NCBI RefSeq assembly: GCF_014280035.1 | Contig: NZ_CP047957.1 | Coordinates: 1,736,001-1,800,000 of the forward strand | Direction: 5' to 3' | Source: Synechococcus sp. A18-25c | GTDB taxonomy: Bacteria > Cyanobacteriota > Cyanobacteriia > PCC-6307 > Cyanobiaceae | Length of the DNA stretch: 64,000 nucleotides | Part shown: piece after piece, positions 1-64,000 of the stretch | Position numbering within the stretch: position 1 is the first letter of the stretch | Layout of the letters: the number at the start of each line of letters is the position of its first letter | Program-made: the position numbers and the translations under genes | The notes under the pieces: model-generated | The model's input: the letters and a program-made list of their open reading frames with translations, nothing else | Databases searched by the model: none | What the model was told of the DNA's origin: nothing

Positions 1-348
1 GAACTGGCACAGCGTGTGCTGGCCAGCACCTCCCCTGATGCCGGCCTGATCACCTTGCTGCACATTGTTGACCCCCGGTTCAACCGCACGGATCGGGCAC
101 GGATCGAGTGGGAACTGAGGCGCTGGCTACCGACCCAAGGCCAGACAACCAGCACCGTGGTCCAACTAGAGCGAGGACCGGGTGTGGAAACGAAGATCGA
201 ACGCCGCAGCCGTGATCACGATCTGGTGATTCTGCGATCGCAGAGGCGTCAGGTGGCTGGACTGCCAATCCCGGCCAGTGATCGAACTAGCAACCTGGTT
301 TCACTGCTGGATTGCGCTTCGATGGTGATCAGCGAACCGTTGACATGA
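1..348 (+). CDS. C-terminal end of a transporter-like protein with a USP-like tail (partial)
   Basis: The reading frame is open from base 1 and ends at a TGA at 346-348, so only the last 115 residues are visible. The segment runs from a beta strand-like stretch (LITLLHIVD) through a charged helix to HDLVILRSQR and a final hydrophobic strand, a layout that resembles the alpha/beta fold of universal stress domains found at the C-terminus of some cation or amino-acid transporters. No membrane segment lies in the visible part. The transporter assignment is inference from the general look of the tail; the missing N-terminus would decide it. It is followed 60 bp later by an LCP gene on the same strand. 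Confidence 0.5.
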   Translation, partial: ELAQRVLASTSPDAGLITLLHIVDPRFNRTDRARIEWELRRWLPTQGQTTSTVVQLERGPGVETKIERRSRDHDLVILRSQRRQVAGLPIPASDRTSNLVSLLDCASMVISEPLT

Positions 349-407
349 CCGCAAAGCGGCGTAATCCAATGCTTAAGAAAACGCAAATACTGGGCTAACC
401 TGATTAG

Positions 408-1310
408 ATGGACCAAGCGAAAAAAGTTCGCCCAGGAACCCTTCTTCTCTCAGCTGCCATTGGGCTGACTGGGGGGTTTCTGCTGGCCATTCCGCTGAGC
501 CGGTCCTTGACGACAGACGCTGGTGCACCGCCGCTGCTGCCGGTGAGCAATCCTTTTTCCTCCTGGTCTGTATTTGATAGCCGCGAAATTCTCGTGCTCG
601 GTGTCGACGAGGGAGGTGGCAATACCGACGCAATTTTCACCTTGCGTGTGGAAGGGGGGCGTACCTCCATCACGCAGATCCCCAGGGATAGTTACATCAA
701 CTCCCAAAGCTTTGGTCCAGTCAAGGCCAATGCTCTCTATGCCTACGGCGGCTTGGACGCGGTCAAATCCGAGCTGTCTCGATTGATGGACCGTCCAATC
801 AATCATCATATTTTGGTCAATCTCAATGGCATCCGAACCCTCAGCGATCTTGTCGGAGGTGTCGAAGTCGACGTGCCCAAACGGTTGTATTACCGCGATA
901 GCAGCCAGGGGCTGCTGATTGATCTGCAGCCAGGGCCGCAGGTGCTTCAAGGTGAAGACCTGGAAGGATTTCTGCGCTGGCGCCACGACGGTGAAGGTGA
1001 CCTAGGGCGCTTGGCACGCCAGCAACTCGTGCTGAGAAGCCTGTTTGGCTCCATGACCCGACCGGAAAACCTGGTGCGCTTGCCTGCACTGATCCAAGCC
1101 GCAGGTCAGAACCTCGACACTGATCTGGGCGCGATGGAACTGGGTGGCCTGATCACCGCCATGGGCATCACAGAACTGGAAACTGAGCGCCTTCCGGCAC
1201 GCCCCTTCTACAAAGACGGCATCAGCTATCTCGATACGGAATGGCCGGTGTACCAAAACGGTCGCAACGCCAGCGATTCGAGCGGTCAGCGTTACCCGTT
1301 CCTGTATTGA
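408..1310 (+). CDS. LCP (LytR-CpsA-Psr) family cell-envelope protein
   Basis: 300 residues. One N-terminal membrane segment (about residues 12-30) is followed by a periplasmic LCP domain. The family's key residues are present: the Asp of NTDAI (about 74), the Arg of IPRDSYI (about 93), KANALYAYGG, and the C-terminal basic cluster RWRHDGEGDLGRLARQQ (about 194-210). LCP enzymes transfer undecaprenyl-linked glycopolymers onto peptidoglycan or protein; in cyanobacteria the acceptor is not well known. ATG start; the next gene begins 16 bp downstream, so it may head the operon with the FUSC/TolC genes. A second, degenerate LCP paralogue lies at 33150-34145. Confidence 0.88.
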   Translation: MDQAKKVRPGTLLLSAAIGLTGGFLLAIPLSRSLTTDAGAPPLLPVSNPFSSWSVFDSREILVLGVDEGGGNTDAIFTLRVEGGRTSITQIPRDSYINSQSFGPVKANALYAYGGLDAVKSELSRLMDRPINHHILVNLNGIRTLSDLVGGVEVDVPKRLYYRDSSQGLLIDLQPGPQVLQGEDLEGFLRWRHDGEGDLGRLARQQLVLRSLFGSMTRPENLVRLPALIQAAGQNLDTDLGAMELGGLITAMGITELETERLPARPFYKDGISYLDTEWPVYQNGRNASDSSGQRYPFLY

Positions 1311-1326
1311 TCCACCGCCTCGATCC

Positions 1327-2268
1327 GTGAACGGGAATCTGCTGAGACAGAGCCTCAGGCTTGGGTTGAGCATCCTGATCACCTGTGCGATCGCACAGCA
1401 CTTTGACCGCATCACCTTTGCCTGGTATCCGCTGCTAGCGGTCACCTTCGTCATCGATGACCAGGACGAGAACAGTTTGCGGGCAGCGCGTGGACGAATT
1501 CTGGGGACGATCACCGGCGGCTTGGTCACCTTTCTGGTGCACACGATCATGTCCGGTTGGATCGGCATTCTCGTGAGCCTGCTGATCACCATCCCCCTGC
1601 TGCGACGTCTGGGCTGGAGCAACGGACTGTCCACCGCAGTGGTGGTCACGGTGATGTTCCTGAGCATCGATGCGTACACCAAGCTCGATTGGGCCTACGT
1701 GTTCAATCGCAGCCTCGACACCCTGGTGGGCATTCTCGTGGCGCTGCTCGTCGGCCGTCTGCTCTGGCCCAAAAACAGGATGACGCGCTTGCAAGCTGTG
1801 CATGAGCAACTCCATGCCCTGCTGCACGCTCGCGTGAAGGCCCACAGTCTGGCTTTGCAGGGACAAGCAGCAGCGCCAACACCCATCGCACCAGCCTTGA
1901 TCACCCGGCTGGTGCTCGAAATGCAAAGCATCATCGCGGTGGAACAAAGTTTGGGGCCACGCCACGTCAGTCGGCTCAATCGACGTCGCTGGCTCCAATG
2001 CCTGAGCCTGTGGCGCTGTCAACAGGTGCGCTGGATGCTGGTGGAGCGGCTGATCGAACGACTGCACAAGGACAATGGCGCCAACGAACTCCCGGTGCTG
2101 GGTCGCTACCTCGGAGCCGAGCCTCGAAGCCAAGAGCGCCTGAGCCTGGAGTCGGATGACGCTGGACTGTCCCTGGCCCAACGCATCGCCCTCGAGGAAC
2201 AGGTGACGCGATTCGGCAGGCTGCTGAACAGCCAGCAACGGCTGGATCGAGCTCGGGGACGGTCATGA
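1327..2268 (+). CDS. FUSC/aromatic-acid-exporter-like membrane protein, first half-size subunit
   Basis: 313 residues, GTG start. The first 160 residues carry about six hydrophobic segments (e.g. SILITCAIA, GILVSLLITIPLL, LVGILVALLVGRLLW) with the RAARGRILGTITGG motif typical of the FUSC/DUF939 superfamily; residues 165-313 form a soluble helical domain rich in Arg and Leu. Family members such as AaeB and YccS export aromatic acids or related solutes with a membrane-fusion partner. The usual FUSC protein is about 650-700 residues and has two such halves; here each half is a separate gene. The stop overlaps the start of the next FUSC gene by 4 bp (ATGA), so the two are translationally coupled and probably form a heterodimer. 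Substrate unknown. Confidence 0.75.
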   Translation: MNGNLLRQSLRLGLSILITCAIAQHFDRITFAWYPLLAVTFVIDDQDENSLRAARGRILGTITGGLVTFLVHTIMSGWIGILVSLLITIPLLRRLGWSNGLSTAVVVTVMFLSIDAYTKLDWAYVFNRSLDTLVGILVALLVGRLLWPKNRMTRLQAVHEQLHALLHARVKAHSLALQGQAAAPTPIAPALITRLVLEMQSIIAVEQSLGPRHVSRLNRRRWLQCLSLWRCQQVRWMLVERLIERLHKDNGANELPVLGRYLGAEPRSQERLSLESDDAGLSLAQRIALEEQVTRFGRLLNSQQRLDRARGRS

Positions 2269-3389
2269 AATCCTCCTCTGCGACCACCCGACCCTGGTTT
2301 GTCCGCTCCGACCTACGTCTTGCATTGGTGACGGGCCTCGGAGCGGCCTTTGGCTTGCTCAGCAGCATTCCCTTCGGTTATTACATCGCTCTCACCACCG
2401 GCGCAGTGCTCTCCGGCAGCTATGGGAACTCTCTACGACTGAGCATCCAGCGCTTGCTGGGATCGCTGATGGGAGTGGTCATCGTGGTCATCTTTTCCCG
2501 AGGCCTGGAATTGCCACTCCCCCTAGGTATCGGCCTGGCCATGGCCAGCGTGCGCCTGCTCGGTGGAGCCCTGGGTCTGCAGGTGGGTTACAAAGTCGCG
2601 GGCAACATCGTGATCATGGGCTGGCTGGTCCACAGCGCCGAAGAAACCACCTGGGGTTTCACCCGACTGTTTTGGACCGCGATCGGCATCCTGATTTCGC
2701 TCTGGGCAACCCGCTATGTGTGGCCCAGTGCAGCGATCCCTTCCCTGCACCGCCAGTTCGCTGCGTTCATCGACGAGATCATTCAGGAATTCAGCTTGGA
2801 GGTTGATCGCCTGGAAGCAGATGTGCCCACACGACTGTCCATGCGGCAGCGCCGAGAGCGGCGATCTCAGCTACTGGCAAAAATCAGTGCCATGAGAGTG
2901 CTTCAGACCACAGCACAAATGGAGCTTGGCGTGAACCCCGAGACGCATCCATTGCATCGGCTCTGGACTGAACTGGACTTGCTGATCTCCCAGCTGATGT
3001 CGGTGCTGGACGGCCTGCGCGGCCTGCCGGCTCCAATCCAAGCACCGTCGGCCATCAAGACGCTTCACCAAGAAGAAGCACGAGTGATCAGGCACCAGAT
3101 CCAGCTGCTGTCGCGCTTGGCCAAAATGCTGCGACAGCTCGATCCAGGCGCACGCCAATCGCTGGATTTGGAGTGCTTGAAGCCGCTGGATCTCACCCTG
3201 ACAGCCGCGGCCAAACAGATGACCACCAACCTGGAGAATCGCGTCGGCAGCGAAGCCCTCAGCAGCGTGCCGACGGCACGCATGCGGCAGATCGTTCAAC
3301 GCAGCTCACTGATCCGCCATGGAGCCTCCGTGTTGCATGACTGCCTTCCCGGCATGGCCGGATCGCAGCCTGTCACTGCCAATCGTTGA
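2265..3389 (+). CDS. FUSC/aromatic-acid-exporter-like membrane protein, second half-size subunit
   Basis: 374 residues. The N-terminal third has about six membrane segments (GLGAAFGLLSSIPFGYY, LLGSLMGVVIVVIFS, FWTAIGILISLWATRYVW) and the SLRLSIQRLLGSLMG motif characteristic of FUSC proteins; the rest is a long helical soluble domain with charged heptad-like stretches. It overlaps its FUSC neighbour by 4 bp upstream, and its TGA stop overlaps a TTG (3386) in the frame of the TolC gene, so all three genes look like one transcription unit. The arrangement suggests the inner-membrane pump of a tripartite efflux system; substrate cannot be told from sequence. Confidence 0.75.
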   Translation: MKSSSATTRPWFVRSDLRLALVTGLGAAFGLLSSIPFGYYIALTTGAVLSGSYGNSLRLSIQRLLGSLMGVVIVVIFSRGLELPLPLGIGLAMASVRLLGGALGLQVGYKVAGNIVIMGWLVHSAEETTWGFTRLFWTAIGILISLWATRYVWPSAAIPSLHRQFAAFIDEIIQEFSLEVDRLEADVPTRLSMRQRRERRSQLLAKISAMRVLQTTAQMELGVNPETHPLHRLWTELDLLISQLMSVLDGLRGLPAPIQAPSAIKTLHQEEARVIRHQIQLLSRLAKMLRQLDPGARQSLDLECLKPLDLTLTAAAKQMTTNLENRVGSEALSSVPTARMRQIVQRSSLIRHGASVLHDCLPGMAGSQPVTANR

Positions 3390-3424
3390 AGCCCGCCTGT
3401 GGCGGCAAGATCAGCGAAATTCGA

Positions 3425-5293
3425 ATGCACCATTACGTCTTGATCCGCTTGCTCATCAAGGGTTCCTTCGTGATTCCTGTGATGGGCATGCTGTGCCAAG
3501 TCGTGGCCAAGGCACAAACTCCGATCGATGCGGCACCACGCCTGAACGAAGGCGGCAGCGTGCGCCAGTTGGAGCGCAGTTGGGATCAGTTGAACCAGCA
3601 GTTGAACAGTCTGGACACCCTGCTGGGCCCCGCTCCCGCGCTGGAAGCCTCCGATGATCTGCGCAGTCCAGAGCTACCTCGCCGTTTGCTTCGCGCCAAT
3701 GAACCGGCCAGTGGATCGCTAAGCGACGACCAAAGCCTCCCAGATGCACCTCTGCAATTGCCGAATGCGCAAGAAGCAATCGCCGGACGCATTCGAGCCG
3801 TCAGCTTGGAGCAGGCGATCGCCATCGCCTTCCGCAACAACCCAAACCTAGAGATCCAACGCAATCAGATTGCAGCGCAAGCGGCCACGGTGGCTTCGCT
3901 GTCGGGGGCTTACTGGCCAACCATCAGTGTATTTGCCGATGTCGAAGGATTCCAGAGCGGCAGCAGCACCTATTCGCCCTACGGCAACAACAACTACGGC
4001 TTCGGGCCCATGTTTGTGGCCCAAGGGCAGGGAGAGAACGTCGCGCTTACCAAGAACGGCAACAGTGTCAGTAATCCATCCGCCGGTCCCTTCTATGTGC
4101 CCGCTGGCGGGGGCCTCTATGCCGTTGCCAATGGAGTGGATTCCGAAGCAGGACTTCAGCTCAACTATGCCGTGGTCGACTTTGCCCGCACCCCAAGGGT
4201 CCGAGCAGCCGAAGCGAGGCTGGAGCAATTCGAACAGCAATACGCCAACCAGCTCCGGGCCCTTCAGCTGGAGGTGAGTGAGGCGTATTACCAGCTGCAG
4301 CGTGATGAGCAGTTGGTACGCATCCGCGATGCCGTGGTGCGCACCGACCTCATCGTGCTGGAAGACACCCTCAACCTCAAGCAGGCCGGTCTCGTGCCAA
4401 GGGTGGATCTGCTGCGCCGCAGCGCCACCCTGTCAATCGACGAAGAAGCCTTGATTCAGGCGCTGGCAGACCGTGCCATCGCCCGACGCGCGCTCTGGAC
4501 GGTGATGAATCTTCCATCCGATGTCACGCCAAGCGCAGCGGATGCGATCACCCTGGCGCCAGCCTGGCCCTTAAACCTTGAGCAATCACTGCTCGCGGCC
4601 TATGACAGCAATCCAGAGCTGGCTGCAATCCTGGCCACACGGCGGGCTCTAGCCCTGCAACAGGATGAAACGGCAGCACAGCTCCTTCCTCAGCTCAGTC
4701 TGTTTGCCTCCGTAGGTGGTCTGGCATCGGTGGAACGACTCTTCGACCTCTCCATCAGTGGAGGCGGATGTTGCGGCTCCACCTTCCTACCCTTGGAACA
4801 AGTGGCCGGTTACGACTGGTCCGTCGGACTCGCGTTCAACTGGATGATTTTTAATGCCGGTGCGACGTCTAACGCCATCAAGGCGTTAGCCCTTCAGGAG
4901 GAAGCCGCAAGCCAGGCCTATGCAGCGACGCGCAATCAGATTCGTCTTCGCCTGGAGCGCGCCTTTCTCAACCACGAAGCAAGCCTCGCCAAGCTCCTTT
5001 CGTCTCGGCGAGCAGTGGGAGCTGGCAAGGAAGCGTTTCGCGACAGCTCATTGCGCTACAAAACGGGCCTGAGCAATGAAGTGGATCTTTCGGTCACGCA
5101 GACCCAACTGGTGGAAGCGTTGGTGAACCGCTTAACAGCCACCGTGGACGTGAATGTGACCTACGCCAGGCTGCTACGTGAATTGCTGCCGATGCCGCGG
5201 GATCCTGAGCTTGCCGTGCCAACGACAATCACTCTTGAAGGGTTCTCTCCTCAGGAGTTGGGGCGTGATGCCCACCAGCGTTCGACGCGGTAG
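3425..5293 (+). CDS. TolC-family outer-membrane efflux protein
   Basis: 622 residues from the ATG at 3425; a TTG at 3386 in the same frame overlaps the previous stop and would add 13 residues. The ATG start is preferred because it gives a clean signal peptide (hydrophobic core VIPVMGMLCQVV, cleavage near AKA-Q). After a linker of about 100 residues come two outer-membrane-efflux repeats: the first with LEQAIAIAFRNNPNLEIQRNQIAAQ, the second with LEQSLLAAYDSNPELAAI, each followed by long Ala/Gln/Leu coiled-coil helices and strand segments, as in TolC. Family members form trimeric outer-membrane and periplasmic channels for tripartite pumps and type I secretion. The 3' end overlaps the convergent small membrane gene by 43 bp. 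Confidence 0.88.
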   Translation: MHHYVLIRLLIKGSFVIPVMGMLCQVVAKAQTPIDAAPRLNEGGSVRQLERSWDQLNQQLNSLDTLLGPAPALEASDDLRSPELPRRLLRANEPASGSLSDDQSLPDAPLQLPNAQEAIAGRIRAVSLEQAIAIAFRNNPNLEIQRNQIAAQAATVASLSGAYWPTISVFADVEGFQSGSSTYSPYGNNNYGFGPMFVAQGQGENVALTKNGNSVSNPSAGPFYVPAGGGLYAVANGVDSEAGLQLNYAVVDFARTPRVRAAEARLEQFEQQYANQLRALQLEVSEAYYQLQRDEQLVRIRDAVVRTDLIVLEDTLNLKQAGLVPRVDLLRRSATLSIDEEALIQALADRAIARRALWTVMNLPSDVTPSAADAITLAPAWPLNLEQSLLAAYDSNPELAAILATRRALALQQDETAAQLLPQLSLFASVGGLASVERLFDLSISGGGCCGSTFLPLEQVAGYDWSVGLAFNWMIFNAGATSNAIKALALQEEAASQAYAATRNQIRLRLERAFLNHEASLAKLLSSRRAVGAGKEAFRDSSLRYKTGLSNEVDLSVTQTQLVEALVNRLTATVDVNVTYARLLRELLPMPRDPELAVPTTITLEGFSPQELGRDAHQRSTR

Positions 5294-5424
5294 CCGAAGA
5301 TCACCAGAAAGACGACCAGCCAGAACCACACCTCCGGTGGATTGGCATTGAGAAGAATCACGAGGAGAACCACTTCTGCAATCAGCCAGGGCAACTCCTG
5401 ACGCAACAGGGGGCGGAGAGTCAT
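5251..5424 (-). CDS. small two-helix membrane protein, unknown
   Basis: 57 residues from an ATG at 5424. It has a basic start (MTLRPLLRQE), two hydrophobic stretches (LIAEVVLLVILL and VWFWLVVFLVIFGY) separated by NANPPE, and a basic tail (RVERWWASR), so it should span the inner membrane twice. It begins 16 bp after the stop of the HlyD-type gene and is read in the same direction, which argues for co-transcription. Small hydrophobic partners accompany some FUSC exporters (AaeX with AaeAB), but I see no sequence likeness to AaeX. Its last 43 bp overlap the convergent tolC-like gene. No recognised domain. Confidence 0.6.
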   Translation of the reverse strand: MTLRPLLRQELPWLIAEVVLLVILLNANPPEVWFWLVVFLVIFGYRVERWWASRPNS

Positions 5425-5440
5425 TGAAGGCGCAGAATTA

Positions 5441-6769
5441 CTAAATGGTTCCGGGCTGCCGTAGGAACGGCAGATCCCAGAGTCGATCGATGCGCAGGGT
5501 GCGGAAGCCACCGGTGAGCGAGCGCAGACCGGGAATGATGTAAGTAACCGGTGAACGCCACTCCACATAGGCGAAGGTGTCGATGGTGAGTCCGTCCCGG
5601 ATCGGGAAGACCCCACTGCCATTGGAGAGGGTCCAGCGGTAACCGTCATCGCTGCGTGCATCGCGATCCAGTTCAATCTCAGCGCGCATCACCGGACCGT
5701 TTTTGACGAGGGCCTCAGCCAACTGGCTGTTACCGACGGTGGTGGCGATATCCTCCCGGGTCGCCGGAAGGCTGAGCACGCTGCTAACCGTCCCCTCAAT
5801 CCCACCAAACCGTCCCCGTTGATTCCACAACGGCACCACCTCCACAGGCAACCCGATCGGCAAGCGGCGAGCATCGGCGGGTGGGAAGTAGGCAACAGCC
5901 ATCAGATCACCACCGGTTTTGCGCTGATCAGTATCGGGGCTGGCACTGCGACCGATAGTGCCGAGGCGGTCACCGGTCTTGACGGTTTGGCCCTGGATAA
6001 CCTGCAAATCCAGCACAGCACCACTGCGCTCAGCGGTGACGTTGCCATCGAAGGCGATGCGGGCCTCAGTCACGGCGATTTCTCGCTTGAGATCATCGAT
6101 CTGGAAGCGTCGATCTAGGCGTTCGGTCTCAATCTCCAGCTTGATCTGCTGAAAGGCTGTGATCTCATCCTTTCGCTGGATTTTGATGTCATCCAGCTGA
6201 ACGCTGGTGGTGGTCAGCCCCTGTTCAGCAGACACCACAGCTCTGGAGAGCGGTGCAACCACTTCGCGTTGGGCCAACCAGCTGAGGTTCTCAACTTTGG
6301 TGTTGTAGATCGACTGCAGGTTGGTCAGCCGCTTCTGATCGTCATCCAGCTTGGCGAGCGCCGTGTCAAGAGCCGCCTGGGCTGTCCGAATCCGCAGCGC
6401 GTCGCGCGCATCCAGTTCCTCGTTCTGGCGCTCCAACTGACGCAGGTTGCCGTTCTGTTGATCCAGCTGTCGTTCCAGAACAGGGAGATACAGGGTCATC
6501 AGCACCTGCCCCTTGCTGACGCGATCGCCCACCTTGGTGTTGATCCGCTGCACCTGCCCGCCCGAACGGGCATTGAGAATCCCGGCATTGTCTGGATAGA
6601 TCAGAACACCGCGGCCCTCCACCTGCGTGGGAACGGGCCAGAACAGCAGCCAGAACCCGAACAGGCCGCCAACACCCGCCAACGCAACACCAACCTGGTG
6701 GTGATCCGAGAGCCCATTCCATCGGCTCTTGAGTCGCGCAACACGGGAGGAGGTGGTCATGGCAGCCAT
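5441..6769 (-). CDS. HlyD-family membrane-fusion (adaptor) protein
   Basis: 442 residues. A short basic cytosolic N-terminus is followed by one membrane segment (about residues 28-48), a biotinyl-lipoyl strand region (GILNARSGGQVQRI, VGDRVSKGQVLM), a very long coiled-coil hairpin (about 110-240, many Gln/Arg/Leu), a second lipoyl half (AERSGAVLDLQVIQGQTV) and a beta-barrel C-terminal part. This order is that of adaptor proteins for type I secretion or FUSC/RND pumps. The overall build also recalls the HlyD-like subunit of NHLM-type bacteriocin exporters, but no peptidase-ABC transporter is in the window, so the nearby FUSC pair and TolC protein are the more likely partners. ATG at 6769; a second ATG lies three codons in. 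Confidence 0.8.
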   Translation of the reverse strand: MAAMTTSSRVARLKSRWNGLSDHHQVGVALAGVGGLFGFWLLFWPVPTQVEGRGVLIYPDNAGILNARSGGQVQRINTKVGDRVSKGQVLMTLYLPVLERQLDQQNGNLRQLERQNEELDARDALRIRTAQAALDTALAKLDDDQKRLTNLQSIYNTKVENLSWLAQREVVAPLSRAVVSAEQGLTTTSVQLDDIKIQRKDEITAFQQIKLEIETERLDRRFQIDDLKREIAVTEARIAFDGNVTAERSGAVLDLQVIQGQTVKTGDRLGTIGRSASPDTDQRKTGGDLMAVAYFPPADARRLPIGLPVEVVPLWNQRGRFGGIEGTVSSVLSLPATREDIATTVGNSQLAEALVKNGPVMRAEIELDRDARSDDGYRWTLSNGSGVFPIRDGLTIDTFAYVEWRSPVTYIIPGLRSLTGGFRTLRIDRLWDLPFLRQPGTI

Positions 6770-6832
6770 CTTGGAGGGGATGGACAGCCGTTGCCGTTCA
6801 GCGGAGGACAGTTCCGATCAACGGTTCGCGAT

Positions 6833-7387
6833 TTAGATCAGCAGCGTGAACGAATGAATCACCGATTCGAACAGACCCTTCACCTTGGGCCAGCGCTCTT
6901 CATTGGTGCTCGTCGCCAGCGTGTAAAGGCGACCTCGATCCACCACCACCGTGGCCAGTTCGTGGCGATCACGGTCTTGCAGGTGAACGGCAAATTCGAG
7001 GTCGTAGAAGATATGCCCCTCGGAATCCCGCTCACTGGCCTCGATCAGATCAGCATCGCGCCCGCTGCCATCTGGTGCGATCACCTCACGCCGAAGCCGC
7101 TCACCGACCGCCACGGCACTCCCGAGACTCTCCAGGTCATCGTCGGCATCGACATCCGAAACGACCAGGCTGACCGTTTCATCACTGTTGATCAGATCGT
7201 GGAACACCACCGCAGGGCCTCCGGTGACCGCCACCCGCGTCCAGCCGGTCGGATACAGGAAGGCATAACGGCCATCAGGACTCTTGAACGAGTTCAGACC
7301 GGCAGCGGCACCACCACAGGCACTGAGCGTGATGACGCAAAGCAGAACAAGCAGGGACCGGAGCGGACGTCGCAGCATGGAGCGCAT
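6833..7387 (-). CDS. psbP: photosystem II lipoprotein PsbP (CyanoP)
   Basis: 184 residues from the ATG at 7387; another ATG three codons later and one 13 codons upstream are possible. The chosen start gives a normal lipoprotein signal: basic RRPLR, hydrophobic LLVLLCVIT, lipobox LSAC, so the mature protein should be lipid-anchored on the lumenal side. The body has the PsbP hallmarks FKSPDGRYAFLYPTGW near the N-terminus, VVFHDLI, DLEFAV and a C-terminal LYTLATSTNEERW. CyanoP assists photosystem II assembly. It is divergent from recR, 74 bp away. The HlyD-type gene lies 63 bp downstream on the same strand. Confidence 0.9.
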   Translation of the reverse strand: MRSMLRRPLRSLLVLLCVITLSACGGAAAGLNSFKSPDGRYAFLYPTGWTRVAVTGGPAVVFHDLINSDETVSLVVSDVDADDDLESLGSAVAVGERLRREVIAPDGSGRDADLIEASERDSEGHIFYDLEFAVHLQDRDRHELATVVVDRGRLYTLATSTNEERWPKVKGLFESVIHSFTLLI

Positions 7388-7461
7388 GAAGAGAAGGGCC
7401 GGATGCCGGCATTCTGCCCGTCCCATCCCCTGCCTAGATTTTCTCCACCTGCCAAAGAGCT

Positions 7462-8061
7462 CTGAGCGGCTTCACCCGACCCCTGGCTCGGCTGATTGAT
7501 CAGTTCGAGCGATTGCCGGGGATCGGTCCCCGCACCGCCCAACGACTGGCCCTGCATCTGCTGCGGCAGCCGGAAGAACAGATCCGCAGCTTTGCGGACG
7601 CACTCCTGGCAGCACGGACCCAGGTGGGCCAATGCCAGACCTGTTTTCATCTCAGCGCCGACCCCACCTGCGAGATCTGCCGAAACCCCGAACGCTCCAA
7701 TGGTCAGATTTGCGTGGTGGCCGATTCTCGCGATCTGCTCGCCCTGGAACGCACCCGAGAATTCAGTGGGCGCTATCACGTACTGGGTGGCCTGATCTCA
7801 CCGATGGATGGCATCGGACCGGATCTTCTCCAGATCAGCAGCCTGGTGAAACGGGTTGCCGACGACAACATCGAAGAAGTCATTCTGGCCCTGACCCCCA
7901 GCGTCGAAGGCGACACCACCAGCCTGTATGTCGCCCGGCTGCTGAAGCCTTTCACACGGGTTAGCCGGATCGCTTACGGCTTACCGGTGGGAAGCGAGCT
8001 GGAATACGCCGACGACGTCACCCTCAGCCGGGCCCTGGAAGGACGACGGGTTGTGGAATGA
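7462..8061 (+). CDS. recR: recombination mediator RecR
   Basis: About 199 residues. Order of parts: helix-hairpin-helix ([20 protein letters not shown]), C4 zinc finger (CQTCFH ... CEIC), Toprim domain ([28 protein letters not shown]) and C-terminal Walker-like [14 protein letters not shown]. RecR works with RecF/RecO to load RecA on gapped DNA. The start is odd: the frame is open from 7438 (after TAG at 7435), but the only ATG/GTG/TTG before the conserved PGIGPR is a TTG at 7513, which would cut off the [11 protein letters not shown] segment conserved in RecR. I therefore place the start at the CTG at 7462; an ATT at 7438 is the alternative. The stop overlaps lipA by 4 bp. Confidence 0.85.
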
Positions 8062-8957
8062 GCCAGTACTCCGCTATCCCACCCAAGGAACGCCTGCCGG
8101 AATGGCTGCGCCGCCCGCTGGGCGATGCCTCAGCAATGGAACGGGTACAACAGCTGGTGAAGCGCAATGGCTTGCACACCATTTGCGAGGAAGGCCGCTG
8201 TCCGAACCGGGGCGAGTGCTACGCAGCAGGCACAGCCACGTTTTTGCTTGGGGGGGCGATCTGCACCCGCAGCTGCGCGTTCTGCCAGGTGGACAAAGGC
8301 CAAGCTCCGGAGCCCATCAACACGCACGAACCGAAGCGCGTCGCTGATGCTGTCATCGCCATGAACCTGCGCTACGTGGTGCTCACCGCCGTAGCTCGCG
8401 ATGATCTTGACGACCATGGCGCGTCGCTGTTCACCTCCGCCATGGCAGCGATTCGGGAACGCAACCCACTGATCGACATCGAGGTGCTGACACCCGATTT
8501 CTGGGGGGGACATGCCGATCATGCGGCAGCCGTCTCCGCCCAGCGGCAGCGCTTGGAGACCGTGCTGAAGGCTGAGCCGGTGTGTTTCAACCACAACCTG
8601 GAGACCGTGCAGCGTCTCCAGGGGATCGTGCGCCGCGGGGCCACCTACGCGCGCTCGCTCGCTCTGCTGGCAGCGTCACGCGCCTTGGCACCCCACATCC
8701 CGACCAAAAGCGGGCTCATGCTGGGTCTCGGGGAGACGCGCGATGAAGTGATCGCGACGATGCGCGATCTCAGGGCCGTGGACTGCCAACGCGTGACGCT
8801 CGGCCAATACCTGCGTCCATCCCTAGCCCATTTGCCCGTCGATCGTTACTGGCATCCCGACGAATTTGACGAGCTAGGGGCCATCGCCCGGGAGCTGGGC
8901 TTTGCGGTGGTGCGCAGCGGACCGCTGGTGCGCAGCAGCTATCACGCAGCGAGCTGA
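8058..8957 (+). CDS. lipA: lipoyl synthase
   Basis: 299 residues, ATG overlapping the recR stop (ATGA). LipA inserts two sulfurs into octanoyl groups on lipoyl-dependent dehydrogenases. Both iron-sulfur sites are visible: the auxiliary cluster ligands [12 protein letters not shown], the radical-SAM CTRSCAFC, and the C-terminal RSSYHA that supplies the serine ligand of the auxiliary cluster. Other family signatures are [21 protein letters not shown] and LTLGQYLRP-like TLGQYLRPS. Cyanobacteria often have two LipA copies; only this one lies here. Its last 16 bp overlap the convergent gene at 8942. Confidence 0.95.
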
Positions 8958-9436
8958 CGCCAGCGATCCAGAGCCCGCGTCTGCACCCGTTCGCAACTGC
9001 CGACCATGAGAGCGCCAGCACCGCCCCAGACCATGCGCAGGGGCAGATCCCAGAGCGCAGCCTGCACATCACGGACGGGCTCGAAACCGCGTTGTTGGAA
9101 ATACCGCACCAGACGACGATGCTGGCGCTCGTCATCGCGTATGGCCAGCAGCCTGGCCCTGCGGCAAGGCGTGACCTCTAAGGCCCAAGCCATCGTTGCG
9201 GCCCAGATCAGATCACCACAACCCGCAGGTGCTCCCGGAAGCACCCGCATGGTGTCGAGCTGCAAACCATTGGCACCGCTGTAAGCCCAGGCCTTCATCT
9301 CCCCTAGCAATTGCAAGCTCTGAGGCAGTGATCGGGCCACCACCAGTCGCAGGCTCCACAGACCCAGCGGGCGTCCGACTTGGAGTCGTAGCAGCAGGTC
9401 GCGCTCACGCGCTTCCTTCTCCAATTGATCCAACAT
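8942..9436 (-). CDS. conserved cyanobacterial protein, GNAT-like tail
   Basis: 164 residues if started at the ATG at 9436, whose last base is shared with the TGA stop of the preceding gene (TGATG), a typical coupled start; a start nine codons further upstream is possible. The second half ([41 protein letters not shown]) is laid out like the acetyl-CoA-binding loop and last helices of GNAT acetyltransferases, ending with a strand ([15 protein letters not shown]). The classical Q/RxxGxG/A loop is not evident, so catalytic activity is uncertain. Last gene of the lysA-to-here operon. Confidence 0.6.
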
Positions 9437-10437
9437 CAGCGTTCGGTGGCGGGGTAGGGACACGCAGCAGTCACCGCTGTCAGCGGTAGAGGGCCATAGA
9501 GATGGGGAAACAGTTCACCGCTGGGAATGGCATCAGCGCGCAGAGGTGCCGCAAGCGCATTCGGATCAATGGTGAGCAGCATCACCGATCCAGCATCGGC
9601 ATAAAACCGTTCATAGGTGGCCGCCACCTGCTCCTGCCAGGAGAGATGCATGAATCCCACTTGGTCGACGGCTAGTCCTCGGGTTGAGATCGCGTAGACC
9701 CCCGACCGCTGAGCTGCTTGCCAGTCCTCGGCGAGTGCCAAATGGAACAAGGGCTGATCGGTCGGAACCGCAACGGCATCAGCGGGGAAATGCGGCTGAA
9801 GGCCTCCCGGATCCCAGGGATCAGCACGCTGCATCAAACGCTCAAAAAGCGGATCCGCGAGGATGCGCTCCAACCACTGGCGCAAAGGATCCAACGACGC
9901 ATCGCCATCAAAGGCATCAGGATCCGCAATCCGCCATTGACGCACAAAGGGCCAAAGCGCCGCATCCGCCAGCGAACAACGAGCATCGAGCAACCAGCCA
10001 CCACGGGCTTGAATCCGATCAGACCAGCCGCGAAGAATGGCGAGACCCGCTTGACAGTGCTCCTGCTTGGATTCGCCCGAGTAGCGTTCGGTGTATTTAA
10101 AACGATCGAGATGGTGCTTAAACGCGCCATCGTTCAAGCCGATCAACTCCTGGATCTGGCGTTGATCCTCGACGCAGTTCCGGCGACGCCAATCACATGG
10201 ATCGGCCTGAGCGAAAGCCCACTCCATCACCCCAAGACTTTCGTCGATGACGGTGCCATCGGCGAGCGCCAGCACCGGAACGGTTCCCTTAGGAGAGAGA
10301 GCGAGCATCTGAGCTGGCTTGGCCTTGAGCGCCACTTCCCGCCATTGCACAATGATGCCGGCCTGCAGCAGCGACCAGCGGGCGCGCATGGCATAGGGAC
10401 AACGCCGAAAGCTGTAAAGCACAGGAGCGGCTGTCAT
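9436..10437 (-). CDS. glutathione S-transferase-like protein fused to a DUF952 domain
   Basis: 333 residues. Residues 1-80 form a thioredoxin-like GST N-domain with a CPY motif at 13-15 (FRRCPYAMRAR) and the cis-proline segment SPKGTVPVL followed by DESLGVMEW; residues 95-215 are the all-helical GST C-domain. Residues 225-330 match DUF952: LFHLALAEDWQAAQRSG, GFMHLSWQEQV, LLTIDP, LFPHLYGPLPLTAV. DUF952 proteins are usually stand-alone and have a predicted ADP-ribosyltransferase-like fold of unknown role. The gene overlaps trhO by 4 bp upstream and the next gene by 1 bp downstream. Cys13 suggests a glutathione-dependent reductase or lyase rather than a classical conjugating transferase (inference). 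Confidence 0.82.
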   Translation of the reverse strand: MTAAPVLYSFRRCPYAMRARWSLLQAGIIVQWREVALKAKPAQMLALSPKGTVPVLALADGTVIDESLGVMEWAFAQADPCDWRRRNCVEDQRQIQELIGLNDGAFKHHLDRFKYTERYSGESKQEHCQAGLAILRGWSDRIQARGGWLLDARCSLADAALWPFVRQWRIADPDAFDGDASLDPLRQWLERILADPLFERLMQRADPWDPGGLQPHFPADAVAVPTDQPLFHLALAEDWQAAQRSGVYAISTRGLAVDQVGFMHLSWQEQVAATYERFYADAGSVMLLTIDPNALAAPLRADAIPSGELFPHLYGPLPLTAVTAACPYPATER

Positions 10438-11369
10438 CCCCGGGCCTCATCCAACTGCCGCTGACGCATGGCAAAACGCGCGCGATCCGCGTCCGTAAAT
10501 CGATCCTGGCAGTGAAGACACTGAACACCACGCACGTAGCTCTCCAGTTGCCGTTGAGCAGGCGTCAACGGCAGACCGCAGGCATGACACAGCCGATGCT
10601 CACCAGGCGCGAGCTGATGATTGACCGCAACACGTTGATCAAACACAAAGCATTCACCCTGCCAGCGGCTCTGGTCCTCCGGCACCTGTTCGAGGTAATT
10701 GAGGATTCCGCCCTTGAGATGATGGACCTCAGGAAAACCCCGTTGCTGCAAAAAACTGCTCGCCTTCTCGCAACGAATGCCACCGGTGCAAAACATGGCA
10801 ATGCGTGCCGGTGAGGTCTGCTCCACCAGCGGACGCAGGTCGCTTTCGACCCAATCAGGGAAGTCGCGGAAACTCTCAGTCCCCGGATCCAGAGAACCGG
10901 TGAAGCTGCCAATCGCCACCTCGTAACGGTTGCGAGTGTCAATCACGAGGGTCTTGGGATCATCGACCAGGGCATTCCAATCGCTGGGCTCCACATAGGT
11001 GCCAACGCTTTGACGAGGATCCGCACAGGGTTCGCCAAGAGTGACGATCTCCCGCTTGCGACGCGCCTTGAAACGACGGAACACCTGCTTCGGACTACGA
11101 CTGCGCTTCACCTGCAGACGCTCGAAATGCTCCTCTCCCAGGCAGAGATCGGCATACAACCGATCCAGCATGACCTGCACCCCGACATCCGGGCCACTGA
11201 TGGTGCCATTGACCCCCTCCGGAGCAATCAGAATCGATCCGACCACATCAGCGCGGCGTGCCATCAGCGGCAGATCCGTTAGCAACGCCTCCAGCCGCTG
11301 CGAATCGAGGGGCGTGAAGGCGTAGAACGCAGCCACCAGAAACGGTGCTGCCTCCTGGGAGGCCGTCAT
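10434..11369 (-). CDS. trhO: tRNA uridine(34) hydroxylase, rhodanese family
   Basis: 311 residues. An N-terminal acylphosphatase-like domain ([22 protein letters not shown]) precedes a rhodanese domain with catalytic Cys194 in [12 protein letters not shown], and a C-terminal pair of CxxC motifs (CHACG, CLHC) that may bind zinc. TrhO (YceA) makes 5-hydroxyuridine at the wobble position of tRNA using molecular oxygen. Overlaps bioB by 4 bp on one side and the GST-DUF952 gene by 4 bp on the other, inside a leftward operon. Confidence 0.92.
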
Positions 11370-12343
11370 GCGGCTGCCGTCTCCTGCCAGCGCGCCTGAA
11401 CACCGGCCGCCTCCAGCAGAGCACGATCGGCCTCCACAGCTGGATTGCCCGTTGTGAGCAGTGTGTCGCCGTAAAAGATGGAATCCGCCCCGGCCTGAAG
11501 GCAGAGAATTTGGGCCTCGCGGTTCAACTGTTCACGGCCGGCGCTGAGACGCACACGGCTAAAGGGCATCAGGATGCGTGTCACGGCCACCATTCGAACC
11601 AGCTCCAATGGATCGACCGAAGGAAGCGATTCCAGCGGGGTTCCCTCCACCGCCACCAGTCCATTGATCGGCACGCTCTCGGGATGCGGGTCGATGCAGG
11701 CCAGCACCTGCAGCATCGAGGCACGATCCTTGAGCGATTCGCCCATGCCGATGATGCCTCCGCAGCAGAGTGTCACCCCGGCACGACGCACCCGTTGGAG
11801 CGTCTCCAGCCGCTCCTGGTAGGTGCGGGTGGTGATGATTTGGTCGTAGTGCTCCGGACTGGTGTCGAGATTGTGGTTGTAAGCCGTCAGACCAGCTTCA
11901 GCTAGGCGTTCAGCCTGGTCGTCGGTGAGCATTCCAGCGGTGACACAGGCTTCCAAGCCCAGTTGCCGCACACCGCGCACCATCTTCAACATCGACTCAA
12001 ATGCCGGCCCCTCACGGATCTCCCGCCAGGCCCAACCCATGCAGAACCGATCGGCTCCGGCATCAGCAGCAGCCCGTGCGCGATCGAGAACGGCTTGGAC
12101 TTCCAGATCCGGCTGGCCGGTCACATCACTGCTGTGGTGCATTGACTGAGGGCAGTAAGCGCAGTCCTCCTCGCAGCCACCGGTTTTCACGCTGAGCAGA
12201 GAGGCCAGCTGCACCCGATACCCCGGATTGGCAGCGCGATGCACACCCTGGGCACGCCAGAGCAGGTCCATCAGGGGGAGTTTTAGGAGGGCTTCGATCT
12301 CCTCCAGCCTCCAGTCATGGCGTAGGTCCACCGTGTCCGTCAT
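11366..12343 (-). CDS. bioB: biotin synthase
   Basis: 325 residues from the ATG at 12343; a GTG four codons upstream is also in frame. BioB is a radical-SAM enzyme that inserts sulfur into dethiobiotin. The SAM cluster ligands are C57, C61 and C64 in [35 protein letters not shown] and the C-terminal [15 protein letters not shown] follow in the expected order; the arginine of SAGREQ that helps hold the 2Fe-2S cluster is present. It sits between uppS (26 bp upstream of its ATG) and trhO (4 bp overlap). Confidence 0.95.
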
Positions 12344-12369
12344 CGAACCAGCCACCGCTGCTGCAGCCT

Positions 12370-13167
12370 TCAGGATCCCAGAGCGTGGGTTTCGACCGCC
12401 TGCACCCCCCCGAATCGACGCTGACGTCCTTGGTAATCCTCAATGGCAGAGCGCAGGGCCTCTGCATCGAAGTCAGGCCAGAACAGGTCCGTCACATGAA
12501 TCTCGGCATAGGCCAGCTGCCAGAGAAGAAAATTACTGATGCGGCGCTCACCGCTGGTGCGGATCAACAAATCGGGATCTCGCTCACCTGCAGTGAACAA
12601 CTCAGCCGCCAGGGCCTGTTCATCGATTTGACACGGCAACAACTCACCGTTGGCGACGCGTTCCGCCAGTCGCTGACTGGCACGCACCAGCTCACGACGG
12701 CCGCCGTAATTGGTGCAAACGTTGAAGTGAATTCCCTTGTTGCCAGCTGTGCGCTCCGTGGCATCGGCAATCAGGGCTTGCAGCTTGGCAGGAAGAGCGT
12801 CGAGGTCTCCGAGGAACCGAATCCGCACCTGCTCGCGTTCCAGAGCCTGCAACTCACGCTGCAGCACGCTTTCGAACAACGTCATCAGAAAGTTCACCTC
12901 ATCGCCAGGCCTCGACCAGTTTTCAGTGGAGAAGGCATAGGCGGTTAGAGCCTCAACCCCCCAGTCGCTGCAGAGCCTGAGCGTTGACTTCAAGGCCTCC
13001 ACACCGGCCCGGTGACCCATCACGCGCGGAAGACCTCGGGATTGGGCCCAACGGCCATTGCCATCCATGATCACGGCCACGTGGGCTGGAATCCGAAGGG
13101 GATCAAGTCCTTGCGGACAGCACCGTGACGTGGGTTGTTCCGTACTGACGGCCAGATGACGGCTCAA
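12370..13167 (-). CDS. uppS: isoprenyl transferase (undecaprenyl diphosphate synthase)
   Basis: 265 residues. Cis-prenyltransferase signatures are clear: [13 protein letters not shown] with the catalytic Asp at about residue 35, [28 protein letters not shown] and the C-terminal [24 protein letters not shown] with the FWPDF segment. It condenses isopentenyl diphosphate units to make the C55 carrier lipid for peptidoglycan and envelope polysaccharides. The start overlaps the cdaA stop by 4 bp; pairing of a c-di-AMP cyclase and UppS fits cell-wall homeostasis. Confidence 0.94.
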
Positions 13168-14000
13168 GGCAAGGATTCCTGAGTGCCAGAGCTCACGCTA
13201 CGACCAGATGGTGATTTCACCGGCGCCGATGACACAGAAGAGGCGATCAGTTCCGTCAGCAGATCCTGCAAACGTGAGCTGGTGATTGGTCGTTCCAGAC
13301 GCCCCTGGTTGGCCAACGAGAGGGTTCCGGTCTCCTCAGAGATCACCACACAGATGCAGCGGTCGAAGCGTTCGGTGATGCCGAGCGCTGCCAGATGACG
13401 GGTGCCATAGCGACTGATCCCCTGCCGCGACAGGGGGAGGATCACCCCCGCCGAGACGATTCGGTTGCCCTTGATCACCACCGCTCCATCGTGCAGCGGC
13501 GTGTCAGACGCAAACAGGTTGAGGAGTAGTTCACTACTCAATTGCGCATCGATTGTGATGCCGGGATTGAGAAAGTCCTCAGGCCTGAGGTCGCTGCCGA
13601 GATCAACCACGATCAGCGCTCCGCGACGCGTTTTGGACAGTCGTCCGGCCGCATCGGTGAGCTGCGCCACCGTGCTGGCCGTCGAGCGCATCTTGCTCTG
13701 AGGATTGCCGAGCAAGACGGCCAGACGGCCCGTGCCGAGCAACTCCATTAGCCGTCGCAGCTCGCCTTGCCACAAAATGGCCAGGGAAAGGGAGCAAGCG
13801 AGCACCAACGCATCAATCAGTGTTGATGTGAGCGGAAGATTGAAAAAGCGTTTGACGAACCACGCCAACGCCACCAGGAACAAATATCCGCGCAGCAGCC
13901 AAAGCGTTCGCTGCTCATTGACACGCGTGAACAGTAAAAATCCGAAAAGCGAGGCGCAGAGAACGTCGAAAAGCAGGCGCAGTTGCAACAACGCCAACAC
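13164..14000 (-). CDS. cdaA: diadenylate cyclase CdaA
   Basis: 278 residues, GTG start. Three membrane helices in the first 85 residues ([48 protein letters not shown]) are followed by a DAC domain with the [21 protein letters not shown] motif. CdaA makes c-di-AMP from two ATP. The second catalytic motif reads [12 protein letters not shown] where the textbook motif is GTRHRAA, so the last Arg of RHR is Leu here; this may be a cyanobacterial variant. It overlaps uppS by 4 bp and starts 24 bp after lysA. A PgpH-type phosphodiesterase for the same nucleotide lies at 54247-56364. Confidence 0.9.
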
Positions 14001-14024
14001 GTTCCATCACACCCCGAAGTCTCC

Positions 14025-15386
14025 CTAGACTACTGAGGTGAGACGTTCTGGCAGTAGGTCGTAACGGAGTAAATCCTCCGGCTGCTCGCGGCGTTGAACC
14101 AATTCCGCATGACCATCGTGCACCAGCACGGCGGCCGGTCTGGGGATGCGGTTGTAGTTGGAACTCATCGAGGCGTTGTACGCACCCGTGGCGAACACCG
14201 CTAACACTTCACCGCTGCTGCAGGCAGGGAACGCCAGATCCTTAAGCAGCACGTCCCCCGACTCACAATGCTTGCCGGCGAGCGTCACGGTTTCCTCTGC
14301 AGCGGCTAGGGGACGGTCCACCAGGCAGGTGGTGTAAAGCGACTGATAGGTGATGGGCCTTGGGTTGTCGCTCATGCCCCCGTCGACGGAGAGATAGGTG
14401 CGCACCCCTGGAACCACCTTGCGGGAACCAACGGTGTAGACCGTCACTCCTGCTGGCGCCACCAGGGAGCGTCCTGGCTCGCACATCAGTCGCGGCAGGT
14501 CGAGGTTGCGTTCACGGCAGGCCGTGGCAACAGCTTCCGCTACCACCTTGACCCAAGCATCGATCGACGGAGGGTTATCACTGGCCACGTAGCGGATGCC
14601 AAGGCCTCCACCAACGTTGAGATCGCGCACGGGATGGCCCAGATCACGGGCCAGGCGAAGTGCATCGGCCATCACTGCCGCGAGATCGCGATGGGGCTCG
14701 AGCTCGAAAATCTGTGATCCGATGTGAGCATGCAGGCCCTCCACCCGTGCCCAGCTGGCGCCTTGCAATTGACGCAGGACGGGCTCCAGTTGATCGGGAT
14801 CGAAACCGAATTTGCTATCGAGGTGTCCAGTGCGGATGTATTCGTGCGTGTGGCATTCGATCCCCGGGGTGAACCGGAGCATCAAACGAGCGGGCGCGCC
14901 CCCTGCCGGAATAAGTTCCTGCAGTCGATCCAGATCGTGCTGGTTGTCCGCCACCACCATCACGCCATGGCGGTAAGCGAGCGCAAGCTCTTCAACAGAT
15001 TTGTTGTTGCCATGCAACACGATCCGATCAGCCGGCATGCCGCCATCCAGCGCTGTAATCAGCTCTCCGGCTGAGACGGCATCCAAACCAAGCGCCTCTG
15101 ACGCCACAACAGCCGTTAGAGCCAAAGAACTGTTGGCTTTGGAGGCGTAGATCGCGAGTGAATCCCCTGGGTAGTGACGCTTCAGTGACTCGCGATAGGC
15201 CTGGCAGGCCTGCCGGATACTGGATTCATCGAGAACGTAAAGCGGCGTTCCGTACCGTTCAGCCAGCTCACTAAGCGTGCAACCACCCACTGCCAAACGG
15301 CCCTGATCATCCAGCTCAGCTGTGACCGGTGCGAGGTTGCGGTTCGGACTGTTCTGATCGCAGCCGGATTCAAAAGGCTGTGGCAT
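14025..15386 (-). CDS. lysA: diaminopimelate decarboxylase
   Basis: 453 residues. Fold-type III PLP enzyme that makes lysine from meso-diaminopimelate. The PLP lysine is K83 in YASKANSS; other signatures are HGNNKS, HAHIGSQIFE, the glycine-rich phosphate loop GGGLGIRY, LMCEPGRSLV and the active-site CESGDVL near the C-terminus. First gene of the leftward operon lysA-cdaA-uppS-bioB-trhO; its start faces rimI 60 bp away, so the two share a divergent promoter region. Confidence 0.95.
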   Translation of the reverse strand: MPQPFESGCDQNSPNRNLAPVTAELDDQGRLAVGGCTLSELAERYGTPLYVLDESSIRQACQAYRESLKRHYPGDSLAIYASKANSSLALTAVVASEALGLDAVSAGELITALDGGMPADRIVLHGNNKSVEELALAYRHGVMVVADNQHDLDRLQELIPAGGAPARLMLRFTPGIECHTHEYIRTGHLDSKFGFDPDQLEPVLRQLQGASWARVEGLHAHIGSQIFELEPHRDLAAVMADALRLARDLGHPVRDLNVGGGLGIRYVASDNPPSIDAWVKVVAEAVATACRERNLDLPRLMCEPGRSLVAPAGVTVYTVGSRKVVPGVRTYLSVDGGMSDNPRPITYQSLYTTCLVDRPLAAAEETVTLAGKHCESGDVLLKDLAFPACSSGEVLAVFATGAYNASMSSNYNRIPRPAAVLVHDGHAELVQRREQPEDLLRYDLLPERLTSVV

Positions 15387-15446
15387 GGATCCTGGAACTT
15401 GCTCGAAAGTGCAATGTAAAGAGGCATCCCCCTGAGCAGCGCAGGC

Positions 15447-15935
15447 ATGACAGGTGAGCGCGCGATCGACATCCGCGAACTCGGCAGCGGCGATCTCGAG
15501 GATTGTCTGAGCCTCGACCAGCAGGCACTGAATGATTTTTGGACTCAGGAGCAGTGGTCACGCGAGCTCGCCGACCGCGATCGGCTGGTGCTGGGGGCCG
15601 TTCTTGATCAAAACACCTTGGTGGCCGTGGCCTCAGCCTGGCTTGTGCTCGACGAGCTGCAAATCATGGTCGTTGCGGTCACCCCAGCCCATCAGCGCCA
15701 GGGCATTGGTTCGCGCCTGCTGAACGCACTGTTGCGTCTCGGACAGAGCCGGGGAGCGCAGACAGCTTCCCTGGAGGTGGCTTCAACCAATCTGGCGGCG
15801 CAGAAGCTCTACAACCGCTGTGGCTTCGCGAACTGCGGCCTGAGGAAGGGTTATTACAGCAATGGGGACGGTGCCCTGTTGCAAAGGCGACCAATCAGCA
15901 CCGGTAGGGATTCCCGCACTGATCGAACTGAATAA
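15447..15935 (+). CDS. rimI: ribosomal-protein-alanine N-acetyltransferase
   Basis: 162 residues, GNAT fold. The acetyl-CoA loop is VTPAHQRQGIGSRLLNALL, followed by LEVASTNLAAQKLYNRCGF and the aromatic strand YYSNGDGALL, which is the RimI pattern. The family acetylates the N-terminal alanine of ribosomal protein S18 and sometimes others. Monocistronic in appearance; divergent from lysA and followed by a 139 bp gap before clpC. Confidence 0.88.
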   Translation: MTGERAIDIRELGSGDLEDCLSLDQQALNDFWTQEQWSRELADRDRLVLGAVLDQNTLVAVASAWLVLDELQIMVVAVTPAHQRQGIGSRLLNALLRLGQSRGAQTASLEVASTNLAAQKLYNRCGFANCGLRKGYYSNGDGALLQRRPISTGRDSRTDRTE

Positions 15936-16074
15936 AGGGATACATTTCGGCATTGTTTAATACTTTCTGAAGCAACCAACCCCTGGCAGCACTGGGATGT
16001 GAGTTGTGACCAATGAAACCACAACAGACCTACAGCCCTGATAGGTTGGTGCTCATCAGCTGTCGGCCTAGACG

Positions 16075-18645
16075 ATGTTTGAGAGGTTTACCGAGAAGGC
16101 CATCAAGGTGATCATGTTGGCCCAGGAAGAGGCACGCCGCCTGGGTCACAACTTCGTAGGCACAGAGCAGATTCTCCTTGGACTGATCGGCGAAGGAACC
16201 GGCGTCGCTGCCAAGGTTTTGAAATCCATGGGCGTCAACCTCAAGGACGCTCGGGTCGAGGTTGAAAAGATCATCGGTCGGGGTTCTGGCTTTGTAGCTG
16301 TCGAGATCCCCTTCACACCACGGGCCAAACGGGTTCTCGAGCTCTCCCTCGAAGAAGCTCGTCAATTGGGCCACAACTACATCGGCACAGAACACTTGCT
16401 CCTGGGACTGATCCGGGAGGGTGAAGGTGTTGCAGCACGGGTTTTAGAGAATTTGGGAGTCGACCTGGCCAAGGTGCGCACCCAGGTCATTCGAATGCTC
16501 GGCGAAACTGCTGAGGTCGGCGCAGGCGGGAGCAGTAGCTCCGGCGCCAAGGGCTCCACCAAGACCCCAACGCTCGATGAATTCGGCAACAACCTCACGC
16601 AGCTTGCAAGCGAAGCCAAGCTCGACCCTGTTGTTGGACGTCACAACGAAATCGACCGTGTGATTCAGATTCTCGGTCGCCGGACAAAGAACAACCCTGT
16701 GCTGATCGGCGAACCCGGCGTTGGTAAAACCGCCATCGCCGAAGGTCTCGCACAACGCATTCAAACGGGTGACATCCCCGACATTCTCGAAGACAAGCGT
16801 GTCCTCACCCTGGATATCGGTCTGCTCGTGGCAGGCACCAAGTATCGAGGCGAGTTCGAAGAACGTCTCAAAAAAATCATGGAGGAGATCAAAGCCGCAG
16901 GCAATGTGATCCTCGTGATCGATGAGGTGCACACCCTCATCGGTGCTGGTGCCGCTGAAGGTGCCATCGATGCCGCCAACATCCTCAAGCCGGCCCTGGC
17001 ACGCGGTGAGCTGCAATGCATCGGCGCCACAACGCTGGATGAATACAGGAAGCACATCGAACGAGATGCCGCCCTGGAACGCCGTTTCCAACCGGTCAAC
17101 GTCGGTGAGCCTTCCATCGAAGACACCATCGAAATTTTGCGTGGCCTGCGCGAGCGCTACGAGCAGCATCACCGCCTGCGGATCACGGATGAAGCGCTCG
17201 AAGCTGCCGCGACCCTTGGTGACCGCTACATCTCTGATCGTTTCCTACCCGACAAGGCAATTGATTTGATTGATGAGGCGGGCAGCAGGGTGCGACTTCT
17301 GAACTCCAAGCTTCCTCCCGAAGCCAAGGAAGTCGATAAGGAGCTCCGTTCCGTTCAGAAAGAAAAGGAGGACGCCGTTCGCGATCAAGATTTCACCAAA
17401 GCCGGTGAACTGCGCGATAAGGAAGTGGAGTTGCGGGAAAAAATTCGCACCCTGCTGCAAACCAGCCGTGAAGGTACTCCGAGCGACCAAGTGATTTCAT
17501 CTGAGGCTCGAGAGGCGACCGCGGTTGCCACTTCTGTGATTTCAACCAGCATTGACTCCACGTCCGCCACCCCGGTGGTGAGTGAGGAAGACATTGCACA
17601 GATCGTGGCGTCTTGGACAGGAGTGCCCGTCCAGAAGCTCACCGAAAGCGAATCGGTGAAGCTGCTCAACATGGAAGACACTCTGCACAAGCGTCTGATT
17701 GGTCAAGACGAAGCAGTCAAAGCTGTTTCGAAGGCCATCCGCCGTGCCCGCGTCGGCCTGAAAAATCCCAACCGCCCGATCGCCAGTTTCATCTTCTCCG
17801 GCCCGACGGGTGTGGGAAAGACCGAGCTCACCAAGTCTCTGGCTGCTTACTTCTTCGGCAGCGAAGAAGCCATGATCCGACTGGACATGTCGGAATTCAT
17901 GGAGCGCCACACGGTCAGCAAACTGATCGGTTCGCCTCCGGGCTACGTGGGCTTCAACGAGGGTGGTCAGCTCACAGAAGCCGTCCGCCGGCGGCCCTAC
18001 ACCGTGGTGCTCTTCGATGAGATCGAAAAAGCCCACCCTGACGTGTTCAACCTGCTTCTCCAACTGCTTGAAGATGGGCGCCTGACCGACTCCAAAGGTC
18101 GCACCGTCGACTTCAAGAACACGCTGATCATCATGACTTCGAATATCGGTTCGAAAGTGATTGAGAAAGGCGGTGGCGGACTTGGCTTTGAGTTTTCCGG
18201 AGAAAATGCCGAGGAAAACCAGTACAACCGCATCCGCTCCTTGGTGAACGAAGAGCTGAAGCAGTACTTCCGTCCCGAATTCCTCAACCGTCTCGACGAA
18301 ATCATTGTGTTCAGGCAACTGAATCGCGACGAGGTCAAGGAAATCGCCGAGATCATGCTGCGCGAAGTGTTCAATCGGATCGGGGAGAAGGGCATCACCC
18401 TCACGGTCTCCGACGCCTTCAAAGAACGCTTGGTCGAGGAGGGTTACAACCCTGCCTACGGCGCGCGTCCCCTGCGTCGTGCCGTGATGCGTCTCCTTGA
18501 AGACAGCTTGGCCGAAGAAGTTCTCTCCGGTCGCATCAAGGACGGCGACTCCGCGCAAGTGGATGTCGAAGATGGCAAGGTGGTGGTGAAGCACCTCACC
18601 GGCACGGTCAGCGGGACGCCCGAATTGGCTGGAGCCGGTCTCTGA
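16075..18645 (+). CDS. clpC: ATP-dependent Clp protease ATP-binding subunit ClpC
   Basis: 856 residues, full length. It has a double Clp N-domain ([20 protein letters not shown] and its repeat [16 protein letters not shown]), a first AAA+ module with Walker A GEPGVGKT at 212-219, a UVR-type middle coiled region (about 410-470), and a second AAA+ module with GPTGVGKTE near 577. The GGGGLGFEF loop in the second module is the kind that docks on ClpP. ClpC unfolds substrates for the ClpP/R core in the cytosol. The 139 bp upstream gap holds short inverted repeats but no clear regulatory site that I can name. The next gene starts 5 bp after the stop. Confidence 0.97.
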
Positions 18646-18650
18646 CCTGG

Positions 18651-19775
18651 ATGATCCAATCAGCCATCCGTGACGGAAGGGTCTCGACCCACTCCATCGC
18701 TCCAGCCCAAGTCATCCGTGGTGCTGGAGCCTGGAACCAATCTTTCACGGCAATTCAGTCGCTGACGCAACGTCCGTTGCTGCTGGGTCGAAGTTTTGCC
18801 ACCCAGTCACTGCGTGACGAGCTCGTCCGAGACTTACGCAGTCTCAGCCTCAGCGTGACCCCTCAAACACTGGATTACGACTGCTGCGAGCACGATCTGC
18901 AGCGTTTGGAATCTGCGTTCAGCACCCATGGCTGTGATGCCGTGATTGCTGCAGGCGGCGGCAAGGTTCTTGATGCAGGAAAACTTCTGGCCCACCGCAA
19001 AGGAGTGGCCTGCATCACCGTTCCACTCAGCGCAGCCACCTGCGCCGGCTGGACGGCGCTGTCCAATCTCTACAGCCCTTCAGGTGCTTTTCAAGGAGAT
19101 CAAGCTCTCGACCGCTGTCCTGATCTGCTCGTGTTCGACCACGACCTGCTGCTGCACGCACCAGCACGAACCCTCGCGAGTGGAATCGCCGATGCCTTGG
19201 CCAAGTGGTACGAAGCGTCCGTCAGCAGCGGCTCTAGCAGGGATGGTGTGATTCAGCAGGCTGTGCAGATGGCGCGGGTGTTGCGCGATCAATTGTTGCT
19301 CGACAGTCTCGATGCGATGGCACACCCTGGGGGAGAAGCCTGGCAGCGGGTGGTGGAAGCCTGCGGACTCACCGCGGGAGTGATCGGCGGACTGGGGGGA
19401 GCGCGTTGCCGCACGGTGGCCGCCCATGCCGTGCATAACGGTTTGACTCAGCTAGAACCCTGCCACTCTGTTCTGCATGGCGAGAAAGTGGGCTTCGGCG
19501 TCCTCGTGCAACTTCGCCTGGAAGAGCGGTTGGGAGGCAACCGCTTAGCTGCCCAGGCCCATCGACAACTCCTGCCGCTGTTGCAGGCGCTCGAACTGCC
19601 CGTCAGCTTGGATGATCTCGGCCTGGGCAACGCAAGTCTCAAGGATCTGCAGCAGGTGTGTGAGTTCGCCTGCAAGGAAGGCTCTGATTTGCACCACCTT
19701 CCCTTCCCGGTCACACCTGGCGCGCTGCTGGAAGCAGTTGTGGGCGCAGCCGAAGTCAGTCCGGTGCTGCCTTGA
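18651..19775 (+). CDS. glycerol-dehydrogenase-like iron-containing alcohol dehydrogenase family protein
   Basis: 374 residues. Rossmann-like N-half with the glycine motif AAGGGKVLDAGKLLA and TVPLSAATCAGWTALSNLY; helical C-half carrying likely metal ligands in GIADALAKWYE (Asp), AHAVHNGL (His) and CHSVLHGEKVGFGV (His), as in GldA and related dehydrogenases. Substrate is unknown; in cyanobacteria this paralogue is usually unassigned. It starts 5 bp after clpC and overlaps the next gene's TTG start by 4 bp, so clpC, this gene and the hydrolase may be co-transcribed. Confidence 0.82.
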   Translation: MIQSAIRDGRVSTHSIAPAQVIRGAGAWNQSFTAIQSLTQRPLLLGRSFATQSLRDELVRDLRSLSLSVTPQTLDYDCCEHDLQRLESAFSTHGCDAVIAAGGGKVLDAGKLLAHRKGVACITVPLSAATCAGWTALSNLYSPSGAFQGDQALDRCPDLLVFDHDLLLHAPARTLASGIADALAKWYEASVSSGSSRDGVIQQAVQMARVLRDQLLLDSLDAMAHPGGEAWQRVVEACGLTAGVIGGLGGARCRTVAAHAVHNGLTQLEPCHSVLHGEKVGFGVLVQLRLEERLGGNRLAAQAHRQLLPLLQALELPVSLDDLGLGNASLKDLQQVCEFACKEGSDLHHLPFPVTPGALLEAVVGAAEVSPVLP

Positions 19776-20647
19776 AATCACTGCTCGACACGCTCAAACC
19801 CGAGCTTCTCGATCCAAGCGCTCAAGCCCTGATTGACGACCTTCAGTGGTGGTCGATGCCCGAGCTGGGCGTAAAGGACCCGTTCCCGGTCAGCGTGGTC
19901 GGCCATGGGGATCCCCTGTTATTGCTGCATGGTTTCGACAGCAGTTTTCTTGAGTACCGGCGTCTAGCACCGCTACTGAGCGAACGGTTCCAGTTGTTCA
20001 TCCCCGATCTGTTCGGCTTTGGTTTTTCACCTCGGCCCCTTAATGCGAGTTATGGCCCAGAGAGTATTCTCACCCACCTGGATGCCCTTCTTGAGCGCAT
20101 GCCAGCGCAATCAGTTGGTGTGATTGGTGCTTCCATGGGTGGATCCGTGGCCGTCGAAATGGCGCGGCGACAACCGGAGCGGATTCACTCGCTGCTGTTG
20201 CTGGCCCCCGCCGGTCTCACCGGACGGCCGATGCCGGTTCCACCGCTGCTCGATCGACTGGGGGCTTGGTTCCTGGCGCGACCCGGTGTCCGCAAAGGTC
20301 TTTGCCGACAGGCCTTCGCTGACCCTGATGCTGATGTGGGCGCTCCCGAGGAACAGATCGCCTCGCTGCATCTGCAATGCCCGGGCTGGGCGGACGCCCT
20401 CGCTGCTTTTGCCCGTAGCGGTGGATTCTCCGGCTGCGGAACACCCTTGCCCCAGCAACCGCTGCATGTGATCTGGGGAGCCAACGACCGCATTCTGCGA
20501 GCACCGCAGAAACAAGCCGCAGCAGCGATCCTCAGGGATGGCGTTGAAAAATTCGACGATTGCGGACACCTCCCACACATTGACCAGCCCCGCAAGGTGG
20601 CTGACCGCTGTCTCAACTGGTTCCAAACGACCGCGCACGCCGCCTGA
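19772..20647 (+). CDS. alpha/beta hydrolase
   Basis: 291 residues with a TTG start overlapping the preceding stop. The alpha/beta-hydrolase core is plain: oxyanion strand PLLLLHGFDSSFLEYRRLAPLL, nucleophile elbow GASMGG with Ser in the centre, acid strand HVIWGANDRIL and the catalytic His in DDCGHLPHIDQP. Similar cyanobacterial proteins are annotated loosely as lipases or magnesium-chelatase-accessory-like hydrolases. No signal peptide, so cytosolic. Substrate unknown. Confidence 0.85.
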   Translation: MKSLLDTLKPELLDPSAQALIDDLQWWSMPELGVKDPFPVSVVGHGDPLLLLHGFDSSFLEYRRLAPLLSERFQLFIPDLFGFGFSPRPLNASYGPESILTHLDALLERMPAQSVGVIGASMGGSVAVEMARRQPERIHSLLLLAPAGLTGRPMPVPPLLDRLGAWFLARPGVRKGLCRQAFADPDADVGAPEEQIASLHLQCPGWADALAAFARSGGFSGCGTPLPQQPLHVIWGANDRILRAPQKQAAAAILRDGVEKFDDCGHLPHIDQPRKVADRCLNWFQTTAHAA

Positions 20648-20704
20648 TGATGCGAATTCATCGGATGATGCACCGGCGATCCCGCCTCGAGGTCTGAAGC
20701 GTTC

Positions 20705-21334
20705 ATGCCCCAGTCCAGCTCCGGACCCGTTCTCCAACTCCTTGCCAGTGGACTTCAGCGCTGGATCCGCAGCCAGTGCGATTCAGCCGAGGTGATCAAC
20801 CTGGCTCTGAAGGGTTCAGCCCTGGAACTGCTGCGCGGCCGACTGCAAGGGGTCTCACTGGAAGCCAGGAAGGTGAGTTTTGACCAGCTGCCTCTGATGC
20901 GCGCAGAGATCGAATGTGATGCCTTGAAGGCGACGCTCCGGCCGGGCCAGCCCAATCAGCCCGTGCAACTTGAAGCCCCGTTCTCGATCAAAGGAGAGGT
21001 GGTGCTGGCTGGCCAAGATCTCAATCAGGCCCTGGCCAGCGATCGCTGGCGCTGGCTTGGGGATCTACTCGCCGAACAACTGATGGGATTGACGCCCTTG
21101 CGTTCGTTGGTCATCGACAACGACCAACTTGTGCTGACCGCGGATGTGATCACTGGCAAGGATCCAGTGATGCAACGATTCCAACTCTGCGCAGACCAGG
21201 GGACCATCCGCGTCGACCACTGCGATGCCGAAGAGTCGCTTTTGCTTCCCATGGACCCCAACATTCAGATCCATGCAGCCCGACTTCAGGGAGGGCACCT
21301 GGTGCTCAATGGACAAGCCATTGTTCAACCTTGA
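20705..21334 (+). CDS. DUF2993 (LmeA-like) protein
   Basis: 209 residues. The stretch VINLALKGSALELLRGRLQGVSLEARKVSF followed by LPLMRAEIECDALKA is the DUF2993 pattern of alternating hydrophobic residues and small turns; the mid part has SDRWRWLGDLLAEQL and the end RLQGGHLVLNGQA. DUF2993 proteins are predicted lipid- or polymer-binding beta proteins of the envelope, but no signal peptide is seen here. It lies 57 bp after the hydrolase gene and its 3' end runs into a short 16-bp-period repeat. Confidence 0.7.
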   Translation: MPQSSSGPVLQLLASGLQRWIRSQCDSAEVINLALKGSALELLRGRLQGVSLEARKVSFDQLPLMRAEIECDALKATLRPGQPNQPVQLEAPFSIKGEVVLAGQDLNQALASDRWRWLGDLLAEQLMGLTPLRSLVIDNDQLVLTADVITGKDPVMQRFQLCADQGTIRVDHCDAEESLLLPMDPNIQIHAARLQGGHLVLNGQAIVQP

Positions 21335-21387
21335 GACTCTTCAACCCTTAGACCGTTCAACCCTTCAAGCGATTGAATCTTGAGCGG
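21324..21387. repeat. degenerate 16-bp tandem repeat at the DUF2993/cdsA junction
   Basis: TTCAACC recurs at 21324, 21340 and 21356, exactly 16 bp apart, and a diverged fourth unit follows at 21372. The repeat spans the last codons of the DUF2993 gene and the whole gap to the convergent cdsA stop. It may be a recent local duplication; no function is evident. Confidence 0.6.
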
Positions 21388-21388
21388 C

Positions 21389-22315
21389 TCAGCTTCGGCC
21401 AAGAACCGGAAGCAGGAGGGTCACCCCATAGAAGACCACCGCTGGAGTGAACAGGAAACTGTCGATGCGGTCGAGAATGCCGCCGTGGCCAGGCAAGGCA
21501 TCACCGGAATCCTTCAGACCCGCGTCTCGTTTCATCATCGATTCGGTGAGATCACCCACAAGCGCAAACAAGGCAACAAGAGCACCGAGACAACCACCGG
21601 AGAGTGCCCCATAAGGCCACCCCAGCGATGCACCGGCAACCACGCCCAACAGCACGGAGGAGGCCAAACCGCCATAGGCCCCCTCCATCGTTTTGGCCGG
21701 CGACACTGGAGACAGCTGGTGACGTCCGAAGCGGCGACCGATGATGAAGGACCCGATATCGGTGGCCACCACCATCAAACAGGCCATCAACGTGATCGCC
21801 AGTCCCGGCGTGATCCAATCACCCGACCACCCCGGCAGTTGGGCGAGTGTTGGTGCGAGATCCACATCGGTGAGGTTGCGCAGCTTCAGCCAGTGACTTG
21901 GGAGAAAGCCCAAATAGAACAGTCCAAAAATCGAGGCGGCGATGTCGGCGATGGAACCGGTGATCGGTTGCAGCAACAACCATCCGCAGATAGCAGCTCC
22001 GGACAGTGGCAGCACCGCATCGGCGAGATGGGAGGCAAGACCACCATTCACGGACCATTGGGTGCAGACCAACAGCAGCTGGCAGGCCACCAGGGTCGTC
22101 TTGGTGGCAGGTCGCATGCCTTTGAACTGCGCCATCCGGAAAAACTCCAGAAGGCCGAGATGCACCATCACACCAAGGGCGATGGTGAACCACCAGCCGC
22201 CTAAGCCCACCACCACAAGACCGAACAGGCCAACGAGCAGGCCGCTGACAAGACGTTTCTGATCCGAAGCCAGACGTTGACTGGGGCCTTTACTGGTTGT
22301 GACGTCTGCAATCAC
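21389..22315 (-). CDS. cdsA: phosphatidate cytidylyltransferase
   Basis: 308 residues, GTG start, about eight membrane helices. The CDP-diglyceride synthetase signature is intact near the C-terminus: LVGDLTESMMKRDAGLKDSG, then ALPGHGGILDRIDS. It makes CDP-diacylglycerol from phosphatidate and CTP for phosphatidylglycerol synthesis in the inner and thylakoid membranes. SFIIGRRFGRH and SPAKTMEGAYGG are further family motifs. It starts 20 bp after the decarboxylase-like gene, same strand. Confidence 0.93.
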   Translation of the reverse strand: MIADVTTSKGPSQRLASDQKRLVSGLLVGLFGLVVVGLGGWWFTIALGVMVHLGLLEFFRMAQFKGMRPATKTTLVACQLLLVCTQWSVNGGLASHLADAVLPLSGAAICGWLLLQPITGSIADIAASIFGLFYLGFLPSHWLKLRNLTDVDLAPTLAQLPGWSGDWITPGLAITLMACLMVVATDIGSFIIGRRFGRHQLSPVSPAKTMEGAYGGLASSVLLGVVAGASLGWPYGALSGGCLGALVALFALVGDLTESMMKRDAGLKDSGDALPGHGGILDRIDSFLFTPAVVFYGVTLLLPVLGRS

Positions 22316-22335
22316 CGGCCAGATCCCAAGGCGCT

Positions 22336-23733
22336 TCAGGCCAGAACCTTCACCATACCGGGCACCTGATCAGGCCACCGCCGGTGTTGCTGTTCCAGCC
22401 AGGCACAGCGTTGCGCATCCATCCGCTCTCCTGGCACCAGCAGGGGCACGCCGGGGGGATACGGACAGATCAGTTCAGCCGCAATGCGGCCGATGCAACG
22501 GGCCACAGGCAAACGGGTGGCGGGTCGGCGCAGCGCTTCATCGGGCAGAAGCACAGGAACCGAAACGCGATCGCAGGGCGGTGCCGGTATCAGGGCCAGG
22601 GGCTCGCCGCCCGCCTCGTCAAGCAAACGCTGCCAAAGGCGCCTGAACTGCCTGGCTAGGCCTCGATGCTGGGCGAAGCCAAGACAAAAGGTGAGGCAGA
22701 GCGGTTCCGGCAATTCGGCAATCAATCCCTGCTGCATGCACCAGTCATCGGCCTCCAAGCCACTGATCCCCGCCTGGCCAGTCGCCAAGATCAAGCGCAG
22801 CGGATCATCACCGGAATGGAGTGGCACACCGGCCCGTGCCAGAACCGTCGCCAGAGTGGTGGCGTCACACTGACGTGCCTCCAACAACACCGGCCAGCGC
22901 GGCGACAGCATCCAATCGAGAGTGGCTTCACAGGACGCCAGCATCAAGGCACTGGGGCTCGTGGTCTGAAGTCTCTGCAATGCAGCTTGAACTCGCTCTG
23001 GATCGATGCGTCCGTTGCGTTGCCAGAGCACAGCAGTCTGTGCCAAGCCGGGGGCTGACTTGTGCAGGGAATGCACCACAAGATCTGCACCAGCGTGAAC
23101 CGCTGACGCTGGCAGCGCCGAGCGGGAGGGAAAGGCCAGATGGGTGCCATGCGCTTCATCCACCAGCACCGGCAGTCCCCGCGCAGTCAACAGGTCAAGC
23201 AAGCCGCTGATGTCAGCGGCATAACCGTGATACGTGGGGTGCACCAGCACCGCAGCGGCGATGCGACAGCCAGGGTCAGGCAAGGTGTCCAAAGATCGAC
23301 GCAGGCCCGCGACAGACATGGCACCTGGATGGCCGCGATCGGCAAGAAACGGCACCGGTAGAAACACCGGCATCACTCCTCCCAGTTCACAAGCAGCAAT
23401 CAAGGAGCGGTGGACATTGCGAGGCAACAACACCGCTTCACCAGGCTGAGCCATCGCCAGCAGAGAAGCCTGCAACAGCCCCGTGGCCCCATTGACGCCA
23501 AACCAACAACGATCTACACCCAACGCAGTGGCCAGCCGCGCCTGACTGGCGGCCACCGCTCCCTCCGCCTCCAGGGGACCGCCGATCTCTGGGAGCTCCG
23601 GAAGATCCCAACGACCCGGCGGTTGTCGCAACAGTCGCTGCAAGGACGGAGGCAGGGCAGCACCTCGTCCATGGACAGGCAAATGCAATGACCGTCCACC
23701 AACTGAACGCAGCAGCGAAAGAAGCGACGTCAT
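22336..23733 (-). CDS. Orn/Lys/Arg decarboxylase-like PLP enzyme
   Basis: 465 residues. Fold-type I PLP protein: SLHLPVHGRG near the start, DLPELPEIGGPL, FGVNGATGLLQA, VLVHPTYHGYAADI, DEAHGTHLAF with the PLP-pairing Asp and the likely Schiff-base lysine in VVHSLHKSAPGL. The C-domain (PPCDRVSVPVLLPDEAL, GRIAAELICPYPPGVPLLVPGE) matches the short C-terminal domain of this decarboxylase family. Full-length bacterial lysine/ornithine/arginine decarboxylases carry an extra N-terminal wing domain (total about 700 residues) that is missing here; this short form is common in cyanobacteria and Gram-positives. Substrate cannot be assigned. Confidence 0.83.
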   Translation of the reverse strand: MTSLLSLLRSVGGRSLHLPVHGRGAALPPSLQRLLRQPPGRWDLPELPEIGGPLEAEGAVAASQARLATALGVDRCWFGVNGATGLLQASLLAMAQPGEAVLLPRNVHRSLIAACELGGVMPVFLPVPFLADRGHPGAMSVAGLRRSLDTLPDPGCRIAAAVLVHPTYHGYAADISGLLDLLTARGLPVLVDEAHGTHLAFPSRSALPASAVHAGADLVVHSLHKSAPGLAQTAVLWQRNGRIDPERVQAALQRLQTTSPSALMLASCEATLDWMLSPRWPVLLEARQCDATTLATVLARAGVPLHSGDDPLRLILATGQAGISGLEADDWCMQQGLIAELPEPLCLTFCLGFAQHRGLARQFRRLWQRLLDEAGGEPLALIPAPPCDRVSVPVLLPDEALRRPATRLPVARCIGRIAAELICPYPPGVPLLVPGERMDAQRCAWLEQQHRRWPDQVPGMVKVLA

Positions 23734-23782
23734 CTCAAAACAACGGGGACGAGCGCGGTGAAGACTTTCTAGGATCAGGTTC

Positions 23783-25459
23783 GTGATAGCGCCGCTGCGC
23801 TTGGAATCTCTTCGTTACAACCCTGGCCGCGATGCTCGCTGGCTGCTGCTCCGTCCCTGGATCGGCATTCCGCGCCTGATTCAGATTCTTTGGGCCCTTT
23901 TGGGGTTGGTGCTGAGTGTTCTGCTACGCGGTAACAGCAGTGATCCGCGCGTGCAGCGCAATCTGGCACGAACCCTGCTGCGCACCCTCACCAATCTCGG
24001 ACCTTGCTTCATCAAGGTCGGTCAGGCTCTCTCCACACGACCGGATCTAATCCGCAGGGATTGGCTGGATGAATTGACCCGCCTCCAGGACGATCTGCCG
24101 GCGTTCAACCATGCCACTGCTCTCAAAACCATTGAAGAGGAGCTGGGCGCTCCTGCCGACGCGCTATTTGAGGAGTTTCCGGATTCACCGGTGGCCGCCG
24201 CCAGTCTTGGCCAGGTCTACAAAGCCCGAGTTCGCGATCAGCACTGGGTCGCGGTCAAAGTTCAGCGCCCCAATCTGGTCTTCATCCTGCGGCGCGACAT
24301 GGTGCTGATCCGCAGTCTCGGAGTGCTGGCAGCACCCTTCCTGCCCCTCAATCTGGGGTTCGGCTTGGGAGAAATCATCGACGAATTTGGGCGCAGCCTG
24401 TTCGAAGAGATTGACTACTGCTGCGAAGCGGACAATGCCAAACGCTTCTCCCGACTGTTTGCCGAGAACCCTGCTGTCACCATCCCTGAAGTGGACGATG
24501 GTCTTTCGAGTCGCCGCGTGCTGACCACCAGCTGGATCAGTGGGACCAAGCTGCGCGACCCTCAGGAGCTGAAAGCCCAACGGCTTGACCCAGCGGCTCT
24601 AATTCGAACAGGAGTGATCAGCGGCCTGCAACAGCTCCTGGAATTCGGCTACTTCCACGCCGATCCCCACCCCGGCAACCTGTTCGCGCTCAGCGGTCGC
24701 ACTGGCGAGCTGGGTCATGTGGCCTATGTGGATTTCGGAATGATGGATTCGATCAGCGATGACGACCGTCTCACCCTCACGGGCGCGGTCGTCCATTTGA
24801 TTAATCGCGATTTCGAGGCCGTTGCCCGCGATTTTCAGCAACTGGGATTCCTCGCACCCGACGCCGATTTAACGCCAATTATTCCGGCTTTGGAGGATGT
24901 GCTGGGGGGCAGCCTCGGAGATTCAGTGGGCTCGTTCAACTTCAAAGCGATTACTGACCGCTTCTCCGAGTTGATGTACGACTATCCCTTCAGGGTTCCT
25001 GCACGCTTCGCACTGATCATTCGCGCTGTGGTCAGTCAAGAAGGCTTGGCCTTGAGGCTGGATCCTGACTTCCGGATCATTGCGGTGGCTTATCCCTATG
25101 TGGCCAAGCGATTGCTGGCGGGTGATACCCGGGAAATGCGCGAGAAGCTTCTCGATGTGATCTTTGATGAGTCCGGCAGCCTCCGGGTGGAACGACTGGA
25201 AAGCTTGCTTGAGGTGGTGGGCAACGACACCAGCCTCCCGAGCGGTGGCGATTTGCTGCCGGTGGCAGGGGCGGGTCTACGTCTGCTATTCAGCCGTGAT
25301 GGCGGTGATCTCAGACAGCGACTGTTACTGACATTGATCAAGGACGATCGCCTGAACATCTCAGACCTTAAGGAGCTGAGCACTTTGATCCGGAAAACCT
25401 TTGGCCCTAGAAAAATTGCTGGAGGCATGTTGCAGCGCCTGAATCCACTGGCTGCATGA
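23783..25459 (+). CDS. ABC1/AarF/UbiB family atypical kinase
   Basis: 558 residues, GTG start. The ABC1 family motifs appear in order: KVGQALSTRPD (KxGQ), SLGQVYKARV (Ala-rich nucleotide loop), VAVKVQRP, FEEIDYCCEADNA, YFHADPHPGNLF and VDFGMMDS. These proteins are atypical kinases/ATPases that support prenylquinone synthesis or membrane-lipid handling; cyanobacteria hold several paralogues. A hydrophobic C-terminal region suggests membrane association. It stands alone, divergent from the decarboxylase gene, and is followed by a 17-bp palindrome. Confidence 0.92.
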   Translation: MIAPLRLESLRYNPGRDARWLLLRPWIGIPRLIQILWALLGLVLSVLLRGNSSDPRVQRNLARTLLRTLTNLGPCFIKVGQALSTRPDLIRRDWLDELTRLQDDLPAFNHATALKTIEEELGAPADALFEEFPDSPVAAASLGQVYKARVRDQHWVAVKVQRPNLVFILRRDMVLIRSLGVLAAPFLPLNLGFGLGEIIDEFGRSLFEEIDYCCEADNAKRFSRLFAENPAVTIPEVDDGLSSRRVLTTSWISGTKLRDPQELKAQRLDPAALIRTGVISGLQQLLEFGYFHADPHPGNLFALSGRTGELGHVAYVDFGMMDSISDDDRLTLTGAVVHLINRDFEAVARDFQQLGFLAPDADLTPIIPALEDVLGGSLGDSVGSFNFKAITDRFSELMYDYPFRVPARFALIIRAVVSQEGLALRLDPDFRIIAVAYPYVAKRLLAGDTREMREKLLDVIFDESGSLRVERLESLLEVVGNDTSLPSGGDLLPVAGAGLRLLFSRDGGDLRQRLLLTLIKDDRLNISDLKELSTLIRKTFGPRKIAGGMLQRLNPLAA

Positions 25460-25460
25460 C

Positions 25461-25477
25461 ATCGCCATAATGGCGAT
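25461..25477. other. perfect 17-bp palindrome between aarF-like gene and next gene
   Basis: ATCGCCAT and its exact complement flank a single A, one base after the preceding stop codon and 22 bp before the next ATG. The spacer is too short for an RNA hairpin loop with a full stem, and no T-run follows, so it is more like a two-fold protein-binding site or chance. Not a recognised motif. Confidence 0.3.
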
Positions 25478-25499
25478 CCGCAATTTCTGACCGTTTTCG

Positions 25500-25979
25500 A
25501 TGTCGCTTGCTCCGGATTACGCCCCGGTCGATCTCGACCAGGCCGAGCTCGATATGCTCACTGGAGCCTTCGGTGATCTCAGCGCTGACGAGATCCTGCT
25601 GGAGTTCGCGCGGATTCAGCAACCGCCCTATCTCGTGGCAGGCCTTGGGCTAGCCATTGGAATCCTCTGCGGACTGACCTTCTCAAAACTGGTACAGAAC
25701 CGGTTAGACGGTTGGAAGAGTGATCGGCTGGCCATGCTTCCCCTCGGCACAGCTGAAACCACCATCAGCTTCGCGGGAACCTTGTTGGGCATCACGCTGT
25801 TCATCGGCGGGTCCCTGCAAGTGTTCGGCTTCGCGTCGGGTGCGGCCTACCTAATCGCGATGCTGCTGTCACTATTGACGGGCGGAGCCCTCTGGGTTCA
25901 GCTGGAAAGGCTGATGACCCAGGTGGAGACAGGCAATTTCAAGGCTGTCGATTTCGACAACTTCGACGAATTTTTCTAA
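25500..25979 (+). CDS. conserved membrane protein of unknown function
   Basis: 159 residues. An acidic soluble N-terminus of about 45 residues precedes a hydrophobic helix (YLVAGLGLAIGILCGLTF), a basic loop (KLVQNRLDGWKSDRL), and two further helices (TISFAGTLLGITLFIGGSLQVFG and AAYLIAMLLSLLTGGALW), then an acidic tail ending FDNFDEFF. No known motif is seen. It follows the AarF-like gene by 40 bp on the same strand. The clean start, length and membrane topology make it a credible gene. Confidence 0.7.
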   Translation: MSLAPDYAPVDLDQAELDMLTGAFGDLSADEILLEFARIQQPPYLVAGLGLAIGILCGLTFSKLVQNRLDGWKSDRLAMLPLGTAETTISFAGTLLGITLFIGGSLQVFGFASGAAYLIAMLLSLLTGGALWVQLERLMTQVETGNFKAVDFDNFDEFF

Positions 25980-26013
25980 GAAGCGGCATCGATTGGAGGG
26001 AAGATTTGATTCT

Positions 26014-26979
26014 TCAACTCACCACATAAGCGTCCAACTGAGCATCACCGCGGCGCAGCAACTCCAACCCTTCCCTCTCCAACTTTCGGGTGCGATCGCG
26101 ACTCATCTTCAAAGACTTGGAAATGGCGGTGAGGCTCATCGGGTCCTCGCCGTCCATCCCGTAACGCATCCGCAGCACACGCTCCTGCAGTTCCGGCAGC
26201 TGACCCAGCAGATCCCGCAGGTCGCCCTTCAAGCACTCACCCTCCACCTGTTCGCTCGGCAGCTCGCCTTCACCCGCCAGCAGATCCAGCAGCTCGGTGT
26301 CATCACCGTCGCCCACCTTCATCTCCAAGCTCACCGGCTGACGCGCCCGGCACATCAGATCCTTCACGTCGTCTTCCGGCAGTTCCACAAACGCCGCCAA
26401 TTCCGTCACCGATGGTGTGCGGCCCAGCTCCTGACTTAACTCACGCTGGCCTTTCTTAAGCTTGTTCAGCATCTCGGTGATGTGAATCGGCAGCCGGATC
26501 GTGCGGCTCTTCTCCGCAATCGCCCGCGTGATCCCCTGACGGATCCACCAGTACGCATAGGTGCTGAACTTGTAGCCCCGAGTCGGGTCGAACTTCTCCA
26601 CTCCCCGCACCAAACCAATCGTTCCCTCCTGGATCAGATCCAGCAGTTCCATGTTCCGCTTGGTGTATTTCTTGGCGACGCTCACCACCAGGCGCAAATT
26701 CGCGGCCACCATCCGCTCCTTGGCACGCCGGCCCGCCTGCAGTTTGCGCTTCAGTTGCACCGGGCTCAATCCCGCCGCCTTGGCCAACTCGGCCGCAGGC
26801 ACAGCGTCACCGCCACGCTGATCGCTCAATTCCGCTTCCTGCGCTTCCAGATCCATCAGCTCCTGCACCTGACGGCCCAGAGTGATCTCCTGTTGATGGC
26901 TCAGCAGCGGCACACGACCGATGTCCCGCAAATAAGAGCGCACCAGGTCCACATCAGGCAACAGGGACAGTGGCGCCAT
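26014..26979 (-). CDS. group 2 sigma-70 family RNA polymerase sigma factor
   Basis: 321 residues. Region 1.2 (VRSYLRDIGRVPLLSHQQEI) opens the protein, then region 2 (RLVVSVAKKYTKRNMELLDL, KFSTYAYWWIRQGITRAIAE) and region 3 (IRLPIHITEMLNKLKKGQREL), and region 4.2 (MSLTAISKSLKMSRDRTRKL). The lack of a long region 1.1 and the length point to a non-essential group 2 factor, of which marine picocyanobacteria have several. A near-perfect palindrome (GAAAC-N6-GTTTC) sits 12-27 bp before its start, in the 107 bp region shared with the phoB-like gene. Confidence 0.93.
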   Translation of the reverse strand: MAPLSLLPDVDLVRSYLRDIGRVPLLSHQQEITLGRQVQELMDLEAQEAELSDQRGGDAVPAAELAKAAGLSPVQLKRKLQAGRRAKERMVAANLRLVVSVAKKYTKRNMELLDLIQEGTIGLVRGVEKFDPTRGYKFSTYAYWWIRQGITRAIAEKSRTIRLPIHITEMLNKLKKGQRELSQELGRTPSVTELAAFVELPEDDVKDLMCRARQPVSLEMKVGDGDDTELLDLLAGEGELPSEQVEGECLKGDLRDLLGQLPELQERVLRMRYGMDGEDPMSLTAISKSLKMSRDRTRKLEREGLELLRRGDAQLDAYVVS

Positions 26980-27086
26980 CGGCTTATTACGAAACCAATT
27001 AGTTTCTTAAATTACCACTGATCATCAAATTTTCCGCTCAAATGACGAGGCAGATGGTTCAGGGCAGAATGTGATTAACTCTGAAT

Positions 27087-27821
27087 TTGCCGGTGTCTGC
27101 AGCCCTAGCCAGTGCCGTCAGCACAGCGCGTCTGCTGGTTGTCGAAGACGATGACTCCATCAGAGAAACCGTGCAGGAAGCCCTCAGAGCGGAAGGGTTT
27201 GATGTCACAACCTGTCAAAACGGCAGCGATGCTCTAACACTGCTCACCACAACAGCCGCAGAAGGCATCGATGCCTTAGTGCTCGACCTGATGCTGCCAG
27301 GTATGGGCGGCCTCGACCTCTGCAGAGAATTGCGCAAACGCGGAATCACCACGCCGATTCTGGTGGTGAGTGCCAGGGACAGCGAAACCGATCGTGTGCT
27401 TGGACTCGAGGTTGGAGCGGATGACTACCTGGTCAAGCCGTTTGGCCTGCGTGAGTTGGTGGCCCGCTGCCGTGCCCTGCTGCGCCGATCACAGCAGATC
27501 CAACCCAGCCCCGGGGAGGAGCAGGAAACCATCGAACACGACAACCTCTGCCTTTACAGCAGGGAATGCCGAATCACGCGGGACGGCGAAGATCTGAATC
27601 TGTCACCCAAGGAATTCCGGATTCTGGAATTGCTGATGCGCAATCCGAAGCGGGTCTGGAGTCGCGACCAGCTGCTCGAGCGCATCTGGGGCGTCGACTA
27701 CGTGGGCGACACCAAAACAGTGGATGTTCACATCCGGTGGCTGAGGGAAAAAATTGAATCGACGCCATCGGCACCCCAACACATCCGAACCGTACGAGGT
27801 TTCGGCTACCGGTTCGGCTAA
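27087..27821 (+). CDS. phoB: PhoB-like OmpR-family response regulator
   Basis: 244 residues. TTG start at 27087 or GTG at 27093; no ATG fits. Receiver domain with acidic pocket EDDD (20-23), phospho-acceptor D67 in LVLDLMLPG and K117 in LVKPFG; C-terminal winged-helix domain with LSPKEFRILELLM and YVGDTKTVDVHIRWLREKI, ending in HIRTVRGFGYRFG. The kinase gene follows after 5 bp. The sequence and pairing are most like the cyanobacterial phosphate regulator (PhoB/SphR); the phosphate role is inferred, not shown, as no clear Pho box was found upstream. Confidence 0.78.
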   Translation: MPVSAALASAVSTARLLVVEDDDSIRETVQEALRAEGFDVTTCQNGSDALTLLTTTAAEGIDALVLDLMLPGMGGLDLCRELRKRGITTPILVVSARDSETDRVLGLEVGADDYLVKPFGLRELVARCRALLRRSQQIQPSPGEEQETIEHDNLCLYSRECRITRDGEDLNLSPKEFRILELLMRNPKRVWSRDQLLERIWGVDYVGDTKTVDVHIRWLREKIESTPSAPQHIRTVRGFGYRFG

Positions 27822-27826
27822 TCACC

Positions 27827-28978
27827 GTGAGCTCAGGCGCATCGCTCTTTCTTGGCATCACGATCGGTGTGTTAACAAGTTGGGCGCTGCGCCATCGCTG
27901 GCCCCGCCAGGATCGGAAACGACAGGACGCCAGCAAAACGCCACCGGTGATCTCGGGCTATTCGCTCAGCACAGCCCAATTGTTGGCTTGGATTGACGCC
28001 GCCACCCAGGGATGGTTAATCCTCACACCGGATTTGACCATCGGCTACCTCAATTCCAGGGCCGAACGCCTACTGCGGTTTTCCAGCAATCTTTTGGTGC
28101 GCGGACAACCACTCGACCACGTGTTGTCCGTGCCTCAGCTTGAAGAGGCGATTGTCAGCGTGCGACATCAGCAGCGACCGCAGCGCTGCGAATGGGATCA
28201 ACAAGGTGCTCCCTTGGAAGCGATTGTTCTGCCAGGCTCGGATGAATGGCTGCTGGTGCTCCTGCAGAGTCGCCAGTCCCTGGAGGCGCAGCAGCAGCAA
28301 CAGGAGCGATGGGTAAGCGATGTCGCCCATGAATTAAAGACACCTCTCACCGCTTTGATGCTGGTGAGTGACCGTCTGGAGGGATCCGTATCTGATCAGG
28401 ACAGTGTTCTGGTGGAGCGTCTGCAACGGGAACTGAAACGCCTGCAGCTGATGGTGGAGGATCTACTGGAGCTGTCCCGGCTGGAGAACGTGCTTCCCCA
28501 CGAACAAGGGAGCTACTCACCGGTCTGCCTGGATCAACTGGTGGATGCGGCTTGGAACAGCATTCGCCCTCTGGCGGATCACCGACAGGTGTCACTCATG
28601 CTCAACACCGAAGAGCCAGGGCCGCTGCTGGGAGATCAGAGTCGACTGCATCGCGCCGTGCTCAATCTTCTCGACAATGCCCTGCGGTATTCACCCGATG
28701 GGAACTGTGTTGAAGTGGAGATCCTCCCGAGCGGAGGGTGGTGGTTGCTCTCCGTTCGAGACCATGGCCCTGGCTTGAGCGAGCGCGATCTCAGCAACAT
28801 GTTCCAACGCTTTTATCGCGGCGACCCGTCTCGCGCCCGCTCCAATCGCAGCGGCAGTGGTCTGGGACTATCAATCGTGCAGCAAATCGCCGTCAATCAC
28901 GGCGGCAGGGTGCAAGCCAGGAATCACCCTGATGGTGGTACCTCCATCGAACTGCTGCTTCCCCGCGGCGTGCGCTGA
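27827..28978 (+). CDS. phoR: PhoR-like sensor histidine kinase
   Basis: 383 residues, GTG start. One N-terminal membrane helix (LFLGITIGVLTSWAL), a PAS-like segment (about 50-150: LAWIDAATQGWLILTPDLTI), then the dimerisation domain with phospho-acceptor H168 in WVSDVAHELKTPLTAL and an ATPase domain with N box (LLDNALRYSP), G1 (VRDHGPGLS), F box (MFQRFYRG) and G2 (GSGLGLSIV). Partner of the adjacent PhoB-like regulator. A single helix with no periplasmic loop, as in SphS, suggests it senses the transporter state rather than an external ligand (inference). Confidence 0.8.
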   Translation: MSSGASLFLGITIGVLTSWALRHRWPRQDRKRQDASKTPPVISGYSLSTAQLLAWIDAATQGWLILTPDLTIGYLNSRAERLLRFSSNLLVRGQPLDHVLSVPQLEEAIVSVRHQQRPQRCEWDQQGAPLEAIVLPGSDEWLLVLLQSRQSLEAQQQQQERWVSDVAHELKTPLTALMLVSDRLEGSVSDQDSVLVERLQRELKRLQLMVEDLLELSRLENVLPHEQGSYSPVCLDQLVDAAWNSIRPLADHRQVSLMLNTEEPGPLLGDQSRLHRAVLNLLDNALRYSPDGNCVEVEILPSGGWWLLSVRDHGPGLSERDLSNMFQRFYRGDPSRARSNRSGSGLGLSIVQQIAVNHGGRVQARNHPDGGTSIELLLPRGVR

Positions 28979-28994
28979 GGCAAGACCGAGCTTG

Positions 28995-29711
28995 ATGCAA
29001 CAGAGATTGCAGAAACTGATCGCCGCTGCAGGACTCTGCTCAAGACGCCGAGCAGAGGAGTGGATGCTTCAAGGCCGTGTAGCCGTGAATGGCCAAGTGG
29101 CATCCCTAGGAGATCAAGCTGACCCTTCCAGCGATCAAATCACGATTGATGGCAAGCCCCTGCCGATGGGAACCGCACCAAGAGTGCTGCTACTCAACAA
29201 ACCGATGGGTGTGATCAGCAGTTGCCATGACCCCCAGGGTCGGCCCACCGTTTTAGAGCTGATCCCCCTGGCGTTCAGGCAGGGACTGCACCCGGTGGGC
29301 CGCCTGGATGCGGACAGCAGAGGAGCACTGCTGCTGAGCAACCATGGTGACCTCACCTTGAAACTCACGCATCCCCGCTACGAGCACCAGAAGACCTATC
29401 AGGTGACGGTGGCTGGAGCACCAAGCCAAGGGAGCCTGCAACGCTGGCGAGAGGGCATCGAACTGGATGGATCCCGCACCCTGCCGGCCTTGGTGCGCCT
29501 GATCTCAAGACGACAGGGCAACAGCAAGCTAGAGGTGACCCTCCGAGAAGGACGGAACCGCCAGATCCGCAGAACTGCAGCCAAACTGGGACATCCAGTG
29601 ACCGATCTGAAGCGGATCGCGATCGGAGGCCTCTCCCTTGGATCCTTACCAGAGGGCTGCTGGAGAGAGATCCCCGAGCAAGAATGGCGGAGCCTGATCA
29701 GCAACGCATGA
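28995..29711 (+). CDS. RluB/RsuA-family rRNA pseudouridine synthase
   Basis: 238 residues from the ATG at 28995 (16 bp after the kinase). S4 RNA-binding domain (MQQRLQKLIAAAGLCSRRRAEEWM) followed by the synthase core with catalytic Asp in VGRLDADSRGALLLSNHGDL, LLNKPMGVISSCHDPQGRPT, and the end motif RNRQIRRTAAKLGHPVTDLKRIAIG. The family modifies a uridine in 23S or 16S rRNA; which one cannot be settled here. Probably in one unit with the two-component pair and the RodZ-like gene. Confidence 0.9.
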   Translation: MQQRLQKLIAAAGLCSRRRAEEWMLQGRVAVNGQVASLGDQADPSSDQITIDGKPLPMGTAPRVLLLNKPMGVISSCHDPQGRPTVLELIPLAFRQGLHPVGRLDADSRGALLLSNHGDLTLKLTHPRYEHQKTYQVTVAGAPSQGSLQRWREGIELDGSRTLPALVRLISRRQGNSKLEVTLREGRNRQIRRTAAKLGHPVTDLKRIAIGGLSLGSLPEGCWREIPEQEWRSLISNA

Positions 29712-29730
29712 GGCGGGGCGCGAAGCAGCC

Positions 29731-30525
29731 ATGGCTCTGATTCAACGTTCACTCTTCTCGTTGTGGAGAAAGCAGCGCACGCAGGAATCAACGGGAGACG
29801 ACCTCGCCTCTGATGCCGACCCCCTGTTCGAAGCAGGGCGGCGATTGCGGGAGCACCGTGAGCAGCGCGGCTTAAGCCTCCGGGATCTATCCCGTGAAGT
29901 GCGCATCACGACCCCAGTTCTGGAAGCCTTGGAGAGGGGCTGGTCCGATCGCCTCCCCGAGCCGGCCTACCTGGTGGCCATGCTTCACCGGCTGGAGCAA
30001 TATCTCGATCTCGAACCAGAAAGTTTGAGCGGTGCCCTGCCCAAACACTTCTTCCAGCAACAACTGCCGAAGGATCAACGGCGCACTCGCTTCACGCTGG
30101 GCAGCATCGACATCTTCACCACCTGGCAAGGCAGCGTGGTGTACGGCGTTGTGATCACGGTCTCACTGCTGGCGTTGAACCAGCAGCAACGGCAACTGGC
30201 CATCAACAACACCAAATCGTTCACGCCAGTGGCACTCAACCTGCAACAGCCAGACAAACAAGAGGCAACCCAGCCAGCACCTGGTTTGCTGGAACTGAAC
30301 CTGCTGCAACCCAGCACCATCATCATCAGCAGTGAAGGTGGCGAGACCAGCGACTTGCGCGGCGTGACCGGTGAACTGAAATTGCAACTGCTTCCACCCC
30401 TGGAGTTACGCGTGGAACCGGCACCCGATGAGGGTGCGGTGCAATGGAACGGACGTCCCCAACAGCCCATCCAGGAGGCCGCCGGGACTTATCGCCTTTC
30501 CCAGGCCTCGGCGCGCAAGCCGTAA
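29731..30525 (+). CDS. RodZ-like helix-turn-helix membrane protein
   Basis: 264 residues. A cytosolic HTH of the Xre/RodZ type (LREHREQRGLSLRDLSREVRITTPVLEALERG) is followed by RLPEPAYLVAMLHRLEQYL, a single membrane segment (about 138-150, VVYGVVITVSLLAL), a Gln-rich linker and a C-terminal beta domain resembling DUF4115. RodZ links MreB to the envelope and sets cell shape; this version is shorter than the Escherichia coli one. Its 3' end overlaps the convergent malQ by 37 bp. Confidence 0.72.
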   Translation: MALIQRSLFSLWRKQRTQESTGDDLASDADPLFEAGRRLREHREQRGLSLRDLSREVRITTPVLEALERGWSDRLPEPAYLVAMLHRLEQYLDLEPESLSGALPKHFFQQQLPKDQRRTRFTLGSIDIFTTWQGSVVYGVVITVSLLALNQQQRQLAINNTKSFTPVALNLQQPDKQEATQPAPGLLELNLLQPSTIIISSEGGETSDLRGVTGELKLQLLPPLELRVEPAPDEGAVQWNGRPQQPIQEAAGTYRLSQASARKP

Positions 30526-32015
30526 CCCAGAAGCGCTCCATCAACGGCCTCATCCAACGACGCAAGCCGCCAATCCCAGTTGCCACCGACCGTGCCCGGA
30601 GTGTTGAAACGGGCTGCGTCATCCAGATGCAACAAGTCTTGGAGCGGAGCAATCACAAGCTGAGCGGTGGAGGCCATGCCGAGCTCCAGTAATTGCCATC
30701 CAGGCGCGTCGACTGGACCATCCACGCACGCAGCAAAGCGCTGCCGGGATCCCTCATCCAGCCGCTGCCACCAACCCAGACTGGTGGGGTTGTCATGGGT
30801 TCCCGGGTAGACGACCCACTGAGAACCTTGAATGTTTGCGGGGAGATAGGGGTTGTTGGGATTCCCATCAAAAGCGAACTGCAACACCTTCATCCCTGGA
30901 AGATGAAACCGATCCCGCAGCCGCTCCACATCCGGCGTGATCACACCCAGATCTTCCGCCACCAGCGGCAACCGGCCTCCGGCATCACGTCGGAGCAACC
31001 CGAGCAGCTCTGCACCAGGTGAACGTCGCCATCGCCCCCGCATGGCGGTGTCATCACTGCCGGGAACGGACCAGTAGGAGGCCAGGGCACGAAAATGGTC
31101 GAGGCGTAGTTGATCCACCAGCGCCCACTGACGCTTCAGCCGATCACGCCACCAACGGAATCGCGTGCGCCGGTGACGTCCCCAGCTGTAGACCGGCGTC
31201 CCCCAGAGTTGGCCGGTCGCTGAAAAGTAATCCGGCGGTACACCGCTCTGTTCACGGAGGCATCCATCGGCAGCGATCGAAAACAGGTCGCGGTGACTCC
31301 AAACATCGGCGCTGTCGCGAGCGACATAAAAAGGCAGATCACCGAGGATCTCTACGCCCAACTGTGCGCCAAGACAGCGAAGCCGCTGCCACTGGCGATC
31401 GAGGTGCCACTGGAGCAGCTCCTGCTCCAGCAGATCATCTTGATGATCACCTTTCCAGGCCTGCAACACGTCCTGATCGTGCCGGGCCAACCCTGCTGCC
31501 CACTGCCACCAGGGCTGATGGTTGTACTGCTCCCGCAGCACCATGAAGGCCGCATGATCCTCCAGCCAACGGGCTTGATCGTTGCGCCAGTGATGGAAGG
31601 CTCGATGTCGCGCAGGGTCTTGCTGCGACCAGCACCGTCGCAAGCCGCGACCGAGGCCGCCCGCCCGCTCCAGGGCCAACTGAAAATCCAGCCGGGGACG
31701 AACGATGCCAGCACCTGGCAGTGCCGCTTCATCCGCGCGCGACAGGAATCCCTCGTCCACGAGGTCCGTCGCATCGAGCAACCAGGGATTGAGAGCAAAA
31801 CTGGATGGAGAGCTGTAGGGCGACCCCGTGCCATCCGGAGGTGCAAGGGGCAACACCTGCCACACCCCAATGCCATGCCGTGCCAGAGCATGGATCCACT
31901 GACGCGCCGAAGCGCCAAGACCTCCACAGGTGGGGCTGCCGGGCAGTGCAGTCGGGTGGAGAAGAACGCCGACTCTGCGGCGCGACTTCAGGCCAGTGGA
32001 TTGCGACATCGCCAT
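30489..32015 (-). CDS. malQ: 4-alpha-glucanotransferase (amylomaltase)
   Basis: 508 residues from the ATG at 32015; TTG and GTG codons just upstream are alternatives. GH77 signatures run through it: GVLLHPTALPGSPTCGGLG, VLPLAPPDGTGSPYSSPSSFALNP, LGDLPFYVARDSADVW, nucleophile region VDQLRLDHFRALASYW, acid/base VAEDLGVITPDVE and YPGTHDNPTSLGWW. It disproportionates malto-oligosaccharides during glycogen breakdown in the cytosol. Convergent overlap with the RodZ-like gene; bciA starts upstream and ends 28 bp away. Confidence 0.95.
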   Translation of the reverse strand: MAMSQSTGLKSRRRVGVLLHPTALPGSPTCGGLGASARQWIHALARHGIGVWQVLPLAPPDGTGSPYSSPSSFALNPWLLDATDLVDEGFLSRADEAALPGAGIVRPRLDFQLALERAGGLGRGLRRCWSQQDPARHRAFHHWRNDQARWLEDHAAFMVLREQYNHQPWWQWAAGLARHDQDVLQAWKGDHQDDLLEQELLQWHLDRQWQRLRCLGAQLGVEILGDLPFYVARDSADVWSHRDLFSIAADGCLREQSGVPPDYFSATGQLWGTPVYSWGRHRRTRFRWWRDRLKRQWALVDQLRLDHFRALASYWSVPGSDDTAMRGRWRRSPGAELLGLLRRDAGGRLPLVAEDLGVITPDVERLRDRFHLPGMKVLQFAFDGNPNNPYLPANIQGSQWVVYPGTHDNPTSLGWWQRLDEGSRQRFAACVDGPVDAPGWQLLELGMASTAQLVIAPLQDLLHLDDAARFNTPGTVGGNWDWRLASLDEAVDGALLGYGLRAEAWERR

Positions 32016-32043
32016 CACCAATCACCCCCAGGAACTGGCGTCA

Positions 32044-33078
32044 TCAGAACAGTGCCGCATCACCGAGATCCTGGCCTTCCATCCCGTCGCGCACAACACG
32101 CTCAAAGAACTGCTCCAGGGTGTCGGTGCCATAGGACGGCGTTGCATCACTGTCGTATTGCTGGCGCTGTTCGTCCCACACCAACATGGACTCAGCGGCG
32201 TAGTAGCGACCGATCTTGCCAAACTCGGCAGTGTCTTGCAGCGCTGGAAACCGCTGCGAAAGGAACTCCAGAACACCCACGGGAACATCCATCAGGGCAA
32301 TCGGGAGAGAAATCATCCAGGGCTTCTTGCCGAGAGCCTTGAACAGCATTTCCCCCTGCTGACGAGCACTCAAGGCAGCACCAGGTCCCCCGATCGGCAA
32401 CACCTGATTGACCTTGTCACGATCAGCGACGCAATCGACGATGAAAGCAGCCAAATCGGCCTCGCTGATGGGTTTGCAACTGGCGAGCTCTCCTCCTTCA
32501 AACATCACATAGGGAGCACCTTTGCGACAGCTTTCAACTTGAGCACCGAGGCTTTTAAAAAAGGCAGTGGGTCGCACAATCGAATAACTGACGTCGTCGC
32601 CTTCACGCAACTTGGCTTCCAAGGCCAGTTTCGCTTTCTGAAATTCCAAGAGCGGCTTCTGCACGCAAATGGCCGAGAGCAACACGAAGTGAGCCATCCC
32701 CGCCTGTCGCCCCTGCTCGTAGGTGTTCAGGGTGGCTTCGTAGTCAATGGCCCATGAATCCTTGCGGCCACCCGTTCGTGATGCCAAGCAGCTGATCACC
32801 ACATCGGTGGGTTGATCAAAGGCTTGGGCAGCCAATGAATCCGGTTGGGTGACATCGCCGAAGCGAACCTCAGCGCCGGGGAAATCAGCAATAACACTGT
32901 CTTGCCCCTGGCGACCGCCAATGCCGCTGCGCTCGCGGGCGAACGCCACCACGTTGTAGCCACGCTGCACCAGCTCTTTCACCACGAACCGTCCGATGTA
33001 ACCGGTGGCGCCGAAAACCACAACGCGCACCTGGTCGGGCGATCGGTCACGGAACGCGTCGTTCGCAAGCATTGGCAT
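32044..33078 (-). CDS. bciA: 3,8-divinyl chlorophyllide a 8-vinyl reductase BciA
   Basis: About 344 residues from the ATG at 33078; an ATG at 33096 is also possible. Extended short-chain dehydrogenase fold with the NADPH loop VVVFGATGYIGRFVVKEL, FARERSGIGG, VISCLASRTGG, the helix HFVLLSAICVQKPLLEFQKAKLALE and VRPTAFFKSL. These match the plant/BciA type vinyl reductase found in marine Synechococcus. It reduces the 8-vinyl group in chlorophyll a synthesis, so the host makes monovinyl chlorophyll, unlike marine Prochlorococcus. It is divergent from the second LCP gene (71 bp). Confidence 0.85.
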   Translation of the reverse strand: MPMLANDAFRDRSPDQVRVVVFGATGYIGRFVVKELVQRGYNVVAFARERSGIGGRQGQDSVIADFPGAEVRFGDVTQPDSLAAQAFDQPTDVVISCLASRTGGRKDSWAIDYEATLNTYEQGRQAGMAHFVLLSAICVQKPLLEFQKAKLALEAKLREGDDVSYSIVRPTAFFKSLGAQVESCRKGAPYVMFEGGELASCKPISEADLAAFIVDCVADRDKVNQVLPIGGPGAALSARQQGEMLFKALGKKPWMISLPIALMDVPVGVLEFLSQRFPALQDTAEFGKIGRYYAAESMLVWDEQRQQYDSDATPSYGTDTLEQFFERVVRDGMEGQDLGDAALF

Positions 33079-33149
33079 ATCGTCAACACCCCCCATTATT
33101 CGCGGAAAACCAGGCCAGACTGCGAGTCGGAGACGGATGACACGGCGCA

Positions 33150-34145
33150 ATGAAGGGTGAGGCAGCGAGGAGCGAGGCATCCTCGAAACAGCGTGAGCGC
33201 TGGCTGGGTAGTCGCCCCTTCCGCACCATCCTCCGCATTGCTGCTGCTGTGGGCGGAGCCGCCCTAATGGCGGGAGGTCTGGGACTCATCTGGCCTGAAC
33301 CGGATCCCATGGCGGAAACACCGCCCACTGCCGACGATCCCGCCAGCTTGGCACCGCTTCCCAAGCAGCCCGTGATGGTGCTCGTGGTGGGACTCGATGG
33401 CGACGGTCTCAATGACATGAGCAACCAAGCCGCACCTCTTGGACCCGCCAACGCTGACAGCCTGATGCTGCTCAACGTCAGTGCCGGCGGACCCTTACAA
33501 GTGCTTCAACTACCGATCGAGCTGGCGGTGAACCTGCCGGGTCAAGACGAGCTTCAATCCCTTTCAGCCACCTACCGGCAGGGAGGTGTCTCCCTCACTG
33601 CTGATGTGATTGCTGAAGTGGTGGGCCTCGATGAAGGGAAACCGGATCGCTACGTGGTGATGCCCCGTGAAGCGCTCAGGACTCTGGTGGATGGGCTTGG
33701 TGAAGTCGACGTCACCCTCAATCAGACCTATTCGCGTCAAGATCTCGCTCAGAACTACAGCGTCAATCTTCAAGCAGGTCGGCAGACCTTGAATGGTCAA
33801 CAGGCGGAGCAATTGGCGCGACATAAAGCCAATCCAGGTGATGAAGAAGATCGGCGCCGGCGTCAGCAGAAGCTGTTGAGCGGGATTCACGATCAACTCA
33901 ATCAACCGAATGCCATCACCCTCCTGCCAACAGTGGTCGGTGCGCTGTCATTGCAGATCGAGACGGATCTAACCCCCCCGGAGATCCTCAGCCTTGCTGC
34001 TGGAGTCCTGAGTAGCCAAGAGGCTCCCGAGATCAGTCAGCTCCAACTGGCGCCGCGGGTCGGTCAACAGCTGCTTCGGGAGCTTAAACCTGACCAGCCA
34101 CTGCCGCTCTGGCCGTTGCTTGCCAACGAAGGCGCAGGCAGCTGA
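33150..34145 (+). CDS. degenerate LCP-family protein
   Basis: 331 residues. Cytosolic basic start, one membrane helix (about 29-48), Pro-rich linker, then an LCP-like domain: VMVLVVGLDGDG, NADSLMLLNV and a C-terminal RRRRQQKLLSGI basic cluster. The conserved arginine motif (PRD, present in the paralogue at 408-1310) is replaced by LQLPIELAVNLPG, and the KxNxAY element is LSATYRQGG. It may have lost transferase activity or use different residues. The 3' end overlaps the convergent unknown gene by 62 bp. Confidence 0.75.
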   Translation: MKGEAARSEASSKQRERWLGSRPFRTILRIAAAVGGAALMAGGLGLIWPEPDPMAETPPTADDPASLAPLPKQPVMVLVVGLDGDGLNDMSNQAAPLGPANADSLMLLNVSAGGPLQVLQLPIELAVNLPGQDELQSLSATYRQGGVSLTADVIAEVVGLDEGKPDRYVVMPREALRTLVDGLGEVDVTLNQTYSRQDLAQNYSVNLQAGRQTLNGQQAEQLARHKANPGDEEDRRRRQQKLLSGIHDQLNQPNAITLLPTVVGALSLQIETDLTPPEILSLAAGVLSSQEAPEISQLQLAPRVGQQLLRELKPDQPLPLWPLLANEGAGS

Positions 34146-34617
34146 CCAACCCTGCAGGATCGTCATCCGGCCCCTGCAGACAACCGCACCATGGCAACCC
34201 ATCGGTACGGCGAAGCTCTGGTGACCAAGTGCCACCCATCTGTGCCAGACCCACCAGAGAGAGATTGAGCTCGTGAGCCAACGCCACAGAGGCACGAACG
34301 ATGCCGGCAAAACGCCCATCGGAGCGGGGTTCGGCGAGCATCAACACAGAACAACGCCAAGCCGCTAACGCGTCCAACCAACTGCCATGGCCCGATTCAT
34401 CGACAGCAGCGTCACCACTGATCTGCAACAGCGTGAAAGGCTCGGTAGCAGAAGAGCTCATCTCCGTCAGCGTCTGCAGCAGAGGATGGGGCGGTTGACC
34501 ACAACCTTCCTGCACCAGAAGGGCATCAAGGGCGCGAGCGAGATCGTGACAGGCCGCTGACATCAGCCGGTCTGGCAGGACACCAGCACCGACCACGACC
34601 AGGAGGTTCTGAGGCAT
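34084..34617 (-). CDS. hypothetical protein of picocyanobacterial type
   Basis: 177 residues. Begins MPQNLLVVVGAGVLPDRLM, then a helical region and two hydrophobic strands (CSVLMLAE, LVGLAQMGG) that suggest an alpha/beta fold; Cys-rich in the C-terminal third (GLPWCGCLQGP). No motif that I recognise and no signal peptide. The last 62 bp overlap the LCP gene on the other strand. Divergent from prs by about 98 bp. The length and lack of a competing frame over most of it support a real gene. Confidence 0.6.
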   Translation of the reverse strand: MPQNLLVVVGAGVLPDRLMSAACHDLARALDALLVQEGCGQPPHPLLQTLTEMSSSATEPFTLLQISGDAAVDESGHGSWLDALAAWRCSVLMLAEPRSDGRFAGIVRASVALAHELNLSLVGLAQMGGTWSPELRRTDGLPWCGCLQGPDDDPAGLVSCLRLRWQATARAAVAGQV

Positions 34618-34715
34618 GGAATCACCCTAGGAGGCTCAGTTTGAAAAGCGCCTGTGGGTCGTCTGGACCTCGCAGCACTACGATCGGGGTACCGAATTTT
34701 TCGTTCGCGGGCATC

Positions 34716-35711
34716 GTGACCGGATTCCTGACTGCAGCCCGCGCCGAACAGGAGAAGATTCAGCACGACACCCGTCGTCTGAGGCTGTTCAGCGGCACCT
34801 CGAACCCAGGGCTATCCCGTGAGATTGCCGCCTACCTCGGCGTGCCTGATGGTCCAAGGGTTTGCAAGCGCTTTGCAGACGGTGAGCTGTACGTCCAGAT
34901 TCAGGAATCCATTCGCGGCTGCGACGTCTTCTTGATTCAGCCCACTTGTGCTCCGGTGAACGATCACCTCATGGAGTTGCTGATCATGGTGGATGCCTGC
35001 CGGCGCGCCTCAGCACGTCAAATCACCGCGGTGGTCCCGTATTACGGCTACGCCAGGGCTGACCGCAAAACGGCTGGACGTGAGTCCATCACCGCAAAGC
35101 TCACCGCGAATCTGCTGGTGACCTCGGGAGTGGACCGGGTGCTGGCCATGGATCTTCATTCGGCTCAGATCCAAGGCTATTTCGACATTCCCTGCGATCA
35201 CATCTACGGGTCACCCGTGCTGGCGGATTACCTCTCTGATCAAGATCTTGGTGATTTGGTTGTGGTGTCTCCCGATGTCGGTGGTGTTGCCCGGGCACGC
35301 GCCTTCGCCAAACAAATGGATGATGCGCCGCTGGCCATCATCGACAAACGACGGACCGGCCACAACATGGCTGAAAGCCTGACCGTGATCGGTGATGTGG
35401 ATGGACGCACCGCCATTCTCATCGACGACATGATCGATACCGGTGGCACCATCTGCGCTGGCGCCCGTCTGCTGCGTCAGCAGGGAGCACGCCGTGTGAT
35501 TGCCTGTGCCTCCCACCCGGTGTTTTCTCCTCCTGCCGCAGAACGCCTCTCAGAAGAAGGGCTGTTTGAACAGGTCGTTGTGACCAATTCGATCCCGATT
35601 CCTGCGGACCGCACATTCCCGCAGCTCCAAGTGCTCTCCGTCGCCAACATGCTCGGAGAAGCCATTTGGCGCATCCATGAGGAGAGTTCCGTCAGCTCCA
35701 TGTTCCGCTGA
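34716..35711 (+). CDS. prs: ribose-phosphate pyrophosphokinase
   Basis: 331 residues from the GTG at 34716. A start 25 codons upstream is open but the segment has no family likeness. The protein makes PRPP for nucleotides, histidine and tryptophan. Visible signatures: RLFSGTSNPGLSREIAAYLG, the ATP loop RADRKTAGRESITAK, the ribose-5-phosphate region VVSPDVGGVARARAF, RRTGHNMAES and the PRPP loop ILIDDMIDTGGTICAGA. The next gene starts 25 bp downstream on the same strand. Confidence 0.96.
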   Translation: MTGFLTAARAEQEKIQHDTRRLRLFSGTSNPGLSREIAAYLGVPDGPRVCKRFADGELYVQIQESIRGCDVFLIQPTCAPVNDHLMELLIMVDACRRASARQITAVVPYYGYARADRKTAGRESITAKLTANLLVTSGVDRVLAMDLHSAQIQGYFDIPCDHIYGSPVLADYLSDQDLGDLVVVSPDVGGVARARAFAKQMDDAPLAIIDKRRTGHNMAESLTVIGDVDGRTAILIDDMIDTGGTICAGARLLRQQGARRVIACASHPVFSPPAAERLSEEGLFEQVVVTNSIPIPADRTFPQLQVLSVANMLGEAIWRIHEESSVSSMFR

Positions 35712-35736
35712 TCCAGCCACCCGACCTCAACGGGTG

Positions 35737-36870
35737 ATGCGTCGGCGACTGACGGTTGCGCTTGCTGGGGTGTTAGCCCTGTGGATGGGTGCACCGGTTG
35801 CAGCCGGTTTGCCCACTGCTCAACGCAAGCGCACGCTCGGGGTTTGGCTCACCAATAGTCCAAGCCGGTTGTATTACGACCGGGCAGAAATGACTCGAGC
35901 CCTGAATGAACTGCAAGCTGCTGGGTTCAATGCCATTTATCCCAACGTTTGGAGTCGGGGCACCACCTTCCACCGCAGCCAGTTTGCTCCTGTTGAACCG
36001 GCCTTGATCAAAGCCGGCATTGAGCTCGATCCCATCTGCACCCTGGCGAAAGAAGCCCGCCATAGAGGCATGACCATCATTCCCTGGTTCGAATACGGCT
36101 TGATGGAACCGGCCGACGCAGCCGTGGTGCAAAACAACCCCGAATGGGTGCTCGCCAAGGCGAATGGCAGCCGCAGCATGACGATGCACGGCAAGCAGAT
36201 GTCTTGGTTGAATCCAGCGCATCCACAAGTGCGTGAACGTTTCATCGGGCTGGTGCTTGAGGTGATGCAACGCTGCCGCGTCAATGGCCTCCAGTTGGAT
36301 GACCACTTCGCGTGGCCCGTGGAATTTGGCTACGACGCTTACACCTCTGCCCTGTACGAACAGGACACAGGGGCACCACCTCCCAAAAATCACACCAACC
36401 GCTATTGGATGAGATGGAGACGCCGCCAACTCACGGGATTGCTGCGTGAACTTCGCCAGCGACTCAACAAAGAATCCTTGCCACAGCGCATCAGCCTGTC
36501 GCCGGGGCCCTTTCGGTTCGCTTACAACCACTGGCTCCAGGATTGGGAACTGTGGGCAGTGGGCGAACTGATCGACGATCTCGTCGTTCAGAACTATGCC
36601 TATTCACTGAAAGGGTTTGCCAAAGACCTGAATCAACCTGCTCTGCGTAAGGCCAGACAGTGGGGCCTTCCCATACAAATTGGCATACTCGCTGGATTTG
36701 GAAAACGCACGACACCTATTCCAATTCTTGCCGAGAAAAAACGGCTTAGCAATGAACAAGGCTACGGCGTGATCTACTTCTATTGGGAGGGATTATGGGG
36801 GGTCCACAGCGGCATAGAAGGGGCATCTTTTCGCAGAAAAGCTTTGCAACAGATGGGAAGCGTGAACTAA
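35737..36870 (+). CDS. secreted glycoside-hydrolase-like (GHL10/DUF187) protein
   Basis: 377 residues from the ATG at 35737 (a GTG is adjacent). Signal peptide MRRRLTVALAGVLALWMG with likely cleavage after VAA or AAG. The mature part is a GHL10-type TIM barrel: GVWLTNSPSRLYYDRAEM, AAGFNAIYPNVWSRGTT, WFEYGLM, WLNPAHPQVRERFIGLV, NGLQLDDHFAWP, SLSPGPF and VVQNYAYS. Such proteins are thought to act on cell-envelope or extracellular glycans; activity is unproven. Codon use near the 3' end looks richer in A/T than the rest, leading into the AT-rich islet. Confidence 0.8.
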   Translation: MRRRLTVALAGVLALWMGAPVAAGLPTAQRKRTLGVWLTNSPSRLYYDRAEMTRALNELQAAGFNAIYPNVWSRGTTFHRSQFAPVEPALIKAGIELDPICTLAKEARHRGMTIIPWFEYGLMEPADAAVVQNNPEWVLAKANGSRSMTMHGKQMSWLNPAHPQVRERFIGLVLEVMQRCRVNGLQLDDHFAWPVEFGYDAYTSALYEQDTGAPPPKNHTNRYWMRWRRRQLTGLLRELRQRLNKESLPQRISLSPGPFRFAYNHWLQDWELWAVGELIDDLVVQNYAYSLKGFAKDLNQPALRKARQWGLPIQIGILAGFGKRTTPIPILAEKKRLSNEQGYGVIYFYWEGLWGVHSGIEGASFRRKALQQMGSVN

Positions 36871-36937
36871 TCAATCTCCATCTGGTGGAGACAACTTGAT
36901 TGACGCAATCAACATATCGGTAAAACCGAAGCGAACG

Positions 36938-37201
36938 CTAGCTCAATGGTGGATAAGATTCCTTGCAAATACCGATCACTTCCATCAGAGGCATTTCAGT
37001 TTGCTGTTCGTAAATAAAATCAGCGACACAATCACAATACTTTGATTTTTGCTCCCGATAAGCACTTTCATCTATTTTTTCATCACCCATACAGCTTGTC
37101 TTAAAAACATCACCTGCACTGGATTCAATTTCAGCAATGGCAGGATGCATTGAGAGCAGGAGAGATGAAATAAATAAATAGAATTGCACAACCATAACCA
37201 A
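36938..37201 (-). CDS. small secreted four-cysteine protein
   Basis: 87 residues. Signal peptide with hydrophobic core VVQFYLFISSLLLS and likely cleavage after AIA (about residue 23). The mature part of about 64 residues is acidic and has four cysteines (37, 56, 58, 79) in a C-x18-CxC-x20-C pattern, so two disulfides or a metal site are possible. It is AT-rich and uses Ile/Lys/Tyr codons rare in its neighbours, which suggests transfer or relaxed selection. No family is recognised. Confidence 0.6.
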   Translation of the reverse strand: MVMVVQFYLFISSLLLSMHPAIAEIESSAGDVFKTSCMGDEKIDESAYREQKSKYCDCVADFIYEQQTEMPLMEVIGICKESYPPLS

Positions 37202-37259
37202 AAAAGAAAGTACTCAATTGATTCGTCCGAAACAATTAAGCAAGAAGATTGATCAACCC

Positions 37260-37463
37260 TCAAAGCACCGAATTCAACCAATCAATGAATACCTGATTCA
37301 CTTCATCGGGAGTGAACTGCGTTTTCTTGAAAGCAGCCAGGATGGCACCTGGATGCCGTTCACTGCAGGCGCAGCGTGCTTCATCTGCATCGGCAACCCT
37401 GAGGCGATCAATGCCTGCACCTCCCCGAGGGACGTGCCAGAACACCGCATAGTTGTAATCCAT
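37260..37463 (-). CDS. possible small protein or gene remnant
   Basis: 67 residues from an ATG at 37463, preceded by GAGGGG close to the start. It reads as a plausible C-terminal domain (ARCACSERHPGAILAAFKK, then FTPDEVNQVFIDWLNSVL) but has no signal peptide. An opposite-strand frame of 92 codons covers the same bases and cannot be excluded. It lies 58 bp upstream of the four-cysteine gene on the same strand. Low confidence; it may be the remnant of a longer gene. Confidence 0.35.
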   Translation of the reverse strand: MDYNYAVFWHVPRGGAGIDRLRVADADEARCACSERHPGAILAAFKKTQFTPDEVNQVFIDWLNSVL

Positions 37464-37515
37464 GACCCCTCAAGAGGAAGGACACTCTTCTGGTAGCCAC
37501 GAATGCGCCTCAGTG

Positions 37516-37555
37516 GGCTGGATTTCCGCGAATGAGCAATCGGGGGAATCCAGCC
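37516..37555. terminator. possible hairpin downstream of pepN
   Basis: Twelve-base arms (GGCTGGATTTCC at 37516-37527 and GGGAATCCAGCC at 37544-37555) pair with one mismatch around a 16-base loop, nine bases after the pepN stop in its direction of transcription. There is no T-run, so an intrinsic terminator is not certain; it could also protect the 3' end. Confidence 0.35.
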
Positions 37556-37564
37556 AGCGAACCA

Positions 37565-40195
37565 TCATGCCTGCATCAGGCTGACCACTTCTCGTGTGTT
37601 CGTGGACAGGTCTGCTTCAGCCAGAATTGATAGCGCCATCTTCACAGCCGCTTGGCGCTCAGCGCCATAGGTGCGCCAACGGCTGAACACCTTGGCCAGA
37701 CGTGAAGCCGTAATCGGGTTGCGCTGATCCACGGCAATGATCTGCTCGGCCATGAATCGATATCCACTGCCATCCAGTGCGTGGAACACCCTGGGATTGC
37801 CCACAAGGCCGCCCAGTACCGCGCGCACGGAATTCGGAGCCATCGGGTCATAGTTCGGGTGTTCCAGCAAAGCCGCCACCCGCGCCAGTGCATCGGTGCG
37901 TGGTGTCGATGCTTCCAGAGCAAACCAAGTGTCAAAAATCACAGGACGCTCCTGCCAGCGGTCGTGAAAAGCCTTCAGGGCCTGATCACGTTCCTGGCAA
38001 TCCAACGGCTGCAACGCCCGCAGGCCTGAGCGTGCAAGGGTCATCGACGCACCATGCACCGCTTGAACAGCTGAAAGTCGCGCCGTTGCATCGCCTGCAG
38101 CCGCAAGCCAGCTCCAGATCAATCCGGTGAGTTGGCGCTCTCCCTGACCGGCAGGCCAAAGCTGTTCTAGCCCTGAGGCCACGCTATTCAGGCGAGCTTG
38201 CAGCAGCGACGCCAGCTGGGAACCCAGGTGGGCACGTAGTTCGCAGGCAGCGCGTTCCAGGGCCGGAGGATCTGCTTCGGTCTGGAGCGCTTCCAGCTCC
38301 GCCTGTCCAGGAAACGCCAGCAACGTGGCCAACACAGCCGGATCCTTCTCACCCTGATCAGACAACAGTTGACGGAGCGCCTCCAGCATGCGTGTCTCCA
38401 GCGCAAGCGCAGGAGTGCCGGCAGCACGAGCCAGCATCAGCTGTTTCCAGAGCTGCTGTCCTGCATCCCAACGCGCAAAAGCATCGTCATCCCCTGCAAA
38501 CAGGGCAAACAGTTCGTCCGTTGACTGACCGGCATCCCAGGTGACCGGCGCAGAAAAATTGCGAAACAGTGACAGAACAGGGGGGTTGGCTGCGGGTGGC
38601 AAGCCCTCGATCACCACCGTCTGTCGTTGCTGATCGAGCACTAGCAAGCGTTCCTTCCCAGGACGACCGTTGGGCTGAAGGGCTGCCCAAAGCACGGGAA
38701 TCACCAGCGGCAGCTTCTCCGGCTGACCCGGCGTGGGAGCCGTGATCTGCTCCAGGGTGAGTGTCAGTCGTCCCTCCTCGCCATTCCATTGCGAGCCGAC
38801 CGTGACCCGGGGCGTTCCAGCCTGGTGGTACCAACGGCAGAATTGATCGGGGTCAAATCCCAAAGCCTGACCATCGGAGCAGGCTCCTTCGACGATGGCG
38901 GTCACGAAATCTTCCGTTGTAGCGGCTTCACCGTCGTGACGTTTGAAATAGAGGCGCGTTCCTTGCATAAACCGCTCGGGGCCCAGCAATGTGCGCAACA
39001 TACGGATTAGTTCTGCACCTTTTTCGTAGATGGTTGTGGTGTAGAAATTATCAATCGCCTGGTAGGCATCAGGCTTTACCGGATGCGCGGTCGGCCCAGC
39101 ATCTTCTCGAAATTGCGTGTTGCGCAGCATCGCTGCATCCTCGATTCGTTTCAACGCCTCGGAGTGCAGGTCAGCAGTGAAGCATTGATCTCGAAAAACA
39201 GTGAGGCCCTCCTTCAATGACAACTGAAACCAGTCGCGGCATGTGATGCGATTGCCGGACCAGTTGTGGAAATACTCATGACCAACGACACTTTCAATCC
39301 GCTCGAGTTCGCCATCCGTGGCCGACTCCGCATCAGCCAGTACCAATTTGGAGTTGAAAATATTCAACCCCTTGTTCTCCATCGCGCCCATGTTGAAGTG
39401 GCGCACAGCGACGGTATTGAACTCATCGAGGTCGTATTCCAGGCCATACACCGATTCGTCCCAGGCCATGGACCGTTTCAGTGATGCCATGGCATGGGCC
39501 GTAAACGGTTCATCACCAGCTTCCACATGAAGCCTGAGCGTGATGTCACGACCCGAAGCAGTTACATACTGATCGCGGATCTCCCTGAGATCACCGGCAA
39601 CAAGCGCAAATAGATACGATGGCTTGGGGAAAGGGTCTTCCCAGATCGCTACATGGCGCGAGGGATCCTCAGCCAAGGGGTCCGAACTGATGGCATTGCC
39701 GTTGGACAACAGCACCGGATAGCGCTCGCGATCGGCCTCGATGCGCACGCGAAAACGGCTCAACACATCGGGCCGGTCGGGATGGAAGGTGATCCGCCGG
39801 AATCCCTCGGCCTCACACTGCGTTGTGAGCATCCCACCGCTCACGTACAACCCCTCCAGGGACGTGTTGGCCTTGGGATCTAGGCGGCTGACTGTTGTCA
39901 GTTGAAAGGGGTGTGCGGGAGTGTTCGGGAGCACCAGCCCGTCACCATCCAGGGAGTAGGCCTCCGGCGGAAGAGGCTGGTTGTCGATAGCAATCGACAC
40001 CAGCTCGAGATCAACGCCCCGAAGCACCATGGCTTTGGACGCCCCGCCGTGCTTCGGTTCCACCTGAAACTCAGCCGTCACGGTCACGAGCTGTTCGCCA
40101 ACGACCACATTCAGGGCGATGGCAGGAATACGGAACGGATATGGCTGGTAATCACTCAGACGAACCGTGGACTGGGGTGCAGCGGTGGAAACCAT
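37565..40195 (-). CDS. pepN: aminopeptidase N
   Basis: 876 residues, the usual length for the family. M1-type zinc peptidase: substrate motif GAMENKGLN, HEYFH at about 306-310 with the third ligand Glu in LKEGLTVFRDQ, and a catalytic Tyr in FYTTTIYEKGAE. A beta domain (WYHQAGTPRVTV) and a C-terminal helical domain (PNYDPMAPNSVRAVLGG) follow. It trims N-terminal residues from peptides in the cytosol. ATG start; the gene is single, with 151 bp upstream before the next leftward gene. Confidence 0.96.
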   Translation of the reverse strand: MVSTAAPQSTVRLSDYQPYPFRIPAIALNVVVGEQLVTVTAEFQVEPKHGGASKAMVLRGVDLELVSIAIDNQPLPPEAYSLDGDGLVLPNTPAHPFQLTTVSRLDPKANTSLEGLYVSGGMLTTQCEAEGFRRITFHPDRPDVLSRFRVRIEADRERYPVLLSNGNAISSDPLAEDPSRHVAIWEDPFPKPSYLFALVAGDLREIRDQYVTASGRDITLRLHVEAGDEPFTAHAMASLKRSMAWDESVYGLEYDLDEFNTVAVRHFNMGAMENKGLNIFNSKLVLADAESATDGELERIESVVGHEYFHNWSGNRITCRDWFQLSLKEGLTVFRDQCFTADLHSEALKRIEDAAMLRNTQFREDAGPTAHPVKPDAYQAIDNFYTTTIYEKGAELIRMLRTLLGPERFMQGTRLYFKRHDGEAATTEDFVTAIVEGACSDGQALGFDPDQFCRWYHQAGTPRVTVGSQWNGEEGRLTLTLEQITAPTPGQPEKLPLVIPVLWAALQPNGRPGKERLLVLDQQRQTVVIEGLPPAANPPVLSLFRNFSAPVTWDAGQSTDELFALFAGDDDAFARWDAGQQLWKQLMLARAAGTPALALETRMLEALRQLLSDQGEKDPAVLATLLAFPGQAELEALQTEADPPALERAACELRAHLGSQLASLLQARLNSVASGLEQLWPAGQGERQLTGLIWSWLAAAGDATARLSAVQAVHGASMTLARSGLRALQPLDCQERDQALKAFHDRWQERPVIFDTWFALEASTPRTDALARVAALLEHPNYDPMAPNSVRAVLGGLVGNPRVFHALDGSGYRFMAEQIIAVDQRNPITASRLAKVFSRWRTYGAERQAAVKMALSILAEADLSTNTREVVSLMQA

Positions 40196-40346
40196 GACCA
40201 GCTCATGCTGCTGTGATCCTGCCTCGCATCAGCAGCAAACGGTGGGAGGGAAAACCTCACTCAAGCGGGAGAAAACCCCATCAGGACGATCCCGGCCGTT
40301 GCACATCGGCGACCGCCGGGAGGGATCCGTTGATTTGAAGCTGATC

Positions 40347-40805
40347 TCAGTTGGCGCCAGCCTGCTTCTCGATCGCTTCTTCCACCTTTTCCTTCACATC
40401 CTCGGGGACGAGATCAGGACAGAACTGCATCGCACCGGTGATGATCTGGAATTCAGCCCCAGCGAACAGCTGCTCGTTGGTGAGCTTTTTGCTGCCAGCA
40501 GAAGCAACAAGGCCACCGTGACGGCCATTGAGCAGCTGCACGTAGGTGGCAGCGGCGATACCAACTGCTTTGGGAAACTCAAGGCCTGCGGTACGGGCAT
40601 TACAGACATAGGAAGACCCCATGCCGCGGTAGAGAAACACGTCCTCATTCGACGCAGGTTTCGTAGCCTGGCCCGTCGCTTGAGCGAATGCTGCGGGACC
40701 TCCCAGCAGGATCGGCATCAGAGCCAGGGGAGCAGCCAATGCTGCACGGATTCGACGGATGGAAGTCAAGAGTCCTGACTTAAGAATGCGGCCATGGTGC
40801 CGCAT
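40347..40805 (-). CDS. conserved secreted protein of unknown function
   Basis: 152 residues from the ATG at 40805; a TTG twelve codons later is an equally good start. Signal peptide with core LAAPLALMPILLGG and cleavage near AFA-Q. The mature domain has two cysteines (YVCNARTAGLEF and MQFCPDLVPEDV) that probably form a disulfide, and ends in charged helix KEKVEEAIEKQ. Likely periplasmic or thylakoid-lumenal. No motif I can name. It lies between pepN and the CpcS-like gene, all leftward. Confidence 0.65.
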   Translation of the reverse strand: MRHHGRILKSGLLTSIRRIRAALAAPLALMPILLGGPAAFAQATGQATKPASNEDVFLYRGMGSSYVCNARTAGLEFPKAVGIAAATYVQLLNGRHGGLVASAGSKKLTNEQLFAGAEFQIITGAMQFCPDLVPEDVKEKVEEAIEKQAGAN

Positions 40806-40859
40806 CTGATCGGTTCCGCACCACCTGCTTCAGCACTGAATGCAAACCGTCCTCGTTGG

Positions 40860-41432
40860 TCAGCTGGGGATGGGCGCTGACGCATCCTCGAGACGCGTTT
40901 CATGGTGGTGTTCAACGATCTCCAATTCCCCTTTCTGCCAGCTGTAGATGGCACGGGAACGGAAACGATCCTGATCAATCAGACGGGTGTATTCCTGAAC
41001 ATCCCAATCGAGGTAATGCGACTCAAACACCACTTCATGCTCATCCACCTGACGGATCTGCGTGCGCGCTTCCACTTCTTCGAGATAGGCACGACTGCGT
41101 TGAAGCTGATGTCCAAGCAAAGTTGCTTCCATCACACCCTCGCGCTGGTAGCGGGGTTTCCGTTCAAAAAAGTCTGTGTCGTGCTCCGGCCACCAACTCA
41201 TTCGATAGCGCGGCTTGCCGACTCTTGATTCAGCGAAAATTTCGACCCGAATCATCATGTCGAGGAAGAGAACCTCCTCGTTTTTGAACACGTATTGGCG
41301 GCGCGACCGCCAGAGACCGAGGTTGCGTGCGAACCACCTGCGCAGATTGCTGTCGAGATGCACCCGTGTTGAAGCCGGAGGCTCTCCGTCTGGAGGCTGA
41401 GCACCGCGACGTTCAACGGGGAGAAGGGGCAT
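40860..41432 (-). CDS. possible lipocalin-fold CpcS/CpeS-like protein
   Basis: 190 residues. After a 30-residue Pro/Arg linker it shows LGLWRSRRQYVF, a run of alternating strands (LFLDMMIRVEIF, YRMSWWPEHD), GVMEATLLGHQLQRSRAY, VVFESHYL and FRSRAIYSWQKGE. The spacing of the start motif and of RSRAI recalls the beta-barrel chromophore lyases of the CpcS/CpeS group, but identity looks low and I call this tentatively. It is divergent from sasA, 103 bp away, so the region holds two promoters. A role in bilin handling is a guess. Confidence 0.45.
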   Translation of the reverse strand: MPLLPVERRGAQPPDGEPPASTRVHLDSNLRRWFARNLGLWRSRRQYVFKNEEVLFLDMMIRVEIFAESRVGKPRYRMSWWPEHDTDFFERKPRYQREGVMEATLLGHQLQRSRAYLEEVEARTQIRQVDEHEVVFESHYLDWDVQEYTRLIDQDRFRSRAIYSWQKGELEIVEHHHETRLEDASAPIPS

Positions 41433-41535
41433 GAACTGTTTGACCTGACAACAGTCTGTTCAAAATCGTCTTAGCGGTTCTGCTGCGCTTTGCAAAAACC
41501 CATAAGGTGAGGCTCAACTTTCGGAGCCACATCTG

Positions 41536-42687
41536 GTGGTCGGGATCGATCCCACACCACGTCAACAGCTGACACTGCTCCTCGTTGCAGGTCGTCATCA
41601 CCTTTCCAGTGGTGATCTGCGTTCATTGATCCAGTTTCTGGAGCATGAGGACTGCGGCTTTGACGTGACACTCCAGGTGGCAGATCCGGTTCAGCAGCCG
41701 GAGCTGCTCGAACTACACCGTCTGGTTGTGACACCAGCCCTGGTCAAACTTCAACCACTTCCCAAACAGGTATTTGCTGGAAGCAGCATCTTTCAACAGC
41801 TGCGTGGCTGGGTTCCACGCTGGCAACAGGATGAAGTGGTGAGTGGTCTTGGCTTAAGCCTCAAGCCCACTGAACTGGATGGCAGCCGCACCCAGCGGGA
41901 ACTGCAACTCGAAGATCAGTTGCTGGTCTTGCGTCAGGAAAACGAAACACTGATCGACCGTCTGCAGTCCCAGGAGCGGCTGCTGCGGATGGTGGCCCAC
42001 GAACTGCGCACCCCGTTGACCGCCGCAACGCTTGCCGTCCAGAGCCAACAACTGGGGCAGATCGACCTCAACCGTTTCCGTGATGTGCTGAAACGCCGGC
42101 TCGAAGAGATCGCCTTGCTCTCCAAAGACCTCCTGGAAGTGGGGAGCACTCGCTGGGAAGCCCTGTTCAACCCACAACGTCTTGACCTGGCCAGCCTTGC
42201 CGCCGAGGCCATTCTCGAACTGGAAAAGCTCTGGCTGGGACGAGACGTGACCGTCAACACCGACATCCCAGCGGACCTGCCGTTGGTGTACGCCGATCAG
42301 CGACGCATGCGCCAAGTGATTCTCAACCTGCTGGAGAACGCACTCAAGTTCACACAAGACGGAGGAACAATCTCTTTGGCCCTGGTGCATCGCACCAACC
42401 AATGGGTTCAGGTCAGTGTCAGTGATAGTGGCCCTGGGATTCCTGAGGCAGAGCAGCAACGCATCTTTCTGGACCGCGTTCGCTTACCGCAGACCTCCGG
42501 AGGAACCTCTGGCTTCGGGGTCGGATTGTCCGTCTGCAGACGCATCGTTGAAGTGCACGGCGGGCGGATCTGGGTGGTTTCAGAACCAGGCAAGGGCGCA
42601 TGCTTCACCTTCAACGTTCCGGTCTGGCACGGACAGGGGCAAGAGAAGTCCATAACCGTCTTGACGGAGGGTCCGTCTGACCCGTAA
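41536..42687 (+). CDS. sasA: circadian adaptive-response sensory kinase SasA
   Basis: 383 residues, GTG start. The first 100 residues form a KaiB-like thioredoxin-fold domain ([40 protein letters not shown]) that binds KaiC. A coiled linker leads to the dimerisation domain with phospho-acceptor H155 in [13 protein letters not shown], and an ATPase domain with N box ([11 protein letters not shown]), VSDSGPGIP and GFGVGLSVC. SasA passes KaiC phase to the regulator RpaA. No kai genes lie in the window. Divergent from the CpcS-like gene; tRNA-Glu follows. Confidence 0.93.
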
Positions 42688-42690
42688 TTT
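42661..42690 (+). promoter_or_regulatory. possible sigma-70 promoter for tRNA-Glu
   Basis: TTGACG at 42661-42666 and TAATTT at 42685-42690 are 18 bp apart and overlap the last codons of sasA. A start near 42697 would give a leader of about 30 bases before the tRNA. Judged by eye only. Confidence 0.35.
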
Positions 42691-42728
42691 CGTTTAGTGC
42701 TCGGGGGATCTCCTGAGATCACGGCCTC

Positions 42729-42801
42729 GCCCCCATCGTCTAGAGGCCTAGGACACCTCCCTTTCACGGAGGCGACAGGGGTTCGAATCCCCTTGGGGGT
42801 A
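42729..42801 (+). tRNA. trnE: tRNA-Glu (anticodon UUC)
   Basis: 73 bases fold into a full cloverleaf. The acceptor arm pairs GCCCCCA with TGGGGGT (one G-U), followed by discriminator A; anticodon stem CCTCC/GGAGG encloses the loop with TTC at 42763-42765; the T arm contains GGTTCGAATCC. CCA is not encoded. Besides translation, glutamyl-tRNA feeds tetrapyrrole synthesis in cyanobacteria. An intrinsic terminator follows 25 bases later. Confidence 0.97.
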
Positions 42802-42825
42802 CTGATCTTTCAGTCATCATTTTCT

Positions 42826-42852
42826 AACACTCACTAAGGTGAGTGTTTTTTT
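42826..42852 (+). terminator. intrinsic terminator after tRNA-Glu
   Basis: A 9-bp perfect stem (AACACTCAC, loop TAAG, GTGAGTGTT) runs directly into seven T residues. Confidence 0.9.
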
Positions 42853-42937
42853 ATGACAATGACGCCCTGCATCTTCGGTTGTGAAACCCTAACTCTTAAT
42901 TGAATTCTTCAGTGTGGGACGGTGTGCAATGCCTGAA

Positions 42938-43477
42938 TCAGGCGAATCGACGTTCTGCTTCTGATTCAACCGCCAGCAAATTGGCGCTGAGATCTTGACG
43001 AAGACGCTGCTCAATTAGACCAATGGGCATTCCCAAACAGCCCTGAACAGTGAGCTCGTAAAGCATCAACGTTTCATCGGGTACGGACTGCAGTCGCCAT
43101 GCTCCTTCGAAACGGCGGAAGTCCCCTTTGATCATCCGGAATTGCAGGAAACCTTCCGGTCGGTGCTCGGTCAACTCAAGCTGAACTTCAGCGGAGAACT
43201 TCAGACCAAGAACTAGTTGTTGACTGCCAACTTGGGAGAGGGTGACTCGGTTTCCCGTCCGCTCAAGCAGAGTGCTTTGGCTAAGATTAGGGATGAAATT
43301 GCTGAGGCCCTCGTAATCGGTGAGCACTTGCCAAAGCTGCTCAACGCTGTAGCGGGTGCGCAATTGAACAGCCAGACGCCGAACTCCTTGCGGCAGACGT
43401 TCCACGGTCTGCTCGATCGTCTGCTGACGGCCTCGGATTGCTCGCTGAAGAGTCGGCAAGGGGTCGGCGAAGTTCAA
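42938..43477 (-). CDS. SRPBCC/START-like (polyketide cyclase, COQ10 type) protein
   Basis: 179 residues. After a 35-residue helical start come the hallmarks of the cyclase/dehydrase family: RTRYSVEQLWQVLTDYEGLSNFIPNLSQS, strands around LKFSAEVQLEL, FRRFEGAWRLQ and a C-terminal helix IGLIEQRLRQDLSANLLAV. The fold holds a hydrophobic ligand, for example quinones or carotenoid-like lipids. No signal peptide. Divergent from petH by about 140 bp; role unknown. Confidence 0.8.
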   Translation of the reverse strand: MNFADPLPTLQRAIRGRQQTIEQTVERLPQGVRRLAVQLRTRYSVEQLWQVLTDYEGLSNFIPNLSQSTLLERTGNRVTLSQVGSQQLVLGLKFSAEVQLELTEHRPEGFLQFRMIKGDFRRFEGAWRLQSVPDETLMLYELTVQGCLGMPIGLIEQRLRQDLSANLLAVESEAERRFA

Positions 43478-43571
43478 CCTGAGAAAGGTAACAACCAGAT
43501 CCTAATAAAAGTGCGCAGTCCGTCCAGCCAATCATCCGAAACAACCCTGTGACAGCTGGGTAAGAAATTGA

Positions 43572-44804
<1,233 letters not shown>

Positions 44805-44845
44805 TGACACGCCAAAGCCTGGTCCATTCTTGATTGGATGCTCCG

Positions 44846-44869
44846 AACCCGCCCAATGGCGGGTTTTTT
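44846..44869 (+). terminator. intrinsic terminator after petH
   Basis: Stem AACCCGCC / GGCGGGTT with loop CAAT, followed by a T-run to 44869. It lies 42 bases past the petH stop and separates it from zwf. Confidence 0.9.
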
Positions 44870-44977
44870 AATGCGTGTCGAAGTTGTGACGAGACGGCCA
44901 CAAAACATGGCGTGATGTGCTGCGGCACTGTCATCTCGAAGATTCCTGGTTAAACCTGCGACAGAGATTGCAGTGCC

Positions 44978-46501
44978 ATGAGCGCAACGATCACGAACCC
45001 GTTGAGGGTGGGGCTGCGTCAAGAGCGCGTGATCGCCCCACAGTGTCTGGTGATCTTCGGAGCCAGCGGTGACCTCACCCACCGCAAACTGGTACCGGCG
45101 CTCTTTGAGCTCTTCAAGCAACGACGACTGCCCAGTGAATTCGCACTGCTCGGTTGCGCTCGCAGGCCATGGAGCGACAACGAATTCCGCCAAAAGATGG
45201 CAGCCGCGATGGAGAGCACCATCGCGGAAAATCCTGAAGCCTGGGAACAATTTTCAGCGGGCATGTTCTACGAGCCCGTGGATCTCCAGCAACCCGAAGA
45301 TCTGGTGAAGCTGGGACATCGGCTGCATGAAATCGACCGGTTGAGGGCTACTCGCAACAACCGCACCTTCTATCTGTCGGTGTCTCCGAAGTTTTATGCC
45401 GGCGGCTGCCGAGCCCTCGCCGATGCAGGCCTGCTGAAAGACCCGGAGCGCAGCCGGGTGGTGATCGAAAAACCCTTTGGTCGGGATTACAGCAGTGCCC
45501 AAGCCCTCAATCGCGTGGTGCAGAGCTGCGGACAGGAAAACCAGATCTTCCGGATCGATCACTATCTCGGAAAGGAAACCGTTCAGAACATCATGGTTCT
45601 GCGGTTCGCTAACACCATTTTTGAGCCGATCTGGAATCGCAACTACATCTCAAGCGTCCAAATCACAGCGGCAGAAACGGTTGGCGTGGAGGAACGCGCT
45701 GGCTACTACGAAACCTCTGGTGCACTCAGGGACATGGTGCAGAACCACCTGACCCAGATGCTGGCCATCACGGCCATGGAAACCCCCGGGCGCTTTGATC
45801 CTGAAGCGATCCGAAGTGAAAAAGCCAAGGTTCTGCAAGCCGCACGCCTGGCCGATGAGAACGAGCCTTGGAACTGTTGCATCCGCGGCCAGTACGGACC
45901 AGGGGGCACGCATGAATCTCCCTTGCTTGGTTATCGCCAGGAGCACGGGGTCGACCCGAACAGCACCACGGAAACCTATGTGGCGATGAAGCTGTTCATC
46001 GACAACTGGCGTTGGCAGGGGGTGCCCTTTTACGTCAGAACGGGGAAACGCCTGCCAAAACGACTGAGCGAAGTGGTGCTGACCTTCCGCGAAGCGCCGG
46101 TGCATTTGTTCGATGCAGCCGGAGGCGGGCCCACCGCCAATCAACTCATCCTGCGCATTCAGCCCGATGAAGGCGCAGAGTTCAAATTCGAAGTGAAGTC
46201 ACCCGGTTCCGGCATGCGCAGCCGCCCGGTGGAAATGGAGTTTTCCTACGACGAGTCGTTTGGAGAACCCTCCGACGAGGGGTATGTGCGGCTCCTGGCA
46301 GACGCCATGCTGAGCGATCCAACTCTGTTCACCCGCAGTGATGAGGTCGAAGCCGCCTGGCGCCTTTACACCCCTCTGCTGGAACTGATCGAAGACAGCC
46401 CATGGCAGCTGCCGATCCATCCCTATGAATCCCGCACCTGGGGCCCCGCGGCCTCCGATGCCCTGCTCGCACGCGACGGATTGCTGTGGCGCCGACCCTG
46501 A
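44978..46501 (+). CDS. zwf: glucose-6-phosphate 1-dehydrogenase
   Basis: 507 residues. NADP loop CLVIFGASGDLTHRKLVPALFEL, EKPFGRD, the substrate and catalytic motif RIDHYLGKETVQNI (about 191-204), VGVEERAGYYETSGALRDMVQNH and RTGKRLPKRLSEV are all present. It opens the oxidative pentose phosphate pathway, which supplies NADPH at night. OpcA, its activator in cyanobacteria, follows 42 bp downstream. The 108 bp before the start hold no site I can name with confidence. Confidence 0.97.
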   Translation: MSATITNPLRVGLRQERVIAPQCLVIFGASGDLTHRKLVPALFELFKQRRLPSEFALLGCARRPWSDNEFRQKMAAAMESTIAENPEAWEQFSAGMFYEPVDLQQPEDLVKLGHRLHEIDRLRATRNNRTFYLSVSPKFYAGGCRALADAGLLKDPERSRVVIEKPFGRDYSSAQALNRVVQSCGQENQIFRIDHYLGKETVQNIMVLRFANTIFEPIWNRNYISSVQITAAETVGVEERAGYYETSGALRDMVQNHLTQMLAITAMETPGRFDPEAIRSEKAKVLQAARLADENEPWNCCIRGQYGPGGTHESPLLGYRQEHGVDPNSTTETYVAMKLFIDNWRWQGVPFYVRTGKRLPKRLSEVVLTFREAPVHLFDAAGGGPTANQLILRIQPDEGAEFKFEVKSPGSGMRSRPVEMEFSYDESFGEPSDEGYVRLLADAMLSDPTLFTRSDEVEAAWRLYTPLLELIEDSPWQLPIHPYESRTWGPAASDALLARDGLLWRRP

Positions 46502-46543
46502 CCTGATCCGCCCTCTCCGACCTGCTCCACCCAACGGTTCGCC

Positions 46544-47827
46544 ATGTCTCCCCAGCTCACCCTTCAGACCCCTCTAGAGCTTCCGCCTTCGGAAGTTCCC
46601 AACTACTTGGAACAGCTCTGGTCACGCGATCAGCCCAACAACACCGGGGCGCACACCTTCTGCCTTTTGATTTGGCAACCGGCCTGGGTGGAACAGCAAC
46701 TGGTTCGGACGGGGCGGCTGGATGGGCCCATCACCGGTGTGCAACGAACGCAGCTGATCGAAGCAGGACGCAAGGCGGTGGTCGACGGCGATCTGCCCAT
46801 CAGCACCCCACCACTGACCGAGGCCGTGGCCCGTTGCCTGAGTCAGATGGATGGCGATCACACCAGTGAAGATCTCCGTGGTCAGCATGTGGATGCGGTC
46901 CTCAGCCATTTGCGTCCACGCCGGCTGATCACCCTTGCGCCCAGTCTGAAAGCAGAGCAGCCGATGGAAACCCTCGTGGCCGCCTATTGCCCACTTCCAG
47001 AGGAAGGTGGCGGAACAGCGGTTTGCGGAGATGTGGTGGTGCTACGCGGTGGAAAGCCATCTCTGGTGCAAGGGCTGTCAATCCTTGATCCGCTCTTGCC
47101 CGAGGAACTGCCCGCTTGGGTTTGGTGGAACGGAGCCCTCGATGAGGCCCCTGATTTGCTGCAGCAACTGGCCAGCGCACCACGGCGACTGATCCTCGAT
47201 TCAGCACTGGGAGACCCCAGGCTCTGCCTCGGTCTTCTCGCCGACAGAATCGCAGCCAATCAGGCCGTCAATGATCTCAATTGGCTGCGTTTGGGCAGCT
47301 GGCATCAGACGCTGGCGATGGTGTTTGATCCGCCGCACCGGCGGGATGCCTTGGGCCACGTGGTGCAGCTCGACATTGACGTCGAGGGCGATCATCCGGT
47401 GCAAGGCCTGCTGCTCGGCTCTTGGATCGCGGATCGCCTGGGTTGGACGCTGGACACCCATCAGCACCATTCGGACCAGAGCATCACCGCCACGTTCAAG
47501 CGGCCTGATGGCACCGCAGTGAAGATGCGTGTGGCACCAGTTCCCATGGGTCAGCCCAGTATTCATCCCGGACAAATTGTGGGACTCCGACTGATCTGTA
47601 AGCCCGATGACCAACCGGCGATGTGCGTCATTCTCTGCACAGAATCCGGAGGCTGCATGCGCCTCGAAGCCGGTGGCATGGCAAGTCTGGAGCTGATTGA
47701 AGAGGTTGTGCCGGTGCAGCAGCTGCCCGTGGAAGCCGATGTGTCCCGCCTGCTAGAAGGCGGCCATGACTCCACCAATCCGCTCTTGGCAGCAGCGGCT
47801 CCATTGGCTGCCAAGCTGATCAGCTGA
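46544..47827 (+). CDS. opcA: glucose-6-phosphate dehydrogenase assembly protein OpcA
   Basis: 427 residues, typical length. The N-terminal third holds TPLELPPSEVPNYLEQLWS and ARTFC-like AHTFCLLIWQPAW; the middle has CGDVVVLRGGKPSLVQGLSIL, WWNGALDEAPDLLQQLA, and LNWLRLGSWHQTLAMVFDPP; the C-terminal part is a beta-rich domain. OpcA promotes oligomerisation and thioredoxin-controlled activity of Zwf, consistent with the adjacent zwf. Start ATG; cobB begins 43 bp downstream. Confidence 0.94.
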   Translation: MSPQLTLQTPLELPPSEVPNYLEQLWSRDQPNNTGAHTFCLLIWQPAWVEQQLVRTGRLDGPITGVQRTQLIEAGRKAVVDGDLPISTPPLTEAVARCLSQMDGDHTSEDLRGQHVDAVLSHLRPRRLITLAPSLKAEQPMETLVAAYCPLPEEGGGTAVCGDVVVLRGGKPSLVQGLSILDPLLPEELPAWVWWNGALDEAPDLLQQLASAPRRLILDSALGDPRLCLGLLADRIAANQAVNDLNWLRLGSWHQTLAMVFDPPHRRDALGHVVQLDIDVEGDHPVQGLLLGSWIADRLGWTLDTHQHHSDQSITATFKRPDGTAVKMRVAPVPMGQPSIHPGQIVGLRLICKPDDQPAMCVILCTESGGCMRLEAGGMASLELIEEVVPVQQLPVEADVSRLLEGGHDSTNPLLAAAAPLAAKLIS

Positions 47828-47870
47828 ACCCCCGCTGAGCGGGACCTGACGTCGTTGTTCCGCTCAGACC

Positions 47871-49268
47871 ATGGCCTGCGTGATCGCTGCTCCGGCGAGC
47901 GGAAGTGGCAAAACCCTGCTCAGCCTCTGTCTCATCGCCTGGGCGAGGCACCATCAACGCAGCATTCAACCCTTCAAGGTTGGGCCTGATTATCTCGACC
48001 CTCAGCTGCTCACGCTTGCAGCAGGGCAACCCTGCCGCAACCTCGACCTACCGCTCTGTGGCAAGGCCTGGGTCAATCAGAGCTTTAACGGCTACGGAGG
48101 TCGCAGCCATCTGGCCCTGATTGAGGGCGTCATGGGTCTCTATGACGGCATTGGCTCCAGTTCAGAAGGGAGCAGCGCCGATGTGGCCATCCAGCTCAGA
48201 CTGCCCGTTGTGCTGCTGGTGGATGCCGGAGGGCAGGCCCGATCACTCGCCGCTCTTGTGGCTGGCTTCCGTGCGCTCGACCCACGACTGCAGCTGGCGG
48301 GTGTGGTGCTGAACCGGGTCAACAGCCTGCGTCATCGAGAACTGCTGGAGGAGGTGCTCGAGCAGATCGGCGTGCGCTGCCTGGGATGCCTGCCGAACGA
48401 TCCCAGCCTTGACTTACCCAGTCGCCACCTTGGACTGGCACCAGCGCATGAATTACGACAGCTCGAACCACGGCTCAAGCGCTGGGCCGAGCTCGCCGAA
48501 GAGCATCTAGCGATGGACGTGTTTCAGGAGCTGCTCAAGGCTCCCTCTCCCGGTCCCGATCCCATTCAGACCGCGCTTAGCTCTGCCCTCACGGCTGGAG
48601 AGCCAATGCCTGCCTTGCCCGTGGCGGTGGCGCAGGACGAAGCCTTCCACTTCCGTTATCCAGAGATGCAGGAGTGTCTGGAAGCCCTCAACATGCCTGT
48701 GCTGCCCTGGAGCCCACTGGCAGATGGTCCACCGCCTGAGGAGGCGAGGGGGCTGGTGCTGCCGGGGGGCTTTCCGGAACTGCATGCCGCCCGACTCAGC
48801 ACCTGCAAACAAAGTTTTGCAGCCCTGCAGAGCTGGATTCAGACAAAGCCGATCTATGCCGAATGCGGCGGCATGTTGCTGCTCGGCCAGAGCCTGGCTG
48901 ATCCTGAGGGCCGACAGCACCGAATGGCGGGGCTGCTCCCTTTTGAAGCCAAGCGAGGCCGCCTACAGGTGGGCTATCGCACGCTCAAGGTCAGAAGCGA
49001 CACGCTGCTGATGCGCCAAGGAGAACAACTCAGGGGCCATGAATTTCATCGCTGGAACTTAAGCCAAGAGGCCGGTACCACGATGGGCAAAACCGGACCG
49101 CTGTGGCAGGTTGAAGGTTGGAAGATCAAGCGAAGAGCTGAGGGATGGAACAGACCCAACCTCCACGCAAGCTGGGTCCACCTCCACTGGGCCGGATCCT
49201 CGACGATCTCATGCCGTTGGCGCGCCGCGCTCGCGTCCGCAGCGAAGCGGAACGACGCCGTTGGGTAA
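47871..49268 (+). CDS. cobB: cobyrinate a,c-diamide synthase
   Basis: 465 residues. N-terminal ATP-dependent domain with Walker A VIAAPASGSGKTLLSLCL and KVGPDYLDPQLL, NLDLPLCG, IEGVMGLYDGIGSSSEGSSADVA; C-terminal class I glutaminase with LPGGFPELHA, nucleophile Cys in YAECGGMLLLG and the His of GHEFHRWNL. It amidates two carboxylates of cobyrinate in (pseudo)cobalamin synthesis. The last 20-30 residues after HASWVHLHWA are outside the conserved core and overlap the upstream frame of the acylphosphatase gene. Confidence 0.93.
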   Translation: MACVIAAPASGSGKTLLSLCLIAWARHHQRSIQPFKVGPDYLDPQLLTLAAGQPCRNLDLPLCGKAWVNQSFNGYGGRSHLALIEGVMGLYDGIGSSSEGSSADVAIQLRLPVVLLVDAGGQARSLAALVAGFRALDPRLQLAGVVLNRVNSLRHRELLEEVLEQIGVRCLGCLPNDPSLDLPSRHLGLAPAHELRQLEPRLKRWAELAEEHLAMDVFQELLKAPSPGPDPIQTALSSALTAGEPMPALPVAVAQDEAFHFRYPEMQECLEALNMPVLPWSPLADGPPPEEARGLVLPGGFPELHAARLSTCKQSFAALQSWIQTKPIYAECGGMLLLGQSLADPEGRQHRMAGLLPFEAKRGRLQVGYRTLKVRSDTLLMRQGEQLRGHEFHRWNLSQEAGTTMGKTGPLWQVEGWKIKRRAEGWNRPNLHASWVHLHWAGSSTISCRWRAALASAAKRNDAVG

Positions 49269-49297
49269 GCCGAAGCGATCGTCAACGAACCAACCGA

Positions 49298-49570
49298 TTG
49301 CTGGAACGCTGGCGCTTCTTGGTGGAGGGACACGTCCAAGGGGTGGGCTTCAGACAGGCCTGCAGGCGACGCGCCATGGAGCTTGGGCTCAGCGGCTGGG
49401 TGCGCAATCTCGCGGATGGACGGGTGGAAGTTCAGGCGGAGGGCGAGTCGCTACCCCTCAACGAAATGCGGCTGTGGTGTGAGCAGGGCTCCAGTGACGC
49501 CCGTGTTCGCCTGGTGAGGCCATCCCAGATCCCGATCACCGGCGACGACTGGTTCGAGATCCGAAGCTGA
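49298..49570 (+). CDS. acyP: acylphosphatase
   Basis: 90 residues from the TTG at 49298, the normal size of the family. Motif RFLVEGHVQGVGFRQACRRRA holds the catalytic Arg, and GLSGWVRNLADGRVEVQAEG the catalytic Asn. It hydrolyses acyl phosphates in the cytosol. The frame is open upstream to an ATG at 49145, giving a 141-residue form with an Arg-rich extension that overlaps cobB by 124 bp; I prefer the short form, but the extension (DDLMPLARRARVRSEAERRR) does read like coding sequence. Confidence 0.82.
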   Translation: MLERWRFLVEGHVQGVGFRQACRRRAMELGLSGWVRNLADGRVEVQAEGESLPLNEMRLWCEQGSSDARVRLVRPSQIPITGDDWFEIRS

Positions 49571-49662
49571 GCCAACGGCAAGCCAACCCTTGGTGTGCTG
49601 AGTGGCGGAAGGAGGAAACATGCGATCCTGCGCTGACATGCACTCGTCGACGGCCGGTTCTG

Positions 49663-50349
49663 ATGAGCGACACCACCCTCTGGGCTGAATTGCTGGCCTA
49701 CGGCACAGGCATTGGCCTATCCCCAATCCACATCGCCGTGCTGCTGCTGCTGCTGCTGGGCCCCCAACCGATCAAGAGAGGAGGCTGGTTCGTCGCTGGC
49801 TGGGTGGTAACCACCCTGTTGGCCGCGACACTGCTGGTGACAGTGGGACACACCCTTGTGCTGGACATGAGCCATGGCTCCCATCACCGCACCGGGCTGG
49901 ATCTGCTGGCAGGTGGCGCCTTGATCGCCGTTGGCGGTCGTGAATTGATCAAATCAGCCACGGAAGGCGGTGAGCCACCGAGCTGGACGAAGGGCATTGA
50001 CCGGTTTGTAGCTATGCCACTGCCACTGCTGCTGCTGCTGGGATCCGTCGGTGAGCTGGTGAGCCCCGATGATCTCGTGCTGTTCGCCAAATCGGCCGGC
50101 GTGGTGCTGTCTGCCCAGCTACCCACCTGGCAAGAAGCGGTGGGTCTGATCGCTTTCACGGTGGGCGCGAGTCTGTTTCTGCTGGCTCCCCTGATCGCTG
50201 TGATTATTGGTCGCGACAAGGTCATCCCTCTTCTGGAAAAGGGTAAAACTGTGCTCTTCACCCGCGGTGAACTGGTGGTGGGCGGCCTCAGCCTTGGCCT
50301 GGGGATCTACCTGGGATGGCAAGGCGTGAGCGGGCTCACTCTGACCTGA
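49663..50349 (+). CDS. GAP-family (Sap/DUF2910) six-helix membrane protein
   Basis: 228 residues, six predicted membrane segments arranged as two sets of three. The start GIGLSPIHIAVLLLLLLGPQP and VAGWVVTTLLAATLLVTVG match the first repeat of the GAP/LysE-like family; the second repeat begins LLLLLGSVGELVSPDDLVLF. Mycobacterial Gap exports glycolipids; in cyanobacteria the substrate is unknown. Its 3' end overlaps the convergent helicase gene by 14 bp. Confidence 0.75.
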   Translation: MSDTTLWAELLAYGTGIGLSPIHIAVLLLLLLGPQPIKRGGWFVAGWVVTTLLAATLLVTVGHTLVLDMSHGSHHRTGLDLLAGGALIAVGGRELIKSATEGGEPPSWTKGIDRFVAMPLPLLLLLGSVGELVSPDDLVLFAKSAGVVLSAQLPTWQEAVGLIAFTVGASLFLLAPLIAVIIGRDKVIPLLEKGKTVLFTRGELVVGGLSLGLGIYLGWQGVSGLTLT

Positions 50350-51804
50350 GTGCTGATGTCCAGCGCTCAGCCATCACCGCGGAAGGAGAACGGCCAGCCA
50401 GCCAGACCCCCTCTCTGGCACGACTGACCGCGACGTAAACAAGTTGCCGCCTTAAGGCCTGATCTTGCGGCCAGAACACATCATCCGCCACAAAAACCTC
50501 ACCGAAACTGCTGCCCTGGCTGCGATGCACCGTGAGTACAGCGGCTGGCCCCAGCGACGCGAAAGCATCCCTGACCAGGAAGTATCGGCGCCACAACGGC
50601 CGTCCACCGCGCTTGCCGGCTTCCCGTGCCTCCTGGGCCAGACGCTTCATCAGGGCATCCAACTGCTGCCTGGCCTGGCTACCGGATGGGGGCTGCAGGC
50701 GCAGATTGAGCTCCAATTCACCGCTGCGCACCCGGGCATTGAGAGTTTCGATGACGGGTGCCCCAAGGCCAGCCAGCGAGAGCTGGGTGTCACCAGCCAC
50801 ACCGAACTCCGCCAAGTCACAGCGTTCCGGTGCTACGTCTTCCACCACCACCTCACGGTTGGAACCCAGCACCAGATCCGGCTCCTCACCGGTTTCACCA
50901 TTATCCCGTGAAGCCGGGGCCATCACTGCCGTGCGGGTGATCAACACTTCACCAGGCAGCACCGCCATCTGATCGGCCATGTCGCCATGAATTGCCCGGC
51001 GGGCATGGGGCACGAGCGCCTCCAGACGGCGATTGGTGAAGCAGAGAATCCTTGCAGCATCGGGGTTATCGCAAGCCGCGGCCTGACGGAGGCCTTCCTT
51101 GGCTCGCTCCAGCCAGTCGTTGCGGTTCAACACCCCCACCTGGCCGAGCTCGGTGCGCACAGGCGGAATGATTGGCGGCACTTCACAGGGCAGCCGTCCA
51201 TCGCGCAGGCAACTGGCCAGCTGCAATACAGGGCCCTGATGCCGCACGACCTGGCGCAAGCAGGCGGTGACAGCCCGATTCATGGCAAACACGGGGCTAT
51301 CGCTCTCACCCACAGGCGGTAACTGGGCCGGATCACCAACAAACACCAAACGCGTCTTAAAGGGATGGGCGCATTGCAAGGCGATCGACAACAACGAGCT
51401 GTCGACCATCGAAGCCTCATCGATCAGCACCAATCCCAGATGTTCCAAGGCACCGGCGGTCTGCTCGGTGGCTTCACAGAGCTCCCGGTCCCCCTGGCGT
51501 TTGAGCTTCAGTCGTAACAAGCGATGAATGGTGGAGGGATACCAGGTCGGATGCAGGCCCTCGAGTGTGAGTGCCTGGCGCAGCACGCCGACGGCCTTGT
51601 GGGTAGGAGCCACCACGGTCCAGCACAGACCACTGGCCTCCACCTCACGCAACAGGCGCATGGACAGAAAGGTCTTGCCGCTACCGGCGAAACCGCTCAA
51701 AACAAACGGCAGGCCAGGATCCTTCTGCTGCAGCCAGTCAGAGAAGGCAGCAGCAGCATGGGTCTGATCCTGCGTAAGGCTCAGTTCGGCGTGGGGAGGC
51801 GATG

Positions 51805-51808
<4 letters not shown>
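50336..51808 (-). CDS. RecD-like superfamily 1 DNA helicase
   Basis: 490 residues. SF1 motifs: I (SGFAGSGKTFLSMRLL), II (LVLIDEASMVDSSLL), III (FVGDPAQLPPV), and VI (VLTVHRSQGSSFGEVF, YVAVSRAREGVWLAG). The domain order matches RecD2/TraA-like helicases but without the N-terminal extension of RecD2 and without RecB/RecC genes nearby. Likely a 5'-3' helicase in repair or replication-fork processing. It overlaps the DUF212 gene by 4 bp. Confidence 0.88.
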
Positions 51809-53279
<1,471 letters not shown>

Positions 53280-53305
53280 TCAGGCCACTGGCCAACTCAG
53301 GACCA

Positions 53306-54187
53306 TCACTCGATCAGATCGGCAAGATCGTGATCGATCTGGTGTCGCCGGCACCAGGCCACCACCGTGTTCACCAGAAGCATGGTGACTGTCATGGGTC
53401 CCACCCCCCCAGGCACTGGCGAGAGTGCTGCTGCAATCGGCTCCAGTTCGGCCGCTTTCACATCACCGCAGAGCCCACCCTCGGGTCTGCGATGGATACC
53501 GACATCCACCACGACGGTGCCAGGACTGACGTGGTCAGCCCCCAGCATTTCGGGACGACCGGCGGCCACGACCAGGATCTCGGCCTGACGGGTCACAGCG
53601 GCCAGATCGCGGGTGCGTGAATGCGCCACCGTGACCGTTGCATTGGCAGCCTGCAGCATCAGCGCCATGGGCTGGCCAACCAGGATGCTGCGTCCGACCA
53701 CCACAGCCCGCTTTCCAGATGGATCAATGCCCTGACTGCGCAGCATCGCCATCACTCCGGCCGGGGTGCAACTGCGTGGCCCAGGTTCACCCTTGAGCAG
53801 CCGACCCAGATTCAGGGTGTGCAGTCCATCGGCATCCTTCTCCGGATCAATGGCAGCAAGCAATGGCGCTTCATCCAACCCCTTAGGAAGGGGAAGTTGC
53901 AACAGGATCCCGTCCACGCGCCCATCGGCATTGAGAGCACGGATGGCCTGCAACACCTGGTCTGCTGATGCATCAGATGGCAGGTGGGATCCGAAGCTGT
54001 CCACACCGATCCGGGCACAAGCCTTCTCCTTGTTGGAGACATAGACCGCGCTAGCCGGGTCGTCCCCCACCCGCAAAACAGCTAATCCAGGTGGACGTCC
54101 CGCTGAAGAGCATGCGGATTGGATTTGCGTCTGCAAGCGCTGTTCGAGTTCTTTGGCCAGCGCCTTGCCATCCAATCTGAGGGCCAT
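53306..54187 (-). CDS. folD: methylenetetrahydrofolate dehydrogenase/cyclohydrolase
   Basis: 293 residues from the ATG at 54187; the frame stays open upstream but that part has no family likeness. Signatures: [22 protein letters not shown] with the catalytic Lys, [57 protein letters not shown] and [18 protein letters not shown]. It interconverts one-carbon folates. Divergent from the 7TM-HD gene, 59 bp away. Confidence 0.95.
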
Positions 54188-54246
54188 TGCCTTGTCATGC
54201 CATTGAATCCAGCATGCCGCTCCGGCAGAGCTAGCGTTTGGTCTGG

Positions 54247-56364
54247 ATGCCGTCCATTGAGTTGCGCTCGCACCGCCTAACACGGCTCTGGAGATCCTGG
54301 CTAAGGAGCGAATCGCCACGTCGCCCTGTGCTGCGCTGGAACCGCTTGCAGACAGGTGCACTGCTGATCCTGTGTGGACTGGTGGCGCTGGTTTCAAGCT
54401 GGCCATGGCTGGTGGAGCCAGATCTGCGACCGGGACTGACCGCTCCTTTCGATGCCGTAGCGCCTAAGGAAGCGCGGGTCGTGGATAGCGAAGCGCTGGA
54501 GCAACGCCGATCCAGCCTTGGGTCCAGCACCTTTGTTCAAGTGCTCAATCCCGCTGACAACCAGCAGATCCGCATGCGACTGGAGCGGTATCTGAGCGAA
54601 CTGGAACGGGTGGCCAATAGCGAAGAGGCCGAGCGTATCGGCCCCGTCAATCTCTCGGCCGATGAACAGCAATGGCTCCAACAACGCAACCCTGAACAAG
54701 GTCGCCAATGGGACATGGCCCTGCGCCGGGCCTTGGCACGCATGCTTAGCCAGGGACTGGTCAACAATCTCGCCCTGGAGCAGCTGCAGCAAGCGACGGC
54801 AGTTCAACTCCAGGGGCTCGAGGACACCAAGAGCCCAGGAGCGCTCAGCCTGGGCAGCAAGGTGCTGACGACAACGCTTCAAGGCGCGAGCAATCTGCAA
54901 ACCGACCCCCTGCGCAGCCAACGGCTGATTGAGGAATTGATCACGCAGCAGGGAATCCCCACGATTGAAGTGAGCAAGGGCGATGTGATCACACGGAAGG
55001 GGGAGCCGATCAGCTCTCAGGCCTACGACGTGCTGGATTTTTTCGGCATGGTCAATCGACGCCCCAAGCTGGGGCTGTGGATCAGTCATTTCACCGAAGC
55101 GCTTGCCGGCTGCGGTGTGCTGCTGCTGGTGATGCGCAGGGAACGTCCTTGCCTGGAGGCTCCCCACGGCTTGTTGGCGCTTGGGCTGCTACTGCTGAGC
55201 CAAGCCTGCAAGCTGTGGTTCGGAGCCTCGGTCAGCCCGCTGGCGGTGATCGTGCCGCCCACCTTGCTGTTGGCGCAAGGGTTAGGCACCACCAGTGCCT
55301 TGGCCTGGATGGCCATGGCCAGCTTGCTCTGGCCGACGCCTGTGACAGGACTGGGTGAGGGAAGACTGCTGATTGCTGCCGCGACAGCCACCGTTGCGGC
55401 CATTCAGGCGGGCCGCCTGCGCAGCCGTGCTCAACTCCTCCAATTGGCGGTGCTCTTGCCGATTGGGGCTTGGCTGGCCGAGCTGTTACTGCCTTCTCAA
55501 GGGGGCTTATCCCTCACTGGTTCGTGGATGCCGCTGCTCCCGAATGCAGGCGATCGAGCACCAGAAGCGTTGCTGCTCGGGCTGATGATGATGATGGCCA
55601 TTTTGGTCATTCCTCTGCTCGAGAGCTCCTTCGGCCTCCTGACCCGGGCCCGGCTGATGGAGCTGGCCGACCAGGAGCGACCGTTGCTCCGACGGCTCTC
55701 TTCGGAAGCACCTGGCACCTTCGAGCACACCTTGATGATCTGCGGACTGGCCGAGGAGGGAGCCCGTGCCATTGGTGCCGATGTTGATCTGATCCGCACG
55801 GGCTCGCTCTATCACGATGTGGGCAAGCTGCATGCACCCGACTGGTTCATCGAGAATCAGACCAGCGGGGAGAACCCCCATACCCGACTGAACGACCCTC
55901 TGGCCAGCGCCGGCGTACTGCAGGCCCATGTGGACGAGGGCCTCAAACTGGCGCGCCGTCACCGCCTGCCTCGCCCGATCGCCGACTTCATTCCTGAGCA
56001 TCAGGGGACACTGAGGATGGGCTATTTCCTTCACCAGGCCCGCGAGAAGGATCCCAGCGTTGCGGAAACACGATTCCGTTACCACGGACCAACGCCACGT
56101 TCCAAAGAGACGGGGATCATGATGCTGGCCGATGGCTGTGAGGCCGCTCTGCGTTCCCTGCCACCCGACACCAGCGAACAGGAAGCCAGGAACACGGTCA
56201 AGCGGATCGTCGAAGCTCGGATTAGCGATGGTCAGCTGGCGCAGAGCAGTCTCAGCCGGGCTGAACTGGAGCTGGTCATGCACTCCTTCGTGCGTGTATG
56301 GCGACGGATGCGTCACCGCCGCATCCCCTATCCGATTCCTGCGAAACGACGGTTCTCCGCCTAA
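54247..56364 (+). CDS. 7TM-HD phosphodiesterase, PgpH type
   Basis: 705 residues from the ATG at 54247; a TTG three codons before is in frame. One N-terminal helix, a large extracytoplasmic 7TMR-HDED domain (about 50-275), seven membrane helices (about 285-470), then a cytosolic HD domain with His in [10 protein letters not shown] (about 494), His-Asp in [11 protein letters not shown] (about 522), and [13 protein letters not shown]. PgpH hydrolyses c-di-AMP; a CdaA cyclase is at 13164-14000. The TAA stop overlaps the convergent RluA-type gene by 4 bp. Confidence 0.88.
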
Positions 56365-56996
56365 GCCCAGCTTGGGAATTGCGCCCTGACCCGCACACGA
56401 CCACGGCCTTCAAAATTTGGGAAACTTAAGGCCAGCGCGTGCAACCGCATCGGCCCAAGGCCGCTGCTCTCGGAGCCTCCATAGATGGGATCACCAACAA
56501 TTGGTGTTCCCATCGCTGCAAGATGGGCCCGCAACTGATGGGAACGGCCGGTCAGCGGGCGCAACCAAAGGCGGGTTAATCCAGGCATACGGGCATGTTG
56601 TCGCCAGAGTGTGCGACAGGGTTTGCCATCGGGGTGCGGGCCATAGCGCGGTGGATGCCTCTCCAGCCGAGCCAAGGGTTGATCCTGGCAACCCTGGTGC
56701 TTGCCAACCGTGCCCACCACATCAGCGAGATACAACTTCTGCACCAGGCGGGCCGCAAAGAGCGCACTCAGATCACGCAAGCTGTCTTGGTCGCGGGCCA
56801 CCACCACCAGCCCTGAGGTGTCGCGATCCAGACGGTGCACCAAACGCAACCCCTTGCACTCGCGCTGGAGCCGCGTGATCAGCGAATCCTGCTGATGGGC
56901 CCCGAGTCCTGGCTGACTGAGCAGACCTGCAGGTTTCTGCACCACGAGAAAGCGTGGATGAGCAAGCACCAGCGGGATGCCAGACAGCTCACCCAT
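56361..56996 (-). CDS. RluA-family pseudouridine synthase
   Basis: 211 residues from the ATG at 56996, which shares a base with the preceding stop (TGATG). The catalytic Asp is in LVHRLDRDTSGLVVVARDQ; KPAGLLSQPG, RPLTGRSHQLRAHLAAMG and VGDPIYGG complete the RluA pattern. No S4 domain, so a short form like RluE/TruC. RNA target unknown. Last gene of a run of small leftward genes and overlapping pgpH tail to tail. Confidence 0.9.
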   Translation of the reverse strand: MGELSGIPLVLAHPRFLVVQKPAGLLSQPGLGAHQQDSLITRLQRECKGLRLVHRLDRDTSGLVVVARDQDSLRDLSALFAARLVQKLYLADVVGTVGKHQGCQDQPLARLERHPPRYGPHPDGKPCRTLWRQHARMPGLTRLWLRPLTGRSHQLRAHLAAMGTPIVGDPIYGGSESSGLGPMRLHALALSFPNFEGRGRVRVRAQFPSWA

Positions 56997-57403
56997 CAGA
57001 GCCGGCCGCCCCGCCGGTGTTCGGAACGGCACCAATAGATCAGGGCCAGCAAGTGGAGCACGGCCAGTAGGACCGACCAAAGACCGATGGCAGGTTGAGC
57101 TCCCAAGGCCAGGCGAACGATGCCGTAGGGGAGGGCTCCCGCCAGGCTCATCGAGAGCGCCACGATCGCCAGAATTACGCCCCAGCGTCGCTGCGCCAAC
57201 AGACCGGCACAGGCAACGATGCCGACGATCGTCGCTGGCCAGGCCAGGGAAAAAGCCAGGCTGATGTTGGTGGCCTGAAAACCGGCCGAGTGATCCGATC
57301 GAAAGGCCAGCACACCAATTGCAGGAAGCGCCAAGAGATTGGCCACCAGACCGATCCAGGTCATGAACCAGTAACCGCGCATCCGGGGACCCATAGAAAG
57401 CAT
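56996..57403 (-). CDS. small four-helix membrane protein, unknown
   Basis: 135 residues with four hydrophobic stretches (TWIGLVANLLALPAIGVLAF, LAFSLAWPATIVGIVACAGLL, GVILAIVALSMSLAGAL, IGLWSVLLAVLHLLALIYW) and a basic tail (RSEHRRGGRL). Several ATGs lie in the first 14 codons, so the start is uncertain. Coupled by a one-base overlap to the RluA-type gene. No domain recognised. Confidence 0.65.
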   Translation of the reverse strand: MLSMGPRMRGYWFMTWIGLVANLLALPAIGVLAFRSDHSAGFQATNISLAFSLAWPATIVGIVACAGLLAQRRWGVILAIVALSMSLAGALPYGIVRLALGAQPAIGLWSVLLAVLHLLALIYWCRSEHRRGGRL

Positions 57404-57434
57404 GAACCGAAGCGCTCACCGTACGGTCTGCCGA

Positions 57435-57761
57435 TTAATCGATGACCCCATCCGCGGATGCGGCTTCATCGTCCAGGTCGGTTTCAAGAGTCGCCAGAAG
57501 CAGATTGAGTGCGTCCTCGCGACTGAGCGACTCAGCAGACACCTGATTCATCCAACGTTGCGCGAGGCTCTCGATCTGATCCAATAACAACCCCGCATCG
57601 CGCAGCGCATCGGCCACACGCAGGGATGTCTGGTGATCCAGCTCCAGCGCATCCAGAACCACGTAGCGCTGGCCGTCCTCTCCGATGTAGGTCAGGCGGC
57701 CTTGCGCATCGAGCGTGGGTCCGGCGCAAGGGGTGATGGGTTCCTCCTTCATGGCAGTCAT
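57435..57761 (-). CDS. small acidic protein of picocyanobacterial type
   Basis: 108 residues from the ATG at 57761, which shares its A with the preceding gene's TGA. Starts MKEEPITPCAGPTLDAQGRL a few codons in, followed by a strand pair (YIGEDGQRYVVLDAL), a helix rich in Leu/Asp, and an acidic tail (TLETDLDDEAASAD). No signal peptide or known motif. Coupled to the metallopeptidase gene upstream. Confidence 0.6.
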   Translation of the reverse strand: MTAMKEEPITPCAGPTLDAQGRLTYIGEDGQRYVVLDALELDHQTSLRVADALRDAGLLLDQIESLAQRWMNQVSAESLSREDALNLLLATLETDLDDEAASADGVID

Positions 57762-58312
57762 CAAGGTGGGGAGAACGGTGATTCTTGAGGTGAGATGGGA
57801 CCGCCCCCACGCAGCTCATCGGCACAGAAACTGCGGAACAACTCTTCCACCTCTGCAGGTGGCATGCCCTGCACAAGGCGTGCCTCGATCTCATCACGGC
57901 GCTGGGACTGGTGATAGAGCCTCAGCTCCTGGAACGCCAAAGTGGATTGGGCTTCAATCCTCGCCAGTGCATGGCCCACCTGATGGTCCTCCAGCAGCGG
58001 CGCACCGTGGCAATGCTGCATCACGTGGGCAGACTCATGGGCCAGCACCACCCAAACCTGCAGCGGATCATCCTCGAGGTTGTTGGCACACAGAAGCAGG
58101 GCATTCTGGGGAACATGAAACGCCCCGAGCAGCGTTTCTGGACAATCCTTGGCCACCATCGTGTCTGTGCCCGCTTGCCGAATCAGAGCGGCATAGCGAC
58201 CGATGCGATCCCACGTGTCCGCCTTGGCGCGGCCTGGATGGAAAGGGGCCAACAATGCCAGCACCAGCGCGACAGCGACAGGCACCCGACTTGGTGGAGG
58301 AAGACCCAGCAA
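57761..58312 (-). CDS. secreted HExxH metallopeptidase-like protein
   Basis: 183 residues. Signal peptide with core VAVALVLALLAPF and cleavage near AKA-D. The mature domain is like a short M48 peptidase: NALLLCANNLEDDPLQVWVVL followed by zinc motif HESAHVMQH, and further His residues (DHQVGHALARIEAQ) that could supply the third ligand. A Cys-rich end (FRSFCADEL) follows. Probably lumenal or periplasmic quality-control protease; activity inferred. Confidence 0.75.
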   Translation of the reverse strand: MLGLPPPSRVPVAVALVLALLAPFHPGRAKADTWDRIGRYAALIRQAGTDTMVAKDCPETLLGAFHVPQNALLLCANNLEDDPLQVWVVLAHESAHVMQHCHGAPLLEDHQVGHALARIEAQSTLAFQELRLYHQSQRRDEIEARLVQGMPPAEVEELFRSFCADELRGGGPISPQESPFSPP

Positions 58313-58380
58313 AGCAAAGCATCCAATCCCTGGTCTTATTCAAGACGCGCTGGACAGAATTGGCATCCCTTTCGTCAAAT

Positions 58381-58680
58381 TCAAGGCGCCAATCGGCGCA
58401 CACTCTCCACCTTGTCGCGAAACGACTGGACGCGATCGATCCGGGTGTTCACCCGCAACGAAGCATGCAAACGCTGCACCCCCTCAGCGTGAAGCCGCAC
58501 ATGGCAGGCCTTCACGCAGGCGAAAACGGCATCCCAATCACCCTCAATCGCGGTTCCATCAGGCCCCAATTGATGCTCGAGCCCCGAGGACTCAATCACC
58601 TCATGACACATCGCCACATAGGGAGCCAGAGAAACACCAACCCCAAGCGGCACCAGGCAGAGATCAACACTCACTTTCAT
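58381..58680 (-). CDS. MTH1187-family thiamine-binding-like protein (UPF0045/DUF77)
   Basis: 99 residues. The pattern VSVDLCLVPLGVGVSLAPYV, CHEVIESSGLEHQLGPDGTAIEGDW, VKACHVRLHAEGVQRLHASLRVNTRID is that of the ferredoxin-like UPF0045 family, whose members bind thiamine or related pyrimidines as tetramers. ATG start, no signal peptide. It lies 68 bp upstream of the metallopeptidase gene, same strand. Confidence 0.8.
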   Translation of the reverse strand: MKVSVDLCLVPLGVGVSLAPYVAMCHEVIESSGLEHQLGPDGTAIEGDWDAVFACVKACHVRLHAEGVQRLHASLRVNTRIDRVQSFRDKVESVRRLAP

Positions 58681-58764
58681 GGCTCGCGCCTTTCACACCC
58701 GACCATGCTTGATCTGGAAGCCAGAGGACGCAAGGCCCTTTTTCAACGAGCCATCATGCAATCC

Positions 58765-59001
58765 TTATCGACCACCGCGAAGCTCCGGCTCACTCGTTAA
58801 ACAAGCACTGGGATATCCGAGCGTGCGCCACTCACCACATCGGGTTTGCACCTCAAGCGCCATGCCACGCTCACAAACAGAAAGGGATCGTCCCTGACCG
58901 GCACACCAGCGACTGGCTGCCGCCTCAGCAGCCGCCACAGACTCGTATGGGGCATCCAGCACTGGGTGCGGTGTTCCATCCAGCGCCACGAGCCTGTACA
59001 T
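58765..59001 (-). CDS. small protein of unknown function
   Basis: 78 residues from the ATG at 59001; ATG 59022 and GTG 59028 are alternatives. Begins MYRLVALDGTPHPVLDAPY, has an Ala-rich helix (SVAAAEAAASRWC), then strands SLSVCERGMALEV and CGEWRTLGYP. Three cysteines. No family recognised; the regular strand-helix-strand layout supports a real gene. Confidence 0.55.
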   Translation of the reverse strand: MYRLVALDGTPHPVLDAPYESVAAAEAAASRWCAGQGRSLSVCERGMALEVQTRCGEWRTLGYPSACLTSEPELRGGR

Positions 59002-59105
59002 CGGGCGACCGGAATCGGGCATGTCCACTTCTGCATCTGTCTACAGTGTTTCACGGCACAGGCGGTCCCGCCATCCCGGATGCTGAACCGAGCCGCCTTC
59101 ACGCG

Positions 59106-59576
59106 ATGCCTAGCCAAGTCCTCGCTGACGCCTACGAGGCACTGCTCACTCGAGCTCCTGCGCCTCTCTTTGCTCGTGCCAGGAGGCTCTACCTCGACAA
59201 GTACTGCCTGGAAGGGCGGGACACCGAGAGTCCGCTTCGCCTTTTCGTGGCCCGAGAACAGCTTCATGAACAGGTCCAACCGGACCAGGACGCAGGCCCC
59301 AATGGACGGATCGCCACACTCACCTCCGAAACGAGAGAACTGGCGCTGGTTCATTGGCAACAGGACTCACCGCCGGACTCTGACCTCATCGAGATGTACC
59401 TCAACAATCAGTGGCAATGCCAGCCGATGCTGATGATGCCGAGTGAGCAGCGCTGGTTTCGCAATAGCGGCTACCAGATGCGCCTGACCCTCTCCGATCC
59501 GCTGATCTGGATTCGCAACACCCGCTACCAAGAGACGGAGAATCAATCGATCAACGAAAAACCCACAAAAAGCTGA
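59106..59576 (+). CDS. hypothetical protein
   Basis: 156 residues from the ATG at 59106. A helical first third (LADAYEALLTRAPAPLFARARRLYLDKYC) is followed by LRLFVAREQLHE, a strand-rich middle (LALVHWQQD, LIEMYLNNQWQCQPMLM) and a charged tail. No motif recognised, no signal peptide. A small gene starts 5 bp after the stop on the same strand, suggesting a two-gene unit. Confidence 0.6.
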   Translation: MPSQVLADAYEALLTRAPAPLFARARRLYLDKYCLEGRDTESPLRLFVAREQLHEQVQPDQDAGPNGRIATLTSETRELALVHWQQDSPPDSDLIEMYLNNQWQCQPMLMMPSEQRWFRNSGYQMRLTLSDPLIWIRNTRYQETENQSINEKPTKS

Positions 59577-59581
59577 AGTGG

Positions 59582-59845
59582 ATGACACCAGCCACAGAGA
59601 GCTGGCTAGGCATTGATCAGGACAAGATGACATCCGTGATGAGAACGCAACGCCTTGAGCGCTACGTCCTTCGCCATGAGGGCACAGGTGACTATTTGCG
59701 CGTTAACGAGGAGAGTCAAGAAATCGAACGCAGCACCAGTCCTGAAATGGCGTGGGAATTCCACACCCATGACGGTGCTGTCACCCATGCCATCTGGATC
59801 GGCCAAGTGTTCGGTCAGACGCCCGACGTGGTGAGGATGGCTTAA
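59582..59845 (+). CDS. small protein of unknown function
   Basis: 87 residues from the ATG at 59582, 5 bp after the previous gene; internal ATGs at 59627 and 59639 are possible starts. The core reads RLERYVLRHEGTGDYLRVNE, ERSTSPEMAWEFHTHDGAV, AIWIGQVFGQTPDVV: several strands, few helices. Not recognised. Confidence 0.6.
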   Translation: MTPATESWLGIDQDKMTSVMRTQRLERYVLRHEGTGDYLRVNEESQEIERSTSPEMAWEFHTHDGAVTHAIWIGQVFGQTPDVVRMA

Positions 59846-59875
59846 AGATTTGGTGAGCGAGGCCCACCAAGTTGA

Positions 59876-60157
59876 TCAGAGCTCGTCTTCCACCTCGGCC
59901 TTGATGGTGCAATCCGATAGCGGATAGCTCACACATAGCAGGGCAAATCCGTTGCCCATCTGTTCATCATCAAGAAAGCTCTGGTCGGTCTGATCAACGC
60001 TTCCAGAGATCACTTTTCCAGCACAGGTGCTGCAAGCTCCTGCGCGACAGGAATAAGGAAGATCAATTCCTTGCTCTTCTGCTGCGTCCAGAATGTATTG
60101 GTCATCTGCACAGGAGAAATCTTTGCCGCCCTCAAGGGTGATGGTGAAAGTAGCCAT
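59876..60157 (-). CDS. plant-type [2Fe-2S] ferredoxin
   Basis: 93 residues from the ATG at 60157. Cluster ligands are visible in CRAGACSTC and the downstream LLCVSYP Cys; the N-terminal [11 protein letters not shown] and [15 protein letters not shown] match PetF-like ferredoxins. It carries electrons from photosystem I or between reductases. Marine picocyanobacteria hold several paralogues, so I do not assign petF. A Nif11-like gene lies upstream (104 bp), same strand. Confidence 0.93.
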
Positions 60158-60261
60158 GAACCTGAAAACACCAAACCGTTCGTAGGTGGTGTGACGCCAT
60201 CCAGACACACCGGTCAGGAAACTCAGACGCAAATCACGGGCGATGGTCTCAAGGGTGAACT

Positions 60262-60537
60262 TCAGCCCTGGATGAAATGGCGCAGGCGTCTGGACTCATC
60301 AGCCATGCGTCGCTGCAACTCGGTAGACGACACCGTCGACTCTTCTCGCTGCTGCGCCAGGAAAACATCCTCTTCCGTAATCACCAGATCACGTTCACGT
60401 CCGAGCGCGATCAGGGTCTCCAACGACAAGGGCTCCGACAAACGTTGCGCCAGTTCAGGCTCATCCTTTCGACGTTGCAGCAGGGCATCGAGATCCTGAA
60501 GAGACAAGGGCAGCAGCCTCACGTGCACAGAACTCAT
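60262..60537 (-). CDS. small Nif11-like domain protein
   Basis: 91 residues. The core [21 protein letters not shown], then [20 protein letters not shown] and TEEDVF follows the Nif11 pattern (helix, DPEL, short turn, A-x-G-F/L-like turn, TEEDL). The tail is Glu/Arg-rich and has no Gly-Gly cleavage site and no cysteine core, so it is not a lanthipeptide precursor. It lies 104 bp upstream of a ferredoxin gene in the same direction. The Nif11 call is mine by eye. Confidence 0.6.
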
Positions 60538-60990
60538 TTCATCAGACCATTGCTAGACATCGCAAAAGTGCTGCTACGCCCAATGGCATTGGACCGTCTG
60601 AGCACCGCTGCACGGAGCCTTGGAACCAGCCTGATCAGGCTCGACCTCGGTCGGTCCGCCATGCAGGCCGCCTGCCGTGTTCTGCCACCCGTTGGCGGTG
60701 ACGGCAACAGTGACCCTCTCAACAAACGGGTGGGAAACGCCAAGAACATCGGCCACACCCAATTGAACACCGATTTCGCAGTAGACGGTCCTTCCACGAG
60801 CTCCAAGCCAGTCTTCACCGCCGATTCATTCGCCAGCAGCGGGGCCAAGATATTGAGGCCTCCTACCATCACTCAAGGCAGACAGATCAATCAGGTGAAG
60901 TTCAAGAACGGTGCTGGCAGCGATCCCAGTTCCACAGGATTCAGCTGCCAAAGATCCGTTCAAACTTGAAACTGAGCCGCCGAACCTCCC
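60538..60990. other. 453-bp stretch without a convincing gene
   Basis: Two frames are open here: a rightward one running across the Nif11-like gene to 60969, and a leftward one of 113 codons ending at 60534 whose stop overlaps the Nif11-like start as ATGA. Neither has a recognisable domain, and a third leftward frame gives a fluent but stop-broken reading (GVADVLGVSHPFVERVTVAV around 60650-60760). Could be a decayed gene or regulatory RNA region; I cannot choose. Confidence 0.4.
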
Positions 60991-61353
60991 ATGCAACAAC
61001 GCCTTTGGCTCATCCTTCCCACCGCGGGGATCCCACTGCTGATTGTTTTGTTTGTGGTGCTCTGGCAAGCCGTTCAACGCCAGAATTTGATGTTGCAGGA
61101 GCTCGTCGATCGCGTCGAAGAGTTGGAAGGGTTTGACCGCGCAGAGCAAAAAACCAGTCAAGAGCTCCTCCAACAGCAGCTAGGCGCCCTACAAGCCCGG
61201 CAACGGCGACTGCAGGGAAAGATCTTCGATCTTGAGAGCTGGCGCAGCGGATCACGAGAACGCGAGCGAAGGTTGCTGGAGCGACTCAACCCTGGCCCCT
61301 TCCAAAGTCCGGACACTCTGCAAGCACCACCGGAGCCCAGCATCAACCCTTAA
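60991..61353 (+). CDS. single-pass coiled-coil membrane protein
   Basis: 120 residues. One N-terminal membrane helix (LWLILPTAGIPLLIVLFVVLW), then a long Gln/Glu/Arg-rich coiled coil (about 30-100, EELEGFDRAEQKTSQELLQQQ) and a Pro-rich tail. Orientation should place the coil in the cytosol or periplasm; no family recognised. Overlaps the convergent ABC permease gene by 11 bp. Confidence 0.65.
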   Translation: MQQRLWLILPTAGIPLLIVLFVVLWQAVQRQNLMLQELVDRVEELEGFDRAEQKTSQELLQQQLGALQARQRRLQGKIFDLESWRSGSRERERRLLERLNPGPFQSPDTLQAPPEPSINP

Positions 61354-62188
61354 CGGCATCACCGCTGGCACTGGGAAGAATGAAACGCTGCAAAAGAATG
61401 AACAACAGCAGCACCGGAAGAATCGACACCACCGAGCCGGCTGCGACCATCCGCCAGTCCAGGGAAAAACTGCTGGCCAACTGCTGAAGACCCAAGGGCA
61501 GTGTGAACAGCTGTGGATCGTCAAGGATCACAAGCGGCCAAAGGAAATCACTCCAAGTGCCGATGAACACGAACATCGCCAGGGTGATCAGGTCGGCACG
61601 CGCAGCCGGAATCATCACGTTCCACCACTCCCCGAGCTTGCTGCAACCATCCATTCGGGCTGCTTCCTCGAGCTCCACAGGCACACCTAGAAAGCTTTGG
61701 CGAAGGAGATAAAGCCCGAAGGCGGTCGCGGCCTGCGGGATCACCAAGGCCAGCAACGTGTTGCGCAGTCCCAGCTGAACCATCAGCAGGTAAAGCGGAA
61801 TCATCACCACCTGGAAGGGAATCAGAATCGTGGCGACCACTAGCCCAAGAACGAGGCCACGACCGGCGAAGCGCATGCGCGCAAGGGGATACGCCGCCAA
61901 TGAGCAGAAGAGAAGGTTGGCCACCACCGCCACCAGGCTCACGATCGCGCTGTTGAGCAAATAACGACCCAGAGGGTTGTCCTGAAACAAACGAACGTAG
62001 GCATCAAGACTGGGCTGGGCGGGAAGTAGTGCCGGAGGGCTCGTAAAAATGTCCTCCGCCTGTCCTTTGAGCGAAGTGCTCACCAGCCAGAGCAGGGGCA
62101 CCAAAACGGCCAGCGCCAGAAGGATCAGAACCAGAAGCTGAAGCAGAGCACCGAGACGAACGCCGGCACGGCCTGGGGATGCCTGCAT
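61343..62188 (-). CDS. carbohydrate-type ABC transporter permease (MalG-like)
   Basis: 281 residues from the ATG at 62188; a TTG three codons upstream is also open. Six membrane helices and the EAA loop EEAARMDGCSKLGEWWNVMIP that contacts the ATPase. It resembles the MalG/GgtD half of sugar or glucosylglycerol importers. No ATPase, binding protein or second permease is next to it; leuA lies 5 bp upstream in the same direction. Substrate unknown. Confidence 0.88.
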   Translation of the reverse strand: MQASPGRAGVRLGALLQLLVLILLALAVLVPLLWLVSTSLKGQAEDIFTSPPALLPAQPSLDAYVRLFQDNPLGRYLLNSAIVSLVAVVANLLFCSLAAYPLARMRFAGRGLVLGLVVATILIPFQVVMIPLYLLMVQLGLRNTLLALVIPQAATAFGLYLLRQSFLGVPVELEEAARMDGCSKLGEWWNVMIPAARADLITLAMFVFIGTWSDFLWPLVILDDPQLFTLPLGLQQLASSFSLDWRMVAAGSVVSILPVLLLFILLQRFILPSASGDAVKG

Positions 62189-62193
62189 CAACG

Positions 62194-63816
62194 TCAACGT
62201 GCTGGGCTCGAATCCAGGGGGGCCGCATCCCGCTGAGGATGCAGAGCCGGCTGGGCCGCGGCGGCGACAAGACGGTTGAGCGCATTCACAAAGGCCTGAG
62301 CCGCTGCCACCACCACATCGGTGTCAGCGGAATGACCGGAATACAGCTCCCCATCGCGTCGCAGGCGGATGGTGACCTCACCCATGGCGTCAATGCCTTC
62401 GGTCACAGACTTGACTGAAAACTCCACCAGCTCATTCGGCTCCCCAGCCAAGGCATTCAGCGCTCGGCAAACGGCATCCACCGGTCCAGTCCCGATGGAG
62501 GCCATGGTTTGCTCTTCTCCATCCTCATCCGCCAGGGTGACGGTGGCGGTCGGGCTGAGGCTGCTCCCGCAGCTCACTTGCACCAGCTTCAGCTGGTAGC
62601 GAGCTTCCGGTTGCTGCACCTGCTCGCTGACGATCGCTTCAAGATCACGGTCGGTGATCTCTCGTTTGCGATCGGCCAAATCCTTGAATCGCGCGAAAGC
62701 ATCGTCGAGATCCTCCCGACTGAGGTTGTAGCCCAGCTCTTCCAGACGGGCACGCACGGCACTGCGACCACTGAGTTTGCCGAGGGAGATCCGGTTGTCG
62801 CTTAAACCAACAGTGCGTGCGTCGACAATCTCATAGGTGAGGCGATTCTTGAGAACACCATCCTGGTGGATTCCGGATTCATGAGCGAAGGCATTGGCAC
62901 CAACGATGGCCTTGTTGGGCTGCACCACCATGCCGGTGAGATTGGACACCAGACGAGAGGTCTTGGTGATCTCTTCGGTGCGCACCGCCGTGAGCGGGGT
63001 CGGTGAATCTTCTTCACGCCCAAAGTAGGGATTGAAGAAGCGGCGTCGCACGTGCAACGCCATCACTAACTCTTCCAAAGCCGCATTTCCAGCCCGCTCC
63101 CCAATGCCGTTGATCGTGCATTCGAGCTGACGCGCACCGTTTTTCACCGCCTCGAGGAAGTTGGCCACCGCCAGCCCCAGGTCGTTATGGCCATGCACGG
63201 ACAACACCGCATCCGCAATGTTCGGCACATGCCGGTCAATACCAGCAATCAGCGCACCGAATTCGCTCGGGGTGGTGTATCCGACAGTGTCTGGGATGTT
63301 GATGGTGCTGGCACCGGCTGCAATGGCAGCTTCGATCACCTCGTACAGGAACTCCGGATCACTGCGGCCGGCATCCTCGCAGGAGAACTCGACGTCATCC
63401 ACCAGGGAGCGGGCGTAGGCCACCATGTCGGGGACGATGGCGAGCACCTCCTTACGGCTCTTGCGCAGCTTGTGCTCTAGATGGATATCGCTGGTGGCGA
63501 TGAAGGTGTGAATCCGCCTACGGGGTGCAGGCGCCACGGCATCCGCACAGGCTTTGATGTCGCCACGGGAGGCCCTAGCCAGTCCGCAAATCACTGGTCC
63601 GTTGTCGCCGCCCACCTGCTGGGCGATGCGTTGCACAGCAGCAAAATCTCCGGGACTGGCGAAGGGGAAACCAGCCTCGATCACATCCACTCCGAGCCGG
63701 GCGAGCTGTTGAGCAATCGCCAGCTTTTCTTCGAGGTTGAGGCTGGCTCCAGGAGACTGCTCACCATCCCTGAGGGTGGTGTCGAAGATCAGAACGCGGC
63801 CTGGATCGTGGGCCAT
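62194..63816 (-). CDS. leuA: 2-isopropylmalate synthase
   Basis: 540 residues. Catalytic TIM barrel begins [16 protein letters not shown], with [17 protein letters not shown] and [13 protein letters not shown]; the linker [19 protein letters not shown] leads to a C-terminal leucine-sensing domain ([27 protein letters not shown]). First step of leucine synthesis. ATG start, 5 bp before the permease gene. 128 bp separate it from the divergent GH57 gene. Confidence 0.97.
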
Positions 63817-63944
63817 GGCGGAAGCCTCGACGCGATTTAGTCGGAATGACTATGAGTTAGGCCAGTCTAAGCGAGTGTGCGTGTCGATTCTTGCGAAACC
63901 CGCAAGGAATACCGGTACATTCACACGGTTGATGGGACGGGACC

Positions 63945-64000
63945 GTGGCACCCGGAGCACTCGCTCTTGTTCTGCACGCACACCTTCCCTATGTCCGGGC
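63945..64000 (+). CDS. GH57 family enzyme, N-terminal codons only (partial)
   Basis: A GTG at 63945 begins a frame that runs off the window end after 18 codons. The visible residues APGALALVLHAHLPYVR carry the ALVLHAHLPYVR motif that opens GH57 alpha-glucan enzymes (branching enzyme or amylopullulanase type). Divergent from leuA. The identity rests on a single motif. Confidence 0.7.
   Translation, partial: MAPGALALVLHAHLPYVR

Follow-up and report, generated by a model that had tools for sequence, protein, structure and literature searches.

The Nif11 family is familiar chiefly as the N-terminal part of precursors of antibiotic-like peptides, and Gly-Ala sites can be cut by C39 peptidase. For N11P precursors, the leader motif ELSDEELEAVAGG is given in the passages of PMC2887384 concerned with them. 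Conserved non-prochlorosin Nif11 groups have also been reported, with their function stated as unknown in the relevant part of PMC10783134, and a "Nif11 domain-like protein" transcript was higher with iron added in Synechococcus in an excerpt of PMC9723758 that leaves the particular Nif11 gene unspecified. The protein studied here is encoded in the window, i.e. the whole 64,000-nucleotide stretch of Synechococcus sp. A18-25c that was analyzed, and is not described in the titles, abstract openings and selected passages covered by literature searches on Nif11 with ferredoxin, Nif11 with DUF427, and the Nif11 domain. Literature matches for DUF427 proved to be DUF4278, an unrelated prefix match, and were discarded. 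With a probability of about 0.6, we read the protein as a single-copy, non-precursor member of the family that would serve as an uncut intracellular helical adaptor acting through its tail.

The 91-aa minus-strand open reading frame originally called at 60262–60537 is real, and its codon 11 aligns with the start of its orthologues, which is ATG in most of them; in several relatives the same frame is closed by a stop a few codons before this common start. Because the orthologues begin at codon 11, where the window reads TTG, this TTG is most likely the start of an 81-aa gene, and the codons ahead of it are probably untranslated, judging from the alignment (Table 1). A promoter and terminator scan of 59800–60700 found none, and few would be expected by chance as well. 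Upstream of nif11, a 112-aa minus-strand frame at 60534–60872 was dropped, the conserved open frame there lying on the plus strand. That strand holds a short gene (60583–60969) between nif11 and a 120-aa ORF, conserved in relatives (e.g. L032–L040) and without a Pfam match; the window copy is missing 84 bp in frame (483 vs 567 bp between flanking starts) and has an altered end. Its product looks secreted by eye, and the gene may be decaying.

Table 1. Features of the nif11 locus, in window coordinates
Feature	Position	Strand	Evidence and remarks
Ferredoxin [2Fe-2S] gene	59876-60157	-	PF00111 E=8.8e-24; TIGR02008 E=5.6e-41; not a constant partner
nif11 gene (most likely extent), from the start common to orthologues	60262..60507	-	TTG 60507-60505; 81 codons + stop; start alignment; PF07862 36.9 bits
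Ten codons upstream of the TTG, within the originally called ATG start	60508..60537	-	Not conserved; in-frame stops in relatives
Nif11 domain, residues 1-47	60367..60507	-	Pfam match 1-47
M-A-D, residues 68-70, counterpart of the A-G-G leader cleavage motif	60298..60306	-	By eye, orthologue alignment vs PMC2887384 motif
Tail RRLRHFIQG, residues 73-81, nearly invariant	60265..60291	-	Orthologue alignment, dN/dS, tail counts

By its profile match, the gene encodes a Nif11-domain protein. The prediction of a Nif11-like product held up in a PF07862 search, where the 91-aa form scored 31.3 bits (E = 2.5e-7) and the 81-aa form 36.9 bits (E = 4.5e-9), both above the curated cut-off of 23.8. Since PF07862 is matched by 39/39 aligned orthologues (E ≤ 0.01) and the median dN/dS is low, the frame is not a chance one. 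The RiPP precursor model of the family, TIGR03798, is narrowly missed: its cut-off is 32.3 bits, and the 81-aa form scores 31.1, the 91-aa form 27.3. The same genome holds 49 Nif11 places above cut-off, of which the window copy is the lowest (31.7 bits); a rough look at 48 stretches shows the others to be mostly ProcA-like, with a SEEQLKAFLE-type start, Gly-Gly and Cys. Further Nif11 ORFs unlike ProcA-type precursors occur at own-genome loci L139, L141–L143, L145 and L146, the one at L139 followed by what is, by eye, a cupin-like domain.

A whole-protein search recovered nif11 in 39 of 99 genomes, comprising 31/31 of the genus, 8/30 of the rest of the family and 0/38 of other families. A profile built from these 39 orthologues matched 156/300 family genomes once each (E ≤ 1e-10), including one match apiece in the 31 genus genomes; both the 31/31 and the 156/300 counts derive from the whole protein rather than the tail. 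The profile matched 0/211 genomes of other families, and class-wide it matched 16/242, all 16 within the family. Carriers include Synechococcus WH7803, Cyanobium and Aphanothece strains and Prochlorococcus sp. MIT 0701, among others, and tblastn against a phage collection found no phage copies. Among 22 family genomes lacking nif11, 20 are ≤1.9 Mb, the exceptions being G038 (2.2 Mb) and G060 (2.9 Mb). The small, Prochlorococcus-like genomes without the gene had prompted the idea of a phycobilisome link. Prochlorococcus is not known to have phycobilisomes, and the link was dropped on finding the gene in Prochlorococcus sp. MIT 0701.

The gene is under purifying selection, which is strongest in the tail. 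Over the 37 full-length sequences (2/39 having been excluded for length), the whole protein has a median dN/dS of 0.082 (104 usable pairs), compared with 0.12 for the Nif11 domain (104 pairs) and 0.037 for residues 64–81 (91 pairs). The tail consensus, R-R-L-R-[HN]-F-I-x-G, sits where precursors have a variable core and ranks in the top two 9-residue stretches for conservation: in the 39-sequence alignment R76 and F78 are among the invariant columns, and R73, R74, L75, I79 and G81 are ≥90% conserved. A larger set of 95 sequences, in which some genomes were counted twice, reduces to 79 distinct ones, whose commonest tails are RRLRHFIPG (33), RRLRHFIQG (24) and RRLRNFIHG (7); these counts were partly fetched through the tail, and the unbiased figures are those of the 39-sequence alignment and dN/dS. 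The bias concerns 56 loci (L075–L130) retrieved with a DNA pattern taken from the tail itself.

What is observed is that the protein belongs to the family, has no Gly-Gly, occurs once per genome, is selected most strongly in its tail, and is independent of ferredoxin and LanM. In the preferred reading, the Nif11 domain would be retained as a small helical module, and the stretch that holds Gly-Gly and a variable core in RiPP precursors would have become a C-terminal helix bearing the conserved tail. The protein would stay whole inside the cell as a protein-binding adaptor, its tail docking into a partner, and its cellular job is probably an ordinary one. The structural model (mean pLDDT 79.4, pTM 0.55) has predicted helices at residues 3–15, 17–24, 29–38 and 45–79, the last crossing the former cleavage place, with the tail modelled at low confidence (pLDDT 59, residues 71–80). 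Foldseek returned no match at E ≤ 0.001 (best E 6.2), and the best VIA-align Z was 2.8 among 20 chains.

As to what the tail might bind, the best candidate is the DUF427 protein, an operon-like neighbour in Cyanobium-type relatives, although we would still bet against it. Among 56 named loci, a codirectional DUF427 gene (PF04248) lies directly downstream of nif11 in 28; another 22 have a window-like context with an ABC permease or an 87-residue ORF (5 of them with ferredoxin), and 6 have neither layout. In 24 of 31 loci that hold an SRAP gene (PF02586), this gene lies upstream of nif11 at a distance of ≤116 bp. The compact SRAP–nif11–DUF427 row, frequent in Cyanobium-type relatives, is seen in 21/56. 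One locus, L121, has DUF427 and the ABC permease together and so bridges the two layouts. Clustering of ORFs around the named loci merged antisense ORFs and served for leads only. The row can lose nif11, because in G060 (L154, ∼6356–7461) SRAP and DUF427, which in relatives flank nif11, overlap each other, and no nif11 match was found in that genome at E ≤ 0.01. DUF427 occurs in 38/39 nif11-positive vs 3/22 nif11-negative family genomes, a correlation confounded with genome reduction (20/22 negatives ≤1.9 Mb), and is present without nif11 in 35/38 genomes of other families; co-occurrence is thus a lead, not a test. Counted against the adaptor reading are the confounded DUF427 correlation, the absence of DUF427 as a neighbour in the window's own clade, the low confidence of the modelled tail, the Gly-Ala found in 11/79 sequences as a possible C39 cutting site, G060, and the dN/dS of 0.20 between the window and L032. 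Also within the window's conserved neighbourhood is a member of the thiamine-binding protein family (58381–58680, minus strand; PF01910, E = 4.6e-29).

It is possible, and we put it forward tentatively, that the protein is a leader turned resident: an ancestor would have lost Gly-Gly and core, fixed a new tail and taken on a permanent adaptor role, which may be within a DUF427/SRAP unit. If so, the Nif11 domain would gain a function of its own. The reverse direction, with the standing protein first and leaders later, is conceivable as well. Cyanobium-type members read LSDEELQ.RAG[E/A/D]EARRLRHFIPG, in agreement with the leader motif up to its final Gly. The former cleavage place itself varies between members (AG, MA, QA, AA, VA) and the tail does not: Ala-Gly is present in 34 of the 79 distinct relatives, Ala-Gly-Ala in 11 and Gly-Gly in none.

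It is unlikely that the protein is still a RiPP-type precursor whose tail is cut off and used unmodified or with unusual modification. Such a role would suit the good TIGR03798 scores of relatives, higher than that of the window protein (best E 4.6e-20), the LSDEEL..AG kept in Cyanobium-type members, the 11 sequences with Gly-Ala and the four C39 peptidase places in the window's genome. Against it stand the missing Gly-Gly, a site that varies beside a tail that is constant, the single copy, and the distance of ∼73 kb to the nearest C39 place. The tail also lacks the Cys, Ser and Thr in which precursor cores are rich (none in the window tail, one in a few relatives). The original prediction had proposed a protein with no cleavage site, no Cys-rich core and a non-precursor role, and all three proposals were supported: the window protein has neither Gly-Gly nor Cys and ends in a nearly invariant tail, and nif11 gives a single match in each genus genome, while ProcA-type leaders range from no match to at least 150 copies in one genome and the LanM dehydratase domain (PF13575) is found in 12/31. 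The leader query, a single 47-residue sequence that divergent leaders can escape, had no match (E ≤ 1e-8) in 13/31 genus genomes; all 13 keep nif11 and fall among the 19 without a PF13575 match. The nearest LanM place in the window's genome is ∼67 kb away. Given the conserved tail, the lack of Gly-Gly, purifying selection and presence without ProcA-type leader or LanM matches, the non-precursor interpretation is well supported.

The prediction had further tied the protein to the adjoining [2Fe-2S] ferredoxin, whose gene indeed follows nif11 on its strand after 104 bp, and a role as ferredoxin-binding partner now seems quite improbable. The two are codirectional neighbours in 19/31 genus genomes, with the ferredoxin between nif11 and the conserved 87-residue ORF (18/30 loci plus G027, locus L069). 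In 11/31 the interval from nif11 to the following conserved gene does not contain it, and in one the contig ends there (L057). These 12 genomes, 5 of which are represented by assemblies ≤80% complete, have no match of ≥80% identity to the window ferredoxin; their best matches anywhere (73–76%) are, by that identity, another ferredoxin paralogue. In G035 an 84% match lies on a different contig from nif11. The ferredoxin was accordingly rejected as a constant partner. Nor is nif11 constraint visibly relaxed without it: clades lacking ferredoxin have a median dN/dS of 0.071 (27 pairs) and 0.104 (3 pairs, with saturation), groups with ferredoxin one of 0.055, 0.086, 0.053 and 0.204. This last value comes from one pair, the window copy and L032, which is the closest and lies above the other groups. 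Outside the genus, nif11 has other neighbours. Other plant-type ferredoxins, present in 60/60 genomes searched, could be bound instead. The analogy drawn with nitrogenase clusters rests on the family name; no nif gene is found among the named neighbours of nif11.

About as improbable, if not slightly more so, is regulation of RiPP enzymes by leader mimicry, e.g. by occupying LanM or a C39 transporter: a leader domain kept after loss of the core would fit, but nif11 is present in 19/19 genus genomes without a LanM-domain match (C39 was surveyed in the window's genome). That nif11 is a decaying leader without function, as its lost Gly-Gly and core might suggest, is hardly credible given purifying selection, tail constraint and one copy in each of the 31 genus genomes.

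All members of the group (39/39) belong to PF07862, and the window copy matches it over residues 1–47, its conserved tail falling outside the 48-position model. A solved structure, PDB 9zn4 (a Nif11 domain-containing protein of 77 residues), gives a profile match over positions 1–66 (E = 0.00095), a likeness known from the sequence match alone, in an alignment that stops before the tail. In marine Synechococcus, Nif11 peptides of group F likewise begin in the Nif11 manner and have a conserved C-terminus, but their tail is -GEYH/N- in the part of PMC10783134 that presents them. A second Nif11 protein of the window's genome without Gly-Gly (G000:C1:1679189-1679401, minus strand), ending in PGEYN, probably belongs to that group; it has matches in 29/31 genus genomes (E ≤ 1e-8), and in 22 of these, the window's genome included, the match spans the full length with ≥68% identity. 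Unk10 of marine Synechococcus likewise carries a Nif11 domain at its N-terminus, lies apart from RiPP clusters and has an unknown function, but is 107–118 aa long and located in pigment gene islands, according to the passages of PMC3877281 that treat it. A constrained, single-copy Nif11 member in an easily sampled group offers a handle on the domain's own action, and genome miners should be warned that relatives match TIGR03798 and may be miscounted as peptide precursors. With the N11P and prochlorosin precursors that this model describes, the protein shares the Nif11 domain and, in Cyanobium-type members, a remnant of ELSDEELEAVAGG; it differs from them in lacking Gly-Gly and a variable Cys-rich core, in its single copy and nearly invariant tail, and in occurring without a LanM match.
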